A DNA stretch of 64,000 nucleotides from Rathayibacter oskolensis (GTDB taxonomy: Bacteria; Actinomycetota; Actinomycetes; Actinomycetales; Microbacteriaceae). The stretch spans positions 1-64,000 of the forward strand of contig NZ_FXBM01000002.1 in NCBI RefSeq assembly GCF_900177245.1, read 5' to 3'. The notes below the pieces were generated by a model. That model was not told the origin of the DNA, ran no database searches, and worked only from the letters and a program-made list of their open reading frames with translations. Of this stretch, positions 1 through 64,000 are shown one piece after another; position 1 is the first letter of the stretch; each line of letters opens with the position of its first letter. A program made the translations under genes and the position numbers.

Positions 1-57
1 TCAGCGCCGATGGTACTGCAGGGGGGACCCTGTGGGAGAGTAGGACACCGCCGGACA
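1..57 (+). rRNA. rrf: 5S ribosomal RNA, 3' end (partial)
   Basis: The first 57 bases match the conserved 3' part of bacterial 5S rRNA: CGCCGATGGTACTGC near the start and TGTGGGAGAGTAGGACACCG before the terminal CCGGACA. The 5' part lies outside the window, so the rest of an rRNA operon should be directly to the left. A strong terminator hairpin follows within 10 bases. The boundary at 57 is judged from family knowledge. Confidence 0.93.
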
Positions 58-64
58 CCATTCA

Positions 65-95
65 CGATGGCCACCCAGACACTGGGTGGCCATCG
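65..95 (+). terminator. rRNA operon terminator hairpin
   Basis: Perfect 14-bp inverted repeat with a 3-base loop (CGATGGCCACCCAG / CTGGGTGGCCATCG), followed by CTGTTTAA. It sits directly after the 5S rRNA, where an intrinsic terminator is expected. Confidence 0.9.
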
Positions 96-206
96 CTGTT
101 TAACCACCCGGTTCGTTAGGGTGGTCGCACCGCGTGCTCCGGCACGCACTCCCCGTCTCCCGGACGGGTCAACTCCACAGAGCATCACCACGACAGCGAG
201 GTACGC

Positions 207-2042
207 ATGGACGACTCAGCTCCCGACCGCAAGGACCGCGGATCGGACAAGCGCGACCAGCGCCCGCCCCGGGCAGGCGGCTCCGGCCGCTCGTCCGCTC
301 CTCGTGATGATGCTCGACAGGGTCGAGGGCCCGATCGCGACGGAGCAGGACGCCCCCGTCGGGAGGGCGACTCCCGTCCCCGGTCAGACGGCGACTCCCG
401 TCCCCGACGCGACGGCGATTCGCGTCCACGTGCCGACGGTGACGCACGACCTCGCCGCGAGGGAGAGTCACGCCCTCGGCGGGAGGGCGACGACCGCCCC
501 CGCACCGACGGTGACTCCCGGCCGCGTCGTGACGGAGACTCGCGACCGCGGAGGGAGGGCGACTTCCGTCCGCGGACAGATGGCGACTCCCGTCCCCGCC
601 GTGACGGCGATTCCGGCCCGCGGCGGGAGGGTGGCTTCCGTCCTCGGACCGATGGCGACTCGCGTCCTCGCCGTGACGGCGACTCCGGCCCGCGGCGCGA
701 GGGTGGCTTCCGTCCTCGGACGGATGGCGACTCGCGTCCTCGCCGTGACGGCGACTCGGGACCGCGGCGTGAGGGTGGCTTCCGTCCTCGGACCGACGGT
801 GACGCCCGTCCCCGACGCGACGGCGACTCCCGGCCGCGCACGGACGGCGACTCGAGGCCGCGCCGCGACGGCGACTCCCGCCCGCAGCGCGGCGCCGACG
901 CACGTGGCGCGCGCGACAGCGGTGCACGCAGCTGGTCGGACGACCGCCGCGGAGGCGGCGACCGAGCCGGCGGTGCCGGTCGCGGACGCGACGGCTTCGC
1001 CGGGCGCGGCGCTCCTCGAGAGGAGCCCGAGATCTCGGAGGAGGAGCGCGAGCGGCGCTCGCTCCAGTCGGTGCGACCCCGCCACGACGATCCCGAGCTG
1101 CCCGACGACGTGCAGGCGAAGGACCTCGACCGGGTCGCGCGCAACGAGCTCCGGACACTCACTAAAGAGAACGCCGAGTGGGTCGCCATGCATCTGGTGA
1201 TGGCGGGACGCCTCCTCGAGGAGGACCCCGAGCTCGCGCACCGTCACGTGCTCTCGGCTGCTCGTCGCGCGGGGCGGATCGCGATCGTCCGCGAGTCCCT
1301 CGCGATCTCGGCCTACGCCATCGGCGACTACGCGTTGGCGCTGCGGGAGCTGCGCACCTACCGCCGCATCTCGGGCTCCGACGAGCAGGTTCCGCTGATG
1401 GTGGACAGCGAGCGCGGCGTCGGTCGCCCCGATCGGGCGCTCGAGCTCGGGCGCTCGATCGACCGCACTGCTCTGAGCCCCGGGGCCCAGGTGTCGCTCG
1501 CGATCGCGATGTCGGGCGCGCGTCTCGACCTCGATCAGACCGAGCTCGCCCTCATGGAGCTCGAGATCCCGCAGCTCGATCCGGATCGCGCCTTCTCGTA
1601 CAGCCCGGCGCTGTTCGCCGCCTACGCGCTCGTGCTCGACGAGCTCGGCCGGACGGCGGAGGCCGCCGAGTGGCAGCGTCGCGCCGACATCGCCGAGCGG
1701 GCGGTCTTCGCCGCCGAGGGTGGGGGCGACGACGAGACGATCGAGGTCGTCGAGGAGGAGGGCGTCGCTCTCGACCCCGCCGTCGACGAGCCCACCGCCT
1801 CCGACGCACCCGTCCCCGAGGAGCCCGCCGCGCCCGAGGACTCCGTCGAAGCCGACGAGCCCGTCTCCGAAGCGGACGAGCCCGTCTCCGAAGCGGACGA
1901 GCCCGTCTCCCATGCAGACGAGCCCGCCGCAGCCGACGCGCCCGACGCCGCCGACACCGCAGACGAGCCCGCCGCGGCCGACGCGTCCGACACCGCCGAC
2001 ACCGACGAGGAGGGCTCCGATGTTCCGAAGCTCGAAGACTGA
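207..2042 (+). CDS. Repetitive Arg/Asp/Gly-rich protein with C-terminal TPR-like domain
   Basis: A 611-residue protein; ATG is preceded by GCGAGG 5-6 bases upstream. Three parts are visible. Residues 1-48 are a charged leader. Residues 49-228 are about 22 tandem copies of an 8-residue unit of the type RPRxDGDS. Residues from about 275 to 500 form an alanine/leucine-rich helical region resembling tetratricopeptide repeats. The C-terminal tail (about residues 520-611) is very acidic and contains short EADEPVS repeats. Proteins of this type are often labelled 'primosomal protein' or TPR protein in Microbacteriaceae without experimental support. The basic repeats followed by an acidic tail suggest nucleic-acid or polyanion contact, but that is inference. 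Its stop lies 20 bases inside the next gene, so the two are likely co-translated. Confidence 0.85.
   Translation: MDDSAPDRKDRGSDKRDQRPPRAGGSGRSSAPRDDARQGRGPDRDGAGRPRREGDSRPRSDGDSRPRRDGDSRPRADGDARPRREGESRPRREGDDRPRTDGDSRPRRDGDSRPRREGDFRPRTDGDSRPRRDGDSGPRREGGFRPRTDGDSRPRRDGDSGPRREGGFRPRTDGDSRPRRDGDSGPRREGGFRPRTDGDARPRRDGDSRPRTDGDSRPRRDGDSRPQRGADARGARDSGARSWSDDRRGGGDRAGGAGRGRDGFAGRGAPREEPEISEEERERRSLQSVRPRHDDPELPDDVQAKDLDRVARNELRTLTKENAEWVAMHLVMAGRLLEEDPELAHRHVLSAARRAGRIAIVRESLAISAYAIGDYALALRELRTYRRISGSDEQVPLMVDSERGVGRPDRALELGRSIDRTALSPGAQVSLAIAMSGARLDLDQTELALMELEIPQLDPDRAFSYSPALFAAYALVLDELGRTAEAAEWQRRADIAERAVFAAEGGGDDETIEVVEEEGVALDPAVDEPTASDAPVPEEPAAPEDSVEADEPVSEADEPVSEADEPVSHADEPAAADAPDAADTADEPAAADASDTADTDEEGSDVPKLED
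351..890 (+). repeat. 24-nt coding tandem repeat, about 22 units, with 72-nt super-unit
   Basis: The 8-codon unit (R-P-R-x-D/E-G-D/E-x) runs from residue 49 to 228 of the preceding protein. A larger 72-nt unit (24 residues) is present in three copies with identical translations at 567-638, 639-710 and 711-782, and a diverged copy at 495-566. The repeat keeps several frames on both strands open, which produces spurious long reading frames. Such arrays are prone to copy-number change and to assembly collapse. Confidence 0.92.
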
Positions 2043-3021
2043 CCCCACGCCGCTCGACGGGCGCGATGCCGTCCTCGCCGATCTCGACGGCGTCGTCTAC
2101 AAGGGTGCCGACGCGATCCCCTATGCCGTGGAGAGCCTGAACCGAGCCGCCGAGACGCTGCGCGTCGGATACATCACGAACAACGCCTCCCGCACCGACG
2201 CCTCGGTCGCGGCGCATCTCTCCGACCTCGGTCTCACCGTGCGTCCGGAGGACGTCGTCACGTCGCCCCAGGCCGCGGTCGTGCTGCTCGCCGATCTGGT
2301 GCCGGCCGGTTCGACGGTGCTCGTCGTGGGCGGCGAGGGACTGACCACGGAGGTCGAGCGCGCGGGCTTCGTCGTCACGCGCAGCGCCGAGGAGTCGCCC
2401 GCTGCGGTCATCCAGGGGTTCGCCCAGACCGTCGGCTGGGAGCAGCTGGCCGAGGCGTCGTTCGCCCTGCACACCGGCATCCCGTGGGTCGCGACCAACA
2501 CCGACTGGACCATCCCTGTCGCCCGCGGCATCGCGCCCGGCAACGGCACGCTCGTCTCGGCGGTGCACACCGCGGTCGGCCGCCTCCCCGTCGTCGCGGG
2601 AAAGCCCGAGCGGGCGATCTTCGACGCGGCGACCGCGCGCTTCGGATCCTCGAACGCGCTGTTCCTCGGCGACCGTCTCGACACCGACATCGCCGGGGCG
2701 AACGCGGCAGGCATGGCCGGCGCACACGTGCTCACCGGCATCGACCGCGCCAAGCAGCTTCTCGCGGCCGAGGCGAAGCTGCGTCCGCAGTACATCCTCG
2801 GCGACCTCCGTGAGCTGCACCTGCCCTACCCGGAGACGACGGTCTCGAAGAACGGCACCCACGCGGTGCGCTCGGCGAAGGTGCGTCTCGAGGGCGACTC
2901 CGTCGTCATCGTCAGCGCCGGCGACGACCCGACCGATCTCCTCCGTGCCGCGTGCTCGGTGATCTGGAGTTCGGGGCGGGCCATCTACGGGCTCGACGTG
3001 CCGGAGTCGCTCTACAGCTGA
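2020..3021 (+). CDS. HAD-superfamily phosphatase, NagD-like (subclass IIA)
   Basis: The protein has 333 residues. The ATG at 2020 is preceded by GAGGAGGG at good spacing and overlaps the upstream gene by 23 nt, so translation is probably coupled. Motif I is DLDGVVY (nucleophile Asp21, Asp23), the TNNAS motif II follows at about residue 55, a Lys lies in AGKPERAIF, and motif IV is GDRLDTDI. The order and length fit HAD-IIA sugar- or nucleotide-phosphate phosphatases such as NagD. The exact substrate cannot be told. The last 70 residues resemble the extra domain seen in actinobacterial members. The 3' end overlaps the convergent MFS gene by 10 nt. Confidence 0.92.
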   Translation: MFRSSKTDPTPLDGRDAVLADLDGVVYKGADAIPYAVESLNRAAETLRVGYITNNASRTDASVAAHLSDLGLTVRPEDVVTSPQAAVVLLADLVPAGSTVLVVGGEGLTTEVERAGFVVTRSAEESPAAVIQGFAQTVGWEQLAEASFALHTGIPWVATNTDWTIPVARGIAPGNGTLVSAVHTAVGRLPVVAGKPERAIFDAATARFGSSNALFLGDRLDTDIAGANAAGMAGAHVLTGIDRAKQLLAAEAKLRPQYILGDLRELHLPYPETTVSKNGTHAVRSAKVRLEGDSVVIVSAGDDPTDLLRAACSVIWSSGRAIYGLDVPESLYS

Positions 3022-4415
3022 TCCCTGAGGGCGGGCTCCTCCACGCCCTCGCGGCGGAGGAGCCCGCTGAGACGGCCGGCGAGCAGCACCGCGCCGAGTG
3101 CGACGAGGGCTCCGTAGGCGAAGGTGGCGCCGAAGACCGCCGCCCCGCCTCCGACCAGCCCGGTGACGCCTGCGGCGAGCAGCCCGGTCAGCGCGAGTGA
3201 CACCGATCCGCCCGTCGAATCGGCGATCTGCAGGGCGGAGCTGTTGAAGCCCTCGCGTCCCGGGGCCGACAGGGCGAGCGTCAGCGTCCCCATGCGCGGG
3301 AACATCGCACCCATCCCGCCTCCCGCGAGGAACCAGCCGACCCCGGCGACGATCGGCGAGAGCGCGAGGACGACGGTGGCCAGGACGACGAGGATCCCGC
3401 TCAGCAGGAGCGCCGTGCCCAGGCGCATTGCCGCGCCGTGCGACAGCCGGGTGCCCGGGCGGCCCTGCAGATTCGAGCCGAGGGCCCACGACACCGCACC
3501 GGCCGTGAGGGTCGCGCCCGAGAGCCAGGGCGGCAGGCCGTACTGCTCGCTCAGGAGCAGCGGGAGGTAGACCTCCGTGCCGAAGAACGCGGCGGCGACG
3601 AGCGCTCGGAGCAGCATCGTCGACGGCAGCACGCCGCGCGCCAGGAGCGTCCCCGCGGGCAGGAGCGCCCGGACCGCCAGGACGACCACCACGATCGCGG
3701 CCGCGGCGAGGAGCCAGGCGGCGTCGGGGGCGATCTCGGCGCTCGCACTCAGCACGACGACTCCGGCCGCGACGACGATCGCGCGGAGGACCCGGGCGAC
3801 GGCACCGCGGTCGAACGGGCGCTGCTCCCGCGGCTCGAGCGCTCGGAGGGTCGGCGCGATGACCGCGCTCGCGACGCCCACCAGGACCACGACTCCCAGG
3901 AAGACCCAGTGCCAGCTCACCAGCTCGGCCACGAGGCCCGCGGCGAACGGGCCGATCAGCGAGGGGACGACCCACGCCGCGGCGAACGCGCCGAAGATCC
4001 GCGGATGCAGGTCGGCGGGGAAGACGCGGGCGACGAGCACGTAGAGGGTGACGGTGATGCCTCCGCTGCCGAGGCCCTGCAGCAGCCGGGCGGCCACGAA
4101 GACCTCCATCGTGCTCGCCGTGCCGGCCGCGATCAGCCCGAGGGTGAAGAGCGCGATCGCCGTGACGAGGGCCGGAGTCGGGCCTCGCCGGTCGGCCGAG
4201 GACCCGGCCGTCACCATCCCGACGACGGCCGCGGCGAGTGTCGCGGCGAACGCGAGCGGGTAGAGCGCGCGCCCGTCGAGATCGGCGCTGACGATCGGCA
4301 TGATCGTCGTCACGGCGAGGGCCTCGAAGGCGCAGAGGAACACGAGGCTCGTCGTGCCCACGGTGGTCAGGAGGAAGGGTGCCGAGGTGAGTCCGCGGCG
4401 ATCGACGGAACGCAC
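3012..4415 (-). CDS. MFS transporter, drug-efflux type
   Basis: 467 residues from a GTG start (MRSVDRRGLTS...). Multiple hydrophobic segments run the whole length. An early Asp-Arg-Arg-Gly (SSADRRGPTP) resembles the loop 2-3 motif A of the major facilitator superfamily, and PIVSADLDG near the first helix is like DHA2-type multidrug proton antiporters. The likely role is proton-driven export of an unknown compound. It is convergent with the HAD gene, with a 10-nt overlap of the 3' ends. The start is uncertain by a few codons because the Shine-Dalgarno (GAGAG) is weak. Confidence 0.88.
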   Translation of the reverse strand: MRSVDRRGLTSAPFLLTTVGTTSLVFLCAFEALAVTTIMPIVSADLDGRALYPLAFAATLAAAVVGMVTAGSSADRRGPTPALVTAIALFTLGLIAAGTASTMEVFVAARLLQGLGSGGITVTLYVLVARVFPADLHPRIFGAFAAAWVVPSLIGPFAAGLVAELVSWHWVFLGVVVLVGVASAVIAPTLRALEPREQRPFDRGAVARVLRAIVVAAGVVVLSASAEIAPDAAWLLAAAAIVVVVLAVRALLPAGTLLARGVLPSTMLLRALVAAAFFGTEVYLPLLLSEQYGLPPWLSGATLTAGAVSWALGSNLQGRPGTRLSHGAAMRLGTALLLSGILVVLATVVLALSPIVAGVGWFLAGGGMGAMFPRMGTLTLALSAPGREGFNSSALQIADSTGGSVSLALTGLLAAGVTGLVGGGAAVFGATFAYGALVALGAVLLAGRLSGLLRREGVEEPALRDQL

Positions 4416-4451
4416 TCTCGCAAGACTACGCCGGAGAAATCGGACGGCACC

Positions 4452-4649
4452 TCAGCGGTAGACCGCCCAGTCGTCCTTGGTGAGGACGGTCGGTGTCCCG
4501 TCGATCTCGACGAGCCAGCCGGCGTCGTCGCGCTGCAGATAGCGGCCCTGCACGATCTCGGGCGCCCAGCCGCCGTCTCTCGACGAGATCCAGCGGACGA
4601 AGCGGACGGTGCCTCCGGGGCGGAACAGGGTGCCGTTGTGGTCGCTCAT
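4452..4649 (-). CDS. Small hypothetical protein
   Basis: 65 residues, ATG preceded by GGAGGAG with 8-base spacing, a strong ribosome binding site. The sequence is hydrophilic with several Trp residues (FVRWISSRDGGWAPEI, GWLVEIDG, DDWAVYR) and looks like a small all-beta fold. No family is recognised. It lies 36 nt upstream of the MFS gene on the same strand and could be its operon partner. Confidence 0.75.
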   Translation of the reverse strand: MSDHNGTLFRPGGTVRFVRWISSRDGGWAPEIVQGRYLQRDDAGWLVEIDGTPTVLTKDDWAVYR

Positions 4650-4878
4650 GCAGTGCTCCTCCGGGGGCGATCGCGAGGGAAGCCCCCGTCGCGGCTGAAG
4701 AGGGCAGGCGCCCGACCGCTCCGATCGACCCTACGGAGTGGTTCAGCCGGTTAGCCAGTTGAGGACATCGGCCGTGTCTGTGTGCTAGACGTCGCGCCCG
4801 TCGCGCAGAGAAGTGGTTCGATGGCTGGGGCGAGCACCCGCTCGGGGCGCCCGCCGACCCCCAGGAAGGCGCGACGCC

Positions 4879-5340
4879 GTGGATGCCCGACCCGATCTGT
4901 TCGCACTGCTCACGCGCCTGCGCTCCGCCGAGCGCGACTACGACGCGCGGGTCGAGCGACGCCTCGGCATCGGCACCTCCGACCTGGCCGCGCTCCGCCT
5001 GATCGGCATGGGCGCCGACCGCGACGAGATCGTCCGCGGCGTCGACCTCGCCGGCGCACTCACGATCACGACGGCCGCCGTGTCGCTCCTGGTCGACCGC
5101 CTGGTCAGGGCGGGCTACGTCGATCGCGTGCCCGACCCCTCAGACGGTCGGGGCCGCATCCTCTGCCTCACCGAGAGCGCGCAGCACGCGATCGCCGAGA
5201 CGGACGCGCCGACCTACGGCGCCATCCGCACGATCGCCGAGGCGATCCCCGACGCCGTCGCCGTCAGTTTCGGGGCGCTGCTCGACGAGGTGAGCCGGGT
5301 CCTGGAGGGGCAGCCGCCGGCTCTCGCGCCCGAGGCCTGA
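4879..5340 (+). CDS. MarR-family transcriptional regulator
   Basis: 153 residues from GTG 4879, chosen because AGGAAGG lies 9 bases upstream; an upstream in-frame GTG at 4813 would add an Arg/Pro-rich extension with no RBS. A winged-helix region is visible (TSDLAALRLI, LAGALTITTAAVSLLVDRL as the recognition helix, GYVDRVPDPSDGRGRILCLT as the wing with the Asp-x-Arg signature). MarR proteins are dimeric repressors that often sense aromatic or oxidative ligands. The divergent MFS pump/small-protein pair is a plausible target, but no operator was identified. Confidence 0.88.
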   Translation: MDARPDLFALLTRLRSAERDYDARVERRLGIGTSDLAALRLIGMGADRDEIVRGVDLAGALTITTAAVSLLVDRLVRAGYVDRVPDPSDGRGRILCLTESAQHAIAETDAPTYGAIRTIAEAIPDAVAVSFGALLDEVSRVLEGQPPALAPEA

Positions 5341-5343
5341 GCC

Positions 5344-6231
5344 TCAGCGGGTCAGGCGCTCGATCAGCTCCCGGTAGCGCGCAGCGGTCCGCTCCACGAT
5401 CTCGTGCGGGAGGCGGGGCGGTGTCCCGCGCCCGTCCCAGTTGTCCGACAGCCAGTCGCGGACGATCTGCTTGTCGAAGGAGCGGCCACGGATCCCCGCG
5501 TCGTAGGCCTCCGCGTCCCAGTAGCGCGACGAGTCGCTCGTGAGCACCTCGTCGCCGAGAGTGACGACTCCCGACGCCGGCTCGACGCCGAACTCGAACT
5601 TCGTGTCGGCGAGGATCACGCCCCGCGCGAGGGCGATCGTCGCCGCCTCCCGGTAGACGTGCAGGGAGAGGGTGCGCAGCGCCTCCGCCGCCTCGTCGCC
5701 CACGAGCTCGACCGTGCGCTCGAACGTGATGTTCTCGTCGTGCTCGCCCTGCGGTGCCTTCCAGGCCGGCGTGTAGATCGGCTCGGGCAGGCGGTCGCCG
5801 TCGGCCAGGCCCTCGGGGAGGGCGACGCCGCAGACGGCACCCGTCGAGCGGTACTCCTTCCAGCCGCTGCCCGAGAGGTAGCCGCGGACGACGCACTCGA
5901 TCGGGAACATGTCGAGGGTGCGCACGAGCATCGCGCGGCCGCGCACCGCCTCCGGGATCTCGCCGGGAAGCAGGTGGTTGGGGACGTCGGCGAGCTGCCC
6001 GAACCACCACAGGGACAGCTCGGTGAGCAGCTCGCCCTTGCCGGGGATACCGGGCTCGAGGATGCTGTCGTAGGCGCTCACGCGATCGCTCGCGACCACG
6101 AGCATGCGGTCGGCGCCGAGGACGGGATCGGCGTCGTCGGGCGTGTAGAGATCGCGGACCTTGCCGGAGTAGGCGTGCTGCCAGCCGGGCAGGGGCGTCT
6201 CGGGGTCGAAGGTCGGGGCGTCGTGAGTCAC
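5344..6231 (-). CDS. purC: Phosphoribosylaminoimidazole-succinocarboxamide synthase
   Basis: SAICAR synthetase, the ATP-dependent step joining CAIR and aspartate in purine biosynthesis. 295 residues, the usual size. Diagnostic segments: SGKVRDLY near the N-terminus, ASDRVSAYDSIL, FPIECVVRGYLSGSGWKEY and LADTKFEFG, then RDWLSDNWDG near the C-terminus. The GTG at 6231 places the conserved start just before the family N-terminus (THDAPTFDPETPLPGWQHAYSG); the same frame stays open far upstream but that stretch lies under another gene. The 3' end is 3 nt from the end of the convergent MarR gene. Confidence 0.97.
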   Translation of the reverse strand: MTHDAPTFDPETPLPGWQHAYSGKVRDLYTPDDADPVLGADRMLVVASDRVSAYDSILEPGIPGKGELLTELSLWWFGQLADVPNHLLPGEIPEAVRGRAMLVRTLDMFPIECVVRGYLSGSGWKEYRSTGAVCGVALPEGLADGDRLPEPIYTPAWKAPQGEHDENITFERTVELVGDEAAEALRTLSLHVYREAATIALARGVILADTKFEFGVEPASGVVTLGDEVLTSDSSRYWDAEAYDAGIRGRSFDKQIVRDWLSDNWDGRGTPPRLPHEIVERTAARYRELIERLTR

Positions 6232-6333
6232 CCGGCCATTGTCCCCTGTCGGCTCCGGTGGATGCGCGTCCTCCCGAGGTGCCGAGCTGTCAAGCACGCG
6301 CGGGGCCGGCCCTGTCGCGCCTACCGTCGGAGC

Positions 6334-7260
6334 ATGACTTCCGAGATTCCGAACGACCAGAACACCGCGAAAGACCAGTACACCTTCGAGGACCCGACGA
6401 AGATGTTCGCCGACATCGACACCGAGGAGCAGTACCAGAAGGGCTCCGGCCTGGACTCGAAGATGAAGGACCGCGCCGACCGCGGCGAGGACACCTACCG
6501 CGGCTCCGGCCGTCTCGCCGGGCGCAAGGCGCTCATCACCGGAGGCGACTCCGGCATCGGCGCGGCCGTCGCCATCGCCTACGCCCGCGAAGGCGCGGAC
6601 GTCGCCCTCGTCTACCTCCCCGAGGAGGAGTCGGACGCGCAGGAGATCGTCGCCCTGATCGAGGAGGCCGGCCGCACCGCCGTCGCCATCCCCGGCGACC
6701 TCACCGACCACGACTTCACCGTCGGCGCTGTCGCCACGGCGGTCGAGGGCCTCGGCGGGCTCGACATCGTCGTGAACAACGCGGGCAAGCAGCAGTTCGT
6801 CGAGGACCTCCTCGAGCTCTCGGACGAGCAGTTCGACGAGACCTTCAAGACGAACGTGTACGCGATGTTCTGGCTGATCAAGGCGGCCCTGCCGCACCTC
6901 GCCCCGGGCTCCACGATCATCAGCACCTCGTCGATCCAGGCCTACGCGCCGTCGCCGACGCTGGTCGACTACGCCTCCACCAAGGCGACGATCAACACCT
7001 TCTCGAAGGCGCTCTCGCAGCAGCTCGCCCCCAAGGGCATCCGCGTGAACGTCGTCGCGCCCGGCCCGATCTGGACGCCGCTGCAGACCGCGGGCGGCCA
7101 GCCGCCCGAGAAGCTGCCCGAGGTCGGCTCCGAGACGCCGCTCGGCCGCTGGGGTCAGCCCTCCGAGCTCGCGTCGGCCTACGTGTTCCTCGCGTCGCCC
7201 GAGTCGAGCTACGTGATCGGCGAGACGCTGCACGTCAACGGCGGCATGCCGACGCCGTAA
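6334..7260 (+). CDS. SDR oxidoreductase, general-stress (YhdF/YghA) type
   Basis: 308 residues with the 60-residue hydrophilic N-terminal extension typical of this stress-associated short-chain dehydrogenase group. Cofactor motif TGGDSGIG, NNAG, catalytic STSS and YASTK, and PGPIWTPL after the active site are all present. The reaction is NAD(P)-dependent alcohol/carbonyl interconversion on an unknown substrate. It is divergent from purC, with about 100 nt between starts. A second copy of this family lies at 32026-32865. A long hairpin terminator follows. Confidence 0.93.
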   Translation: MTSEIPNDQNTAKDQYTFEDPTKMFADIDTEEQYQKGSGLDSKMKDRADRGEDTYRGSGRLAGRKALITGGDSGIGAAVAIAYAREGADVALVYLPEEESDAQEIVALIEEAGRTAVAIPGDLTDHDFTVGAVATAVEGLGGLDIVVNNAGKQQFVEDLLELSDEQFDETFKTNVYAMFWLIKAALPHLAPGSTIISTSSIQAYAPSPTLVDYASTKATINTFSKALSQQLAPKGIRVNVVAPGPIWTPLQTAGGQPPEKLPEVGSETPLGRWGQPSELASAYVFLASPESSYVIGETLHVNGGMPTP

Positions 7261-7274
7261 CACTCGGCGACTCA

Positions 7275-7339
7275 GAGAATCCCGGCAGTGCGCGGGAGGC
7301 CCGGAGATCCGGTCTCCTCCGCCCACTGCCGGGGTTCTC
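7275..7339 (+). terminator. Long hairpin terminator
   Basis: 16-bp inverted repeat with one G-T wobble (GAGAATCCCGGCAGTG and CACTGCCGGGGTTCTC) enclosing a 33-nt inner segment that can pair further (GGGAGG / CCTCC). It lies 15 nt after the SDR stop and before the oxygenase promoter, so it should end SDR transcription. Confidence 0.75.
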
Positions 7340-7396
7340 GCATTTAGTTGTCGTAACAATGGGTCCGGAGATACCGATCTGCGAAAGGCTTTCCCC

Positions 7397-8404
7397 ATGA
7401 CCGAATCCCTGCCGATCCTCGACCTGTCCCGCCTCGACCAGGGGGAGGAGGAGGCCGCCGCCTTCCGCCGCGACCTCCGCGAGACTACCCACGACGTGGG
7501 CTTCTTCTACCTCGTCGGCCACGGCGTGCCGCAGGACCTGCTCGACGACGTCGTCGCGGTGTCGCGACGGTTCTTCGAGCTCCCGGAGGCGGACAAGCTC
7601 GCCATCGAGAACACCCTCAGCCCTCAGTTCCGCGGCTACACCCGCTTCGGAGCCGAGCTGACGAACGGCGACATCGACTACCGCGAGCAGGTCGACATCG
7701 GCATCGACCGCGACGTCGTCGAGCAGGGGCCCGAGGTGCCCGACTACCAGCGCCTCGAGGGCCCGAACCTCTGGCCCGAGGCGCTGCCGGAGTTCCGCAC
7801 GCTGTTCGAGCGCTGGCACGCGGAGCTCGCCGCGGTCGCGATCCGACTGCTGCGCACCTGGGCGGTGGCTCTCGACGCTCCCGCCGACGTCTTCGACGAG
7901 GCGTTCGCCGAGAAGCCGTTCTCGCTGGTCAAGGTCGTCCGCTACCCGGGCACCTCCGACCCCGAGCCCAAGCAGGGCGTCGGCGCGCACCGCGACGGCG
8001 GCGTGCTGACGCTGCTGCTCGTCGAGGAGGGCAAGGGCGGTCTGCAGGTCGAGCACGACGGCCAGTGGATCGAGGCGCCGGCGATGCCCGGTGCGTTCGT
8101 CGTCAACATCGGCGAGATGCTCGAGCTGGCGACGGGCGGCTACCTCAAGGCGACGCTGCACCGCGTGATCTCGCCGCTGATCGGCACCGACCGCATCTCG
8201 ATCCCGTTCTTCTTCAACCCCTCGCTCGACTCGACGATGCCCTCGCTGCCCCTGCCCGAGGAGCTGAAGTCGGGGCTGTCGGTCGACCCGACCAACAGCC
8301 CGATCCTCGAGACGTACGGCGAGAACGCGCTGCGCTACCGCCTCCGCGCGCACCCGAACGTCGCCGAGGTGCACCACGCCGACCTGCTGGCGCCGACGAG
8401 CTGA
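7397..8404 (+). CDS. 2-oxoglutarate/Fe(II)-dependent oxygenase, isopenicillin N synthase family
   Basis: 335 residues; AAAGG precedes the ATG by 8 bases. The N-terminal DIOX_N part contains VGFFYLVGHGVP. The Fe(II) triad is the His and Asp of AHRDGG (about residues 198-200) and the His of TLHRVI (about 257), and the 2-oxoglutarate-binding Arg-x-Ser is DRIS. This family hydroxylates or desaturates small molecules using O2 and 2-oxoglutarate. There is no biosynthetic neighbour to name the substrate. It is monocistronic, flanked by hairpins on both sides. Confidence 0.93.
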   Translation: MTESLPILDLSRLDQGEEEAAAFRRDLRETTHDVGFFYLVGHGVPQDLLDDVVAVSRRFFELPEADKLAIENTLSPQFRGYTRFGAELTNGDIDYREQVDIGIDRDVVEQGPEVPDYQRLEGPNLWPEALPEFRTLFERWHAELAAVAIRLLRTWAVALDAPADVFDEAFAEKPFSLVKVVRYPGTSDPEPKQGVGAHRDGGVLTLLLVEEGKGGLQVEHDGQWIEAPAMPGAFVVNIGEMLELATGGYLKATLHRVISPLIGTDRISIPFFFNPSLDSTMPSLPLPEELKSGLSVDPTNSPILETYGENALRYRLRAHPNVAEVHHADLLAPTS

Positions 8405-8413
8405 CCGGCACGG

Positions 8414-8457
8414 GAAGGGCCCCCGCCTCCGCGATGAGCGGAGGACGGGGGCCCTTC
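8414..8457 (+). terminator. Intrinsic terminator after the oxygenase gene
   Basis: 12-bp stem (GAAGGGCCCCCG / CGGGGGCCCTTC) extended by a 7-bp inner stem (CCTCCGC / GCGGAGG) with one bulged A and a 5-nt loop. It is placed 9 nt after the stop codon. Confidence 0.85.
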
Positions 8458-8528
8458 TCAGGGAGGCGCCGGCGCCGCCTGCCTGCCCGAGCGGCGAGCG
8501 CGCCGATCTCGACGCGCCCGCCACTCGA

Positions 8529-11522
8529 TCAGCAGGTGGCCGCCGCGGAGGGCACCGTCGCCGTGAAGGCCGGCTGGCCGACGGCCGACCCGGTCACGGT
8601 CACGGTGCCGGCCGGAGTCGACTTCAGGCGCGTCGTGAACGCGGCCGAGGCCGAGGATCCGGGGGCGACCGAGGTGAACGACTTCGAGCCGAAGGCGGAC
8701 TCGACGGTGACGTCCGCCGCGACGGTGTCGTTGTTCTTGACGGTCACCGTGAGGACGACCTTGCCGGCGACGCAGCGCGTCGAGACCACCGGAGCGAGAT
8801 CGAGCGTGTCGAGCGACACCGCGGCCGAGGCCGACGTGTTCACGAGCGCGTCGGCGTAGCCGTTGTAGGTCGCGGTGACGCTGCCGACACCGGCGGGAAC
8901 GGTGGCGCTCGCCGAGCCGCCCGCGAGCGGGACGGTGCTCGACCAGGTGCCTCCGGCGAAGGTGACGGTTCCGACGACCTCGCCCTGATCGGCCGCGGCG
9001 ACCGTCGCGGTCACGGTGCGGCCGTCGGCGGTGACCGTGGTCGTGGAGTCGACGGCGGCGATCCCCGTCCAGTCCTTCATCGCGGTGAGGACGGTCTGCG
9101 GGACGCTCACGAACGCTCCGTGGCGGGGGCTGGCCGGCAGACCGCCCTTGGTCGAGACGGTCCAGTCGGCCGACTTCGAGAGGCGCGCGTTCTGCGTGCT
9201 CCCCGCGATCGCCGCGCCGCTGGTGACGAAGGCCTTGTAGCCGCCGCTGCCGTAGTTGTCGACGAGGAACGCGTAGCCGTCGCCGTTCGCGGTGGTGTCG
9301 TTCGGGTCGCCCGCGTTGAGCTTGATGATCTCGGGCCCCTCACCCGCCTGGCCGGTCTCGAGCGAGGTCATGTTCGTGTCGGTCAGCTGCCACGTCGTCG
9401 TCGGGTCGGCGTTCCAGTTCGACGAGGTCGTCGGCGCGGTCAGCACCGTCGACTTCTCGAGGAAGATGTCCTTGCCGGCCTCGAGGGTGCCTGCGGCGCC
9501 GCCCTCCTCGTTCTTGGTGAAGCGGTAGTAGTAGTCGCCGATCTTCGTCACCGTCGAGTCGATCCGCGCGTAGCCCGTGTCCTGCCAGGTGGTCGGCGGG
9601 TAGGTGAAGGTGCGGAAGTCGCGGGTGATCACCGAGAAGACGCGGGAGTAGAGCTTGTCGGTGTTGGTCTTCGTCGCGTCGGAGTAGAGGCGGGACGAGA
9701 AGAAGACGACGTACGACTGCAGGGCGTCGTCCCAGTACGCCTCCGGGGCCCAGGTCATGCCCGCGGCGGGCTGGTTGACCGTGATGCCGGTGTCGACGCC
9801 GTTGGTGCGGTCCCAGTGGACCAGGTCGGTCGACTCCCAGACCTCGATCTTGAGGCTGCCGTTCGACTGGGCGGGGCCCCATCCGGTGCCGCACGAGATG
9901 CAGAGGTCGGTGGCGACCATGTAGTACTTGTCGCCGTTGTGCGAGCGGAGGATGAACGGGTCGCGCAGCCCCTTCGTGTCGGTGGTGGAGGTGATCACGG
10001 CCTTGCCGCCGTTCACCGGCGAGAAGGTGAAGAAGTCGTTGCCCGCCGTCGCCGCCTGGTAGATCTTCTCGTCGCCGTCCGACCTGAAGTACGCCGAGGC
10101 GTAGCCCGCGTCGGGTGCCGTGCGGCCGAGCTCGGCGATCGTGAGGGTGAAGGTCCGCGACTCCGAGACTCCGTTGAGCGTCGCCTTCGCGGTGAGGGTG
10201 ACCGTCTTGTCGCCTGAGCCGTAGGCGGGGCGGGTGACGACTCCGCCGCCCCGGTACGGGTCGGCCGCGCCGACCGCCGGAGCGGTGTAGCCGGTGTTCG
10301 TCGGGGTGACGAGCGCCGGGTCGGAGGAGGTCCAGGTGATGGCGGTGCCGTTCTCGGCGCCCGTCACCACGAGGGGCAGGTTCTCGGTGGTGCGGCTCGC
10401 GAGGGCGAGGGCGTCGAGGTCGTCGTTGATCGTCGGAGCGAGCACGATCACGTCGAAGGTCAGCGTGCTGCCGACGCTCGTGGTGGCGGTGAGCGTGACC
10501 GGGGTGTCCTGCGCGAGGGTGCGCGAGACGACTCCGGTGGTCGAGACCACGGCGGGGTTCGACGACGACCAGGTGAGGGAGACGCCGCTGCTCGTCGCGG
10601 GCAGCGTCAGGTTCGACGAGACCCGATCGAGCGACGGGTTGCCGGCGAGGAGCACGGGGAGGACGTCGGAGCGCAGCAGTGCCGAGGTCGCGGCGGACTT
10701 GGCGGCCGCGGTCGGCATGCTCGAGCCGACCTGGTCGGCGGTGAGCGCGGTGTCCCAGAACTTGACGTCGGTGACGTCGGCGGTGAGCAGGGCGTCGCCG
10801 GTGTAGAGGGAGCGGCCGAGGTAGCCGAGCGTCGAGCCGGACGGGATGATGCTCGCCATCGACTTGCTCGCCGTGACGGTCGAGATCTGCGTGCCGTCGC
10901 GGTAGAGGGTGAGCGTCGTGCTCGAACCGGTGCCGGAGCCGACCAGCGTGAGCGTCGTGAAGCCGGGGTTGAGGCCGCCGCCGGCGGGCAGGCGCGTCTC
11001 GCCGTTGCCGCTGTCCTTCACGCGGATGCCGGAGAGCACCTGGTTGCTGTAGCCGCCCTCCGAGCTGCGCGGGTTCACGAAGACGTGGTTGCCCAGCTGC
11101 GTGGTGTTCCAGGCGCCGACTCCGTCGCCGATCACCCAGCCGAACTGGTTGGCGGCGGTCTGCGTCTTGACGGTGTACTCGACGGCGAAGGAGTTGTCGG
11201 TGCCGGTGACGAGGCCCTTCGGCAGCGCCGCGTAGCCGTTGCCCCTGAACCGCGCGACCTGGTCGCCTCCGGCGTCGGCGAACGAGGTGTCGGTGAGGCC
11301 GGTCAGGGTGGCGTTGCGCCCGTTGCCCGAGATGTCGAGCAGGCTCGAGCTGGCGTGCGACATGTCGTAGTGCGCGGTGGGTGCGGGCACGTCGGCGGCC
11401 TGAGCGGCGACCGGGACGAGGGCGCCTGAGAGGGCGACGCTCGTGCACGCGAGTGCGGAGAGGAGGAGGGAGCGTGCGCGCCTGGGCGCGGCGGCAGAGG
11501 GCTCCGGGGAGCGTCGTCTCAT
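8529..11522 (-). CDS. Secreted LamG-GH43 glycoside hydrolase with Ig-like modules
   Basis: 997 residues. Residues 1 to about 42 form a signal peptide ending AAQA/ADVP. Residues about 45-265 are a LamG/concanavalin-like domain (ISGNGRNATL, WVIGDGVGAW). Residues about 290-470 contain two atypical bacterial Ig-like modules (SLTWSSSNPAVVS, AITWTSSDPALV). From about 480 to 800 comes a GH43 beta-propeller with GLRDPFIL, MTWAPEAYWD and EGPEI, candidate pKa-modulating Asp and acid Glu. The C-terminal 190 residues are two more beta-sandwich modules. GH43 enzymes cleave arabinan or xylan side chains. ATG is preceded by GGAAAGG. A LacI-type operator lies 61 nt upstream. Confidence 0.9.
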   Translation of the reverse strand: MRRRSPEPSAAAPRRARSLLLSALACTSVALSGALVPVAAQAADVPAPTAHYDMSHASSSLLDISGNGRNATLTGLTDTSFADAGGDQVARFRGNGYAALPKGLVTGTDNSFAVEYTVKTQTAANQFGWVIGDGVGAWNTTQLGNHVFVNPRSSEGGYSNQVLSGIRVKDSGNGETRLPAGGGLNPGFTTLTLVGSGTGSSTTLTLYRDGTQISTVTASKSMASIIPSGSTLGYLGRSLYTGDALLTADVTDVKFWDTALTADQVGSSMPTAAAKSAATSALLRSDVLPVLLAGNPSLDRVSSNLTLPATSSGVSLTWSSSNPAVVSTTGVVSRTLAQDTPVTLTATTSVGSTLTFDVIVLAPTINDDLDALALASRTTENLPLVVTGAENGTAITWTSSDPALVTPTNTGYTAPAVGAADPYRGGGVVTRPAYGSGDKTVTLTAKATLNGVSESRTFTLTIAELGRTAPDAGYASAYFRSDGDEKIYQAATAGNDFFTFSPVNGGKAVITSTTDTKGLRDPFILRSHNGDKYYMVATDLCISCGTGWGPAQSNGSLKIEVWESTDLVHWDRTNGVDTGITVNQPAAGMTWAPEAYWDDALQSYVVFFSSRLYSDATKTNTDKLYSRVFSVITRDFRTFTYPPTTWQDTGYARIDSTVTKIGDYYYRFTKNEEGGAAGTLEAGKDIFLEKSTVLTAPTTSSNWNADPTTTWQLTDTNMTSLETGQAGEGPEIIKLNAGDPNDTTANGDGYAFLVDNYGSGGYKAFVTSGAAIAGSTQNARLSKSADWTVSTKGGLPASPRHGAFVSVPQTVLTAMKDWTGIAAVDSTTTVTADGRTVTATVAAADQGEVVGTVTFAGGTWSSTVPLAGGSASATVPAGVGSVTATYNGYADALVNTSASAAVSLDTLDLAPVVSTRCVAGKVVLTVTVKNNDTVAADVTVESAFGSKSFTSVAPGSSASAAFTTRLKSTPAGTVTVTGSAVGQPAFTATVPSAAATC

Positions 11523-11582
11523 CGTCGAGACCTTTCCGGTCGAGGAGGTGCTGGGCCGCCGAGAGGACCTGCTGGCGGCTGG

Positions 11583-11596
11583 TGTTCACGTTAACA
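11583..11596. promoter_or_regulatory. LacI-type operator candidate upstream of the GH43 gene
   Basis: TGTTCACGTTAACA is a CG-centred 14-bp near-palindrome with a single mismatch (ideal TGTTAACGTTAACA), the shape typical of LacI/GalR-family operators. It sits 61-74 nt upstream of the GH43 start, in a promoter position. The cognate regulator is not next door. Confidence 0.6.
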
Positions 11597-11638
11597 TGGG
11601 CCCCGTTGCGGGGCTAGGGCCGAATCCGACGACCCGGC

Positions 11639-12391
11639 TCAGAGCCAGAGCACGACATGCCGCCCGGCGACCCGCTCGACGGCGACCGGCGTGTCGTAGA
11701 GCGCCTCGAGGTGGGGTGCCGTCACCACCTCCGCCACCGACCCGTGGTGGACGACCCGCCCGTCGCGGATCGCGACGATCTCGTCGGCGAACTGCGCCGC
11801 GACGTTGATGTCGTGCAGGACGACCACGACGGTCGTGCCCCGCTCGTCGACGAGGCGGCGCAGCAGCTTCATCAGCACGACGCCGTGGCGCGGGTCGAGG
11901 TTGTTGAGGGGCTCGTCGAGGAGGAGGTGGTCGGTGTCCTGCGCCAGCGCCATCGCGACGAAGGCGCGTTGACGCTGGCCTCCCGAGAGCTCGTCGAGGA
12001 AGCGGCCGCGCACCTCCGAGAGATCGAGCGCCGCGATCGCCGCGTCGACCAGCGCGCGGTCCTCGGGCGAGGTGCCCCGGCCTCCGTGCGGGAAACGGCC
12101 GTAGGCCACCAGCTCCTCGACGCTCAGGCGGATCGCGAGGTGATTGTCCTGGCGGAGGATCGCGAGGCGGGTCGCGATTTCGCGGGAGCGGGTCGTCGCG
12201 ACGTCGAGACCGTCGACGGTGACGACTCCCTCGTCGGCTCTCACGAGACGCCCCATCGCGGCCAGCAGCGTCGACTTGCCGGAGCCGTTCGGCCCGATGA
12301 TCGCGGTGAGACCGGCTCCGATCGCGAGGTCCACGCCGTCGACGGCGACCAGGGAGCCGTGCCTCTTGGTGAGGGAGGTGGTCTGGATCAT
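11639..12391 (-). CDS. ABC transporter ATP-binding protein, iron-siderophore (FepC-like)
   Basis: 250 residues with Walker A GPNGSGKST, Q-loop LRQDNHL, signature LSGGQRQR, Walker B HLLLDEP and H-loop LHDIN. This set is complete, and the sequence style (AILRQDNHLAIRLSVEELVAYGRFPH) is that of the FecE/FepC iron-chelate group. It powers the two permeases encoded directly upstream; its ATG begins one base after the permease stop. Last gene of the importer operon. Confidence 0.95.
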   Translation of the reverse strand: MIQTTSLTKRHGSLVAVDGVDLAIGAGLTAIIGPNGSGKSTLLAAMGRLVRADEGVVTVDGLDVATTRSREIATRLAILRQDNHLAIRLSVEELVAYGRFPHGGRGTSPEDRALVDAAIAALDLSEVRGRFLDELSGGQRQRAFVAMALAQDTDHLLLDEPLNNLDPRHGVVLMKLLRRLVDERGTTVVVVLHDINVAAQFADEIVAIRDGRVVHHGSVAEVVTAPHLEALYDTPVAVERVAGRHVVLWL

Positions 12392-12392
12392 G

Positions 12393-13352
12393 TCAGCGGG
12401 CCCTTCCGGTCAGGACGAGGAGGAGGAAGAGGAGGCCGCCGACGAACTCGATCACGACGGGCAGCTCGGTGCCGAAACCGAGCACTCGGTCGAGGATCAG
12501 CTGCCCTCCGACGAGCGCGACGACGCCGACCAGCACCGCGGCGGGGATGCTGCGCAGATGGCGGTGCCCGACGACTCCGTAGGCGACGTTCGCGACGATC
12601 AGCCCGAAGAAGGCGACGGGGCCGACGAGCGCGGTCGAGGCCGCGACCATGACAGCGATCGCGAGGACCACGTGCATCACCGTGCGTCGGTGCTCGACTC
12701 CGAGCGACACCGCGGTCGCCTCGCCGAGCGCGAGCACGTCGAGCGAGCGCCGGATCGGCCACAGTGCCGCGATCGCCGCGACGACCAGCACGCCGGTCGG
12801 CAGCAGGAGCTCGCGGTCGACCGAGGTGAAGCTCGCGAAGGTCAGGTTCTGCACGATCGCGAAGGTGTCGGGGTCGAGGAGGCGCTGCAGGAACCCCGTC
12901 GCGGAGCGCAGCAGCACGCCCAGCACGAGTCCGGCCAGCACGATCACGTGCAGATCGAGTCTGCGCCGCACGAACAGCCAGGAGTAGAGCGCGACGACGA
13001 CGCCGGTCATCAGCACCAGCTCGACCAGCCAGGTCACCAGCGCGGGCGCCGCGACCAGCAGCGCCGGGCCGATCGCGAAGGCGGTCACCACCTGGATCAT
13101 CAGGAACACCGCGTCGAAACCCATGATCCCGGGCGTCAGGATGCGGTTGGCGGTGATGGTCTGGAAGAGCACGGTCGCGACTCCGATGGCGGAGGCGGCG
13201 ATCGCCATCCCCAGCACGGTGCGGCCGCGGAGCCCCAGGGCGTACTCCCAGCGACCGGGGAGATCGGTGAGGAGGTAGAGGCCGACGACCGCGAGGGCGG
13301 CCGCGGCGAGCAGGAGGAGGCGGGTGCCGGGCGAGGCGAGGCGCAGGCTCAC
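12393..13352 (-). CDS. Iron-siderophore ABC permease (FepG/FecD-like), second subunit
   Basis: 319 residues from GTG 13352; CAGGAGG lies 8 bases upstream, and the start overlaps the stop of the preceding permease by 4 nt (GTGA), a classic translational coupling. About nine hydrophobic helices; FecCD-family features such as ITANRILTPGIMGFDA, LGVEHRRTV and GPVAFFGLIVANVA are visible, and the GPVAFFGLIVA region is the loop contacting the ATPase. Confidence 0.94.
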   Translation of the reverse strand: MSLRLASPGTRLLLLAAAALAVVGLYLLTDLPGRWEYALGLRGRTVLGMAIAASAIGVATVLFQTITANRILTPGIMGFDAVFLMIQVVTAFAIGPALLVAAPALVTWLVELVLMTGVVVALYSWLFVRRRLDLHVIVLAGLVLGVLLRSATGFLQRLLDPDTFAIVQNLTFASFTSVDRELLLPTGVLVVAAIAALWPIRRSLDVLALGEATAVSLGVEHRRTVMHVVLAIAVMVAASTALVGPVAFFGLIVANVAYGVVGHRHLRSIPAAVLVGVVALVGGQLILDRVLGFGTELPVVIEFVGGLLFLLLVLTGRAR

Positions 13353-14287
13353 GGGACGGTCCTCCTGCGCGAGGGGCCGATCAGCAGGCGGAGGAACACG
13401 AGTCCGCCGACGATCCCCATCACCAGCGAGATCGGCAGCTCGAAGGGGAACCGGACGGTGCGCCCGATGATGTCGCAGGCGAGGACCAGGGCGGCGCCGA
13501 GCAGAGCGACCAGGGGCACGGAGCGGCGCATGCTGTCGCCGACCATCCGGCTCACCAGGTTGGGCACGATGAGGCCGAGGAAGGGCAGCGCCCCGGTGAC
13601 CACGATCATGACCCCCGTGACCACGGCGATGACGACGACTCCGATCAGCATCACGGCGCGGGTGTCGAGCCCGAGGCCGCGGGCGGTGTCCTCGCCGAGG
13701 GCCGCCACGGTGAAGCGGTCGGCGACGATCCAGGCGACGGCCGCGGCGGCCGCCGCGACGTAGAGCATCTCGTAGCGTCCGCGGAGGATCCCCGAGAAGT
13801 CGCCGATGCCCCAGTTCAGCAGCTCCTGCTGCGTGTCGGTGCGGTAGGCGAGGAACGTGGTGGCGGCTCCGATCACCCCCGCGTAGAGGATCCCGACGAC
13901 CGGCACGAGCACACTCGAGCGCGACGGGATGCGCCGCGCCAGGGCGAGGAAGCCGAGGACCCCGGCGAGAGCGCCGACCGACGCGAGGGCCGCCTTCGAC
14001 CACATCGGCAGGTCGGGCGCGAGGAGGAGGATCGCGAGCAGCGCCAGGGTGGCAGCGTCGGTCGCGCCGGTGGTGCCCGGTTCGACGAGCCGGTTGCGGG
14101 TCAGCAGCTGCAGGATCAGGCCGATGACGGCGAAGGCGGACCCCGCGAGCAGCAGGGCGAGGGTGCGCGGCAGCCGGCTCTCGACGAGGACGAAGGCGTC
14201 GAGCTCAGCGACGCCGAGGAACAGCGAGAGCGTCGCGAGGGCGGCCACGAGGGCCGTCCCCGCGACGATCAGGGCGCGGGGCGTCAC
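13349..14287 (-). CDS. Iron-siderophore ABC permease (FepD/FecC-like), first subunit
   Basis: 312 residues from GTG 14287, the only reasonable start between the upstream stop and the first helix. The early LPRTLALLLAGSAFAVIGLILQLLTRN segment (Arg-Leu-Pro-Arg followed by an Ala/Gly-rich helix) and the GALPFLGLIVPNLVSRMVG loop are diagnostic for FecCD permeases. It forms the membrane channel with the second permease and lies 32 nt after the binding-protein gene. Confidence 0.94.
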   Translation of the reverse strand: MTPRALIVAGTALVAALATLSLFLGVAELDAFVLVESRLPRTLALLLAGSAFAVIGLILQLLTRNRLVEPGTTGATDAATLALLAILLLAPDLPMWSKAALASVGALAGVLGFLALARRIPSRSSVLVPVVGILYAGVIGAATTFLAYRTDTQQELLNWGIGDFSGILRGRYEMLYVAAAAAAVAWIVADRFTVAALGEDTARGLGLDTRAVMLIGVVVIAVVTGVMIVVTGALPFLGLIVPNLVSRMVGDSMRRSVPLVALLGAALVLACDIIGRTVRFPFELPISLVMGIVGGLVFLRLLIGPSRRRTVP

Positions 14288-14319
14288 GGAGTCGGGATCG
14301 TTCCGCTCTCGAGGCGCGC

Positions 14320-15351
14320 TCAGGCCCGCATCGCGTCGTGCACCGACTCGAGCACGTTCTGCACGGCGGTGAGGCCGTTGATCACGATGTAGAGCTCGCT
14401 GGCGGGGAGGAGGACGATGGCGTCGTCCTGGGCGGCCGGCGTCTGCGCGACGAGGGCGTTGTCGAGGGTCTGCTCGGCCGTGCTGCCCTCGCCGGTGGCG
14501 GCACCGCGGTCGAAGGCGAAGATCCACTCCGGTGCCGCCGTGAGGATGAACTCGTTCGTGACGGTGTCACCGTGCGGCGACCCCTCGGCGCCGGGCAGCT
14601 CCGACGCCGGGACGGCCGGGGTGAATCCGAGTGCGTCGAAGAAGTAGCCGAAGCGCGAGCCCTCGCCGAAGGCGCCGTACTCGCCGCCCGAGACCGAGAG
14701 CACCAGGGCGGTGCCCGACGCCTCGCCGCTGATGGTCGAGACGAGCTCCTCGGTCTCGGCGGCCGCCTCCGCGACCTCGTCCTCGCGGTCGAAGATCTCA
14801 CCGAGCTGGGTGGCGCGCTCGAGAGCCGCCGCGGGGTCGAAGGTGCCGGCGTAGCTCCCGGTCAGGTCGATCGTGGTGGCGATCTCGGACAGCTCGTCGT
14901 ACTGTCCTGTGCTGCGCGCCGCGGTGACGATGAGATCGGGCTCGAGCTCGGCGACGGCCTCGAAGTCGGGCTCGAAGAGCGTGCCGACCGTGGGCAGATC
15001 GGCGTATTCGGAGAGGTACTCGGGCAGCGTCACGTCGGGGATCGCGACGACGGCGTCGCCGGCGCCGATCGTGTGCAGCGTGTCGAGAGTGGCGATGTCG
15101 AAGGTCACGACGGCGGAGGGGGACTGCGGCACCTCGACGGAGTCGCGCGCGACCGTGCGGTCCTCCTGCAGCGACTGCTCGCCGTTCTCGTCGACGAGCG
15201 TGAGCGTGGGCTTCGCGTTCTCGACGACGATCGTGGCGGCGCTGCTGGGAGCCGCGCCGGAGCCTCCGGACGAGCAGGCGGAGAGCAGGAGAGCCGCCGC
15301 GGCGAGGCCGGCGACGGACAGGGCTGTGTGGTTTCTCAGGATGCGGTTCAC
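14320..15351 (-). CDS. Siderophore-binding lipoprotein of iron ABC importer
   Basis: 343 residues with a lipoprotein signal (ALLLSACSSGGSG, lipobox LSAC) and the two-lobed FecB/TroA-like pattern: TFDIATLDTLHTIGAGDAVVAIP, then PTVGTLFEPDFEAVAELEPDLIV, a helix, and GEGSRFGYFFDALGF with IFAFDRG in the C-lobe. It captures a ferric siderophore outside the cell and feeds the permeases downstream. The start is a GTG with almost no Shine-Dalgarno; an iron-box-like element abuts it, so translation may be leaderless or nearly so. Confidence 0.93.
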   Translation of the reverse strand: MNRILRNHTALSVAGLAAAALLLSACSSGGSGAAPSSAATIVVENAKPTLTLVDENGEQSLQEDRTVARDSVEVPQSPSAVVTFDIATLDTLHTIGAGDAVVAIPDVTLPEYLSEYADLPTVGTLFEPDFEAVAELEPDLIVTAARSTGQYDELSEIATTIDLTGSYAGTFDPAAALERATQLGEIFDREDEVAEAAAETEELVSTISGEASGTALVLSVSGGEYGAFGEGSRFGYFFDALGFTPAVPASELPGAEGSPHGDTVTNEFILTAAPEWIFAFDRGAATGEGSTAEQTLDNALVAQTPAAQDDAIVLLPASELYIVINGLTAVQNVLESVHDAMRA

Positions 15352-15369
15352 GAGGGCAGCCTAACCTAA
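15351..15369. promoter_or_regulatory. DtxR/IdeR iron-box-like element
   Basis: On the + strand 15358-15369 reads CAGCCTAACCTAA at its core; against the 19-bp IdeR consensus TTAGGTTAGCCTAACCTAA the right half is perfect and the left half degenerate, 14 of 19 matches. Position directly upstream of the siderophore importer makes Fe(II)-dependent repression likely. It abuts the annotated start codon. A further TTAGG half-like stretch lies about 25 nt upstream. Confidence 0.6.
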
Positions 15370-15404
15370 GCCCAGAGAAGGGTCACCTAACTTCTCGGCG
15401 CGCG

Positions 15405-15788
15405 TCAGATCCCGGTGATCTGGAGGACCGCCGAGACGATTCCGCAGACCACTCCGATGCCGGTGAGCAGCAGGCCGGTCAGACGGAGGACGCGGAACGG
15501 CTCGCTCCGGCGGTGCAGGCGGATCCGGCTGGGCTCGTCCTCGCGGTAGTACACGGTGCGGCGGTCGGAGTCGCGCGGGGTCAGCGGGTCGTGCTCGGCG
15601 AGCGGCCGCGAGCCCACCTCGCCGGCGTCGCTGATCCAGTGCAGCGCTCGGGGCGGGCCGTCCTCGAGGTAGGCGGTGGTCGTGTGCCAGCGCCCGTCCG
15701 CGACCAGGGCGATCAGTGTCGCGGCGAGCACGAGGAGTCCGAGGGGGATGCTGACGAGGGAGAGGACCTCGAGGATCGTCGCCAGCAT
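15405..15788 (-). CDS. Two-helix membrane protein, unknown
   Basis: 127 residues: an N-terminal hydrophobic helix (about 5-30), a hydrophilic central domain of about 65 residues (WHTTTAYLEDGPPRALHWISDAGEVG...) and a C-terminal helix (about 100-125). No family is recognised. It is 69 nt downstream of the KtrB-like gene on the same strand, so co-transcription is possible. It ends 36 nt before the iron box of the siderophore operon. Confidence 0.72.
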   Translation of the reverse strand: MLATILEVLSLVSIPLGLLVLAATLIALVADGRWHTTTAYLEDGPPRALHWISDAGEVGSRPLAEHDPLTPRDSDRRTVYYREDEPSRIRLHRRSEPFRVLRLTGLLLTGIGVVCGIVSAVLQITGI

Positions 15789-15856
15789 GCAGGGCTCCCC
15801 TCGACGCGTTCCGACCGAGGGTAGCGGGCTCGGGCGGCTGGAAGTCGAGAGAACGC

Positions 15857-17236
15857 TCAGCCGATGACGGGGGTCTCCTCGGGATAGCGGAACTGCAGGT
15901 TCCTCCGCCTGATCGCGAGGGCGGAGGCGAGGCCGATCGGTCCGATCCGTCCGGCGAACATCAGCGCGGCGAGGATGTACTTGCCCGCCGGAGTCAGCTG
16001 CTCGCTCAGCCCCACGCTGAGCCCGCAGGTCGCGAACGCCGAGATCACCTCGAAGAGGATGCGGTCGAGCGGTTCGTCGCTCACCAGCATGATCGCAGCG
16101 GTGCCGCCGAGCACGAGGGTGGCGCCGAGGAACGTGACGCTGATCGCCACGCGGAGGGCGCCCTGGGGCAGGGTGCGGCCGAAGACCATGACGTCGCGGT
16201 CGCCCTTCGCCTCCGCGACGATCGCGAGGAAGAGGATCGCGATCGTCGTGACCTTGATGCCTCCCGCGGTGGAGGCGGAGCCCCCGCCGACGAACATCAG
16301 AGCGTCGGTCGCGAGGAGGGTCACCGACTCCGACGCCGCCGGGTCGACGAGGGAGAACCCGCCCGAGCGCATCATGACCGACGCGAAGAGGGCGTGGAAG
16401 AGCTTCTCGCCCGTGGACATCCCGCCGATCGTGTCAGGGTTGCCCCACTCCAGCAGGCCCCAGATCAGTGCGCCGACCAGCATCAGCGCCGTGGTGACGG
16501 TGAGCGTGAGCTTCGCGTGCAGCGACCAGCGGCGCCAGTGATGGCGGCTCAGCATCAGCACGAGGAACACCGGGAAGCCGAAGCTCCCGACGAACACCCC
16601 GATCATGATCGGCACGAGGATCCACAGGTCTCCGTCGAAGGCGGCGAGCCCGCCCTCGTTCGCCGCGAACCCGGCGTTGTTGAACGCCGAGACGGAGTAG
16701 AAGACGGCGTGCCAGGCGCCGAGCGGCACCGACTCCTCGGCGAGGATGAAGGCGGGCATCAGGACGGCCGCGAGGGCGCCCTCGATCACAAGGGTCGTCA
16801 GCACGACGATCCTCAGAAGCGACTGCACTTCGCCGAGCTTGTTCGTGCCGATGCCCTGCTGCGCGAAGATCCGCGAGCGGACCCCGAAGCTGCGGGTCAC
16901 CGCCCGCGAGAGCAGAAGTGCGATGGTCACGATCCCCAGGCCGCCGATCTGGATGGCGAGGAGGATGACGAACTGCCCGAAGAAGGACCAGTGCGTCGCG
17001 GTGTCGAGCGAGACGAGTCCGGTCACGGTCACGGCGGAGAACGCCGTGAACAGCGCGTCGTGGAAGGGCGTCATCCTGCCGTCGGCGGCCGAGATCGGCA
17101 GGGCGAGCAGTGCGGTGAAGAGCACGGCGACGGCGAAGAAGACGGCCAGCGCGAGCACAGCCGGCGAGATCCGCGAGAGCGGGCTCACAGCCATAGCGGC
17201 ATCCGTCGGCTTCCGGTTCAGGCTGCCGTTCCTCAT
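15857..17236 (-). CDS. ktrB: KtrB/TrkH-type potassium uptake channel subunit
   Basis: 459 residues. The four selectivity-filter P-loops are recognisable: FSAVTVTGLVS, YSVSAFNNAGF, MMRSGGFSL and SAFATCGLSVG. This fourfold repeat is unique to the TrkH/KtrB superfamily, which takes up K+ (often with Na+) in response to osmotic need. The NTP-binding gating partner KtrA/TrkA is normally encoded next door, but no such gene is in this window. An alternative start (MAVSPL) lies 14 codons in. A second potassium-type transporter is at 60398-62539. Confidence 0.93.
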   Translation of the reverse strand: MRNGSLNRKPTDAAMAVSPLSRISPAVLALAVFFAVAVLFTALLALPISAADGRMTPFHDALFTAFSAVTVTGLVSLDTATHWSFFGQFVILLAIQIGGLGIVTIALLLSRAVTRSFGVRSRIFAQQGIGTNKLGEVQSLLRIVVLTTLVIEGALAAVLMPAFILAEESVPLGAWHAVFYSVSAFNNAGFAANEGGLAAFDGDLWILVPIMIGVFVGSFGFPVFLVLMLSRHHWRRWSLHAKLTLTVTTALMLVGALIWGLLEWGNPDTIGGMSTGEKLFHALFASVMMRSGGFSLVDPAASESVTLLATDALMFVGGGSASTAGGIKVTTIAILFLAIVAEAKGDRDVMVFGRTLPQGALRVAISVTFLGATLVLGGTAAIMLVSDEPLDRILFEVISAFATCGLSVGLSEQLTPAGKYILAALMFAGRIGPIGLASALAIRRRNLQFRYPEETPVIG

Positions 17237-17579
17237 GGTCGGACTCCGTCAGCCCGTCGCGCCGACGCGCGCTCCGGAGCCCTCGACGACCGGTCGAGGA
17301 TCGTCGGGCTCTCGTACCAGGGGTCGAACCGCATGTGTCCCACCGTACGGAGGGTGCCGGCCGATATGGTGCGCCTGGTTCCTCCGCAGCTCCGCGGAGG
17401 CGGTGCGCTGGTCGTCAGGATCGCCTGGCTCGAAGCGGCGATCCGGAGGCTCGTGCTGGGCGGGCGCTGACCCCGGATCCCCCCGAACGGGCCTTCCGTG
17501 CTCGGATCCGGGCCTCGTGCTGGCAGTCTGGCCGCGGCAGCGCGCATCGGGCGCGGTGGTCCTCGGCGAGGAGAGCTTC
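17237..17579. other. 343-bp divergent intergenic region
   Basis: Separates ktrB (leftward) from an APC permease (rightward). A tiny frame at 17366-17470 (34 residues, ATG, GGAGG 11 bases upstream) is the only candidate gene and is weak. A short hairpin CCTCCGC/GCGGAGG lies at 17381-17400. No convincing operator or RNA gene was recognised. Confidence 0.5.
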
Positions 17580-19094
17580 ATGAGCACCATCGAGGGCCGG
17601 ACGGCCGACGACGGGACCGCCGACGACGGGATGGCCGAGTTCGGCTACCGGCAGTCGCTCGCCCGCAGCATCGGCCGCTTCGGCAGCTTCGCGGCCGGAG
17701 TCAGCTACATCTCGATCCTGACCGGCACGTTCCAGCTGTTCGCCTTCGGCTTCGCCAACGGCGGCCCCGCCTACTGGTGGTCGTGGCCGCTGGTGTTCGC
17801 CGGCCAGCTCGCGGTGGCCCTGTGCTTCGCCGAGCTGGCGGCGCGCTACCCGGTGGCCGGGTCGGTCTACAACTGGAGCAAGCGCGTGGCCGGGCCGACG
17901 GTGAGCTGGCTCGCGGGCTGGATGATGGCCACCGCCTCCGTCGTGACGCTCGCGGCCGTCGTGCTCGCCTACCAGGTGACGCTGCCGCAGATCTGGAGCG
18001 GCTTCCAGCTCGTCGGCGACGGCAGCGGCACGAGCGCCGGCGTCAGCGCCGTGATCTGGGGAGCGGTCCTCGTCGCGTTCACGACGGTGGTCAACGCCGT
18101 GGGAGTCCGGCTGATGGCGCGGATCAACAGCGCCGGCGTGGTCATCGAGCTCGTCGCCGCGGTGCTGCTCGTGATCGTGCTGGCCGTGAACGTCGTGAAC
18201 CCGCCGAGCGTGCTGGTCGACACGGCGGGCTACGGCGAGGGCGTCCCGGGAGGGTACGCGGGCGCGTTCCTGATCGCCGCGATCGCCTCCGCCTACGTCA
18301 TGTACGGCTTCGACACCGCAGGGTCGCTCGGGGAGGAGACGGTCGATCCCCGCCGCACCGGGCCGACCGCGATCCTCCGCGCGGTCGTCGCCTCCTTCGT
18401 GATCGGGGGCCTGATCCTGCTCGGCGGCATCCTGGCCGCACCCGACCTCACCGATCCGGCGCTGGCGACGGGCGGCCTGCAGCTCATCGTCCTCCAGGTG
18501 CTGGGCGGCCCCCTGGGGCGCGTGTTCCTCGTCTGCGTCGTCGTCGCGATCACGGTCTGCGCGCTCGCCGTGCACACGGCCGGGATCCGGATGGTCTTCG
18601 CCATGGCACGCGACAACGCCCTGCCCGCGAGCCGGCTCCTCGCGCGGATCGACCCCCGGCGCCGCACGCCGCTCGCGCCCGCACTCGTCATCGGGGTGCT
18701 CGCGGTGCTGATCCTCGCGGTCAACATCGGCACTCCCGAGATCTTCACCGCGGTCACCAGCGTGGCCGTGATCATGATCTACCTGGCCTACCTGCTGGTG
18801 ACGGTCCCGCTGCTGCTGCGGCGTCTCGCGGGCCGCTGGCCGACTCCGGACGCGCCCGCCGGGTACTTCACTCTGGGGAGGCTGGGGCTGCCCGTGAACA
18901 TCGTCGCGGTGCTCTGGGGAGCGGCGATGGCGGTGAACCTGGCCTGGCCGCGGGTCGAGGTGTACGGAGACGGACCGCTGCGGTACATCGCATTCGTGGT
19001 GATCGGGGGAGTGGTGGCGGTCGGCCTGGGCTGGTACCTGCTGCGGGGCCGGCACCGGCTGGGGACGCTGCCGGAGCACGCGCGCGAGCAGTGA
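17580..19094 (+). CDS. APC-superfamily amino acid/polyamine permease
   Basis: 504 residues; ATG preceded by CGAGGAGAG. Twelve or more hydrophobic helices. The first unwound helix (FAAGVSYISILTGTF) and the segment ELAARYPVAGSVYNWSKRVAGP are typical of the amino acid permease group that includes GabP/BAT-like actinobacterial transporters; a conserved Glu-containing stretch SLGEETVDPRRTGPTAI follows helix 6. The substrate could be an amino acid, GABA or an amine. It is followed by an MFS gene on the same strand after 117 nt. Confidence 0.9.
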   Translation: MSTIEGRTADDGTADDGMAEFGYRQSLARSIGRFGSFAAGVSYISILTGTFQLFAFGFANGGPAYWWSWPLVFAGQLAVALCFAELAARYPVAGSVYNWSKRVAGPTVSWLAGWMMATASVVTLAAVVLAYQVTLPQIWSGFQLVGDGSGTSAGVSAVIWGAVLVAFTTVVNAVGVRLMARINSAGVVIELVAAVLLVIVLAVNVVNPPSVLVDTAGYGEGVPGGYAGAFLIAAIASAYVMYGFDTAGSLGEETVDPRRTGPTAILRAVVASFVIGGLILLGGILAAPDLTDPALATGGLQLIVLQVLGGPLGRVFLVCVVVAITVCALAVHTAGIRMVFAMARDNALPASRLLARIDPRRRTPLAPALVIGVLAVLILAVNIGTPEIFTAVTSVAVIMIYLAYLLVTVPLLLRRLAGRWPTPDAPAGYFTLGRLGLPVNIVAVLWGAAMAVNLAWPRVEVYGDGPLRYIAFVVIGGVVAVGLGWYLLRGRHRLGTLPEHAREQ

Positions 19095-19211
19095 GCCCCG
19101 GCACGCGGGACTGAGGACGGACGACGCCCTCTGACCGTTAGCGTGACCGAGGGCGTGCTCGTGTGCACGCGGTCCCCCTCGGGGGATCCCGACGTCGCGG
19201 AGGAGGCCGGA

Positions 19212-20360
19212 GTGCGAGATCGTTCGACCGCGGCGCTGCTCCTGCACGCGACGCTGATCCAGGCCGTCGCGTTCCTCCTGCGTCCCGCCGCGGTCTACCA
19301 GGCGATCCAGCTCGACGTGCCGGCCTTCGCGCTCGGCGCGCTCGGCGCCTCCTTCGCCGTCGTGCCGCTCGTGATCGCGCTGCCGGTCGGCGGCCTCGTC
19401 GACAGGATCGGCGCGCGGGCGGTGATGGCGTTCGGCTCCCTCGTGACGCTCGCCTCCGCCGCGGTGCTGCTGCTCGCGGGAGGCGGCATCGCGGGCCTGC
19501 TCGTCGGCATCGCCCTGCTCGGCGCCGGGCATCTCGGCTGCGTCGTCGCCCAGCAGGCGGTGGTCGCGGGCGGCGCAGCGGGCACTCGCCTCGACAGCCG
19601 CTTCGGCTACTACACCTTCGCCGCATCCCTCGGCCAGGCGATCGGGCCGGCGTTCATCCCGGTCTTCGCCGGCGGCGCCGTCCGGCCCGATCCGGAGCCG
19701 CTCTTCGTCACCGGAGGCGTGCTCGCCGTGGTGCTGCTCGCGGTGACCGCGGCGGTGCGGTCCTCCCCCCGCCAGGCGTCCGCGCCGTCGCCGGCCGGCT
19801 CCACGCTGGGCCTCCTGCGCGTCCCCGGCCTGGCCCGAGCCCTGACGACGAGCGCGGTCGTGGTCGCCGCCGTCGACCTGACCGTCGTCTACCTCCCGGC
19901 CCTCGGCGCCGAGCGCGGACTGCCGGCGGGCGTCGTCGGCGCGCTGCTGACCGTGCGCGCGCTCGCGTCGATGACCTCGCGCCTCGTGCTCGGAGTCGTC
20001 ACCGCCCGCTTCGGACGCACCCGCGTGATGGTGCTCGGCATCCTCGTCTCGGCCGTGTGCCTCGTGCTGGTGGCCCTTGCCGCTCCGACGTCCCTGCTCT
20101 TCGTCGCCGTCGCCCTGATGGGCCTGGGCCTGGGGATCGGCCAGCCGATCACGATGTCGTGGCTGATCGAGCGCACCCCCGCCGACAGGCACGGGCGGGC
20201 GCTGTCGCTCCGGCTGGCGGGCAACCGCATCGGGCTGATCGCGCTGCCGACGGTGCTCGGAGCGATCGCCGCGGCGGCGGGAGCGGGCGGGGTGCTGGTG
20301 GGGACGGGGATCGTGGTCGGCTCGACGCTGGTGCTGCTGCGCGGGGTGCGGCTCGACTGA
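19212..20360 (+). CDS. MFS transporter
   Basis: 382 residues from GTG 19212, chosen because AGGAGG lies 5 bases upstream and the first helix follows at once; a GTG at 19143 would add 23 poorly hydrophobic residues. Twelve hydrophobic segments with motif A-like loops GGLVDRIGARAVM (loop 2-3) and TARFGRTRVMV (loop 8-9). Small-molecule efflux is likely, substrate unknown. A weak 8-bp inverted repeat (19124-19131 / 19149-19156) lies in the leader. The 3' end faces the convergent CWB2 gene 23 nt away. Confidence 0.87.
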   Translation: MRDRSTAALLLHATLIQAVAFLLRPAAVYQAIQLDVPAFALGALGASFAVVPLVIALPVGGLVDRIGARAVMAFGSLVTLASAAVLLLAGGGIAGLLVGIALLGAGHLGCVVAQQAVVAGGAAGTRLDSRFGYYTFAASLGQAIGPAFIPVFAGGAVRPDPEPLFVTGGVLAVVLLAVTAAVRSSPRQASAPSPAGSTLGLLRVPGLARALTTSAVVVAAVDLTVVYLPALGAERGLPAGVVGALLTVRALASMTSRLVLGVVTARFGRTRVMVLGILVSAVCLVLVALAAPTSLLFVAVALMGLGLGIGQPITMSWLIERTPADRHGRALSLRLAGNRIGLIALPTVLGAIAAAAGAGGVLVGTGIVVGSTLVLLRGVRLD

Positions 20361-20383
20361 GGCTCAGCCCGGCCGCAGCCCGC

Positions 20384-22297
20384 TCACGTGCACGGTTCCA
20401 GGCGGGCGACCCGGTCGGAGAGGGTCCCGGTCCCGCCGAGGAGCACCACCGTGCTCGGACGCAGTTCCGCGATGTCGTCGAGGACGGCGGTCGGGACGCA
20501 GTCGGGCTGCACGGCGTAGAGCGGGCTGTCGGTGTAGCCGGCCGCCGTCGCGCCGGCGAGGGCGTCGGGGAAGTCCTCTCCCGTGGCGAGGTAGACGGTG
20601 CTCGCCGAGGTGAACGCGGCGCTCATGAGCCGCTCGGACGTGTCGTAGCGGTCGACTCCGCCGATCCTGGTCGATCGGACCGGGAGCGACCTCGCGATGC
20701 CGTCACTCACGGACAGGGCGCTTCCCGCGATGGTCACCGAGGTCACTCCGAGATCCGCGACGAGTCGCCGCGTCCGAGAGTCCGCGGTCGCCAGGCCCCC
20801 GTTCACGAGGAGCACGGGTGCGTCGAGGGAGCCGGCCGCCGCGGCAGCGCTGAGCGCGTCGGGGAACTTCTCCCCGGTCGCGAGCCACGCGGTCGACCAC
20901 CCGTTGGGGAACGCGTCCCGCACGATCTTGTCGGCCGTGTCGTAGCGGTCGACCCCTCCGATGCGCTGCACGGTGCCGGAGTAGGCCCGCAGCTCGCGCA
21001 GCAGGGCGTCGCTGACGCTCGCCGACGAGCCGACGACGACGATCCTGTCGGGAGTCAACCGCGCCAGCTCGTCCCTGACGGGCTGGGACATCGAGTCGCG
21101 ATCGACGAGGAGCAGCGGTCCGCCCTGCCTCGCGGCGGCGGGAGCGGCGCTCAGCGCGTCGGCGAACCGCTCGCCCGTCGCGATGTAGACCACCGGGACG
21201 TCGGGAGCGAAGGTGGCCCTCGAGATCGCGACCGCCGTGCCCTGCCGGTCGACACCGGCGAGGCGCTCGACGGCGACCTCGGTCGCCACGGTGACGACCT
21301 GGTCGATGAGGGGATAGCTCCTCGGCGCCACGACTCCGAAGCCGTCCGCACCCTCCCACCGGCCGATGGCCTCGACGTGGACCTCGCCGCCGTCGCTCGG
21401 GTAGCACTGCTCCGAGTAGGTGGTGGACTCGAGTCCCGGGAGCGTGTCGACGAGCACACCGTCGAGGAGGATGTCGACGGAGTAGGTGCCGATCGAGTCG
21501 AGACCCTGTGCGAAGACCGTCACGCAGAGCTCCAGCGGTCGGCTCGAGCTCGCTCCGGAGAAGTTGTTGACGAAGGGCGGCAGCCGCTCGCCGACGTACT
21601 CGACCGGTCGTCCGTACCGGTCGGAGCCGACGAGAGTGGAGGTCGCGGTGATGAAGACATCGCCCGGCCACGGCGCGGGCATCGTGAACTCGTGATACCC
21701 GGGTCGGGTGTAGCGCTGCTCGAACACCTCGATCGTCGCCGTGGGGTCTCGGGGATCGATCTGGTGGCCGCGGAGGACGACGTCGCCCTCGGGCCGGGCG
21801 CCGTCGGCCAGAGCGAAGGTGAACCCGCCGTACAGCTCCTCGTCGCCGCCGCTCGCCGAGAGATCGATGATCCGCCAGGTCGTCAACGACCCCTCCGAGA
21901 CCACTGCCTGCGTCCGGACCGCCGGCGCGAACGGCTCGTCGACGGCGCGCGGGATCTGCCAGAACAGGACCGTGTAGGTGCCCGGAGCCAACCCGCTCCA
22001 ATCCTGCGAGACGTGGCGGTCCGAGCGGATCTCCGTCTCGATCCGGGGCCCGTGCGAGCTGCCGTCGGGGTCGAGCAGTTCGTAGCGGACCCAGCCGCTG
22101 ACGTCCGCGGTGTCGAGCGTCGCCTCGAAGTCGACGATCACGCGGTCGCCGTAGTCGGAGGTCGTGTACTCCGCGATCGTCAGCGCCGACCCGTCAGGGT
22201 TCAGGTTCGACGGTTCGGCGCGGGCGGGCGTGGCGACGACAGTCGTCGCCACGACGACGAGGGCGGCGATCCAGCGGCTGAGAACGGAACGGTTCAC
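20384..22297 (-). CDS. Secreted protein with three C-terminal CWB2 (cell-wall-binding type 2) repeats
   Basis: 637 residues. A signal peptide ends near TPARA/EPSN. Residues 30 to about 340 are beta-rich and not recognised as a known family. From about 345 to the end lie three cell-wall-binding repeats, each with the GGVDRYDTA-type opening followed by YIATGE.F.DALS and a VLLV strand: VERLAGVDRQGTAV, VQRIGGVDRYDTAD, STRIGGVDRYDTSE. CWB2 repeats attach proteins to wall polymers non-covalently. GTG start with GAAGGACG upstream. The N-terminal half, therefore, carries the function, which is unknown. Confidence 0.9.
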   Translation of the reverse strand: MNRSVLSRWIAALVVVATTVVATPARAEPSNLNPDGSALTIAEYTTSDYGDRVIVDFEATLDTADVSGWVRYELLDPDGSSHGPRIETEIRSDRHVSQDWSGLAPGTYTVLFWQIPRAVDEPFAPAVRTQAVVSEGSLTTWRIIDLSASGGDEELYGGFTFALADGARPEGDVVLRGHQIDPRDPTATIEVFEQRYTRPGYHEFTMPAPWPGDVFITATSTLVGSDRYGRPVEYVGERLPPFVNNFSGASSSRPLELCVTVFAQGLDSIGTYSVDILLDGVLVDTLPGLESTTYSEQCYPSDGGEVHVEAIGRWEGADGFGVVAPRSYPLIDQVVTVATEVAVERLAGVDRQGTAVAISRATFAPDVPVVYIATGERFADALSAAPAAARQGGPLLLVDRDSMSQPVRDELARLTPDRIVVVGSSASVSDALLRELRAYSGTVQRIGGVDRYDTADKIVRDAFPNGWSTAWLATGEKFPDALSAAAAAGSLDAPVLLVNGGLATADSRTRRLVADLGVTSVTIAGSALSVSDGIARSLPVRSTRIGGVDRYDTSERLMSAAFTSASTVYLATGEDFPDALAGATAAGYTDSPLYAVQPDCVPTAVLDDIAELRPSTVVLLGGTGTLSDRVARLEPCT

Positions 22298-22424
22298 GGG
22301 CGGTGCGTCCTTCGGGGAGGGGCCGGCGGGGCGGGGATGGGAGGAGGGGAGACGGCGGTCGGGTTCATCGGGGGATCGGCCGCACGCGCCGGGGCGCGGA
22401 CCTCGTCGGGCGCGCCGGCCACGG

Positions 22425-22916
22425 TCATGCGGTCGCCCACCGGCTCGTGAACTGCTCGATCCGGTCGACGTGCTCGGCCAGCAGGCCCTGGTCGGGGTCG
22501 GTCCTGATCAGCAGCGTCGGAGGCGTCGTCGAGTCGGCCCAGCGGAACGCGTCCCGGCCGAGCACGTCGTCGATCCAGACGATGCAGGTCGGACGCTCGT
22601 CCGCGTCGATCCGGTCGATCCACCTCGCCACCGACTGCAGCTTCGGGGTCTCGCCGGTGAACCCCTCCTGCGCGGGGAGGCGGTCGACGAGGGTGACGCG
22701 CTCGAAGCGGGCGCCGCTGCCGACGGCGTCCGACAGCGCGGTCGTCACGTCGAGGTGGGCGGACGACGCCCAGGCGAGCCGCCCGAGAGCGCGGATCCTC
22801 TCGAGGTGCCGCAGGCGGTCGGGGGTCAGTCGAGCCGTGAACCTCTGCTCGACAGGGTCCAGCGCCACGACCGGATCGAGCACCCCGTCGACATCGACGA
22901 GGATCAGCGCCGTCAT
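22425..22916 (-). CDS. HAD-domain protein (Swiss-Army-knife RNA-repair HAD type)
   Basis: 163 residues. Motif I is LILVDVDGVLDPV at the N-terminus, followed by WASSAH (motif II-like Ser), a Lys in GETPKLQSVARWI and an acidic WIDDVLG motif. This compact arrangement matches the HAD domain of 'Swiss Army Knife' RNA-repair-like proteins common in actinobacteria; whether it repairs RNA is unproved. The ATG overlaps the stop of the upstream gene by 4 nt (ATGA), so the two are coupled. Confidence 0.8.
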   Translation of the reverse strand: MTALILVDVDGVLDPVVALDPVEQRFTARLTPDRLRHLERIRALGRLAWASSAHLDVTTALSDAVGSGARFERVTLVDRLPAQEGFTGETPKLQSVARWIDRIDADERPTCIVWIDDVLGRDAFRWADSTTPPTLLIRTDPDQGLLAEHVDRIEQFTSRWATA

Positions 22917-23641
22917 GGTCGATCCGGGAGACGGAGGAGGTCGGACGACGGCGGCCCGTCGGTCGCCTGATCGTCGAATCCGGTGCCCGCGTTCACTACG
23001 AGGCTCCCCTCCGTGGCGTCGGTCGTGCCGATCCGGATCGTCGCCGTCGCACGGGTCGTCCAGTCGCCGCTGCGGACGGCGCCCTCGAGACGGACGAGCC
23101 CGTTCGGGCCCCAGCTGTCGTCGACGTGTCCGACGCGCAGGGTCACCCGTCTCGTCACGGTCTCGCCGAGGTGCGAGCCGACCAGCACGACGTCCTGCCC
23201 GGGCTCGGGCACCGGACGGCCCCCGGCCGGCGTCGCGAGGATGAGGGGCGCGGCCGAGAACTCGGGCGGCGCCGGTTCGAGCCCGGCCCTCGGGGAGTAG
23301 AGCCACGCCTCGGGTCCGGAGTCGGGGAGGACCCGGACGCGGCCGGAGAGCGGCTCGCAGTCGGCGTCGAGGCCGCGCATCTCCGGATAGGTCAGCTCGA
23401 GAGCCGTGACCGGCAGTCGGTCCCGACAGGTCCCCCTCCTCAGCACGGTGCCCGCGAAGTGCGACGGCGGCACGGGCGCCCCCGAGTGCACCGAGGTGAG
23501 GCGGTACCCCGCCAGCTCCGCCTCGACCGACGCCACCGTTCGGCCGAAACGGCGCTCACGGCCGGTCGCCGTCGAGAGCGCACCCCAGACGAGCACCCGG
23601 TGCAGGAGGACCGCACGGGCGGGCGCCGCAGTGTCGGCCAT
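22913..23641 (-). CDS. Hypothetical protein, N-terminal half resembles GGCT/AIG2-like fold
   Basis: 242 residues; ATG preceded by GAGAGG. The segment VLVWGALST..RRFGRT near the N-terminus, AELAGYRLTSV, and ALELTYPEMRGLDADCEP followed by VRVLPDSGPEAWLYSPR follow the pattern of gamma-glutamylcyclotransferase-like (AIG2) proteins: YGTL loop, GYRL strand, LDxxE turn and AxVY strand. This is a pattern judgement, not a secure assignment. The C-terminal 115 residues are not recognised. It is coupled to the HAD gene through an ATGA overlap. Confidence 0.6.
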   Translation of the reverse strand: MADTAAPARAVLLHRVLVWGALSTATGRERRFGRTVASVEAELAGYRLTSVHSGAPVPPSHFAGTVLRRGTCRDRLPVTALELTYPEMRGLDADCEPLSGRVRVLPDSGPEAWLYSPRAGLEPAPPEFSAAPLILATPAGGRPVPEPGQDVVLVGSHLGETVTRRVTLRVGHVDDSWGPNGLVRLEGAVRSGDWTTRATATIRIGTTDATEGSLVVNAGTGFDDQATDGPPSSDLLRLPDRP

Positions 23642-23813
23642 GTCCGTGTCCTCTCGGGGGATCCGTGACGAGGGGCCGCGCCGCACCGTCCGGTCGTTGC
23701 GAGCGTAGGGGGTCCGAACTCGGCGCACCAGAGAGAAGAATCACCTGGTCGGGCCGCGAGAACGCCGTGTCACCGGTTCGGTGACGGACGCTGGTCGCGG
23801 TGTCGCGGCCCCC

Positions 23814-26282
23814 TTACTCCTCCCGCACCTCGCTCGCCGACTTGTCCGCCCGCCACCCGCGCCACACGCTGTGCCGCAGCGTCCCGGAGGCGGTCCGCTC
23901 GCGGTAGCGCACCTCGCCGACCAGCACCGGTGACACCCAGCGCACCCCGCGCGACTCCTCCACGGGCACCGAGACGGCCGGCTCGTCGGTCGCGTGCTCG
24001 GCCAGCCTGTCGACCAGCCCCCGCCGCTCGCGGTCGCTGAAGCCCGTTCCGACGCGGCCCGAGTAGGCGAGCACCCCGTCGGCGTCGGGGATCGCCGTCA
24101 GCAGCGACCCCATCAAGCCCTGCAGCCCGCCCTCGCCAGGGCGCCAGCCGACGATCACCACCTCCTGCACGCGGTGGTGGGTGAGCTTGATCCAGTCGCG
24201 GGAGCGGGCGCCCGCCTGATAGCGCGCGGAGCGGCGCTTGGCGACGACTCCCTCCAGCCCCAGCGCGAGGCTCGTCGCCATCGCCTCGTCGAGGTCGCCG
24301 TCGAACACCGACGGCACGTGCACCCGCTCGTTCTCCTCCACCAGCTGCTCGAGCGCCGCGCGGCGGACGTCGTACTGCCGGCCGGTCAGATCGACGGGGT
24401 CCTGCGACAGCAGGTCGAACAGCATCAGGTGCACCGGAGTCGTGCGCGCCGCCGCCTCGATCTCGCGCGGCTTCACGAGCCCGCCCCGCGTCTGCAGCAT
24501 CCCGAAGTCGGGTCGCCCCTGCGCATCGAGAGCGACGATCTCGCCGTCGAGCACGGCGTCGACGGACACCGCCTCGCTGAGGGGCCCGAGCAGATCGGGG
24601 AAGGCCGCCGTCAGGTCGTTGCCGTTGCGGCTGGTCAGGGTGACGACTCCGCCGCTCACGCGCACCAGGGCCCGGTAGCCGTCCCACTTCATCTCGATCG
24701 CGGAGTCGGGGTCGATCTCGCCCGCGCGGCCGGCGGTGGCGAGCATCGGGCGGAGGTCGGTGGTCTTCCGGGGCGTCGGTGCGGGCGATGCTGCGACACC
24801 GCGCCCCTGAGGCGCGTGCTTGCCCGGGCCTCCCGTCATCAGGTGCAGCAGCCAGTTCTTCTCGTCGCCCTTCCCGCCCTTCGCCCCGGTGTGCAGCAGC
24901 GCGTAGCGGCGCGGCTCGCCGCCGAGCCCGCCGTCGGGCCGCCCGGTCAGCACCGCGATCACCTCCTCGCCCTCGCGCCACTTCTCGAGCGCATAGGTGC
25001 CCTCGTCCCAGATGCGCACCTCGCCGCCTCCGTACTCCTTCGCCGGGATCGTGCCCTCGAAGGTCGCGTACTCGAGCGGGTGGTCCTCGGTCTGCACCGC
25101 GAGCCGGTTGGGGTCGCCGTCGAGCGGTGGGCCCTTCGGCACGGCCCAGCTCACCAGCACCCCGTCGTGCTCGAGGCGGAAGTCGTAGTGCAGCCGGCGC
25201 GCGTGGTGCTCCTGGATCACGAAGGTGTCGCCGGAGGTGACGATCCCGGTGCCCGGATCGGGGACCGGCTCCGGGGTCTTCGACGCGTCGCGCATGCTGC
25301 GGTAGGCGGCGAGGCGGTCGGCGGAGGCGTCGGTCGCCGCGAAACCGGCCAGGCGCTCCGGAGTCGGCTCGAGACCCGCCCCGCGTGCGGCGAGCACCGG
25401 GCGCAGCAGGTCGCCGTCGGTGCGGAGGCGCTCGACCACCTCCTCCGGGGCCAGGTGCCGCAGCTCGCGGGAGCCGAGCTCGTCCCAGGTGCGCGGCGCC
25501 GCCACCCGCGGCAGCGCCCGTCCGCGCAGCGAGTACGGCGCGATCGTCGTCTTCGCCGCGCTGTTCTGGCTCCAGTCGACGAGCACCTTCCCGTCGCGGA
25601 GGGTCTTCTTCATGTCCGACACGACGAGGTCGCGGTGGTCGGCCTCGAGCACCTTCGCGAGCTCGTGGGCGACGGAGGAGATCTGATCGCTCGACGCCGA
25701 CGCGTCCAGCGGGCAGTAGAGGTGGATCCCCTTGCTGCCGCTCGTCACAGGGAACGGCTCGAGCCCCATCCCCTCGAGCAGGTCGCGCGCGAAGAACGCG
25801 ACCTCTGCGCACTCGGCGAGGCCCGCGCCATCTCCCGGATCGAGATCGAGGACGAGGCGGTCGGGAGGTCGGCGCGCGCCGTCGGACGCGAGCCGCCACT
25901 GCGGGACGTGCAGCTCGAGCGCCGCCTGCTGTGCGAGCCAGGTGAGACCGGCGACGTCGTCGACGAGGGGGTACTCGACGTCGCGCGACGAGTGGCTGAG
26001 CCGCGCCCGGCTGATCCAGTAGGGCGCGGAGGAGGGCAGGTTCTTCTCGAAGAAGACCTCGCCCGGGTGCTCGGTCGTGCCGACGCCGTCGACCCAGCGC
26101 TTGCGGGTCACGGGGCGGCGGGCGAGGTGCGGCAGCATCGCGGAGGCGACCGAGGCGTAGTACGCGAGGACGTCGGCCTTGGTGAACCCCGCCTCCGGGT
26201 AGACCACCTTGTCGAGGTTGGTGAGCCGGAGGCGCCGCCCGCCCACCGACACGAGCTGCTGCGAGGAGGCCATGCCTCCCAT
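23814..26282 (-). CDS. ligD: Multifunctional ATP-dependent DNA ligase LigD (Pol-PE-Lig)
   Basis: 822 residues. Three modules in the mycobacterial order. Primase-polymerase (about 1-290): LTNLDKVVYPEAG, DLDPGDG with the catalytic aspartates, GSKGIHLY. 3'-phosphoesterase (about 360-510): HHARRLHYDFRLEHDG, PKGPPLDGDPNRLA. Ligase (about 530-822): EMKWDGYRA with the adenylated Lys, DGEIVALD, EGVVAKR, WIKLTH. It performs end processing and sealing in non-homologous end joining with Ku, but no ku gene is in the window. ATG 26282 or ATG 26273 (three codons later) are both possible. Confidence 0.95.
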   Translation of the reverse strand: MGGMASSQQLVSVGGRRLRLTNLDKVVYPEAGFTKADVLAYYASVASAMLPHLARRPVTRKRWVDGVGTTEHPGEVFFEKNLPSSAPYWISRARLSHSSRDVEYPLVDDVAGLTWLAQQAALELHVPQWRLASDGARRPPDRLVLDLDPGDGAGLAECAEVAFFARDLLEGMGLEPFPVTSGSKGIHLYCPLDASASSDQISSVAHELAKVLEADHRDLVVSDMKKTLRDGKVLVDWSQNSAAKTTIAPYSLRGRALPRVAAPRTWDELGSRELRHLAPEEVVERLRTDGDLLRPVLAARGAGLEPTPERLAGFAATDASADRLAAYRSMRDASKTPEPVPDPGTGIVTSGDTFVIQEHHARRLHYDFRLEHDGVLVSWAVPKGPPLDGDPNRLAVQTEDHPLEYATFEGTIPAKEYGGGEVRIWDEGTYALEKWREGEEVIAVLTGRPDGGLGGEPRRYALLHTGAKGGKGDEKNWLLHLMTGGPGKHAPQGRGVAASPAPTPRKTTDLRPMLATAGRAGEIDPDSAIEMKWDGYRALVRVSGGVVTLTSRNGNDLTAAFPDLLGPLSEAVSVDAVLDGEIVALDAQGRPDFGMLQTRGGLVKPREIEAAARTTPVHLMLFDLLSQDPVDLTGRQYDVRRAALEQLVEENERVHVPSVFDGDLDEAMATSLALGLEGVVAKRRSARYQAGARSRDWIKLTHHRVQEVVIVGWRPGEGGLQGLMGSLLTAIPDADGVLAYSGRVGTGFSDRERRGLVDRLAEHATDEPAVSVPVEESRGVRWVSPVLVGEVRYRERTASGTLRHSVWRGWRADKSASEVREE

Positions 26283-26392
26283 GCTGCCGTCCGCCGGGGC
26301 GCGCGGCGAGGGGCTGGACGGGAGCGGCGCCTCGCGGCGTGCTCTCGGCCTCAGTGGATAGCCTGGCGATCCCGCCCCTGAAGGAGACACTC

Positions 26393-26878
26393 GTGCCCGA
26401 GACGATCACCGACATCCCGCTCACCACCATCGACGGCACCGCGTCGACGCTCGCCGACTACGCGCCGGTGAAGCTCATCGTCAATGTCGCCTCCCGCTGC
26501 GGGCTCGCTCCGCAGTACGAGAAGCTCGAGGCGCTCCAGAAGACCTACGGCGAGCGCGGGTTCACGGTGCTCGGGTTCCCGAGCAACCAGTTCCTGCAGG
26601 AGCTCAGCGACGAGGACCGCATCAAGGAGTACTGCTCGACCACGTGGGGCGTGACCTTCCCGATGTTCGAGAAGGTCAAGGTCAACGGGCGCTCGGCGCA
26701 CCCGCTCTACGCCGAGCTCACCAAGACCGAGGACGAGAGCGGCAAGGCCGGCCGCGTGAAGTGGAACTTCGAGAAGTTCCTCGTCACCGCCGACGGCACC
26801 GTGCACCGCTTCCGCCCGACCGTCGAGCCCGACGACCCGCGGATCGTCGGGCTGATCGAGGAGTCGCTCCCGTCGTAG
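26393..26878 (+). CDS. Glutathione-peroxidase-family peroxidase
   Basis: 161 residues from GTG 26393 with AAGGAG 6 bases upstream. The peroxidatic residue is Cys36 (NVASRCGLAPQY; Cys, not selenocysteine), with the Gln of GFPSNQF and the Trp-Asn of VKWNFEKFLV completing the tetrad. Members in bacteria lacking glutathione usually use thioredoxin to reduce peroxides; mycothiol use is also possible here. The gene is divergent from ligD, 110 nt between starts. Confidence 0.93.
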   Translation: MPETITDIPLTTIDGTASTLADYAPVKLIVNVASRCGLAPQYEKLEALQKTYGERGFTVLGFPSNQFLQELSDEDRIKEYCSTTWGVTFPMFEKVKVNGRSAHPLYAELTKTEDESGKAGRVKWNFEKFLVTADGTVHRFRPTVEPDDPRIVGLIEESLPS

Positions 26879-26893
26879 CGGCTCGAGCGGCCG

Positions 26894-27268
26894 TCAGCGG
26901 GCGCGCAGGCCCGCTGCGGCGCGTGCCTCGGCGGGCTCGACGCCCTCGGGGCAGACGATGTCGGTCACCTCGAAGGGGGTCGCCCGCGTGAACGGGATCA
27001 TCTCGATCCCGTCGACGTGGCGCAGCATCACGGAGGCGCCCGTCCCGTCGCGCAGGCTCCGCCGCACCTGCCGCAGGAAGATCCCGGCCATCTCGAGCTC
27101 CACGGTGAAGGCGCGACCGCTCACGTCGATCCGGCAGCCGAGGACCGGCTGACTCGTCGTCGACACGGTGTCGGGCACGTGGCGGGCCTCGGTCGGCTCC
27201 TTCGCCGCGGCGCTCGGGGTGCTCGTGAAGGTGGGCCGGTCGTTCGTTCGCGCGGTCTCGGTCATCAT
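26894..27268 (-). CDS. Small hypothetical protein
   Basis: 124 residues from ATG 27268 (GGAG upstream; a second ATG follows at once at 27265). The first 45 residues are low-complexity Thr/Ala/Glu; the rest (GCRIDVSGRAFTVELEMAGIF, LRDGTGASVMLRHVDGIEMIPF) looks like a compact alpha/beta domain. No family is recognised. It is convergent with the peroxidase gene, 15 nt apart. Confidence 0.65.
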   Translation of the reverse strand: MMTETARTNDRPTFTSTPSAAAKEPTEARHVPDTVSTTSQPVLGCRIDVSGRAFTVELEMAGIFLRQVRRSLRDGTGASVMLRHVDGIEMIPFTRATPFEVTDIVCPEGVEPAEARAAAGLRAR

Positions 27269-27425
27269 CGTCTCCGTCCGTCGTCGCGACCGGCGGAGCA
27301 CCGTCGGTCGCTGAGCACGACGCTACGACCTGACCCTGAGACGGGGGGTGGGCTTGACGAGCGCGAGAATGAGAGGCAGACGGCGCGGGTTCAGGAACCC
27401 TGATGCTGCTCCTGCGGGCCAGGGG

Positions 27426-28226
27426 TCACCCGGCCGGCTCGTCCCACCCGCGCTGCGGCGTCGCGCAGGTCCCCCGGAACACGTACTGCGACGGCAGCTT
27501 GCGCTGGTGCGACGACCAGTCGATCGCCGGCCGCCGCTGCTCCTGAGGCAGGTACCCGAGCCGGTACACCGCCATCAGCTCCAGCGAGTCGGGCACCGCC
27601 AGCAGCGACTCGATCCGCGCCCACGCCCCCGGCACCTCCATCGGGAACGACACGAACTGGATCCCCATCCCGACCTCCACGGTGGTCAGCCACACGTTCT
27701 CCATCGCCGCGCCCATGCTGAACACCGAGTAGAACGACGAGAGCTCGCCCGGCCGGTACTCCGAGCGGTCGAGCATCACGCCCAGCAGCAGCGGCGAGGA
27801 GGCGACCAGCCGCCTGTTCTCCTCGCCGAGCGTCTGCGGCACCCGCAGCGAGTTCATCAGGAACTGCCCGCGCCGGGTGAACACCTGCTTGGTGAACGGC
27901 CGGAGGGGAGCGGGCAGCCGGTCGAAGAGCATGCCGTCGCGTCGCTGCTCCATCTCGTCGGCGCTGAAGCGGAAGTAGGGCTTGTAGCGCTCGAAGAACG
28001 TGCCGTTCGACATCGCGGTCGTCATGCTCGCACCGCTGATCTCGGCGATCCGCTCGATCGTGTCCCGCTCCTCCACGAGCACGAAGCGCCAGGGCTGGCT
28101 GTTCAGCTGCGACGGCGCACGGCCCGCCACCTCCATCAGCAGCCGCTGGTGCTCCTCCGAGACCGGATCGGGGAGGAAGGCGCCGTTGGTGGTCTTGCGC
28201 CGACGGACGACGTCGAGGAATTCCAT
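27426..28226 (-). CDS. Nitroreductase-family protein
   Basis: 266 residues; ATG preceded by GGGAGGAGG. The N-terminus [18 protein letters not shown] and [17 protein letters not shown] are the FMN-phosphate-binding motifs of the nitroreductase fold (Ser/Asn/Gln-Pro-Trp), and [24 protein letters not shown] is the central helix region with flavin contacts; [15 protein letters not shown] is the C-terminal signature. It likely reduces nitro- or quinone-type compounds with NAD(P)H. It is divergent from the acyltransferase. Confidence 0.9.
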
Positions 28227-28407
28227 GACCGCATCCTCCTCCCGCGGGTGCTCGTCTGCCAGGCGCCCAGGCGCCCCGGCGGCCCGGCTGCAGGGCCTCG
28301 CCCGAAACGCGATCGTCTTCCTCCCGTCACGGGCGTGACCCCCTTCAGGGAGCGCTCTGTGCTTAGACTGTGGCTCGCCTCCCCCCTCCCGCCGATCCGA
28401 GGACGCC

Positions 28408-29493
28408 ATGACACTCCCCCCTGCCCCCGCTCCGGGGCGTCGATCCGCCTCCGCCGCGCAGAAGCCGCGGCTCCCCTGGGTCGACGTGGCGAAGGGGATC
28501 GCGATCACCCTCGTCGTCCTCCACCACGCCTGGCAGTTCCTGGGCGCGACGGGCTGGTCGGTCGCCTGGTACGACGCGGTCGACGTGGCGCTGACGACCC
28601 TCCGGATGCCCCTGTTCTTCACGGTGTCGGGCCTGCTCGCCGCGTCCATCGTCACGATGGACTTCAAGACCCTGTTCCGCAAGAAGCTCGCACTGCTGCT
28701 CTACCTCTACCTCCTGTGGTCACTGGTGCGGACGGTGATCTTCAGCTTCGTCCCCTGGCCGCTGAGCGACTTCGATCCGCTCGGCAACTTCTTCCTCGCC
28801 CTCGTCTGGCCCTCGAGCGGCCTCTGGTACCTCTACGCCCTCGTGCTCTTCACGACCATCGCGTGGCTGACCCGCCGGATGCCCCGCTGGATCGTCGTCG
28901 GCGCGGCGACCCTGCTCTCGGTCGCGTTCGCCGCCACCTCGCTGAGCACGAACCTGTGGACCTGGGACGCGATGATCGTCTACCTGCCCTTCTTCCTGGC
29001 CGGGATGTCGTGGCGCGCCGCCATCATCGACTTCGTGGCCCGCGAGAAGTGGTGGCTGCCGACCGTGCTCATCGTGGCGTACCTGGCCATCGAGGCCGTG
29101 GTGCTCCTCACGGGTCGCGGCGTCGGGCTCTCCCGCATCCCGGTGTCGGCGCTCGCCGTCGTCGCCGGCCTGACGCTCTCGGCGCAGATCGCCACGACCT
29201 GGGCCGGGAGGGGCCTCAGCACCCTCGGCCGGCAGACGCTGCCGATCTACGTGCAGCACCCGATCGTCATCGCGATCGTGGTCTTCGTGGTCCCGCCGAT
29301 CCTGCCCGGCTGGGTCGCCCTGTTCGTCGTGGCGGCGTTCGCGATCGCCGTCTCGCTCCTCCTCCACCGCCTCCTGAACCGGTTCCCGGGTGTGTACACC
29401 CTGCCGACGGGCCGCAAGCGGCTCGCGACGCCGCCGGAGCAGCCCCTGGGACCGGGCGCGGGCGAGCGCCGGCGCGATCAGACCCGGTCCTGA
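28408..29493 (+). CDS. Acyltransferase 3-family membrane protein
   Basis: 361 residues, ten or so hydrophobic helices. The opening [20 protein letters not shown] carries the conserved His of acyltransferase 3 enzymes, followed by [12 protein letters not shown] (the R/P-FF-SGL motif). Family members O-acetylate or succinylate surface sugars or lipids, or modify peptidoglycan. GAGGA precedes the ATG, and TAGACT at about 28363 could be its -10 element. No linked glycosyltransferases identify the acceptor. Confidence 0.9.
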
Positions 29494-29589
29494 AGTCCCC
29501 GGGCGGCTCGGCCGGTCTGCACACCGGGGCTGCCAGGCGGACGGGATACCCTCGCAGAGTCCGCGCCGGTCGACGAAAGAGTGCATGCC

Positions 29590-29802
29590 ATGAAGACGAG
29601 GGTCATCTTCTACCTCATCGGAGGCGTGCTCATCCTCGGCGCGGGGATCTCCTCCGCCACCACGGGCGGGGCGAGCGTCCCCGACCTCATCACGATCGCC
29701 TGCGGGGTGCTGATCCTCGCTCTGGCCGGGTGGCAGTACAGCCGCAGTCACGGCGCGGAGGCGGATCCGCCGAAGGGTCCCGACACTCCCGGCAAGCTCT
29801 AG
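29590..29802 (+). CDS. Small two-helix membrane protein
   Basis: 70 residues from ATG 29590 (GAAAGAG upstream; an in-frame GTG three codons earlier is possible). Two hydrophobic segments (VIFYLIGGVLILGAGI and LITIACGVLILALAGWQY) and a hydrophilic tail. No family is recognised. It may be monocistronic, 96 nt after the acyltransferase. Confidence 0.7.
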   Translation: MKTRVIFYLIGGVLILGAGISSATTGGASVPDLITIACGVLILALAGWQYSRSHGAEADPPKGPDTPGKL

Positions 29803-29824
29803 CGGAGCCGGAGCCGCGCCCGCG

Positions 29825-30157
29825 TCACCGGCGCGAGAGCACGAGCGCGGCCAGCACGAACGGCGCCGCCGCGAGCGCGATCAGCGGATGCCTCCGGCCG
29901 TGCGTCCCCGCGAAGGGGATCACGGCGAGCGGCAGGGCGGCGGGCGCGAGCGCCCGGGCCGCCCGTGGATCCGAGCGCAGCAGGGCGGCGAACGCGACCG
30001 CCGACAGGCTCGCCGTGCAGACGTAGAGCGCGTGGTGGATCCAGTGCCAACGGCCCGTCCGCACGACGCCGGTCGCCACCGCGGCGCCGAGGGCGCAGTT
30101 GGCCGTGTAGCCGAGAGCGGCGGCCGTCATCCAGGCACGCCCGCCGCCCTGCGTCAT
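29825..30157 (-). CDS. Small membrane protein of the type III PKS operon
   Basis: 110 residues, four hydrophobic stretches; His residues cluster at a membrane border (WHWIHHALYV and THGRRHPL). No family is recognised. The ATG overlaps the methyltransferase stop by 4 nt (ATGA), placing it as third gene of the polyketide operon. A role in handling a lipophilic product in the membrane is a guess from context. Confidence 0.75.
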   Translation of the reverse strand: MTQGGGRAWMTAAALGYTANCALGAAVATGVVRTGRWHWIHHALYVCTASLSAVAFAALLRSDPRAARALAPAALPLAVIPFAGTHGRRHPLIALAAAPFVLAALVLSRR

Positions 30158-30864
30158 GACGACTCGCGCGTCAGCAGGAGGCGGTACGGAGCGGCCCGCT
30201 CCACCCGCCAGCCCTCTGGCGCCACCGCGCGCAGCTCGGGTGCCGTGTAGCTCCGGCGGACCGAGAGCGAGCCGTCGTAGTGGAGGAACGATCCGTTCGC
30301 GAGCGGCCGGGTCGCCACGGCGTAGGCGGTGTACGCGAGCCGCGAGCGCTCGATGTCGTTGTGCAGCGCGCGGGGAGCGAGGCGCTCGGTGTCCGCGAGG
30401 AGCGACTGCAGCGCCTCCGGAGAGAGGTGGTGCAGCAGGTGGTTCGACACGACGAGGTCGAACCGCGCGCCCTCCGCCACGAGCTCGGTGCTGCTCGCCC
30501 GCCGGAACTCCACTCCCGCGGGGGCGGGCCGGGAGGTGGCGAAGGCGTAGGCGCGCTCATCCGGATCCGCGGCGGTCAGCGACAGGCGCAGCCCGTCCTC
30601 GCGCGCCCAGCCGGCGAGGGCGCGGGCGATGTCGCCGCCCCCGGAGCCGATGTCGAGCACCCGTGTCGGCCGGTCAGGACTCAGGAGGGGACGCACCCGC
30701 GCCCGGTAGAGCCCGCGCCAGCCGGCGACCAGCCGGTTCACCACCGGGAAGCGCGCGTACGTCGCATCGAGCAGCACGCGGTCGGCGGCGGGGTCGTCCA
30801 TCAGCTCCTCCGCGTGCACCTCGCGTCGCGCGAGGTCGGGCCGGAGGGGCGCACGGACGCTCAC
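30154..30864 (-). CDS. Class I SAM-dependent methyltransferase of the type III PKS operon
   Basis: 236 residues from GTG 30864, which overlaps the PKS stop by 4 nt (GTGA). SAM-binding motif I is VLDIGSGGGDIA, motif II LTAADPDE, and the post-motif FDLVVSNHLLHHLSPE is typical of small-molecule O- or C-methyltransferases. Coupling to the synthase suggests that it methylates the polyketide (often a resorcinol or pyrone hydroxyl). Confidence 0.92.
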   Translation of the reverse strand: MSVRAPLRPDLARREVHAEELMDDPAADRVLLDATYARFPVVNRLVAGWRGLYRARVRPLLSPDRPTRVLDIGSGGGDIARALAGWAREDGLRLSLTAADPDERAYAFATSRPAPAGVEFRRASSTELVAEGARFDLVVSNHLLHHLSPEALQSLLADTERLAPRALHNDIERSRLAYTAYAVATRPLANGSFLHYDGSLSVRRSYTAPELRAVAPEGWRVERAAPYRLLLTRESS

Positions 30865-31976
30865 ACCGCGCTCCGCTTCGTCAGGAGCGCCATCTCGACC
30901 GTCAGACCGGGGCCGAACGCCATCGCGCCGATGCGCTCGCCGTCGGCGGCCTCGCCGTGGAGGAGTCGGCGCAGGATGAACAGGACCGTCGCGCTCGACA
31001 TGTTGCCGTTCGTGCGCAGCACCTCGCGCGAGGGCAGCATCTGCTCGTCGTCGAGGCCGAGCGCGCCCTGCACCCGGTCGAGGATGCTGCGGCCGCCGGG
31101 GTGCACGGCCCAGCGGGCGACCTCGCCGACCGAGACGCCCGCCGCGTCGAGAGGCACGGCGAGCGCCTCCGTGATGTTCTTGCCGATGATCGCGGGGACG
31201 TAGGTGCTCAGCCGCATCGAGAAGCCGTGGTCGCCGATGGTCCACGCCATCTCGTCCTCGCCCTCGGGGGTGAGGGTCGAGGCGAGGGAGTCGATCTCGA
31301 GCACCGGGGTGCCGGGAGCGGCCGGGCGGGCGGTGACGACCGCCGCCGCACCGCCGTCGGCGAAGACCGAGGAGGCGACGATCTGCTCGGGGTCGTTCGA
31401 GCTGGTGAGGTGGATGCTGCACAGCTCGACCGCGACCACCAGCACCACGGCCTCGGGGTCGGCCTCGCAGAAGGCCTGCGCGGCGCGCAGCCCCGGGAAC
31501 GCGCCGTAGCAGCCCATGAAGCCGAGGTGGAAGCGCTGCGTCGACGGAGCGAGGCCGAGCCGGCGCACGAGCTGGTAGTCGGGGCCGGGGGCGTAGAAGC
31601 CGGTGCACGACACGGTGACGACGTGCGTGACGTCGGCCGACGCGAACCCGGCGGCGTCGAGGGCGCGGCGGGCCGCCTCCGTGAAGAGCTCCGGTGCCCG
31701 GGCCGTGTACAGCGCGTTGCGGGTGGCGGTGCCGGGGTCGAGCAGGTGCCCGGACTCCCGGTCGTAGAAGACGCTGCCGCCCTCGTGCTCGCCGCGGTCG
31801 AGCTCGTCGACGACCGTGTTGCGCGTGTCGATCCCGGAGGCGTTGAACGCCGCGCCGATCAGCCGCGACGCGAGGCGGGTGACGCCCGGCTGCTCGGCGA
31901 AGAGGTCGCGGATGCCCGCCTGCTGCAGCACTGTCGGCGGGACCGCGGTCTCGATGCTCCGGATGTGGACGCTCAC
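30861..31976 (-). CDS. Type III polyketide synthase (chalcone/stilbene synthase family)
   Basis: 371 residues. The catalytic triad is clear: Cys156 (LGFMGCYGAF), His292 (WAVHPGGRS) and Asn325 (RTNGNMSSAT). The enzyme condenses malonyl-CoA units onto a starter without an acyl carrier protein, releasing pyrones, resorcinols or similar aromatics. The bacterial alkylresorcinol/alkylpyrone synthases are the closest style, but the starter cannot be read from sequence. First gene of a three-gene coupled operon. Confidence 0.95.
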   Translation of the reverse strand: MSVHIRSIETAVPPTVLQQAGIRDLFAEQPGVTRLASRLIGAAFNASGIDTRNTVVDELDRGEHEGGSVFYDRESGHLLDPGTATRNALYTARAPELFTEAARRALDAAGFASADVTHVVTVSCTGFYAPGPDYQLVRRLGLAPSTQRFHLGFMGCYGAFPGLRAAQAFCEADPEAVVLVVAVELCSIHLTSSNDPEQIVASSVFADGGAAAVVTARPAAPGTPVLEIDSLASTLTPEGEDEMAWTIGDHGFSMRLSTYVPAIIGKNITEALAVPLDAAGVSVGEVARWAVHPGGRSILDRVQGALGLDDEQMLPSREVLRTNGNMSSATVLFILRRLLHGEAADGERIGAMAFGPGLTVEMALLTKRSAV

Positions 31977-32025
31977 CTGCGGGAACCTATCGCACGTTCC
32001 TGCGGGCGAGCGGGGGCCGCGGGGA

Positions 32026-32865
32026 TCAGAGGATCGGCTTCCCGCCGGTCACGGCGATCGTCGACCCGCTCATGTAGCTGGCGTCGTCGGAGGCGAGCAG
32101 CACGTAGGCGTGCGCGACCTCCGCCGGCTGGCCGGGGCGGCCGAGCGGGACCTGCTCGCCGAACTCGGCGACGACCTCCTGCGGCATGGTGGAGGGGATC
32201 AGCGGCGTCCAGATCGGGCCGGGGGCGACGCTGTTCGCGCGGATGCCCTTCGAGCCGAGCGCCTGGGCGAGCGAGGCGGTCATGCTGAGCATCGCCGCCT
32301 TCGTCGCCGCGTAGGGGAGCAGCTGGTACGACGGCTGGTCCGACTGGACGGAGCTCGTCGCGATGATCGAGGCACCGGAGGCCAGGTGCGGCAGCGCGGC
32401 CTTGACCAGGTGGAAGTAGGCGCTGAGGTTCGTGGCCAGGGTGCGGTCCCACTCCTCGTCGGGGATGTCGGTGACCTCCTCGCGGCTCATCTGGAACGCG
32501 GCGTTGCTGACGAGGACCTCGAGGTGCCCGAGCGTGTCGATCGTCGTGGCGACGACCTCGCGGCAGTGGGCGGCGTCGCGCAGGTCGCCCGGGAGCAGGA
32601 GCGCCTCGCGGCCGGCCTCCCGCACCCACGTCGCCGTGTCCTCCGCGTCCTCGTGCTCGTCGAGGTACGAGATCGCGACGTCGGCGCCCTCGCGGGCGAA
32701 GGCGATGGCGACGGCCTTGCCGATCCCGCTGTCGGCGCCGGTGACCAGCGCGACCTTGCCGCTGAGGCGGCCCGTGCCGCGGTAGCTGGTCTCGCCGTGG
32801 TCGGCCTTCGGCGTGAGCTCGGCCTCGGTGCCGGGCGGAGTCTGCTCGGGTGATTCCGGAGTCAT
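32026..32865 (-). CDS. SDR oxidoreductase, general-stress type (second copy)
   Basis: 279 residues; AGAGGA precedes the ATG. TGADSGIG cofactor motif, SNAA in place of NNAG, ATSSVQ and YAATK catalytic residues, PGPIWTPL. The same subfamily as the gene at 6334-7260 but with a shorter N-terminal extension (about 35 residues). The substrate is unknown. It ends 49 nt before the polyketide synthase gene begins and reads the same way, so read-through into that operon is possible. Confidence 0.92.
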   Translation of the reverse strand: MTPESPEQTPPGTEAELTPKADHGETSYRGTGRLSGKVALVTGADSGIGKAVAIAFAREGADVAISYLDEHEDAEDTATWVREAGREALLLPGDLRDAAHCREVVATTIDTLGHLEVLVSNAAFQMSREEVTDIPDEEWDRTLATNLSAYFHLVKAALPHLASGASIIATSSVQSDQPSYQLLPYAATKAAMLSMTASLAQALGSKGIRANSVAPGPIWTPLIPSTMPQEVVAEFGEQVPLGRPGQPAEVAHAYVLLASDDASYMSGSTIAVTGGKPIL

Positions 32866-33016
32866 GGCGGTCCTCTCGTCTGGTGCTTCCATGCAACAGG
32901 GTCCGGCGGCGCCTCCCCAGGGGCTTGACGGCCCCGTCAACCCCGCGACAGCGGAGGGGCCGAGGCCCTTCAATGAGTGCACTGCCGCTACTCCGCGGCC
33001 ATCCGAGGAGGCCCCC

Positions 33017-33769
33017 ATGAGCATGCCCAGCGACCGCGACGGCTCCGACACGAACCGGACCGAGCGTCTGCCCGACACGTCGGCCCACGCCAGCACGGCG
33101 TCCGCGACCGGCAGCGTCCCCTCGAGCACGTCCGCCAGCACGTCGGAGTCCGACGCCGCCCACCGCGCTCCGCTCGACCAGGACTCGGCCGAGGCGAAGC
33201 AGGCCCGGGCCGCCGCGCGGAAGGACATCCACCAGCGCGAGCGCGAGCGCTTCGGCGGGCTCAAGATCGGCTGCGCGTTCTTCGGCTGGCTCGCGGCCAC
33301 CGGCCTCGCGGTGATCCTCACCGCGCTCGTCACGGCGATCGGAGCGGCCGTCGTCGGCACGCAGGACGTCGGCGCCGATCTCGCCGCCGACCCCGCCGCC
33401 TACGGGTGGGTCGGCGCGATCGCGCTGCTGGTGATCCTCCTCGTCGCCTACTACTCGGGCGGTTACGTCGCCGGGCGCATGGCCCGCTTCAACGGAGCGA
33501 AGCAAGGCGTCGCCGTATGGGCGTGGGCGGTCGTCGTCGCGATCCTCGTGGGCATCGCCTCCGCCATCACCGGCGGCAGCGAGGTGCTGTCGGCGATCAG
33601 CGGCTTCCCGACCATCCCGCTCGACGCTGGTGACGCCACGGTCGCCGCGATCGTGACGGCGCTCGCCGCGCTGGTCGTCGCGCTGATCGGTGCGGTGCTC
33701 GGCGGCCTTGCCGGCATGCGCTTCCACCGCCGCGTCGACCGCGAGGGCCTCTCGGGCCTGGCCGTCTGA
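33017..33769 (+). CDS. Membrane protein with Ser/Thr-rich N-terminus
   Basis: 250 residues; GAGGAG lies 6 bases before the ATG. Residues 1-75 are hydrophilic and rich in Ser, Thr and Asp; then four hydrophobic segments with small loops (IGCAFFGWLAATGLAVILTAL, IALLVILLVAYYSGGYVAGRMARF, WAWAVVVAILVGIAS, IVTALAALVVALIGAVLGG). The GGYVAGRMARFNGAKQG segment resembles that of actinobacterial TIGR04086/YrzE-like membrane proteins. Function unknown. Confidence 0.82.
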   Translation: MSMPSDRDGSDTNRTERLPDTSAHASTASATGSVPSSTSASTSESDAAHRAPLDQDSAEAKQARAAARKDIHQRERERFGGLKIGCAFFGWLAATGLAVILTALVTAIGAAVVGTQDVGADLAADPAAYGWVGAIALLVILLVAYYSGGYVAGRMARFNGAKQGVAVWAWAVVVAILVGIASAITGGSEVLSAISGFPTIPLDAGDATVAAIVTALAALVVALIGAVLGGLAGMRFHRRVDREGLSGLAV

Positions 33770-33790
33770 CCCCTGGCGTACGCTCGACCG

Positions 33791-34354
33791 GTGCGCGCTC
33801 GACGGCTCTCCCTCGACCTGGCCGAGTGGCGTCCGCCGCACCGGCTCGAGGCGCTCCGCGACGAGTACCTCGGCTTCCTCGACCTGCACGGTGAGGAGGC
33901 ACTCGAGCGCGGCAGAGGGCCGGAGCACGTCACGGCCAGCTGATTCGTGCTCTCGCCGGAGCTCGACCGGGTGCTGCTCTGCTTCCACCGCAAGGGCCGG
34001 TTCTGGGTCCAGCTCGGCGGGCACATCGAGGCGGGTGACCCCTCCGTCGCCGATGCCGCCGCGCGGGAGGCCCAGGAGGAGAGCGGCCTGCGCGAGCTGA
34101 GGATGCTCGGGCGGCTGCCGGTCGACGTCGACCGGCACGGGCTGGGCGGCGGCTTCGGGCGCTGCAGCCGGCACTGGGATGTGGGCTATGCGGCGATCGC
34201 CGACCCCGCGGAGCCGGTGGTCGTCAGCGACGAGAGCGACGACGTGGCCTGGTGGCCGGTCGATGCGCTGCCGGACGACGTGCCTCCGGGGTTCGCGGCC
34301 CGGCTCGGCGGCGCCGTCGAGGCCGCTCGGGAGTCACCGCGTCCGCGTCCGTGA
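33791..34354 (+). pseudogene. Nudix hydrolase gene with in-frame TGA
   Basis: The frame from GTG 33791 encodes a 50-residue N-terminal helical region ending EHVTAS, then TGA at 33941-33943, then FVLSPELDRVLLCFHRKGRFWVQ and a Nudix box (GGHIEAGD...AREAQEESGL) to the stop at 34354. The two parts align as one Nudix protein of about 187 residues; the stop sits in the first beta strand, where relatives have Ala, Cys or Trp. A one-base change from TGG, TGC or TGT explains it. A shortened product from GTG 33947 would lack the first strand and is unlikely to fold. It could also be a sequencing error. Confidence 0.8.
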
Positions 34355-34368
34355 GGCACGATGGGGCG

Positions 34369-35337
34369 ATGAGCACTGCGGAGCGCCCCGTCGTCGTCCT
34401 CGCCGGCGCGAGCGGATTCCTCGGCACCGACCTCGCCCGTCGATTCGAGGGCGACGGCTGGAGGGTGCGGCGCATCGGCCGCTCCGGCGCCGACGCGCAA
34501 TGGGGAGACGCCGCGGGCGTCACGCGGGCGCTCGACGGCGTGCGGCTGCTCGTGAACCTCGCCGGGAAGAGCGTCGACTGCCGTTACACGGCCGCGAACC
34601 GCGCCGAGATCCTCCGCTCGCGCGTCGAGACGACCCGGGAGCTGCATCGGGCGGTCACCGCGGCGGCGTCGCCTCCGCCCGTCTGGATGAACGCGAGCAC
34701 GGCGACGATCTACCGTCACGAGGAGGAGCGCGCCAACACCGAGCGCGACGGCGTGCTCGGCGAGGGCTTCTCGGTAGACGTCGCCCGGGCGTGGGAGTCG
34801 GCGTTCTTCGCGGGCGCGACCCTGGGCACGCGCCGGGTGGCGCTGCGGATGGCCATCGTGCTCGGCGACGGGCCGGCGACGGCGATCCTGCTGCGGCTCG
34901 CGCGCCTCGGCCTCGGCGGTCCGCAGTACGACGGGCGGTGGCCGGCCACCCGAGCGCGGCGCGAGGCCGGGGTGCACCACGAGTACCGGCCGACGCACGG
35001 GCGGCAGCACTTCAGCTGGATCCACGTCGAGGACGTGTACCGCTCGATCCGGTTCCTCGAGGAGGCGGACCTCGAGGGCCCCGTCAACCTCGCGTCACCG
35101 AATCCCAGCGACAACACCGAGCTGTCGCGGCTGCTGCGCGCCGCCGTCGGGCGCCGCGTGGGCGTACCGGCTCCCCGCTTCGTCCTCGAGCCGGCCACCC
35201 TGCTGCTCCGGACCGAGCCCGAGCTCCTCCTCAAGAGCCGCTGGGTCGTCCCCGCCCGCCTCGAGGACGCCGGCTTCGCCTTCGCCCACCCCCACCTGGC
35301 CGCGGCCCTCCGCGACGTCGCCGCCCCCTCCCGCTGA
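34369..35337 (+). CDS. NAD-dependent epimerase/sugar-nucleotide-like protein, TIGR01777/YfcH group
   Basis: 322 residues. N-terminal Rossmann motif VLAGASGFLGTDLARRF, NLAGKSVDCRYTAANRAEI, and FSWIHVEDV near the C-terminus, the pattern of TIGR01777 (SDR39U1/YfcH) epimerase-like proteins, followed by the DUF1731-type C-terminal segment (RFVLEPATLLLRTEPELLLKSRWVVPARLEDAGF). The catalytic Tyr/Lys pair of classic epimerases is not obvious, which is common in this group. Weak Shine-Dalgarno. Confidence 0.88.
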   Translation: MSTAERPVVVLAGASGFLGTDLARRFEGDGWRVRRIGRSGADAQWGDAAGVTRALDGVRLLVNLAGKSVDCRYTAANRAEILRSRVETTRELHRAVTAAASPPPVWMNASTATIYRHEEERANTERDGVLGEGFSVDVARAWESAFFAGATLGTRRVALRMAIVLGDGPATAILLRLARLGLGGPQYDGRWPATRARREAGVHHEYRPTHGRQHFSWIHVEDVYRSIRFLEEADLEGPVNLASPNPSDNTELSRLLRAAVGRRVGVPAPRFVLEPATLLLRTEPELLLKSRWVVPARLEDAGFAFAHPHLAAALRDVAAPSR

Positions 35338-35374
35338 TCGCACCCTGCGCTGGGCCTGGATCTCGAGTGTCTGA

Positions 35375-35409
35375 AAGTTGTCGTACTCGAGTGTCGAGTA
35401 CGACAACTT
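35375..35409. repeat. Perfect 16-bp palindrome between convergent genes
   Basis: AAGTTGTCGTACTCGA and its exact complement, separated by GTG, lie between the convergent epimerase and purD genes. The sequence is clearly more AT-rich than its surroundings and there is no T-tract on either side. It may act as a bidirectional terminator or be a dispersed palindromic (REP-like) element. Confidence 0.85.
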
Positions 35410-35451
35410 CTGCGGAGTGGACCTCGCTCTGCCGGGAACAGGCTCGAGCGG

Positions 35452-36723
35452 TCAGGACTTGGCGACGCGCGCCGCGATGTCGCGACGGTACTGCCCGCCG
35501 TCGAGGTGGATCAGGTCGAGCGCCCGGTAGGCGCGCTCCCGCGCCTCCGTGAAGTCGGCCCCGCGGGCCACCACGTTCAGCACCCGTCCGCCCGTTGCCA
35601 CGTAGCGCCCGTCGACCAGCTGCGTCGCGGCGTGCGCGAGGGTGACCCCGGGCACGGCCTCCGCCGCCTCCAGCCCGCTCAGCGCGCGGCCGGTGACCGC
35701 GTTCTCGGGGTAGCCCTCGCTCGCGAGCACGACCGTGACGGCGACCTCGTCGGTGAAGGCGGGCCACGGGACGGAGGCGAGCGACCCGGTCGCCGCCGCG
35801 AAGAGCAGGGCCGAGAGCGGTGATGCGAGGCGGGGCAGGACGACCTGTGTCTCGGGGTCGCCGAAGCGGGCGTTGAACTCGATCACCCGGATGCCCGCGC
35901 GCGTGACGATCAGCCCGCAGTAGAGGAGTCCGACGAAGGGCGTCCGCTCGCGCTCGAGCTGCCGGATGGTCGGGATGGCGACGGTGTCGATGACCTCGTC
36001 GACGAAGGCGCGCTCGCTGGGCCAGCGGTCGGCGAGCCAGGGGAGCGGCGAGTAGGCGCCCATCCCGCCCGTGTTCGGGCCCTCGTCGCCGTCGCCGAGG
36101 CGCTTGTAGTCCTGGGCGGGGGAGAGGGGGACGACGTCGTGGCCGTCGGAGAGGAGGAAGAGCGACACCTCCTGGCCCGCCAGGAACTCCTCGATCAGCA
36201 CGTCCCCCTGCTGCAGCCAGAACTCGGCGTGCGCGACGGCGGCGCTGCGCGACTCCGTCACCAGCACGCCCTTGCCCGCCGCGAGCCCGTCGGCCTTGAC
36301 GACGTAGGGGGCGCCGAACTCGTCGATGACGCGGTTCGCGTCGACCAGGGTCGAGACGCGGGTGGCGCGCCCGGTGGGCACGCGGGCCATGTCCATCACG
36401 CGCTTCGCGAAGGTCTTGGAGCCCTCGAGGGCGGCGGCGGCGCGGTCGGGGCCGAAGGTCGCGATGCGGCGCTGGCGGAGCGCGTCCGCGACTCCGGCGA
36501 CGAGCGGTGCCTCGGGGCCGATCACGACGAGCTCGATGCCCTGCTCGAGCGCGAACTCGGTCACCAGGCGCGGGCTGTTGGTGTCGAAGTGGATGACCTC
36601 GACGTCGCGGGCGATGCCGGCGTTGCCGGGGGCTGCGATGATCTCGTGCTGCTCCTGCTCCGCGAGGAGGGCGGTGATGATGGCGTGCTCACGGGCACCC
36701 GAGCCGAGGACGAGGATCTTCAC
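35452..36723 (-). CDS. purD: Phosphoribosylamine-glycine ligase
   Basis: GAR synthetase of purine biosynthesis, ATP-grasp enzyme, 423 residues. N-terminal VLVLGSGAREHAI-type motif (KILVLGSGAREHAI), GPEAPLVAGVAD, ATP-grasp PYVVKADGLAAGKGV, the GARS signature LGDGDEGPNTGGMGAYSP, and RFGDPETQVVLPRL. GTG at 36723 is the family N-terminus, with only TCAGG as a Shine-Dalgarno. It is divergent from the SCP-like gene with 109 nt between starts. Confidence 0.97.
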   Translation of the reverse strand: MKILVLGSGAREHAIITALLAEQEQHEIIAAPGNAGIARDVEVIHFDTNSPRLVTEFALEQGIELVVIGPEAPLVAGVADALRQRRIATFGPDRAAAALEGSKTFAKRVMDMARVPTGRATRVSTLVDANRVIDEFGAPYVVKADGLAAGKGVLVTESRSAAVAHAEFWLQQGDVLIEEFLAGQEVSLFLLSDGHDVVPLSPAQDYKRLGDGDEGPNTGGMGAYSPLPWLADRWPSERAFVDEVIDTVAIPTIRQLERERTPFVGLLYCGLIVTRAGIRVIEFNARFGDPETQVVLPRLASPLSALLFAAATGSLASVPWPAFTDEVAVTVVLASEGYPENAVTGRALSGLEAAEAVPGVTLAHAATQLVDGRYVATGGRVLNVVARGADFTEARERAYRALDLIHLDGGQYRRDIAARVAKS

Positions 36724-36832
36724 CCTGACAGGATAGGCCCGGCCCCCGGAACGCCGACCGCCGCCCGTCCCGGGACGACACCGGCCGCGATCACGGAGCA
36801 GGACCCGCCGCGACTCCCGGCAGGATGGACGC

Positions 36833-37195
36833 ATGGCCAAGGGACGCATCGACGAGCAGAGCGGGCAGGCGGCGGTGCGCGCGGCGCTCGCCGGAGCGGT
36901 CGACCGCTCCACGACGGCCACGGCGGTCAGGTTCCTCCTCCAGATCATCGAGACGACCGTCCCCGGTCGCAGCGTCGAGGTCCGCGTCCCGCCGTTCGGA
37001 GCGGCCCAGTGCGTGGAGGGGCCCGGTCACACCCGCGGCACCCCGCCGAACGTCATCGAGATGGACGCCGCGACCTGGCTCGCGCTGGCGACCGGCGCTC
37101 TGCCCTGGGTCGAGGGGCTCGCGAGCGGCAGGATCCACGCCTCGGGTGTCCGTGCCGATCTCACGCCGTTCCTCCCCATCCTCCGCGTCGTCTGA
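36833..37195 (+). CDS. Sterol-carrier-like (bacterial SCP ortholog) protein
   Basis: 120 residues (AKGRIDEQSGQAAVRAALAG..., RSVEVRVPPFGAAQCVEGPGHTRGTPPNVIEMD, TWLALATGALPWVEGLASGRIHASGVRADL). This matches the actinobacterial SCP-2/MDMPI-C-like family often found beside purD. The fold is a small alpha/beta hydrophobic pocket; the natural ligand is unknown. Confidence 0.85.
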   Translation: MAKGRIDEQSGQAAVRAALAGAVDRSTTATAVRFLLQIIETTVPGRSVEVRVPPFGAAQCVEGPGHTRGTPPNVIEMDAATWLALATGALPWVEGLASGRIHASGVRADLTPFLPILRVV

Positions 37196-37409
37196 TCGCG
37201 GGGAGGGAGGCGCCGGAGAGCGCGCTGATCGGCACCGATCGACGTCTCCCGCGATCCCGCGGACGGCGCATTAACTTCTCGTAAACGCAGCCGCCCCCTC
37301 TGCCGGAGGGTTTGACGCGGACCCCCGCGTCCGCTTGTCTGGGAAAGTTCCCCCACTGCGGCAGGAGTCCTCTCCGAGTCGCCGCTCGATTCTTGGAGTC
37401 CTCCGCCAG

Positions 37410-39689
37410 ATGCGCACCCCCGACCACGGCCGACGAGGCCTCTCCCGACTCCTCTCCGCGGCGGCCATCAGCGCCGTCGCCGGAGCGGCCATGCTGGGCG
37501 CCGCGCCCGCGCAGGCCGCCGACGAGAGCGTCATCGACGTCTACACGATGAACGACTTCCACGGCCGCCTCGAGGCGACCGCCGGCGCCTCCGTCTCGCA
37601 GAGCACCGCAGGAGCCGCCTCGATCGCCTCGGCGTTCGCGACCCTGAAGGCCGAGAACCCCGACAACTCCATCCTGGTGTCGGCGGGCGACAACGTCGGT
37701 GCGTCGACCTTCACCTCGCTGGTGCAGGACGACAACCCGACCATCGACGCGCTCAACGAGATCGGCCTGAGCGCGACGGCGATCGGCAACCACGAGCTCG
37801 ACCACGGCCGCGAGGACCTCGACGGGCGCATCATCCCGCGCGCCGACTACGAGCACATCTCGGCGAACCTCCTCGAGAAGGGCACCGACGAGCACGCCTA
37901 CGCCCCCTCCTACGTGCAGGACTTCGACGGCGTGAAGGTCGGATTCATCGGTGCCGTCACCGAGGACCTGCCGTACCTCGTCAGCCCCGACGGCATCGCG
38001 ACGCTCGACGTCGCCTCGATCGTCGACTCCGTGAACGACGAGACCGCGCGCCTCCAGGACGGCATCGACGACAGCGCCGACGCCTCGATCCCCGTCGCGG
38101 ACAAGAACCTCGAGGCCGACGTCGTCATCGCCGTCATGCACGAGGGCGCCGCCTCGCCCGACGTCAGCTTCACCGACCCGGCGTCGGTGTTCGGCTCGAT
38201 CGTGAACGGGATCGGCGGGAACGTCGACGCCATCGTCTCCGGCCACACTCACCAGGCCTACAGCCAGGAGGTGACGGTCGACGGCAACACCCTCCCCGTC
38301 ATCCAGACCGGCAGCTACGGCACCTACCTCGGCCACCTCGAGCTGACCGTCGACACCGCGACGAAGGATCTCACCTCGATCACCTCGAACCTCGTCGACC
38401 TCCTCACTCCCGTCGAGGTCACGAACCCCACGACGGGCGTCGTCTCGACCGTCTACCAGCCGATCTACAGCGCCGACTCGACCCCCGTCGGCCAGTCGGT
38501 CGCCGCGCTCGTGCAGGACGCCGTCGACGTCGCGAACGTCGAGGGAGCCGTCTCGATCGGCTCCGTCACCGGTGACATCCGCCGCGGCGTCCAGTCCGAC
38601 GGCAGCGAGAACCGCGGTGCCGAGTCGACGATCGGCAACCTCGTCGCCGATGCTCAGCTGTGGGCGACGCAGGAGGATCTCGGGACGCAGATCGCGTTCA
38701 TGAATCCCGGCGGCATCCGTCAGGACATCACCTACGCCTCCAGCGGTGAGGGCGACGCCGACGGCAACGTCACCTACCGCGAGGCCGCCATCGTGCAGCC
38801 CTTCGCCAACACGCTCGTCACCGAGACGCTGACCGGCGCGCAGATCAAGACCGTCCTCGAGCAGCAGTGGCAGCCGGGCAAGTCGCGACCGGAGCTGCAC
38901 CTCGGCATCTCGGCCGACCTCTCGTACACCTACGACCCGACCGCCGAGGTGGGATCGCACATCACGGGCGTGTTCTTCCAGGGTGAGCCGATCGCCGATG
39001 ACGCCACCTTCAAGATCGTCACGAACTCGTTCCTCGCGGCGGGCGGCGACAACTTCACCGAGCTGGGCAACGGGACCGACAAGGCCGACTCCGGCCGCGT
39101 CGACCTGACCGCGTTCACCGACTACATGGCGGCGTACTCGCCGGTCTCGCCCGACCCCGCGTCGCGCTCGATCGGCATCGTCGAGACGAGCGAAGAGGGC
39201 GCCGAGACGCTGAGCTACGAGCTCTCCTCGCTCGACGTCAACAACTCCGCCGTCCGCGACGACGAGGTCCAGGTGCTGATCGACGGTCAGCAGGTGACCA
39301 CGGCGCCGATCGACCACAGCGTCGTCGACACGACCGACGAGCAGGGCCGCGCCTCGGTGAGCTTCTCGGTGAGCGAGCTGTCCGCGGGTGACCACGAGCT
39401 CGAGTTCGCCCTGCCGACCACGGGCGTCTCGGTCCTCTACACGCTGACCGTGACGGACGCAGCCGGCCCGGGCACCACGCCCGAGCCCACGCCCACCCCG
39501 TCCGAGACCGTGATCCCCACGTCTCCGTCGACGCCGGCTCCTGCCGTCCACGCCCCGACGACGCCGACGAAGCACCTCGCCGCGACCGGCATCGACGCGA
39601 CTCCCGCCTTCGCAGCGGGCATCGCGGCCCTGCTCCTCGGCCTGGGGATGTCGGCGGCGCGCCTGCGCCGACGCACCCTGACGAAGTAG
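37410..39689 (+). CDS. Cell-wall-anchored 5'-nucleotidase/2',3'-cyclic phosphodiesterase
   Basis: 759 residues. A signal peptide ends APAQA/ADES. A metallophosphoesterase domain (about 37-345) has NDFHG, SAGDN, GNHELDHG and SGHTHQAY, the dinuclear metal motifs. The 5'-nucleotidase C-terminal domain (about 365-580) has NPGGIRQDI and GGDNFTEL. An Ig-like module and a Pro/Thr linker follow. At 723-727 is LAATG, a variant LPxTG sortase signal, then a hydrophobic helix and LRRR tail. It releases phosphate or nucleosides outside the cell. The start is inferred from the signal peptide. Confidence 0.93.
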   Translation: MRTPDHGRRGLSRLLSAAAISAVAGAAMLGAAPAQAADESVIDVYTMNDFHGRLEATAGASVSQSTAGAASIASAFATLKAENPDNSILVSAGDNVGASTFTSLVQDDNPTIDALNEIGLSATAIGNHELDHGREDLDGRIIPRADYEHISANLLEKGTDEHAYAPSYVQDFDGVKVGFIGAVTEDLPYLVSPDGIATLDVASIVDSVNDETARLQDGIDDSADASIPVADKNLEADVVIAVMHEGAASPDVSFTDPASVFGSIVNGIGGNVDAIVSGHTHQAYSQEVTVDGNTLPVIQTGSYGTYLGHLELTVDTATKDLTSITSNLVDLLTPVEVTNPTTGVVSTVYQPIYSADSTPVGQSVAALVQDAVDVANVEGAVSIGSVTGDIRRGVQSDGSENRGAESTIGNLVADAQLWATQEDLGTQIAFMNPGGIRQDITYASSGEGDADGNVTYREAAIVQPFANTLVTETLTGAQIKTVLEQQWQPGKSRPELHLGISADLSYTYDPTAEVGSHITGVFFQGEPIADDATFKIVTNSFLAAGGDNFTELGNGTDKADSGRVDLTAFTDYMAAYSPVSPDPASRSIGIVETSEEGAETLSYELSSLDVNNSAVRDDEVQVLIDGQQVTTAPIDHSVVDTTDEQGRASVSFSVSELSAGDHELEFALPTTGVSVLYTLTVTDAAGPGTTPEPTPTPSETVIPTSPSTPAPAVHAPTTPTKHLAATGIDATPAFAAGIAALLLGLGMSAARLRRRTLTK

Positions 39690-39699
39690 CGGCGACCCG

Positions 39700-39741
39700 C
39701 ACGCAGAAGGCCCCGCGAGGATTCGCGGGGCCTTCTGCGTG
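39700..39741 (+). terminator. Strong terminator after the 5'-nucleotidase
   Basis: Perfect 19-bp inverted repeat with a 4-nt loop (39700-39718 and 39723-39741), core GAAGGCCCCGCGA / TCGCGGGGCCTTC. It begins 10 nt after the stop codon. Confidence 0.9.
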
Positions 39742-39822
39742 CCCGGGGAGATGCAGGAACGCCGCCTCCCACCCGGGAGACGGCGTTCGAACGCGATGAG
39801 GTGCTGTCGCTGAGCGCGGGGC

Positions 39823-39933
39823 TCAGTGCTGGGCGGGGACCTGACGGTAGCCGTCGCGGCTGGCGACGAGCACCGTCGACACCGTGCCCCACGCGGCGAG
39901 GGCGCTGAGGACGACGAGGATTGCGATGCTCAT
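39823..39933 (-). CDS. 36-residue single-helix membrane protein
   Basis: ATG 39933 preceded by GAAAGG. Translation begins MSIAILVVLSALAAWGTVST and ends DGYRQVPAQH: one hydrophobic helix followed by an R-D-G-Y-R-x-V-P tail. Very similar short proteins with the DGYRPVP-type ending are widespread in Actinobacteria, which supports this as a real gene despite its size. It is divergent from the LysR gene. Function unknown. Confidence 0.7.
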   Translation of the reverse strand: MSIAILVVLSALAAWGTVSTVLVASRDGYRQVPAQH

Positions 39934-40063
39934 GAGTGTTCTGCCTTTCGTTGTGGCGGGGTCTGGTCCGTCCGCCTCTGATGCTCTGTACAACGTCTAC
40001 TGTGCCCCCGGCTGTTCCTTAGGACAATCGATGAGTTCTTGGCCTGACGTGTAGCTTTGCTTC

Positions 40064-40966
40064 ATGGACGTGCGGCGACTGGAACTGCTCAGAGAGCTCT
40101 CGATGCGGCGCTCGATCACGGCGGTGGCGGAGGCGACCCACCGCACCCCCTCCGCCGTCTCGCAGCAGCTGAAGGTGCTGGAGCGCGAGGCCGGCGTCCC
40201 CCTGATCGAGCGATCGGGACGGGGGGTCGTGCTCACCGCCGCCGGCCGCGAACTCGCGCGCAGCGCCACCGAGATCGCCATCGCGCTCGAGCGCGCGGAC
40301 GCGGTGTGGCAGACCTTCAAGAACAACCCGATCGGCGAGGTGACGATCGCGACCTTCCCGACGGCCGGGCAGATGCTCCTCCCGAACGCTCTGGTCGCTC
40401 TGCGCAGCGTCGAGGGTCTCGTGGTGCAGTGCGAGGACGTCGATCCGGGAACGGACGAGTTCGCCGATCTGACCGCCGACTTCGACATCGTGCTCGGCCA
40501 CTCGCCGAACGGCCGCAGCGCCTGGGCCGGGCGAGGGCTGGCGATGGCCGAGCTGATGGTCGAACCGCTCGACATCGCTCTGCCGCTCGACCACCGCCTC
40601 GCCGACCGGCCGACGGTGACGGCCGCCGACCTCGTCGGCGAGACCTGGATCGGCGTGCCGGACGGGTTCCCCTTCGAGCGGATCATGCAGGAGATCGAGA
40701 CCGCGTCGGGCGGGCCGGTGCGAGTGGAGCAGCGCTTCGCCTCGACGAGGGTGACGGAGGCGTTCGTGGCGGCGGGCCTGGGCATCGCCGTCCTCCCGCG
40801 CTACACGGCGGGGATGGCGGGGATCGTCGTCAAGCCGCTGCGCGGGGTCAGCTCGGTCCGGCACATCGTCGCTCTGATGCGCCCCGACCGGGCCGAGCGC
40901 CTGTCGGTGCGGACGGTCGTGCGCGAGCTGCGCGCGCAGGCCGGTCGCCTCGTGCACGCGATGTGA
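40064..40966 (+). CDS. LysR-family transcriptional regulator
   Basis: 300 residues. N-terminal winged HTH (RRLELLRELSMRRSITAVAEATHRTPSAVSQQLKVLEREAG), then a two-lobed LysR substrate-binding domain (TIATFPTAGQMLLPNALVAL, IVLGHSPNG, GLGIAVLPRYTAG). No clear Shine-Dalgarno before the ATG, perhaps leaderless. The divergent partner is only the 36-residue protein, so its target is either that gene or itself. The ligand is unknown. Confidence 0.93.
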   Translation: MDVRRLELLRELSMRRSITAVAEATHRTPSAVSQQLKVLEREAGVPLIERSGRGVVLTAAGRELARSATEIAIALERADAVWQTFKNNPIGEVTIATFPTAGQMLLPNALVALRSVEGLVVQCEDVDPGTDEFADLTADFDIVLGHSPNGRSAWAGRGLAMAELMVEPLDIALPLDHRLADRPTVTAADLVGETWIGVPDGFPFERIMQEIETASGGPVRVEQRFASTRVTEAFVAAGLGIAVLPRYTAGMAGIVVKPLRGVSSVRHIVALMRPDRAERLSVRTVVRELRAQAGRLVHAM

Positions 40967-41052
40967 TCGCGCCTCCGGCCGGCGCGTCGGGGGAGCAGGA
41001 GCCGGGACCGCAAGAGGTCCGCGGGGATCCGTCTGCGGGGGACAATGGAGCC

Positions 41053-41475
41053 ATGACCGATCCGCTCGACTCCTCGCCGCGACCCGACGACGTCGAGATC
41101 ATCCGCGAAGAGGTCGAGATGCGCCGGTCGCCCCGGGTGTGGCGCATCCTCGCGCTGGGCGCGGGGCTCGGCGCGATCACGGCGTTCGTGCTCACCTTCG
41201 CCCTGCCCGAGACCGAGGGCTTCTCGACGGGTCAGATCTTCGGCTTCAGCCTGCTGCTGTTCATCACGCTGTTCGGCGCTCTCGCCGGCCTGGTCGTCGT
41301 GATCCTCGATCGAGTCGTCGGTCGCCGGGTCGTGCGGGTGGCCGCGGAGCGGACGGTCGCGCGGGAGTCGGCGGCCGACACGTCGGAGCCGCTCGAGACG
41401 CCGGACTCGCTCGAGACGCCCGGCCCCGCCGAGACGCCCGGCGCCGGCGACGAGCCGGACGTCCCCGCGCGCTAG
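41053..41475 (+). CDS. Membrane protein, unknown
   Basis: 140 residues. An acidic N-terminus (DDVEIIREEVEMRRSPR), two hydrophobic helices (ILALGAGLGAITAFVLTFAL and IFGFSLLLFITLFGALAGLVVVIL) and an acidic Pro/Thr tail with ETPxSLETPGPAETPG repeats. TGGAG precedes the ATG. No known function; the two-helix pattern is common next to purF in this family of bacteria. Confidence 0.8.
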   Translation: MTDPLDSSPRPDDVEIIREEVEMRRSPRVWRILALGAGLGAITAFVLTFALPETEGFSTGQIFGFSLLLFITLFGALAGLVVVILDRVVGRRVVRVAAERTVARESAADTSEPLETPDSLETPGPAETPGAGDEPDVPAR

Positions 41476-41478
41476 TGG

Positions 41479-41598
41479 TCAGCGGCCCTTGCGGGTCGTC
41501 CGGCGCGCCTGGTTCTGCGTGGCGCGCTTCGCCTTCTGCGCCTTCGAGACCCGGCGCGCGATGAAGGTCAGGATGAACGGCAGCAAGCGGTAGATCAC
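41479..41598 (-). CDS. 39-residue basic protein
   Basis: GTG 41598 preceded by CGAGGAG with ideal spacing. Translation begins MIYRLLPFILTFIARRVSKA and continues with a strongly basic tail (QKAKRAT, ARRTTRKGR). One short hydrophobic N-terminal helix, then many Arg/Lys, so it could sit on the inner membrane face or bind nucleic acid. It is convergent with the 140-residue membrane protein gene, only 3 nt apart. Function unknown. Confidence 0.65.
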   Translation of the reverse strand: MIYRLLPFILTFIARRVSKAQKAKRATQNQARRTTRKGR

Positions 41599-41713
41599 GG
41601 GGACTCCTCGTCTGGGTGCGCTCGGTATCGCGCACGACAACGATCATGCGGGGTCGGCGGCCCTCCGATCACCCGCTTGCGCGCCGGCGAGGGGTGTGCG
41701 GGTCGCGCGGCCG

Positions 41714-43171
41714 TCAGCTGAGCTGCGTGCGCTCGACCCAGTCCAGGTACTCCGGAGTCACGGTGCCGGTCACGTAGTCGCCCGTGAAGCAGCTCGTCTC
41801 GAGATCGGTGACGTCCGACCCCTCCAGGATCGCCGCCTTCATGTCGGCGACCTCCTGGTAGATCAGGTAGTCGGCGCCGATCGCCTCCGAGATCTCGGGG
41901 ATCCTGCGGTTGTGGGCGACCAGCTCCTGCCGCGAGGGCATGTTGATCCCGTAGACGTGCGGGTAGCGCACGGGGGGCGCGGCGGAGGCGAAGGTGACGG
42001 TGTTCGCGCCGGCCGTCCTCGCCATCTCGACGATCTCCTTCGAGGTCGTCCCGCGCACGATCGAGTCGTCGACGATCAGCACGTTCTTGCCCTTGAACTC
42101 GCTCGACATCGCGTTGAGCTTCTGGCGCACCGACTTCTTGCGCACCGCCTGGCCCGGCATGATGAACGTCCGGCCGACGTAGCGGTTCTTGTAGAAGCCC
42201 TCGCGGTAGGGGATCCCGAGCTTCTGCGCGACCTGCATCGCAGCCGGGCGCGAGGAGTCCGGGATCGGCATGACGACGTCGATCGCACCGCCCGGCGTGT
42301 AGGCGGCGATGGTGTCGGCGAGCCGGTCGCCCAGGCGCAGGCGCGCCTCGTACACCGAGATGCCCGACAGCACGGAGTCGGGGCGGGCGAGGTAGACGTA
42401 CTCGAACGAGCAGGGGATGAGGCGCGGGTTCTTCGCGCACTGGCGGCTCGTCATCCGCCCGTCGGGGGTGATGAAGATCGCCTCGCCGGGGGCGACGTCG
42501 CGCACGATCTCGAAGCCCTGGGCCTCGAGCACGAGCGATTCGGAGGCGACCACCCAGTCGTCGGGCGCCGCGACGTTCGAGCGGCGGCCCACGATGAGCG
42601 GGCGGATGCCGAACGGGTCGCGGAATGCGAGCAGGCCGTGACCGGCGATGAGCGCGATGGTGGCGTAGGAGCCCTCGACGCGCTCGTGGACGCGCGCGAC
42701 GGCGTCGAAGACCTCGTCGGCGTCGAGGTCGCGGCCCGAGATCGACGCCTGCAGCTCGTTCGCCAGGACGTTGACCAGGAGCTCGGTGTCGGAGGTCGTG
42801 TTGAGGTGGCGGCGGTCGACGCGGAAGAGCTCCTCGGTGAGCTCGCGCGTGTTCGTCAGGTTGCCGTTGTGGATGAGGATGATGCCGTAGGGCGCGTTCA
42901 CGTAGAACGGCTGCGCCTCCTCCTCGCGCTCGGCGTTGCCCTTCGTCGCGTAGCGGACGTGGCCGAGGCCCATCGTGCCGATGAGCGAGCGCATGTCGCG
43001 GGTGCGGAACGCCTCCCTGACCTGCCCCGCCGCCTTCTTGATGTGCAGCGTGCTGCCGTCGGCCGTCGCGATGCCCGTCGAGTCCTGGCCGCGGTGCTGC
43101 AGGAGGGAGAGGCTGTCGTAGATGGACTGGTTGACGGGTCCCGAGGAGACGATTCCAACGATTCCGCACAT
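41714..43171 (-). CDS. purF: Amidophosphoribosyltransferase
   Basis: Commits PRPP and glutamine to purine synthesis. 485 residues. After Met1 comes Cys2 (MCGIVGIVSSGP), the N-terminal nucleophile of the glutaminase; there is no propeptide. LLQHRGQDSTGIA, GHVRYATKGN and the phosphoribosyltransferase PRPP loop VLIVDDSIVRGTTSKEIV are all present. The same frame remains open far beyond the start, but the Cys2 rule fixes ATG 43171. A structured leader with nested inverted repeats precedes it. Divergent from purM. Confidence 0.97.
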   Translation of the reverse strand: MCGIVGIVSSGPVNQSIYDSLSLLQHRGQDSTGIATADGSTLHIKKAAGQVREAFRTRDMRSLIGTMGLGHVRYATKGNAEREEEAQPFYVNAPYGIILIHNGNLTNTRELTEELFRVDRRHLNTTSDTELLVNVLANELQASISGRDLDADEVFDAVARVHERVEGSYATIALIAGHGLLAFRDPFGIRPLIVGRRSNVAAPDDWVVASESLVLEAQGFEIVRDVAPGEAIFITPDGRMTSRQCAKNPRLIPCSFEYVYLARPDSVLSGISVYEARLRLGDRLADTIAAYTPGGAIDVVMPIPDSSRPAAMQVAQKLGIPYREGFYKNRYVGRTFIMPGQAVRKKSVRQKLNAMSSEFKGKNVLIVDDSIVRGTTSKEIVEMARTAGANTVTFASAAPPVRYPHVYGINMPSRQELVAHNRRIPEISEAIGADYLIYQEVADMKAAILEGSDVTDLETSCFTGDYVTGTVTPEYLDWVERTQLS

Positions 43172-43187
43172 GCCGGATGGGCTCCCA

Positions 43188-43243
43188 AGGGGATGCTGAG
43201 GGGGATGGACGGTCCATCCTGGCACGCGGGCGGCGCATCCCCT
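43188..43243. promoter_or_regulatory. Nested inverted repeats in the purF leader
   Basis: A perfect 8-bp palindrome around one base (GGATGGAC-G-GTCCATCC, 43203-43219) is enclosed by a perfect 9-bp inverted repeat (AGGGGATGC 43188-43196 with GCATCCCCT 43235-43243). The outer arm lies a few bases upstream of the purF Shine-Dalgarno-like GGGAG. It could be an operator or an mRNA structure. Confidence 0.5.
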
Positions 43244-43426
43244 AATGGTTCGCCCTCGGCGGATCAGCCGGTCGCGTGAGCGCGGTCGGGCTCCGGTCGG
43301 GCGCATCCGCCAGCCGATCCGCAGGGCCTCGACGGCCGGAGTAGACCGGTCGATCCGGTGCGTTCGGCCCCGTTCCGGGGTGTCTCCCGGAATCTCGACG
43401 GGGGAGGCAGTGGGTAGGGTCGTCGC

Positions 43427-44536
43427 GTGACGAATGAGACGAGCAGCTACGCCCGCGCAGGAGTCGACACGGCGGCGGGTGATCTCGCGGTCGAGCTGAT
43501 GAAGGCGGCCGTGTCGGCGACCCACGACCGCAACGTGCTCGGCGGAGTGGGCGGTTTCGCCGGCCTCTACGACGTGTCGTTCCTGAAGGAGTTCCGCGCG
43601 CCCCTGCTCGCGACCTCGACCGACGGAGTCGGCACGAAGGTCGCGATCGCGCAGGCGATCGACAAGCACGACACCATCGGCCAGGACCTCGTCGGCATGG
43701 TCGTCGACGACATCGTCGTGGTCGGCGCCCGGCCGCTGTTCATGACCGACTACATCGCCTGCGGCAAGGTCGTGCCCGCGAGGATCGCCGACATCGTCGC
43801 CGGGATCGCCCGGGCCTGCTCCGCCACCGGCACGGCGCTCGTCGGCGGCGAGACCGCCGAGCACCCGGGCCTGCTCGGGCCCGACGACTACGACGTCGCG
43901 GGAGCGGCCGTCGGAGCGGTCGAGGCGGATGCGGTGCTCGGCGCCGATCGGGTGCGCGACGGCGACCTCGTGATCGCGATGGCCTCCTCCGGTCTGCACT
44001 CGAACGGCTTCTCGCTGGTGCGGCACATCCTCGCCGAGAAGCGGATCGGCTTCACCGACCGCTCCGACGAGCTGGGCGGGGTCGTCGGCGAGGTGCTCCT
44101 CGAGCCGACGCGCCTCTACACCGCGCCGCTGCTCGCGGTGCTCGACGACGACGCGCTCGGGTCGGCCGTCCACTCGATCAGCCACGTGACGGGAGGCGGC
44201 ATCGCGGCCAACCTCGCCCGGGTCCTGCCGCGCGGCTCCTGGGTCGAGCTCGACCGGGCGTCGTGGAGCCCCGCCGACGTCTTCCGCGCGCTCGCGGCGA
44301 TGTCGGGTGCCACGCTCGAGAGCACCGAGGGCACGTGGAACCTCGGCATCGGGATGTTCGCCGTGGTCTCCGACGACGCCGCCTCCGCGGTGATCGCGGC
44401 CCTCGAGCGCTCGGGAGTGCCGTCGTGGGTCGCGGGTCGCGTCACGATCGGCGAGCGCGGGCTCGACGGCTTCGAGCAGGGCGCCAAGGGCGTCGACGGA
44501 GGCGCGGTGCGGCTCGTCGGCTCCTACGCCGGCTGA
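43427..44536 (+). CDS. purM: Phosphoribosylformylglycinamidine cyclo-ligase
   Basis: AIR synthetase of purine biosynthesis, 369 residues. Diagnostic stretches: SYARAGVDTAAGD, GLYDVSFLKEFRAPLLATSTDGVGTKVAIA, GQDLVGMVVDDIVVVGARPLFMTDYIACGK, ALVGGETAEHPG, and SSGLHSNGFSLVR, SHVTGGGIAANLARVLP. GTG start. The 255-nt gap to purF holds both promoters and the purF leader repeats. Confidence 0.97.
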   Translation: MTNETSSYARAGVDTAAGDLAVELMKAAVSATHDRNVLGGVGGFAGLYDVSFLKEFRAPLLATSTDGVGTKVAIAQAIDKHDTIGQDLVGMVVDDIVVVGARPLFMTDYIACGKVVPARIADIVAGIARACSATGTALVGGETAEHPGLLGPDDYDVAGAAVGAVEADAVLGADRVRDGDLVIAMASSGLHSNGFSLVRHILAEKRIGFTDRSDELGGVVGEVLLEPTRLYTAPLLAVLDDDALGSAVHSISHVTGGGIAANLARVLPRGSWVELDRASWSPADVFRALAAMSGATLESTEGTWNLGIGMFAVVSDDAASAVIAALERSGVPSWVAGRVTIGERGLDGFEQGAKGVDGGAVRLVGSYAG

Positions 44537-44559
44537 CCCGGAGACCGTGAGCGCGCGGC

Positions 44560-45075
44560 TCAGGCCGAGCGGCCGCGCATCCCCGAGCCCTGCCGGCGCT
44601 CGGCGCCGTGCTCGCGCTCCCAGGCGTGCTCGTGCCGGGTCAGCAGCCGCGACCCCCACGCGCACAGGACGAACGCGGTCGCCGTCGCCAGCAGCGCGGC
44701 GATCCAGGTCGACGCGTCGCGGCTGACGAGCAGGTTCGCGGAGGCGACCAGCACGCCGAACGCCGATCCGGTGCTCGTGCCGAGGACGAAGGCGCGGTCG
44801 CTGCGGCTGACCGCGCGGGCCGACACCATCCCGGCGACGGCTCCTGCGCCGCCGGCGACTCCGATGCCCGCTCCGGAGGCGATGCCCATCAGCATCCCGA
44901 AGCTCACGAGCGCAGCGGCGTCGAGCGACCCCGACAGCAGGGCGGCCGGCAGGTACAGCACGAGGGCGACCGCGGCGCCCACGGCGCCGCCGACCAGGAT
45001 CGCGCCGACCAGCAGCGCGGCAGTGACACAGCTGATCCGTGCCACAGGGCGCACGGATCCTTCGGGTTCGAACAT
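44560..45075 (-). CDS. Membrane protein, unknown
   Basis: 171 residues, five hydrophobic helices with many Gly/Ala (VGGAVGAAVALVLYLPAALLSG, GMLMGIASGAGIGVAGGAGAVAGMV) and a basic C-terminus. The ATG at 45075 precedes the first helix. No family is recognised. It is convergent with purM, 23 nt apart. Confidence 0.75.
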   Translation of the reverse strand: MFEPEGSVRPVARISCVTAALLVGAILVGGAVGAAVALVLYLPAALLSGSLDAAALVSFGMLMGIASGAGIGVAGGAGAVAGMVSARAVSRSDRAFVLGTSTGSAFGVLVASANLLVSRDASTWIAALLATATAFVLCAWGSRLLTRHEHAWEREHGAERRQGSGMRGRSA

Positions 45076-45199
45076 CGCGGCTCCATCGACGCGAGCCCGC
45101 GGGTCGTTCCACGGGCCGTCCTCGGACCCTACGCCAGCGCGGCCCGTCGCGGGAGCACCCCCGCGGACCCGTCGTGAGACGGGCGGGGATCGGCGGAGG

Positions 45200-45787
45200 T
45201 CAGGGGACGAGCCCGCGGTCCATCCAGAAGAGGCCGAGCGCTGCGACGGCGGCCGTCTCGACGATCGCGCCGGAGCGGACCAGGTCGGCGACCTCGCGGT
45301 CCGAGAACCACCGTTGGACCATGTCCTGCTCGGTGGCCTCGCGCTCGTGCTCACCGTGCTCGAGATCCTCCGCGAGGAAGATCTCGACCGACTGGGCCAC
45401 GAAGCCGTAGGCCTCGTTCAGCCGCCCGAGGTGACGGAGGCGGCCCGCCCGCAGTCCCGTCTCCTCGCGCAGCTCGGCTCGGGCGAGCGCCTCGGCGTCG
45501 CCCCCGGCCGACCCGTGCGGCCAGCCTCCGGCCGGGAACTCCCACGCCCGCCGCCCGATGGGATAGCGGTACTGCTCCACGAGCCAGAACCCGTCGCCCT
45601 CGCGCGGCAGGACGAGCGCGTAGTCGGCGCGTTCGACGACCGAGTACACGCCGGTGCTGCCGCCGGGCCAGAGCACCTCGTCCTCCCGGACGCGGATCCA
45701 CGGAGTCTCGTAGGCGATGCGCGTCGACAGCTGCTCGACGATCGGCGCCGCCCCGAGCGCCCGCGGACGCCTCTCGGCGTCACGCAC
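45200..45787 (-). CDS. Nudix hydrolase, ADP-ribose pyrophosphatase-like
   Basis: 195 residues from GTG 45787, overlapping the DUF3073 stop by 8 nt. Nudix region: WEFPAGGWPHGSAGGDAEALARAELREETGL (Gly-Gly, Glu-rich box with Ala in place of the usual Arg of REUxEE). Upstream ALVLPREGDGFWLVEQYRYPIGRRAWEFPAG is the hallmark of NUDT5/ADP-ribose pyrophosphatase-type members. Hydrolyses ADP-sugar or similar nucleotides. Operon with DUF3073. Confidence 0.88.
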   Translation of the reverse strand: MRDAERRPRALGAAPIVEQLSTRIAYETPWIRVREDEVLWPGGSTGVYSVVERADYALVLPREGDGFWLVEQYRYPIGRRAWEFPAGGWPHGSAGGDAEALARAELREETGLRAGRLRHLGRLNEAYGFVAQSVEIFLAEDLEHGEHEREATEQDMVQRWFSDREVADLVRSGAIVETAAVAALGLFWMDRGLVP

Positions 45788-45980
45788 GCTTCTGGTGCTG
45801 CTCCTCGACGAAGTCGGTGTCGTCGCCCTCGTCGTCCGAGGGGTCGATCCACTTGGAGTAGTCCGGCTCGTCCGGGTGGCTGAGCTCGCGCTCGAGCGCA
45901 CTGTAATCGACCGCCGGGCTGAACGACTTCAGCTCACGAGCGATCTTGGTGTTCTTTGCCTTCTGACGGCCGCGCCCCAT
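45780..45980 (-). CDS. DUF3073 family small protein
   Basis: 66 residues beginning MGRGRQKAKNTKIARELKSF, the invariant opening of actinobacterial DUF3073 proteins, followed by an acidic C-terminal half (DPSDDEGDDTDFVEE). GAGGGGG lies 5 bases before ATG 45980. Family members lie next to purM across Actinobacteria, as here, but their function is unknown. An AT-rich stretch at about 46030-46080 probably contains its promoter. Confidence 0.93.
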   Translation of the reverse strand: MGRGRQKAKNTKIARELKSFSPAVDYSALERELSHPDEPDYSKWIDPSDDEGDDTDFVEEQHQKRA

Positions 45981-46147
45981 GGGTGACCCCCTCACGATGA
46001 CAGGCCAGACGGGCGGTGAGCCAGCTGGGGAAAAGAAGCAGACAGAGAAGAATGAAATCTAGCCGGTAGTTTAGCAGACGGGCCATCCGCCACTCCGGGC
46101 CGTCAGCCGCCGGACGAGAGCCGCCCCTCGACCCCGTTGGGAGCACC

Positions 46148-47239
46148 GTGACCCGTGCTCTCGATCCGCGCTCTGCCGTGGTGATCGGTGCCGGCCAGGC
46201 GGGGCTCTCCGTGGCCTACTACCTGCGCCGTCTGGGGCTGCGACCGGGCTCCGACTTCGTCGTCCTCGACCGCGGGCCGCTGCCGGGAGGGGCCTGGCAG
46301 TTCCGCTGGGAAGCGCTCCGGCTCGGCTCCGCGCACCGCGTGCACGACCTTCCCGGCATGGACACGATCGGCCTCTCCTTCGCCACGGCCGACCGCCGAC
46401 GGCCCGCGAGGGACGTCGTCACGGAGTACTACCGGCGCTACGAGGACGCCTTCGAGCTCGCGGTGCAGCGACCGGAGGCGGTGCGCAGCGTCACGAGTGC
46501 GACGCCGGGCGACCGCTCGGCGGATCTTCTCGTCGAGACGGAGCGGACGACCGAGCGGACCCGGCTCCTCGTGAACGCGACCGGCACCTGGGGCTCGCCG
46601 TTCGTGCCGTACTACCCCGGGCGCGAGCGCTTCCGCGGGACCCAGGTCGACACCACCGAGTACGTGCGGGCCGCGGACTTCGCCGATCAGCAGGTGATCG
46701 TCGTGGGAGGCGGGACGTCGGCGATCGGGTTCCTCCTCGAGCTCGAGCGCGTCGCCCGCTCGGTCACCTGGGCGACCAGGCGGCCCGTCAGCTACCGCGA
46801 CGGCGAGCAGCTCGCCCTGGAGTCGGCCGTCGAGGCGGTCGCGGAGCAGGACCGCGCGGCCCGGGCAGGGCGCGCGCTCCCGAGCATCGTCAGCGGCACC
46901 GGGGTGCAGCGCACGCGTCGGGTGGTCGCGGGGATCGAGCGGGGTGTCCTGCGCGAGCACGAGATGTTCCGCTCCCTCGAGGAGGACGGCGTGCGCTGGC
47001 AGGACGGGTCGTTCAGCCGCGCCGACGCCGTCATCTGGGCGACCGGGTTCCGCCCCGAGCTCCGGCATCTCGCGCCGCTCGGGCTGCGCGAGCGCGAGGG
47101 CGGCGTCGCGGTCGTCGACGGCGCCTCCGTCACCGATCCGCGCGTCTTCTTCGCGGGCTACGGGCCGACGGCGTCGACGATCGGAGCCAACCGCTCCGGT
47201 CGCCGGATCGCCCGCGCGGTCGTCGCGCGGCTGTCCTGA
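46148..47239 (+). CDS. FAD/NAD(P)-binding flavoprotein monooxygenase-like
   Basis: 363 residues from GTG 46148 with GGGAG upstream. N-terminal FAD motif AVVIGAGQAGLSVAYYL, a second NAD(P) motif VIVVGGGTSAIGFLLEL (Gly-x-Gly-x-x-Ala), and VIWATGFRPE near the C-terminus, the ATG motif of two-dinucleotide-binding flavoproteins. Group B flavin monooxygenase-like; the substrate is unknown. It is convergent with the debranching enzyme gene, 19 nt apart. Confidence 0.9.
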   Translation: MTRALDPRSAVVIGAGQAGLSVAYYLRRLGLRPGSDFVVLDRGPLPGGAWQFRWEALRLGSAHRVHDLPGMDTIGLSFATADRRRPARDVVTEYYRRYEDAFELAVQRPEAVRSVTSATPGDRSADLLVETERTTERTRLLVNATGTWGSPFVPYYPGRERFRGTQVDTTEYVRAADFADQQVIVVGGGTSAIGFLLELERVARSVTWATRRPVSYRDGEQLALESAVEAVAEQDRAARAGRALPSIVSGTGVQRTRRVVAGIERGVLREHEMFRSLEEDGVRWQDGSFSRADAVIWATGFRPELRHLAPLGLREREGGVAVVDGASVTDPRVFFAGYGPTASTIGANRSGRRIARAVVARLS

Positions 47240-47258
47240 GGGCGGAGCGTCGGCCTCG

Positions 47259-49280
47259 TCAGACCCTTCCGTCCCAGTCCACGGGCACCACGGAGCCGCG
47301 GTACCGGATCCCGTCGACGCGGATCGCGCCGGCCAGCGCGGGCGTGAGCGGCGCGACGGCGAGGGTGCCGCCTCCGGGAGCGAGACCCAGGGCGGCGGTC
47401 AGCACCGCCACCGCCGCAGCGGCCGACCACGCCTGCGGCCGGCACGACGACGGGTAGGGGACCGGAGCGGGCGCCTCGGCGGCCGGATCGCCCGAGTGCA
47501 GCTCGGGCATGCGGTAGCCGAACCCCTCGGCGGCGGCGAGGAGCCCGCGCGAGAGGAGCGTCGCCTCGGCCCCGAAGCCCTCTCGGGCGAGGCCGGTGAC
47601 GGCGATGGCGGTGTCGTGGGCCCAGACCGAGCCCCCGTGGTACGAGAGCGGCCAGTAGCCGGACGAGTCGGTCGACAGGGTGCGCAGGCCGTACCCCGAC
47701 GCGAGCTCCGGCGACACCAGCAGCTCCGCGACCCGCGTCGCGTGCTCGCGCGAGAGGATCCCGGTGCCGAGCAGGTGCCCGATGTTGCTGGTCACGGTGT
47801 CGACCGGGCGCTTCCGGGCGTCGAGGGCGATCGCCGGGTGGCCGCCGTCGGGGGTCGCGATCCAGAACGCCTCGGCGAAGCGGGCTCGGAGGGCGGTGGC
47901 GTACTCGCGCCACTCGGCGCCGTCGCGGCCGAAGTGCTCGAGCAGCGCCGCGCCACCGACGGCCGCCTCGTGGGCGTAGCCCTGCACCTCGCAGAGCGCG
48001 ATCGGGCCCTCGGCGAGCGAGCCGTCGCGCCACTGGATCGAGTCGCCCGAGTCCTTCCAGCCCTGGTTGGCGAGGCCGTGCCCCGTCGTGTCGATGTACT
48101 CGAGCAGACCGTCGCCATCGGAGTCGCCGGAGTCGCGCAGCCAGCGCAGCGCCGCCTCGAGCGCCGGCAGCAGCGCCTCGACCTCGTCGTCGGGCAGTCC
48201 CCAGCGCCACGCGTCGTGCAGGAGGCAGATCCAGAGCGCCGTCGCGTCGACGGTGCCGAAGTAGAGCGGGGGCAGCGACACGCCCTCGCCGGGGATCTCG
48301 AGCGTCGTCGCCCGCAGCTCGTGCATGATCTTGCCGGGCTGCTCCGCCGTCTCGGGGTCGTCGCGGGTGCCCTGCAGCCCGGCCAGCACTCGGAGGGTGG
48401 AGCCCGCCAGCTCCGTTCCGAGCGGGAGCAGCATCCGCGCCGCCCAGATCGAGTCGCGGCCGAACAGCGTGAAGAACCACGGGGCGCCGGCGGCGAGGAA
48501 CGGGTCGCCCGGGCGATCGGCGGTCACCATCCGCAGCGCGTCGAGGTCGTCGAGAGCGGCGCGGCACCAGGAGGCGAGACGCGAGTCGCCGGTCTCGACG
48601 GTCGTTCCGAGCCACTCGGCCGGGCCGGGTGCCGCGGCCACGACGGCGGCGCTGTCGGTCACGTCGATCCTCCACGCGACCTCCACCGAGCCGCGTGCGG
48701 GGACCACCACGTCCCAGCCCACGGTGGCCGCTGCCGCGCCCTCGATCACGGCGCCGACCGCCGTCACGACGGCGCGCGCGGTGGCGTGGCTCCACTCGAG
48801 GGAGTCGCCGTCGACGGTCGTCGCGATCGCGACCTCGTCGCGGAGCCCCGCCTTCACGACGTGCACGAGCGAGAAGTCGGCCTCGAGCGCGAGCTCGATC
48901 CGGGTGGCGACCGGTTCGGGCAGCGCCGACTCGAGCCGGAGCGTCTCGTGCAGCGATCCGGCCGACACGGTCCGGGTGCGGACCAGGCGGATCAGCGGGT
49001 CGGCGGACGGGTCGTCGAGGTGCCGGGTGAGTGCGGTGAAGCGCGCGGAGGAGGCGCCGTCGCGAGCGGCCGAGACGGGCTCCGGCCGGTGCCCGCCGAC
49101 GAGGAGCCGGGCGCCCGCGAGCACTCGGACGTCACCGTGGTAGAGGCCGTGGATCGGCAGTCCGCCGAGCTCGCCCGCCTCGTCGGACCAGAGCTGGGAC
49201 GGGGCGCGGAGCAGGACGACGGCGTCGTGGAGGAGCGGCTGGAGGGGCGGGCGGTTCTGGTCGTCGCGCTCGGTCGTCAC
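47259..49280 (-). CDS. Amylo-alpha-1,6-glucosidase/glycogen-debranching-type enzyme
   Basis: 673 residues from GTG 49280 (GAGGAG 6 bases upstream). An N-terminal beta-rich domain of the GDE_N_bis type (SQLWSDEAGELGGLPIHGLYHGDVRVL) is followed by an (alpha/alpha)6 barrel: PWFFTLFGRDSIWAARMLLPLG carries a catalytic-type Asp, NQGWKDSGDSI a second acidic pair, and YGLRTLSTDSSGYWPLSYHGGSVWAHDTAIA the barrel end. It removes alpha-1,6 branches or related glucans. Divergent from the LacI gene, sharing two operator-like palindromes. Confidence 0.9.
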   Translation of the reverse strand: MTTERDDQNRPPLQPLLHDAVVLLRAPSQLWSDEAGELGGLPIHGLYHGDVRVLAGARLLVGGHRPEPVSAARDGASSARFTALTRHLDDPSADPLIRLVRTRTVSAGSLHETLRLESALPEPVATRIELALEADFSLVHVVKAGLRDEVAIATTVDGDSLEWSHATARAVVTAVGAVIEGAAAATVGWDVVVPARGSVEVAWRIDVTDSAAVVAAAPGPAEWLGTTVETGDSRLASWCRAALDDLDALRMVTADRPGDPFLAAGAPWFFTLFGRDSIWAARMLLPLGTELAGSTLRVLAGLQGTRDDPETAEQPGKIMHELRATTLEIPGEGVSLPPLYFGTVDATALWICLLHDAWRWGLPDDEVEALLPALEAALRWLRDSGDSDGDGLLEYIDTTGHGLANQGWKDSGDSIQWRDGSLAEGPIALCEVQGYAHEAAVGGAALLEHFGRDGAEWREYATALRARFAEAFWIATPDGGHPAIALDARKRPVDTVTSNIGHLLGTGILSREHATRVAELLVSPELASGYGLRTLSTDSSGYWPLSYHGGSVWAHDTAIAVTGLAREGFGAEATLLSRGLLAAAEGFGYRMPELHSGDPAAEAPAPVPYPSSCRPQAWSAAAAVAVLTAALGLAPGGGTLAVAPLTPALAGAIRVDGIRYRGSVVPVDWDGRV

Positions 49281-49372
49281 GGTCGACTCCTCACTGAATC
49301 GTCGGTACGGCAACGGCGTCGGGCGGTCTCCCGGTTGACACCACCGCGGTCGGAGGTAATGTAGCACCCGGA

Positions 49373-49386
49373 TTGGATCGATCAAA
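49373..49386. promoter_or_regulatory. LacI-type operator 1, debranching enzyme/lacI intergenic region
   Basis: TTGGATCGATCAAA is a CG-centred 14-mer; its halves differ by one base from the perfect palindrome TTTGATCGATCAAA. It lies 59-72 nt upstream of the lacI start and about 93 nt upstream of the debranching gene. Confidence 0.65.
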
Positions 49387-49406
49387 TCGGGACTTGAACG
49401 CCTTGG

Positions 49407-49420
49407 TTTGAACGATCAAA
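49407..49420. promoter_or_regulatory. LacI-type operator 2, debranching enzyme/lacI intergenic region
   Basis: TTTGAACGATCAAA, again one base from TTTGATCGATCAAA. Its centre is 34 bp from operator 1, about three helical turns, so a dimer or tetramer could bind both on the same face. It is 25-38 nt upstream of the lacI ATG. Confidence 0.65.
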
Positions 49421-49444
49421 GCCGCTCGCCGTCGAGGAGGACGC

Positions 49445-50479
49445 ATGGCACTGCCGACCGTCGCAGACGTCGCCCGCGTCGCCGGAGTCTCGCGGCAGAC
49501 CGTCTCGAACGTGCTGAACAGCCCCGCGATCGTGCGCGACGCCACCCGCGAGCGGGTCGAGAAGGCCATCGCCGAGCTGAAGTACCGCCCGCACGCCTCC
49601 GCCCGCCGCCTGCGCACGCGCAAGTCGGGCACGATCGGCGTCCGGATGGACCGGGTGCTCGACGGCGTCTCGGGCAGCCTGCTCGACCGGTTCCTCCACG
49701 CGGTCACCGAGCAGGCCGACGCCCGCGGCATGCGCATCCTGCTCTACACGGCGAGGACTCCGGAGGAGGAGATCGCGCAGATCGGACGGCTGCGCGACGG
49801 AGCCGATGTCGACGCCTTCGTGCTCACCTCGACGTTCTACGGCGACCCGCGCACGGCCTGGCTGATCGCCGAGGGCGTCCCCTTCGTGACCTTCGGCCGG
49901 CCCTGGGGAGTCGACGACGAGAACGACCCGCAGCACCTGTGGGTCGACGTCGACGGCGCCTCCGGAGTGGCCCAGGCGACCGAGCACCTCGTCGCGAGCG
50001 GCAGCACGCACATCGCGTGGCTCGGCTGGCCCGACGGCTCGGCGACCGGCGACGACCGTCGCAGCGGCTGGGAGCGGGTGCTGCGCGAGCGGGCGCCCCT
50101 CGCCCCACTGACGGTCGCCTCCGCGGAGGACGACGTGCAGAGGTCCCGAACGGCCGCGATCGCGCTCCTCCGGGACTCCCCGGAGGTCGACGGGCTCGTC
50201 TGCGCGTCCGACTCCCTCGCTCTCGGCGCCTCGATGGCGGCGATCGCCGTCGGACGGCCGCAGCTGCCGATCGTGGGCTTCGACAACACCCCGGTCGCAG
50301 CGGCGGTCGGCCTCTCGAGCGTCGAGCAGGACCTCGACGCGGTCGCCGCCGGCGCGCTCGAGCTGCTGCTCGGCGAGGACGGGGACGACATCGTCCACCG
50401 CGACCTCGCCCCCGGCGAGGCGCACCGCCTCATCGAGCCGCACCTCGTGGTGCGGACCCCGCCCACGCACCAGCCCTGA
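49445..50479 (+). CDS. LacI-family transcriptional regulator of the sugar locus
   Basis: 344 residues; CGAGGAGG precedes the ATG. N-terminal HTH PTVADVARVAGVSRQTVSNVLN with hinge helix SARRLRTRKS, then a periplasmic-binding-protein-like effector domain (GMRILLYTARTPEEE, GLVCASDSLALGASMAA, VGFDNTPVAAAVGLSSVEQDL). It most likely represses itself, the divergent debranching gene and perhaps the transporter behind it, with release on binding a glucan-derived sugar. The effector is not known. Confidence 0.95.
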   Translation: MALPTVADVARVAGVSRQTVSNVLNSPAIVRDATRERVEKAIAELKYRPHASARRLRTRKSGTIGVRMDRVLDGVSGSLLDRFLHAVTEQADARGMRILLYTARTPEEEIAQIGRLRDGADVDAFVLTSTFYGDPRTAWLIAEGVPFVTFGRPWGVDDENDPQHLWVDVDGASGVAQATEHLVASGSTHIAWLGWPDGSATGDDRRSGWERVLRERAPLAPLTVASAEDDVQRSRTAAIALLRDSPEVDGLVCASDSLALGASMAAIAVGRPQLPIVGFDNTPVAAAVGLSSVEQDLDAVAAGALELLLGEDGDDIVHRDLAPGEAHRLIEPHLVVRTPPTHQP

Positions 50480-50556
50480 CTCCCCACCGACCCCGACCTC
50501 CGGCCCGCTCGGCGCGGCCGGCGCACCTCCACCCCACCCCCACGAAAGGCCAGATC

Positions 50557-51804
50557 ATGACACCCACCCACACCGCGGCACGATGGGGTGCCGCGCTGCT
50601 CGCGAGCGCGACGATGCTCACGCTCGCCGCCTGCTCCAGCGGAGGCGCTACCGACGGGTCGAGCGACTCGGCCGGCCTCACGGTGATGATCGGCTCCTCC
50701 GGAGACGCCGAGACCACCGCGGTCACCGACGCGGTGACCAGCTGGGGCGAGGAGAACGGCACCGAGGTCGACGTGGTCGCCGCGAGCGACCTGACGCAGC
50801 AGCTCGGGCAGGGGTTCTCGGGCGGCAACCCGCCCGACCTCTTCTACATGAGCTGGGACCAGTTCCAGACCTACGCGAGCAACCGCTACCTCGAGCCGTA
50901 CGCTCAGGACGCCGAGAACGCCGACGCCTTCTACCCGGCTCTGCGCGACGCGTTCACCTACGACGACCAGTTCTACTGCGAGCCCAAGGACTTCTCGACG
51001 CTGGGGCTCGTCATCAACACCGACCTCTGGGCGGCGGCCGGGCTCACCGACGCCGACATCCCGACCGACTGGGCCTCGCTCGAGTCCGCCGCGACGACGC
51101 TGACGGCCGACGGCGTCGCCGGGCTCTCGTTCGGCGCCGAGTACGCCCGCATCGGCACCTTCATGAACCAGGCCGGCGGCTCGCTTCTGTCGGAGGACGG
51201 TGAGACGGTCACGGCGGACACCCCCGAGAACGTCGCCGGCCTCGCCGAGGTGAAGAAGCTCCTCACCGACGGCACGCTGAAGTTCCCGGCCGACCTCGAC
51301 TCCGGCTGGTCGGGCGAGGCGTTCGGCAAGGGCGCCGCCGCGATGGTCATCGAGGGCCCCTGGATCAACGGCGCGCTCGCGGCCGACTACCCCGACGTGA
51401 ACTACACGGTGGCCGAGCTCCCCGCGGGCCCGGGCGGGAAGTCGACCTTCACGTTCAGCAACTGCTGGGGCATCCCGGTCGGCAGCGAGACCGCCGAGCA
51501 GGCCGAGTCGCTCGTGACCGCGCTCACGTCGGACGAGCAGCAGCTCGCCTTCTCGGACGCCTTCGGCGTGATCCCCTCGACCGAGACAGGAGCCGCGGAG
51601 TACGCGACGAAGTACCCCGAGAACGCGGCGTTCGTGACGGGCAACGACTACGCCGTCAGCCCCGTCGCGTTCGCGGGTGCGGCCACCGTGATCACCGACT
51701 TCAACTCGGCGCTCGAGGGACTGGCGACCGGCGATCCGGAGGCGATCCTCGCCGACCTGCAGACCAACCTGCAGGACGCGCTCGACACCGCCAACGCGCA
51801 GTAG
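50557..51804 (+). CDS. Sugar ABC transporter substrate-binding lipoprotein
   Basis: 415 residues. Lipoprotein signal with lipobox LAAC (MLTLAACSSGGATDG). Family-1 solute-binding features: GGNPPDLFYMSWDQF, DFSTLGLVINTDLWAAAGL, GAAAMVIEGPWINGAL and FSNCWGIPVGSE. It delivers an oligosaccharide to the two permeases encoded next. GAAAGG precedes the ATG. A hairpin sits just after the gene. Confidence 0.94.
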   Translation: MTPTHTAARWGAALLASATMLTLAACSSGGATDGSSDSAGLTVMIGSSGDAETTAVTDAVTSWGEENGTEVDVVAASDLTQQLGQGFSGGNPPDLFYMSWDQFQTYASNRYLEPYAQDAENADAFYPALRDAFTYDDQFYCEPKDFSTLGLVINTDLWAAAGLTDADIPTDWASLESAATTLTADGVAGLSFGAEYARIGTFMNQAGGSLLSEDGETVTADTPENVAGLAEVKKLLTDGTLKFPADLDSGWSGEAFGKGAAAMVIEGPWINGALAADYPDVNYTVAELPAGPGGKSTFTFSNCWGIPVGSETAEQAESLVTALTSDEQQLAFSDAFGVIPSTETGAAEYATKYPENAAFVTGNDYAVSPVAFAGAATVITDFNSALEGLATGDPEAILADLQTNLQDALDTANAQ

Positions 51805-51811
51805 TCCGACT

Positions 51812-51845
51812 CCGGGAGGCGGCGGACCCGACCGCCGCCCCCCGG
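51812..51845 (+). terminator. Intercistronic hairpin after the binding-protein gene
   Basis: 14-bp stem with one mismatch (CCGGGAGGCGGCGG / CCGCCGCCCCCCGG) around a 6-nt loop, between the binding-protein stop and the first permease. Without a T-tract it more likely lowers read-through or protects the upstream mRNA end, raising binding-protein output over permeases. Confidence 0.6.
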
Positions 51846-51882
51846 GCCCACCCGCACACGAATCGTCGAAGGAGACGCATCG

Positions 51883-52980
51883 ATGAGCACCACCGTCGCC
51901 CCGCGGAGGCGCCGCTCCGGCATCCGCGGGCACGAGGCCCGCTACGGCTGGCTCTTCACCCTGCCGGCGATCCTCGTGGTCGGCGTGTTCCTCGTCGTGC
52001 CCATCGGGCTCGCGCTCTGGGTGAGCGTCAGCAACTGGAACGGCCTCGGCTCGCCGCTCGGTCCGACGGCGCAGTTCGTCGGCACCGACAACTACCGGGC
52101 CGTGCTGATCGACTCGGGACTCGCGCAGAAGGACTTCGGCACCGCGATCCGCAACAACGTCTACTACGTGCTGCTCGTCGTCCCGTTGCAGACCGCGCTC
52201 GCGCTGTTCCTCGCCGTGCAGGTCAACCGGCGCGTGCTGCGCGGGCGCGGCTTCTTCCGCACCGCGTTCTACTTCCCCTCCGTCACCTCCTCGATCGCCA
52301 TCACGGTGATCTTCCTGTTCCTCTTCAGCGCCTCGGGCGTCGTCAACGCGGTGCTCGGCTGGTTCGGGGCCGACGGCCCGACCTGGATGGCCGATCCGAC
52401 CGGAGTCCTGCACACCCTCCTCGGGCTGATCGGCCTCGACGGAACGGGCTTCGGCGGCGCGGCCCCGCTCGGACTCACCTGGTGGGACTGGCTGTCGGGC
52501 CCCTCCGTCGCGATGTGCGTGCTGATCACCATGGCGATCTTCACGACCTCGGGCACCTTCATGCTGCTGTTCCTCGCGGCACTGCAGAACATCGGGTCCG
52601 AGATCGACGAGGCCGCGCTGATGGACGGCGCAGGTCCGCTGCGGAAGTTCTTCTCGGTGACGCTGCCGATGCTGCGGCCGACCCTCTTCACCGTGCTCAC
52701 CCTCGGCCTCATCGGCACCTGGCAGGTGTTCGACCAGATCTACCTCACCGGAGGCGGGTCGCCGGGCAAGACGCTGCTCACGCCGGCGTTCCTCGCCTAC
52801 GAGTCGTCGTTCACCGATCTGCGCTGGGGCCAGGGCGCCGCGATCGCGTTCATCCTGTTCTTCATCATCGTCGTCCTCACGCTGCTGCAGCGCGCCCTCC
52901 TCCGCGAGAAGGGCGAGCCGCGGCGCCGGGCCGCCCGCGCCGACGCCGCGACGACCCTCACCACGGGAGGTGTGCGATGA
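51883..52980 (+). CDS. Sugar ABC transporter permease (MalF-type)
   Basis: 365 residues, GAAGGAG before ATG. An N-terminal cytoplasmic tail, then about six to seven helices; the EAA loop reads IDEAALMDGAGPLRKFFSVTLPML, the site that contacts the ATPase. No ATPase gene is in the locus, so a shared MsiK-type ATPase is expected elsewhere. The long loop after helix 3 (GADGPTWMADPTGVLHTLL...) is larger than usual. Confidence 0.93.
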   Translation: MSTTVAPRRRRSGIRGHEARYGWLFTLPAILVVGVFLVVPIGLALWVSVSNWNGLGSPLGPTAQFVGTDNYRAVLIDSGLAQKDFGTAIRNNVYYVLLVVPLQTALALFLAVQVNRRVLRGRGFFRTAFYFPSVTSSIAITVIFLFLFSASGVVNAVLGWFGADGPTWMADPTGVLHTLLGLIGLDGTGFGGAAPLGLTWWDWLSGPSVAMCVLITMAIFTTSGTFMLLFLAALQNIGSEIDEAALMDGAGPLRKFFSVTLPMLRPTLFTVLTLGLIGTWQVFDQIYLTGGGSPGKTLLTPAFLAYESSFTDLRWGQGAAIAFILFFIIVVLTLLQRALLREKGEPRRRAARADAATTLTTGGVR

Positions 52981-53900
52981 GCACGCTCGTCGACTCCGGC
53001 ACCGCAGCCACCGCCGACACCGGGCACGAGGAGCCGCCGACGCGGATCCCGCACCGGCGCGTCCACCTCGGCGCCCGCGGTCGCGCCTCCCTGATCGGCG
53101 GGTACCTGCTGCTGATCGGACTGGCGCTGGTCTACATCTACCCGTTCCTGATCTCGGTCGCCTCGTCGTTCAAGACCGACTCCGATGCGACCGCCAACCC
53201 GCTGTCGCTGCTCCCCGCGACCTGGTCGTTCGCCTCCTACGAGCGCCTGTTCACCGATGTGCCGCTGCCGCTCTGGACGCTCAACTCGGTGATCGTCACG
53301 GTGGTCGTGACCGTCGGACGGGTCTTCTTCGACTCGCTCGCGGGCTACGCGCTCTCACGGCTGCGCTTCCGCGGTCGGGGGCTGCTCTTCGCGCTGTTCA
53401 TCGGCGTCATGAGCGTGCCGGGCGTGGTGCTGCTGATCCCGCGGTTCCTGATCCTCAAGCAGCTCGGGCTCTACGACAGCTACGCGGGGATGATCGTGCC
53501 GTTGATCGTGGACGCCGCGGGCATCTTCATCATGAAGCAGTTCTTCGACTCGATCCCCGCGTCGATCGAGGAGGCCGCGCGGATCGACGGCGCGGGGGTG
53601 TTCCGCACGTTCCGATCGATCGTGGTGCCCATGGCGCGGCCGGCGATCGTGACGCTGTTCATCCTGTCGTTCCAGGGCTCGTGGAACGAGTTCTCGCACT
53701 TCGTCGTGTCGAGGCAGTCGCCGGAGTTGAACACGCTGACCACCGGAGTCGCCTCGCTCGTGTCGGGTCAGCTCGGCACCGGCAACCAGTACCCGCTGCA
53801 GCTCGCAGCTGCGGTGCTGATGTCGATCCCGGTCGCCGTGCTCTTCTTCGTCTTCCAGAAGCGGATCATGAACACGACGGAGGGCGCCGAGAAGGGCTGA
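52977..53900 (+). CDS. Sugar ABC transporter permease (MalG-type)
   Basis: 307 residues; ATG overlaps the preceding stop by 4 nt (ATGA), with GGGAGG upstream. Six helices; EAA loop SIEEAARIDGAGVFRTFRSIVVPMARP; typical end FVFQKRIMNTTEGAEKG. It pairs with the MalF-type permease to form the channel. A strong terminator follows, so the operon ends here. Confidence 0.93.
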   Translation: MSTLVDSGTAATADTGHEEPPTRIPHRRVHLGARGRASLIGGYLLLIGLALVYIYPFLISVASSFKTDSDATANPLSLLPATWSFASYERLFTDVPLPLWTLNSVIVTVVVTVGRVFFDSLAGYALSRLRFRGRGLLFALFIGVMSVPGVVLLIPRFLILKQLGLYDSYAGMIVPLIVDAAGIFIMKQFFDSIPASIEEAARIDGAGVFRTFRSIVVPMARPAIVTLFILSFQGSWNEFSHFVVSRQSPELNTLTTGVASLVSGQLGTGNQYPLQLAAAVLMSIPVAVLFFVFQKRIMNTTEGAEKG

Positions 53901-53910
53901 GCCGCGGACG

Positions 53911-53954
53911 GAGCGAAGGGGGCGCCCCGCCGATGCGGAGCGCCCCCTTCGCTC
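53911..53954. terminator. Terminator after the sugar transport operon
   Basis: 15-bp inverted repeat GAGCGAAGGGGGCGC / GCGCCCCCTTCGCTC with a 14-nt loop, 10 nt after the permease stop and 9 nt before the convergent hydrolase stop; it may serve both. Confidence 0.85.
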
Positions 53955-53963
53955 GTCCTGCCG

Positions 53964-54800
53964 CTACTTCGCGAGGAACTCGAGGACGACCCGGTTCCAC
54001 TCCTCCGCGTGGCTGACGTTGACGCCGTGCGGGGCGCCGGCGACGACGTGCAGCTCGGAGCCGGGGATCGCGGCATGCGTCCGCGCGCCGGAGCCCTCGA
54101 ACGGGACGGTGGCGTCCCCGTCGCCGTGGATGACGAGCGCGGGGACCGAGACCTTCGGCAGGTCCTCGCGGAAGTCGGTGGTCGCGAACGCGGTCATGCA
54201 GGCCAGCGCCGCGATCTTCGACGACTGCTTCGCGAGGGCGAGCGCGTCCTGGCGCTGCGCCTCCGTCACCTTCAGCTCGCCGTCGACCGAGAAGAACTCG
54301 GTCGTGAACTGCTCGTAGAACGAGTCCTGGTCCTTGGTGAGTCCGGCGGTCATCCCGGCGGCGGCCGACTTCTCGAGCGGGCCGTCGGGGTTGTCGTCGG
54401 TCTTCATCAGGTACGGCGGCACTGCAGAGGCGAAGACGACGCTGCGGAGGCGCTCGGCGCCGTACTTCGAGAAGTAGCGGGCGACCTCGCCGCCGCCCAT
54501 CGAGAAGCCGACGAGCGTCACGTCCTGCAGGTCGAGCTCGGTGAGGAGCGTGTGCAGGTCCTCGGTGAGGGTGTCGTAGGTGTAGCCGGTCAGCGGCTTG
54601 TCGCTGCGGCCGAATCCGCGACGGTCGTACGTGACGACCCGGTAGCCGGCGGCCGCGAACGCCGGGACCTGCTCGCTCCACGACTCGCCCGAGAGGGGCC
54701 AGCCGTGGATCAGGACGATCGGACGGCCCGAGCCGCCGGTGTCGTCGACGTGCAGGTCGGTGTCCTTGAAGAGCCCGTGGTGGGCGGTGATCTCTGCCAT
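53964..54800 (-). CDS. Alpha/beta hydrolase, non-heme chloroperoxidase-like
   Basis: 278 residues; GGAAGGAG before ATG. The fold reads IVLIHGWPLSGESW (oxyanion loop), YDRRGFGRSDKP, nucleophile Ser100 in VGFSMGG, an acid in VIHGDGDATVPFEG and the His of GAPHGVN. The sequence style (RRGFGRSDKPLTGY...DTLTEDLHTLL) is that of cofactor-free haloperoxidases/arylesterases. In vivo it is probably an esterase. Confidence 0.92.
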   Translation of the reverse strand: MAEITAHHGLFKDTDLHVDDTGGSGRPIVLIHGWPLSGESWSEQVPAFAAAGYRVVTYDRRGFGRSDKPLTGYTYDTLTEDLHTLLTELDLQDVTLVGFSMGGGEVARYFSKYGAERLRSVVFASAVPPYLMKTDDNPDGPLEKSAAAGMTAGLTKDQDSFYEQFTTEFFSVDGELKVTEAQRQDALALAKQSSKIAALACMTAFATTDFREDLPKVSVPALVIHGDGDATVPFEGSGARTHAAIPGSELHVVAGAPHGVNVSHAEEWNRVVLEFLAK

Positions 54801-54925
54801 GAGTCGTGCTCCTTCCGGCGCCGAGCCTCGGCGTCATCGTCTGTTCGAAGCAGTCTGACCACGCGGATGGGGAGGACGCCGAGAGGGGAGGGACCCTTGA
54901 CAGCCCGGCGCGGAACTGGCAGCCC

Positions 54926-55441
54926 TCAGGGCGTCGAGGCGCTCGCGAGGACGGCAGCCGCGAGCTGCTCGAGGGCGGCCCGCAGCCCGGCGAACGCGGG
55001 ATCGGCCGGTCCGAGCCGGGTCTCGAGGACCGCGTTCGCGGTGGCGACGACGACCGGGAGCGCCGTCGAGAAGGCGACCACCGGGCGGCGGAGGGGGGCG
55101 GGGACCCGGACGAGGAGCTCGAGCCGGGAGCTCTGCGCGCGCGTCCGGAGGGTCGAGGCGGCACCGCCGGGGAGTGCGGCGAAGCGGCCTCGGGAGAGCT
55201 GCTCCGCCACTCCCCTCGCCGAGAGCGCGGCCGTGCCCTCGAGCGGGACGAGCAGCAGGACGAGGCCGGGTGCGACCGAGGAGGGCCTGCGGAGGGACGC
55301 CGCGCCGTGGGCGAGACGGCGGACCGCGAAGCCCGGTTCGGCGGCCTCGTCGGCGTGCAGCAGCAGCGGAGCGGGTGCGTCGGCATCGACTCCGCGCTCG
55401 GCGAGCCACGCCAGGGCGAGGGAGTCGGTCAGGGTGGTCAT
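54926..55441 (-). CDS. AraC-type N-terminal ligand-binding domain without HTH
   Basis: 171 residues from ATG 55441; an upstream in-frame GTG at 55528 would add 29 residues. The middle (GFAVRRLAHGAASLRRPSSVAPGLVLLLVPLEGTAALSARG..., then RGRFAALPGG, RLELLVRVPAP) resembles the cupin-like arm of AraC/XylS regulators, and the last helix that should be followed by two HTHs is present, but the gene then stops. Either a truncated regulator or a small ligand-sensing protein. A 7-bp inverted repeat (TGAGCAA at 55514-55520, TTGCTCA at 55539-55545) lies upstream. Confidence 0.6.
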   Translation of the reverse strand: MTTLTDSLALAWLAERGVDADAPAPLLLHADEAAEPGFAVRRLAHGAASLRRPSSVAPGLVLLLVPLEGTAALSARGVAEQLSRGRFAALPGGAASTLRTRAQSSRLELLVRVPAPLRRPVVAFSTALPVVVATANAVLETRLGPADPAFAGLRAALEQLAAAVLASASTP

Positions 55442-55590
55442 GCGGGGCGGGAGGGGGTGGGCGAGCGGTTCATGGAGGCTCTCGGTGCGGAGGCGGTTCG
55501 GGTGTCGCCGGAAGTGAGCAACCATCACTTTACCCGCGCTTGCTCATCCCCGCGCCCCCCGTCGCGGCGCGTCCCCTCCCGGACGCACGA

Positions 55591-55633
55591 ATGCCGCCCC
55601 GGCGCGGACACGAGTCCACGGGCGGGGCGGCAT
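55591..55633 (-). terminator. Terminator hairpin after the 93-residue protein gene
   Basis: 10-bp outer stem ATGCCGCCCC / GGGGCGGCAT with further inner pairing (GGAC / GTCC). It is 15 nt downstream of the leftward small gene. Confidence 0.75.
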
Positions 55634-55647
55634 CCGGGTGCTGCCGG

Positions 55648-55929
55648 TTACTGGAATCCGCCGCCGCGGTCCTCCGGGTCCTCGATCGGGTCGGAGTCGG
55701 GCGCGTCGAGGGAGTACGTCACGTGGACGGACTCGCCGACCTCCTTCGCCGAGACGGAGGTGTAGACCAGGTGCGTCTCCTGGCCGTCGACCGCCGCATA
55801 GACGTCGACCTCCTTCTCGTAGCCGCCGTCGGTGCTGACGCGGGTCTCGGTCTGGCCGTCGAACGGCCCGCCCTGGAAGAAGGCGAGATAGCTCTCGCCG
55901 TCGGAGAGTGCGCGGATGTCATTGCTCAT
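55648..55929 (-). CDS. Small hypothetical protein
   Basis: 93 residues, acidic, beta-rich (SYLAFFQGGPFDGQTETRVSTDGGYEKEVDVYAAVDGQETHLVYTSV). The opening resembles small actinobacterial proteins built on a GGPFDG(Q/K) motif, which are frequent but uncharacterised. ATG at 55929 with a nearby promoter divergent from the aminotransferase. Confidence 0.75.
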   Translation of the reverse strand: MSNDIRALSDGESYLAFFQGGPFDGQTETRVSTDGGYEKEVDVYAAVDGQETHLVYTSVSAKEVGESVHVTYSLDAPDSDPIEDPEDRGGGFQ

Positions 55930-55994
55930 GCCCCTAGTCCTACCACTGCGAGCAGAGCGTCCGCGCGGCCTTGCCCTCGGCCTACGGTGGAGGG

Positions 55995-57143
55995 ATGACC
56001 GTCGTGAGTGCTGAGCCGATCGAGATCCTGCGCCGGCGCACGAGCGCCAAGTGGCGCCTGTTCGCCGCCGACGTGCTGCCGCTGTTCGTCGCCGAGACCG
56101 ACTACCCGCTCGCCCCCGTGATCGCCGAGCGGGTCGTCGAGCGCGTGCGCGCCTCCGACACCGGCTACGCGTTCGGGCCCGGTCCCCTCGCGGGGGCGTT
56201 CGCCGCGTTCGCCGAGCGCCGCTGGGGCTGGCAGGTCGATCCGGCGCACGTGCGGAGCGCGACCGATGTGAGCGTCGCGATCGTCGAGACGCTGCGCGTC
56301 CTCCTCGCTCCCGGCAGCCGGGTGGTCGTCACGCCGCCGGTGTACGCGCCGTTCTTCGAGCTGATCCCGGAGGCGGGGCACGAGGTGGTCGAGGTCGCGC
56401 TGCTCGAGGAGTCGGGCGCCCACCGACTCGATCTCGGCGGCATCGAGCGCGCCCTCGCGGCCGGGGCCGCGGCGGTCCTGCTGTGCAACCCGCACAATCC
56501 CCTCGGGCTGGCGCATCCGGCCGCCGAGCTCGCCGAGCTGGCGGTGCTCGCCGAGCGCTACGGCGCGCTCGTCGTCTCGGACGAGATCCACGGGCCGCTG
56601 GCCCGATCGAGCGACGGCTTCACGCCGTTCCTCTCGGTCTCGGAGGCGGCGGCCAGGGTGGGCGTGGGCGTCACCTCCGCGAGCAAGGGCTGGAACCTCG
56701 CGGGGCTCAAGTGCGCCCTCATCGTGACCGCCGACGAGCGCCTCCGTGCGGTGCTCGAGCGGATGCCGGAGGAGGTCGCCTGGCGGACGGGCCTGCTCGG
56801 ACTGCACGCGAGCGTCGCCGCGTTCGAGGAGGCGGAGGACTGGCTCGACGGCGTGATCGCGTCGGTCCGCGAGAGCGGAGCCCTGCTCGAGACCCTGCTC
56901 GCCCGGCAGCTCCCCGTGGCCCGCTACCGACCGCCGGGGGCGGGCTACCTCGCCTGGATCGACCTGCGCGGAGCCGGGCTGGGGGACGACCCCGCCGCGG
57001 TGATCCTGGCGGAGGGTCGCGTGGCGCTCACCTCGGGACTCGACTTCGGTCGCGAGGGACGCGGCTTCGTGCGGCTGAACCTCGCCTGCGCTCCCGAGGT
57101 GCTCGAGGAGGCGGTGTCCCGCATCGCCGCGGTGGCGCGCTGA
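55995..57143 (+). CDS. PLP-dependent aminotransferase, MalY/PatB-like (cystathionine beta-lyase group)
   Basis: 382 residues; GGAGGG before ATG 55995 (a GTG-like start further up is less likely). Fold type I motifs: TPPVYAPFFELIPEAGHEVVEV, LLCNPHNPLGLAHPAAEL, VVSDEIHGPLA, and the Schiff-base Lys in TSASKGWNLAGLKCA. MalY/PatB members cleave cystathionine or cysteine S-conjugates. It is followed by the amine oxidase 42 nt later. Confidence 0.93.
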   Translation: MTVVSAEPIEILRRRTSAKWRLFAADVLPLFVAETDYPLAPVIAERVVERVRASDTGYAFGPGPLAGAFAAFAERRWGWQVDPAHVRSATDVSVAIVETLRVLLAPGSRVVVTPPVYAPFFELIPEAGHEVVEVALLEESGAHRLDLGGIERALAAGAAAVLLCNPHNPLGLAHPAAELAELAVLAERYGALVVSDEIHGPLARSSDGFTPFLSVSEAAARVGVGVTSASKGWNLAGLKCALIVTADERLRAVLERMPEEVAWRTGLLGLHASVAAFEEAEDWLDGVIASVRESGALLETLLARQLPVARYRPPGAGYLAWIDLRGAGLGDDPAAVILAEGRVALTSGLDFGREGRGFVRLNLACAPEVLEEAVSRIAAVAR

Positions 57144-57194
57144 GGGGCGCCCGCGCCTCCGCCCGGAGGTGGGCGAGAACGTAGGATGACGGGG

Positions 57195-58664
57195 ATGACC
57201 ATCGGACGCCGCATCTTCCTCTCGGGGGCCGCCTCGGGGGTCGGCCTCCTGGTCCTCGCGGGGTGCACGCCGCCGCGTCCGACACCGACGCGATCCGTCA
57301 CCGAGGCGCCCGTCCCCACTCCGAGCACCACGGCCGTCCCGACGCCCGCCGCCTTCGTGCGCTCCGACTGGGGCGCCGATCCCTACGCTCTCGGCGCCGC
57401 CTCCTACCTGGCGGTCGGGGCGACGCCCGAGCACCGCGAGGACCTCGCGCAGAACGTGCTCGACCGTCTCTTCTTCGCGGGCGAGGCCACCGACACCGAC
57501 GCGCCGGCGACGCTGCAGGGCGCGTGGAACTCCGGTGTCCGAGCGGCCGGTGAGATCGCCGCGATCGCCGCGGACGGTGAGCGCATCGCGATCATCGGAG
57601 GGGGGCTCTCGGGTGCCGTCGCGGCGCGCCGCCTCGTCGACGCCGGCTACGACGTGACGCTCGTCGAGGCGCGCGAGCGCGTCGGCGGCCGCATCGCCAC
57701 CACCACTCCCGACGGCTGGCCGATCGCGGTCGACAGCGGCGCCTGGGCCCTCGTCGGGGCCGGCCCCGCGCTGCGGGAGAGCGTCCTCGACGCGGGCGTC
57801 TCCACCTCCGCCGTCGACCTGGCGACGGTGCTCTCGGTGACCGACGACGGTGCCGAGGTGGACACCGGCTCCACCGGACCCGACGCGCTCACGCGCGCCC
57901 TCGAATGGGGCGCCGAGCAGTCGCGCGACCTTCCGCTGGCCGAGGCGCTCGCCGGGTCCGGAGCGCCGGATCCCGCGAGCGCGGAGGCGGGAAGCGGCGA
58001 CGGCGACTCGCAGCGGGTCGCCGCCTACCTGGCGGGCGGTGCCGCCCTGCGCACGGGCGCGGCCGCCGCCGAGCTGTCGAGCTGGTACGGGCTGGGCGAC
58101 GCGTCGGCCGCGGTCACCGCGGAGGAGCTGAGCGACGCCTCCGACGACGCCGACGCCGTCGTCACCGACGGTCTCGCGCCGCTCGTCGAGACGCTCCTCG
58201 CCGACGTCGAGGTGTCGCTGCGGGCCGCCGTCAGCGGCATCGGCTACGACGAGGACGGCGCGAGCATCCGGCTCGCGACGGGGGAGTCGTTCACGGCCGA
58301 CCGGGTGCTCGTGACCGTCCCGATCGGCGTGCTCAAGACCGACGCGATCGTGTTCGACCCCGCACTCCCGTTCGCGCACCGCACCGCCATCGCCGCCCTC
58401 GGCTCCGGTGTCGTCGACTCGCTCTGGCTGCGCTTCGACGAGCCGTTCTGGGACACCGGGGCGGTGACCGCGGCACGCTGGTCGCTGATCGGCTCGGACG
58501 CGGGCATCACCGAGTGGGTGAACCTCGAGCCGGTCACGGGAGAGGCCGTGCTCGTCGGGCTCGTCGGCGCCGATCAGGCTCTGTCGCTGCAGGCGCTGAG
58601 CGACGACGAACTGCTCAGGGTCGCGCAGACGGCGCTGGAGCCGTTCGCCGCCGTCTCCGGCTGA
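57195..58664 (+). CDS. Circularly permuted flavin amine oxidase, Tat-type lipoprotein
   Basis: 489 residues from ATG 57195 (an ATG three codons earlier is possible). Residues 1-24 carry GRRIFLSG (Tat-like) and lipobox LAGC. Residues 54-120 hold the segment normally at the C-terminus of flavin amine oxidases: W-GADPYALGA...DRLFFAGEATDT...GAWNSGVRAAGE. The Rossmann FAD motif IAIIGGGLSG (131-140), Glu158 and GGRI follow, then the substrate domain, and the protein ends at ALEPFAAVSG, exactly where the canonical 'trW.dpy' segment would start. The permutation is visible in the sequence; the substrate is unknown. It overlaps the next gene by 50 nt at the 3' end. Confidence 0.9.
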   Translation: MTIGRRIFLSGAASGVGLLVLAGCTPPRPTPTRSVTEAPVPTPSTTAVPTPAAFVRSDWGADPYALGAASYLAVGATPEHREDLAQNVLDRLFFAGEATDTDAPATLQGAWNSGVRAAGEIAAIAADGERIAIIGGGLSGAVAARRLVDAGYDVTLVEARERVGGRIATTTPDGWPIAVDSGAWALVGAGPALRESVLDAGVSTSAVDLATVLSVTDDGAEVDTGSTGPDALTRALEWGAEQSRDLPLAEALAGSGAPDPASAEAGSGDGDSQRVAAYLAGGAALRTGAAAAELSSWYGLGDASAAVTAEELSDASDDADAVVTDGLAPLVETLLADVEVSLRAAVSGIGYDEDGASIRLATGESFTADRVLVTVPIGVLKTDAIVFDPALPFAHRTAIAALGSGVVDSLWLRFDEPFWDTGAVTAARWSLIGSDAGITEWVNLEPVTGEAVLVGLVGADQALSLQALSDDELLRVAQTALEPFAAVSG

Positions 58665-59355
58665 GCTGCTCGCGCAGGCGCGACAGCGGTCCTCGCCACT
58701 CGGTCGTCCTGGGTGCTCCGAAGGGGCGCACCCGGCTGAGCGCGACGACGAAGGCGGCGATGCCCGAGATCAGGCCGAGGACGATCACGTCGTAGAGGAC
58801 GAAGGCGACCGGCCCGTCGACCTGACCGGGGTCGAGGAAGAAGTAGGGGTACCAGCCGATCAGCGCGCCGCGCACCAGCGTGACGACTCCCCAGACGATC
58901 GGGAAGCCGAGGACGGCGAGGGCCGCACGCCAGCGCACGGGCCGCCGGCCGGGCCCGAGGAGCCAGTCGAGGACCGCGAGCGACGGGATGACGAAGTGCA
59001 GCAGTGCGCTCGACCACGGCACGTCGACGCGCACGCCGCGGTTGTTCGCCTCGACGGCGATCAGGCCGAAGACGATGCCCGAGACGACGAGATAGGTGAG
59101 CACGATCGCGCGGAGGGTGCTGAGCCACCGCGGCTCCCGCTCCCGGGCGAGCGCGACCAACCCGGAGAGGCCGAGGACGACGACTCCGGCCATGTTCGAC
59201 TGCGTCGTGAAGTAGGCGAAGAAGTTGTCGATCTGGAAGGCGCGGAACCCGAGCGTGTAGAGGAAGTCGGCGACGAGTCCGACGACACCCAGGCCCGCGA
59301 GCGCGAGTCGGAGGATCGCGAACGCCTTCCGCACACCCGCTCCGATCCGTCGCAC
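58615..59355 (-). CDS. Pr6Pr/FAR-17a-like membrane protein
   Basis: 246 residues, six or seven helices (GTG start). The segment NFFAYFTTQSNMAGVVVLGLSGLVALAR is diagnostic of this family (FxTTQSN), and YPYFFLDPGQVDGPVAFVLYDVIVLG is its second signature. Function unknown; related eukaryotic proteins are fatty-acid-ester hydrolases. The 3' end overlaps the amine oxidase by 50 nt. Confidence 0.88.
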   Translation of the reverse strand: MRRIGAGVRKAFAILRLALAGLGVVGLVADFLYTLGFRAFQIDNFFAYFTTQSNMAGVVVLGLSGLVALAREREPRWLSTLRAIVLTYLVVSGIVFGLIAVEANNRGVRVDVPWSSALLHFVIPSLAVLDWLLGPGRRPVRWRAALAVLGFPIVWGVVTLVRGALIGWYPYFFLDPGQVDGPVAFVLYDVIVLGLISGIAAFVVALSRVRPFGAPRTTEWRGPLSRLREQLSRRRRRTAPAPSARP

Positions 59356-59456
59356 CCCGCCCGGCGGGCCGGACCACCGTGTGATTCTACGGTCGCCTCG
59401 ATCGGAGCTCCCCGATCGGGCGACCGCTGACCGGGAGGTCCGGGATAGCGTGCACT

Positions 59457-60245
59457 ATGCCGTTCACGCCGAGTCACGCCGTCGTCGCTCTGGCGTTCTC
59501 GAACGGCCGCGTGCCGGCCGCCGCCGTCGCCATCGGCGCCATGGCCCCCGACATCGGGCTCTACCTGCCCGTGCGGTGGGCGCGGGAGTCGACCCATTCG
59601 CTCCTCGGCGTCGTGACGCTCGACCTGCTCCTCGGCGCGGTGGGTCTGCTCCTCTGGAGCGTGCTGCTCGCGCCGGCCTGGCGCGATCTCGCCCCGTGGC
59701 TGGTCAGGGTGCGCCTGCGACCCCCGCCGCGCCGGCCGCGGGGCGCGCGGGCGTGGGCCACGACGCTGCTCCTGTCGGCGGCGGGGCTCGTCATCGGCTC
59801 GGCCACCCACGTGCTGTGGGACGGCTTCACCCACGCGGGCGGGCCGTTCGTCGCCGCCGTCCCGTTCCTGCAGGAGGAGTTCGGACCCTTCCCCGGATAC
59901 AAGTGGGCGCAGTACGCGAGCGGGGTGCTCGGGCTGCTGGGGCTCGGGATCGGCGCGGCGGTCTGGTACGTCACTCGGCGCCCGCACCTCGTCGAGGCCG
60001 ACGCCCGGGGCCCGATCCGCCTCGCGGCCTGGAGTGCGGTGCTCGCGGCGGCGATCCTCCCAGCCGGCATCGTGCTCTCGAGCACCGGGCTCGATCCGCT
60101 CGAGGAGGCGTACCGCTCCTTCGTGGTCGACGCCGCGATCCTCACGGTGGCCTGGACCAGCGCCGCGGTGGTCGTGGTCGCCGCGCTCTGGCGGCTCGGA
60201 GTGGCCGCGGCGCCCCTGCCTGGGGTGGACGCGGATCCGTCGTGA
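59457..60245 (+). CDS. DUF4184 family membrane protein
   Basis: 262 residues. Starts MPFTPSHAVVALAF, with APDIGLYLP, the conserved His and Asp signatures of DUF4184, and THVLWDGFTHAGG further on. Six or more hydrophobic helices. These motifs resemble the membrane-bound metal-dependent hydrolase group, but function is not established. Promoter-like GATAGCGT lies just upstream, so it may be leaderless. Confidence 0.88.
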   Translation: MPFTPSHAVVALAFSNGRVPAAAVAIGAMAPDIGLYLPVRWARESTHSLLGVVTLDLLLGAVGLLLWSVLLAPAWRDLAPWLVRVRLRPPPRRPRGARAWATTLLLSAAGLVIGSATHVLWDGFTHAGGPFVAAVPFLQEEFGPFPGYKWAQYASGVLGLLGLGIGAAVWYVTRRPHLVEADARGPIRLAAWSAVLAAAILPAGIVLSSTGLDPLEEAYRSFVVDAAILTVAWTSAAVVVVAALWRLGVAAAPLPGVDADPS

Positions 60246-60333
60246 GGAGGATGCGGCAGTCCATAGCCTGCCGATAGCTTCGAGGTGGCCCGTTGGGGCG
60301 GGCCGCCTTCGGGGGAAGGCACAAGGGGAAATC

Positions 60334-60363
60334 GAGGGCCCGCAGGCTGAGCCGCGGGCCCTC
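60334..60363. terminator. Bidirectional terminator hairpin between convergent genes
   Basis: 10-bp stem GAGGGCCCGC / GCGGGCCCTC with short inner pairing, between the DUF4184 gene and the leftward KimA-like gene (stop at 60398). Confidence 0.7.
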
Positions 60364-60397
60364 TACCCGTCCCGGCGAGGGCCCAGGGGCCGTGCGG

Positions 60398-62539
60398 TCA
60401 GCGGCGCTTGGCGCGGGCGCGTGCCGCCGCCGAGGGGCGCGGCTGGGGGCTGCGCGGGGCGCCCTCCCCGGCGGCACCCTTCGGGAGCACCGAGGCGGGC
60501 GGGATCGGCCGGCGAGTGACCGGGCGGACCGGTTCGCCGCGACGCGTCTGGCCGGGGATCGGGCGCGAGCGCCGGCCGTAGATCAGCTCGGACGAGTCGA
60601 GGAGCCAGGGCACCAGCGCGACCGTCACGCCGTGCACCAGGAGCAGCTTCTGGCGGATCCGACGCGACTTGTGGTTGTGGAGCGGGGTCTCCCACCAGTG
60701 CCCGACGATGTACTGCGGCATGTAGACCGTGATGATCTCGGAGCCGTGCTCGAGGCGGTGCATCTTGATGTACTTGATGAGCGGGTACGAGATGTCGCGG
60801 TAGGGCGACGCGATGCAGCGCAGCGGGACCTCGATGTCCATCCGCGCCCAGTCGGCCTTGAGCTGCGCGGTCTGCGCGTCGTCGATGGAGGAGTGGACCG
60901 CCTCCAGGGTCTCGTGCCGCGCGGCGATGGCGTAGTCGAGGGCCTTGAGGGTCGGCTTGTTCATCCGGCCCACCAGCACGATCGCGTGGTCGCCGTTGGC
61001 GCCGAAGGTCGTGGTCGGGTCGACCTCGATCTCCTTCTCGACGTCGCGGTAGTAGCGGTAGACGCCCGCCATCAGGAATCCGAGGATCGGCATCACCAGG
61101 TAGACGAGCCAGGCGCCGTGGGTGAACTTGGTGATCGTGACCACCACGAGCACGGCGAAGGTCAGGGTCGCGCCGAACAGGTTGATGCCGAGGCTCGTGT
61201 AGACGGTCCGGGAGCCCTCGCCGTTGCGGATCATGCGGATCCAGTGCTTCACCATGCCCGACTGGCCCAGCGTGAACGAGACGAAGACGCCGATGATGTA
61301 GAGCTGCACCAGGCTCGTGAGCGAGGCCTGGTAGACGAGCAGGATGATCGCCGCGACGAGCGCGAGGATGATCACGCCGTTGGAGTAGATGAGGCGGTCG
61401 CCGCGGGTGTTCAGCGACTTCGGGGCGTAGCCGTCGCGCGCGAGGACCGAGCCGAGCAGCGGGAAGCCGTTGAAGGCCGTGTTCGCGGCGAGCAGCAGCA
61501 CCGCGGCGGTGGCGGCCTGGATCACGAAGAACAGGATCGTGTTGTTGCCGAAGGTGGCGGCGGCGACCTGCGCGATGACCGAGCGCTGCGGCGTCGTCGC
61601 GCAGTCGGCGAAGCCGACCAGGTCGCACGCCCTCTCGGCGTAGTGCACGTTCGAGAGGAGCGCGAGCGCCGTGAGACCGATGAACAGCGTGATCGCGATG
61701 CCGCCCATCGCGACGAGGGTGCGCTGTGCGTTCTTGACCTTGGGCACGCGGAAGGCGGGCACGCCGTTCGAGATGGCCTCGACTCCGGTGAGGGCGGCGC
61801 ACCCGCTGGCGAACGAGCGCAGGAGGAGCAGGATGACGGCGGCCTGGGTGAGCTGCTCGCCCTCGACGGTGTAGCCCGCCGACTCCGCGACCGGGGTGTC
61901 GCCGAACGCCGTCCGGGCGAGACCCACGACGACCATCACGAAGACGCTCGCGACGAAGAGGTAGGTGGGGACGGCGAAGGCCTTGCTCGACTCCGAGACG
62001 CCGCGGAGGTTGACGGCGGCCAGGAGCACGACGAAGAGGATCGCGAGCTCGACCCGCAGTGGCGCGAGCTCGGGGATGGCCGAGATGATGTTGTCGACTC
62101 CGGAGGCGACAGAGACGGCGACCGTGAGGACGTAGTCGACGAGGAGCGCGGCCGCGACGGTCAGCCCGGCCGTCTCGCCGATGTTGGTGCGCGCGACCTC
62201 GTAGTCGCCGCCTCCCGAGGGGTAGGCCTTGATGAGCTGCCGGTAGCTGAGGACGACGACCACGAGGAGCACGACCACGCAGGCGGCGACCCACGGAGCG
62301 AAGGTGAGGAAGGAGAGTCCGCCGAGCAGCAGGATCATCAGCAGCTCCTGCGGCGCGTAGGCCACGGAGGAGAGCGGATCGCTCGCGAAGATGGGGAGCG
62401 CGAGGCGCTTCTGCAGCAGCTGTCCCTCGAGCTTGTCGCTCGGCAGCGGCTCACCGATGAAGAAGTGCTTCGCGGTGCGGAGCTCGTTGGGATCGGTGGG
62501 TAATTCCTCCGCGTCGGACGGGGGGACCTCGTGTGTCAC
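60398..62539 (-). CDS. KimA-like potassium/proton APC transporter
   Basis: 713 residues from GTG 62539. N-terminal IGEPLPSDKLEGQLLQKRLALP, SSDPLSSVAYAPQE-like opening (ASDPLSSVAYAPQE), YPSGGGDYEVARTNIGETAGL and LTVAAALLVDYVLTVAVSVASG are the hallmarks of the KimA/YdaO branch of APC permeases; B. subtilis KimA imports K+. Twelve helices, then a soluble USP-like domain from about residue 460 (DHAIVLVGRMNKPTLKALDYA) and a Pro/Arg-rich tail. No regulatory riboswitch could be recognised upstream. It complements the KtrB-like gene at 15857. Confidence 0.9.
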   Translation of the reverse strand: MTHEVPPSDAEELPTDPNELRTAKHFFIGEPLPSDKLEGQLLQKRLALPIFASDPLSSVAYAPQELLMILLLGGLSFLTFAPWVAACVVVLLVVVVLSYRQLIKAYPSGGGDYEVARTNIGETAGLTVAAALLVDYVLTVAVSVASGVDNIISAIPELAPLRVELAILFVVLLAAVNLRGVSESSKAFAVPTYLFVASVFVMVVVGLARTAFGDTPVAESAGYTVEGEQLTQAAVILLLLRSFASGCAALTGVEAISNGVPAFRVPKVKNAQRTLVAMGGIAITLFIGLTALALLSNVHYAERACDLVGFADCATTPQRSVIAQVAAATFGNNTILFFVIQAATAAVLLLAANTAFNGFPLLGSVLARDGYAPKSLNTRGDRLIYSNGVIILALVAAIILLVYQASLTSLVQLYIIGVFVSFTLGQSGMVKHWIRMIRNGEGSRTVYTSLGINLFGATLTFAVLVVVTITKFTHGAWLVYLVMPILGFLMAGVYRYYRDVEKEIEVDPTTTFGANGDHAIVLVGRMNKPTLKALDYAIAARHETLEAVHSSIDDAQTAQLKADWARMDIEVPLRCIASPYRDISYPLIKYIKMHRLEHGSEIITVYMPQYIVGHWWETPLHNHKSRRIRQKLLLVHGVTVALVPWLLDSSELIYGRRSRPIPGQTRRGEPVRPVTRRPIPPASVLPKGAAGEGAPRSPQPRPSAAARARAKRR

Positions 62540-62945
62540 GAGCGACGACACTACTCCGTGGCAAGGGCGAGTCAAGCCGCGTGGACGCTGGGCGAGAGGC
62601 CCCTGAACCCGCGCTGTGACCGGGGCTTCCTCCGGGTGGGCCGGGGTGTCTCCGTTCGGGTCACCGAAAAGGGGACATCGAGGGTAATCACCCCCGTACT
62701 GGGTACGCTCCCGATGCTGTGAAATCACCCGAAGTCTGTTGAAGTCGGGAGTGAGTCACTCCGATGGGGGGAGCCGGCGGCGCTCAGGCCCGTCGACGCT
62801 CGGTGCGATTCGACCGCCACGCCGCCTCCCGGCCCGTACCCGAGCCCCGCAGCAGCGGCGCGGGCGCCCGTTCGAGGCGTCCGCTCCTGGCCAGAACCGC
62901 ACCACCGACCCGTCGGCCCAGACGCCGACAGAATCGACGGAACCC
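62540..62945. other. 406-bp divergent intergenic region
   Basis: Holds both promoters and leaders of the KimA-like and subtilase genes. GGGTAATCACCC at about 62682-62693 and the ATCACCC half-repeat around 62725-62731 stand out; GTAC...GTAC pairs surround 62695-62705. The right part (62760-62945) is very GC-rich with no convincing frame. No small gene, tRNA or recognised RNA is supported. Confidence 0.5.
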
Positions 62946-64000
62946 GTGTCCTCCCCTCGTACCGATCAGGCCACCGCGCCGCCGGCCCGATCCCTCCTCC
63001 GCCGTGCCGCGGCCCTCGTGACGGCGTTCGCCGTCGTCGGCGGCCTCGCGCTCGCCGGCTCCGCCCCGGCCCAGGCCGCCACCTCCGGCCGCTACCTCGT
63101 GACGGTCGACTCGAAGTCGGTCTCGCAGCAGCTCGTCGACGCGCTCGGCATCGCCGACGAGATCCAGTACGAGGGAGGCGTCGCCGGCTTCACCGCGACC
63201 CTCACCGAGCGCCAGAAGGCGATCCTCGAGTCCGACTCCCGCATCCTCGGCGTCGCCGCCGCGGATCAGGTCGTCGAGGGCCAGGCGCAGACCATCCCCT
63301 CGCACGTGCTCACCGCCGAGGCCGACAAGGCCCCCGTGCGCGCCGGCGACGGGGTCTCGAACTACAACGGCCCCGCGGTCGCCGTGATCGACTCGGGCGT
63401 CAGCGCCCACCCCGACTACAACCTGGCCAAGCAGGTCAACTGCTTCGGCTCCGGATCGGCGGAGGACGCCAACGGCCACGGCACCGGAGTGTCGGGCTAC
63501 ATGGCGGCGCTCGACAACAGCGTCGGCTCCGTCGGCATCGCGCCCGGTGCGCCGATCTACTCGGTGCGTGCGCTCGACAAGAACAACCGCGGCGACACCT
63601 CCACCCTGATGTGCGCCCTCGACTGGGTGTCGGCGAACGCGAAGACCTACAACATCAAGGTCGTCAACATGTCGCTCGCCACCTACGGCACCGACGACGG
63701 CAACTGCGGCCGCTCGAACGGCGACGTGATCCACCAGGCGATCTGCGAGCTCGAGAGCAAGGGCATCGTCACTGTCGGCTCGGCCGGCAACACGACCGAG
63801 GACCTCGCGGGCTGGATCCCCGCCGCGTACAACGAGACGCTGGCCGTGACCAACATCGCGAACTACGACGGCAAGCCCGGCGGGCTCGGCTCGGCGCCCT
63901 GCGGCGTCCAGACCCGCGACGACACCCCCTCGAACACCAGCAACTTCGCGGCGTCGGCCTCCGACCAGGCCCACACCATCGCCGCTCCCGGCATGTGCCC
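62946..64000 (+). CDS. Secreted subtilisin-like (S8) serine protease, 5' part
   Basis: The gene begins at GTG 62946 (weak GACGGAA Shine-Dalgarno) and runs off the window; about 351 residues are visible. A signal peptide ends near APAQA/ATSG; residues about 50-100 form an I9-like inhibitor prodomain (RYLVTVDSKSVSQQLV, AGFTATLTERQKAILESD). Catalytic Asp lies in VAVIDSGVS, His in DANGHGTGVSGYMAAL, and the oxyanion Asn in VGSAGN. The Ser motif (GTSMA) must lie just beyond the right edge. Confidence 0.93.
   Translation, partial: MSSPRTDQATAPPARSLLRRAAALVTAFAVVGGLALAGSAPAQAATSGRYLVTVDSKSVSQQLVDALGIADEIQYEGGVAGFTATLTERQKAILESDSRILGVAAADQVVEGQAQTIPSHVLTAEADKAPVRAGDGVSNYNGPAVAVIDSGVSAHPDYNLAKQVNCFGSGSAEDANGHGTGVSGYMAALDNSVGSVGIAPGAPIYSVRALDKNNRGDTSTLMCALDWVSANAKTYNIKVVNMSLATYGTDDGNCGRSNGDVIHQAICELESKGIVTVGSAGNTTEDLAGWIPAAYNETLAVTNIANYDGKPGGLGSAPCGVQTRDDTPSNTSNFAASASDQAHTIAAPGMC

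Follow-up and report, generated by a model that had tools for sequence, protein, structure and literature searches.

The closest relatives of solved structure to the protein described here are LSD2/KDM1B and LSD1/KDM1A, to which both of its parts are homologous over the catalytic domain and with which it has in common the Rossmann GxGxxG, GGR, FAGE-x-T and SG-x-x-AA motifs. Spermine/polyamine oxidases and monoamine oxidase (MAO) give the same two profile matches with lower scores and have the canonical order of the parts. In canonical amine oxidase structures the termini lie close together, and in MAO the FAD is held by a cysteinyl link. The protein analyzed in this work differs from LSD1 and LSD2 in the swapped order of its parts, in the presence of Ser409 and Ala69 at the positions of Lys661 and Tyr761, respectively, and in a Tat-lipoprotein-type signal. 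Passages of PMC3184146 treat Lys661 of LSD1, which holds a water at flavin N5, and the aromatic-cage residue Tyr761, whose role in positioning the cofactor and the substrate they call crucial; Lys661 is also treated in passages of PMC6099836. A twin-arginine signal is likewise found, together with both profile matches, in three canonical oxidases from other bacteria among our loci (L110, L133 and L150); unlike in the protein studied here, the signal in these three stands directly before the Rossmann domain, with the segment left in its C-terminal place. Natural circular permutation in extracytosolic flavoproteins is also described in passages of PMC11334425, for FMN-bind domains of flavinylated proteins in which a C-terminal helix belonging to the first domain has moved to the far end of the chain; these differ from the present case in having an FMN-bind domain and, according to the same passages, attached FMN. 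Among the matches listed for the open-access literature (judged by titles and abstract openings) we found no permuted amine oxidase, and a search of the open-access literature for a Tat-dependent lipoprotein amine oxidase likewise found none, which fits the view of the initial annotation that such a protein is rarely or never described. Natural circular permutation of a large cofactor-binding fold, with conservation across wide evolutionary distances, is to our knowledge uncommon.

The window analyzed is a stretch of 64,000 nucleotides of Rathayibacter oskolensis (contig NZ_FXBM01000002.1, positions 1 to 64,000), and the features of the gene under study and of its flanks are collected in Table 1. 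An alternative ATG at 57186, which would add three residues, is possible, and the alignment of Microbacterium relatives agrees with the start at 57195. In the translation, the twin arginine at residues 5-6 belongs to an RRIFLSG motif and is followed by a hydrophobic stretch and by the lipobox LAGC at residues 21-24; since Cys24 of this lipobox is the sole cysteine of the protein, a cysteinyl FAD link of the MAO type is excluded. The displaced segment displays WGADPY (59-64), FFAGEAT (93-99) and PATLQGAWNSGVRAA (104-118), and the FAD domain displays IIGGGLSG (133-140) and VEARERVGGR (157-166), the latter including E158 and the GGR at 164-166.

Table 1. Coordinates of the permuted amine-oxidase-like gene, its parts and its neighbors in the window
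Feature	Coordinates	Strand	Evidence and remarks
PatB-like PLP C-S lyase/aminotransferase	55971-57143	+	Directly upstream of the oxidase; 277.9 bits, below the cut-off of 340
Permuted flavin amine-oxidase-like gene	57195..58664	+	489 aa plus stop; ORF translation, Pfam, phmmer
Putative Tat-type lipoprotein signal	57195..57266	+	RR residues 5-6, lipobox LAGC with Cys24; sequence pattern only
Pro/Thr-rich linker, residues 25-53	57267..57353	+	Translation, alignment with relatives
Displaced canonical C-terminal segment, residues 54-123	57354..57563	+	W59, E97, T106, SG-x-x-AA helix; profile matches
Joining linker between canonical C-terminus and N-terminus, residues 124-128	57564..57578	+	Domain-order measurements
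Main domain, residues 129-484	57579..58646	+	Rossmann FAD motif 131-140, GGR, substrate domain, S409 at the LSD1 K661 position
Convergent Pr6Pr family membrane protein gene	58615..59355	-	NF038065, E 2.1e-39; overlaps the 3' end of the oxidase gene by 50 bases

Membership of the PF01593 superfamily by homology is indicated by a score of 194.3 bits against a curated cut-off of 19.8. The best stretch aligns residues 138-482 with positions 1-362 of the 443 in the profile; downstream of it the end of the profile has no match, and a second stretch also passed. In single-sequence phmmer searches, residues 47-123 matched positions 699-775 of the 776 of the LSD2 chain 4gu0 (i-E 6.1e-9) and residues 321-481 matched positions 527-691 of the same chain. 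Likewise, a profile of the N-terminal segment (residues 50-125, 24 sequences) matched LSD2 703-775 with an E-value of 4.7e-18 and a profile of the main domain (residues 129-484, 24 sequences) matched LSD2 338-693 with an E-value of 1.2e-60. In swapped order, the two parts thus cover the LSD2 catalytic domain without overlapping and leave nine residues between them. The displaced segment also matches the C-terminal part of LSD1, of spermine/polyamine oxidases and of MAO in profile searches, and none of 2000 shuffles of the window protein matched either profile at E <= 0.1. Accordingly, the segment with FAGE-x-T and SG-x-x-AA, which in the canonical architecture follows the substrate domain, is present at residues 54-123 rather than at the C-terminus and precedes the Rossmann domain. 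An earlier reading had placed this segment at residues 54-120, ahead of a Rossmann motif at 131-140; the motifs lie at these places, and the segment is delimited here as residues 54-123. The accompanying claim that the C-terminus ends where the segment would normally begin agrees with the mapping of the main domain up to LSD2 693 and of the segment from 703 onward. Both parts occur once, in swapped order, with the old termini joined and the new termini in a former loop, as in a circular permutation. We therefore hypothesize, with a probability of about 0.8, that the window protein is a circularly permuted member of the PF01593 superfamily, produced as a Tat-exported lipoprotein, whose parts would close into the ordinary fold.

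The join between the two parts is short and conserved. Normalized to the profiles, the linker from the segment to the Rossmann domain measures 0-6 residues in all 153 permuted ORFs and 3 residues in 122 of them, while in canonical ORFs (n=32) the gap from the main domain to the segment measures 0-8 residues, and 5-8 in 31 of the 32. It is within this loop of the canonical forms that the permuted chains have their new ends; most permuted frames extend 1-31 residues beyond the main domain, and six, which are cut or broken frames, stop within it. These measurements, the matches to profiles of both parts and the recurrence in many genomes described below support the circular permutation that the initial annotation had proposed.

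A scan of genome contigs returned 319 relatives, the best of which were taken as 79 loci; L001, from Rathayibacter and 86% identical, is among the closest of these. Counted over all loci and the window, with canonical loci fetched deliberately and some genes fetched twice, the domain order was permuted in 153 ORFs (140 distinct) and canonical in 32, which makes 185 classified ORFs; the subset L001-L169 comprised 143 permuted and 25 canonical ORFs. The distribution across genomes was assessed with a junction profile of 137 positions (residues 54-190) that spans the join, only matches across the join being counted. In eight genomes, permuted proteins scored 181.8-208.5 bits near full length and everything else at most 68.8 bits. 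The genome counts, which are rough because the draws overlap, include the centre genome and had only the best first-look candidates scored, were 81 of 249 for the family of the nearest relative, G001 (Microbacteriaceae; 86 passed the E-value limit, 5 of them one-sided, and one of the 81, G020, runs off a contig end), 28 of 394 for its class (41 passed) and 6 of 246 for its phylum, 9 of 247 for the class of G005, an Acidimicrobiaceae MAG (10 passed), and 2 of 289 and 4 of 200 for the class and the phylum, respectively, of the Nitratireductor genome G007 (5 passed in the latter, a Pseudomonadota draw). The same order, which the initial annotation had suggested looking for in related genomes, is thus found in many actinobacteria and a few proteobacteria, and this recurrence speaks for a maintained redesign and not for an error. 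Permuted and canonical homologues coexist in one genome, G002. Matches on Haloarcula plasmids with ambiguous tblastn pieces turned out to be canonical on inspection, as did two matches to the junction profile, one in G322 spanning part of it (L148) and one in G354 (L145). Among viral contigs, the first query returned no relative, and the junction profile returned four partial matches, none across the join. In three permuted relatives (L071, L087 and L106), decay or sequencing error has put part of the main domain into a different frame; the Microbacterium copy among them (L071:4001-5351) consists of three tblastn pieces in different frames, for which the two causes are indistinguishable.

The residues expected to face the FAD are retained in both parts. 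Using LSD1 residue numbers (E801, T810, W751, R316, E308 and R310), columns were counted on the aligned chain where covered, in 148 permuted and 31 canonical rows. In the permuted rows, E801 was kept in 148, T810 in 145 and W751 in 147, and R316 and the first glycine of GxGxxG were kept in 148 each, E308 in 146 and R310 in 141. The Rossmann GxGxxG, the acidic residue after strand 2 and the GGR are all present in the window protein, the three columns counted for this signature being kept in 146-148 of the 148 permuted rows. The kept residues lie in both parts, which is what a single site built jointly by the two would require. In contrast, two active-site residues of amine oxidases, the catalytic lysine and the aromatic-cage residue, are missing from the window protein, given the serine and the alanine mentioned above, and their absence argues against ordinary amine oxidase chemistry. 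The catalytic lysine is found in all 31 canonical rows vs 59 of the 148 permuted rows, and a Tyr or Phe at the position of LSD1 Tyr761 in 31 of 31 vs 70 of 148. When the permuted sequences are reduced to 135 distinct ones, the two residues are kept together in 52 and lost together in 71; in 11 the aromatic residue alone is left, and in 1 the lysine alone. Among the named loci, the losses occur in Rathayibacter, Microbacterium, Naasia and two Microbacteriaceae strains of no named genus, and both residues are retained in the loci from Cryobacterium, Acidimicrobiia and Nitratireductor. The coupling of the two losses is suggestive only and not statistically shown, because the sequences are related: on the tree there are 4 changes per trait, and only 2 independent pairs on supported branches. 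What is new here is that the branch of the window protein has kept the FAD-site residues while it lost the catalytic lysine and the aromatic-cage residue. The label of flavin amine oxidase given by the initial annotation thus holds for ancestry, as the profile matches indicate, and fails for the catalytic residues; with lysine and cage replaced, "amine oxidase" states the ancestry of this branch and not its activity. The permuted relatives that keep lysine and aromatic residue are likely to be amine oxidases. Regarding the Rathayibacter/Microbacterium branch, the replaced residues suggest that it most likely oxidizes some other small substrate or relies on a different acceptor. The step of our reading that we hold with the least confidence is that the window protein and its branch represent an envelope-anchored flavoenzyme that has given up classic amine chemistry, and we put it forward as a tentative proposal at rather less than even odds.

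A Tat-lipoprotein pattern similar to that of the window protein precedes the domains in 131 of the 153 permuted ORFs, and the Tat-lipoprotein signal proposed in the initial annotation is thus supported as a sequence pattern. A twin-arginine pattern without a lipobox was found in 16 of the 153, in one of which (L109) it lies in a GNAT fusion and is not a signal, and neither pattern was found in 6, including L042, L107 and L126, which have little or no upstream frame. Among canonical ORFs the full pattern occurs in 6 of 32, from which we claim no enrichment in the permuted forms, as the pattern missed at least one canonical signal (L110, the same as L176) and the rows were chosen by similarity. 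Based on this pattern, the protein is predicted to be exported via Tat and lipid-anchored at Cys24. Two permuted proteins of the Pseudomonadota draw (L183 and L184) seem to have no signal peptide and start directly at the moved segment, which indicates that permutation and export are separable.

An account of these data in terms of artefact, a truncated or misassembled canonical oxidase that has received an unrelated N-terminal fragment by chance or by an assembly error, could appeal to the PF01593 best stretch, which spans just 362 of the 443 profile positions. Nevertheless, an identical order recurs in many separately assembled genomes, and no ORF of at least 60 aa within the flanks of the loci holds a second copy of the segment or carries it on both sides (0 of 185 classified ORFs). 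A downstream copy in relatives, the sign of truncation or misassembly named in the initial annotation, was therefore looked for and not seen; a solitary segment occurred, in the loci examined, just twice, in the cut frames L069 and L131. In addition, dN/dS (Nei-Gojobori), calculated for the window gene against four relatives from Rathayibacter, was 0.14-0.20 in the moved segment and 0.22-0.27 in the main domain, low values that point to purifying selection on both parts, both of which are maintained. In view of the conservation across genera and two phyla, we consider assembly error or truncation ruled out for practical purposes. In the sequence, the moved canonical C-terminal segment, which contributes residues facing FAD and substrate, is joined to the Rossmann strand by a short linker, and the two pieces would close into the usual fold of amine oxidases around a single FAD held non-covalently. 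Sequence order alone would look the same if completion were intermolecular, the N-terminal segment filling the FAD site of a neighboring chain in a domain-swapped dimer; the 0-6 residue linker, however, fits direct closure if the old termini lie as close as in canonical structures, and we regard the swapped dimer as very unlikely. Folding and FAD loading would occur in the cytoplasm, followed by crossing of the membrane through Tat, and Cys24 would anchor the protein in such a way that the flavin works at the outer face.

The number of permutation events was approached with trees of the main domain, for which 179 rows were thinned at 72% identity to 103, 31 permuted rows were removed by hand and the long-branched L109 was removed, leaving 71 rows, 55 of them permuted. 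On the best tree the form has to change 5 times, and a single change was enough in none of 200 bootstrap trees, results that count in favor of several independent permutations at the same loop. On the other hand, a single permuted clade is not rejected on this tree (p-AU 0.281), the well-supported branches force only 1 change, and the linker falls within the same narrow range in every permuted ORF, so that we lean against independent origins, while granting them a real chance. One permutation event or a few are possible, and the shared breakpoint would favor few. Following the usual model, tandem copies probably fused in frame and the outer parts were then lost; no fused tandem intermediate was found among the 185 classified ORFs. 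L148 contains a head-to-tail pair of canonical amine oxidase frames, of which the second carries a Tat-lipoprotein-like signal; the pair shows only that tandem copies occur. As to function, the loss of both lysine and aromatic residue in 71 of the 135 distinct permuted sequences, the window protein included, would also suit a degenerate, non-catalytic FAD- or ligand-binding protein of the envelope in the Rathayibacter/Microbacterium branch. The near-invariant FAD-site columns over the 148 permuted rows and the low dN/dS argue against such decay and suggest that the cofactor is still in use, and we judge the degenerate reading unlikely. We may speculate, without placing even odds on it, that a separate family of flavoenzymes, most of them exported and spread over two phyla, goes back to one ancient permutation, that the anchor thereby came to lie beside the substrate side, and that one actinobacterial branch left amine chemistry and kept FAD for an undescribed activity in the envelope.

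The permutation reorders the fold of LSD1, MAO and the polyamine oxidases, and it may have escaped notice because the main domain still scores well with the family models. It also offers a natural test of which ends of the amine oxidase fold are free, with permuted and canonical homologues available in the same genome (G002), and a branch in which the known catalytic residues are lost and the cofactor site is kept.

Concerning the gene neighborhood, a Pr6Pr match lies downstream on the opposite strand in 68 of the 77 loci with enough flank; in 62 of the 68 it starts less than 200 bases from the oxidase stop, and in the others at 514-1872 bases. It is absent from nine of the 77, namely L008, L029 and seven loci of Acidimicrobiia, other actinobacteria or Nitratireductor. 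Pr6Pr genes, often in several copies, are present in 213 of 249 Microbacteriaceae genomes vs 81 of 249 for the permuted oxidase, and because they are far commoner, a specific link between the two is not claimed; the adjacency may reflect shared ancestry. A search of the open-access literature for "Pr6Pr" by name found nothing. Outside Microbacteriaceae, the ORFs of nine loci were listed and nine of these ORFs were searched in Pfam; no neighbor common to all nine loci was evident, and a HemD neighbor is common to L077 and L104. Two Acidimicrobiia-like loci encode, upstream of oxidases that keep the lysine and on the opposite strand (L075:145-2441 and L077:644-2820), a class-III aminotransferase and a carbon-nitrogen hydrolase, neighbors that hint at amine breakdown in that branch. 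In the Acidimicrobiaceae MAG draw, L109:835-2874 encodes in one frame a GNAT domain (PF00583, residues 74-182) followed by PF01593 (residues 307-673), an arrangement that recalls the acetylpolyamine pathway.
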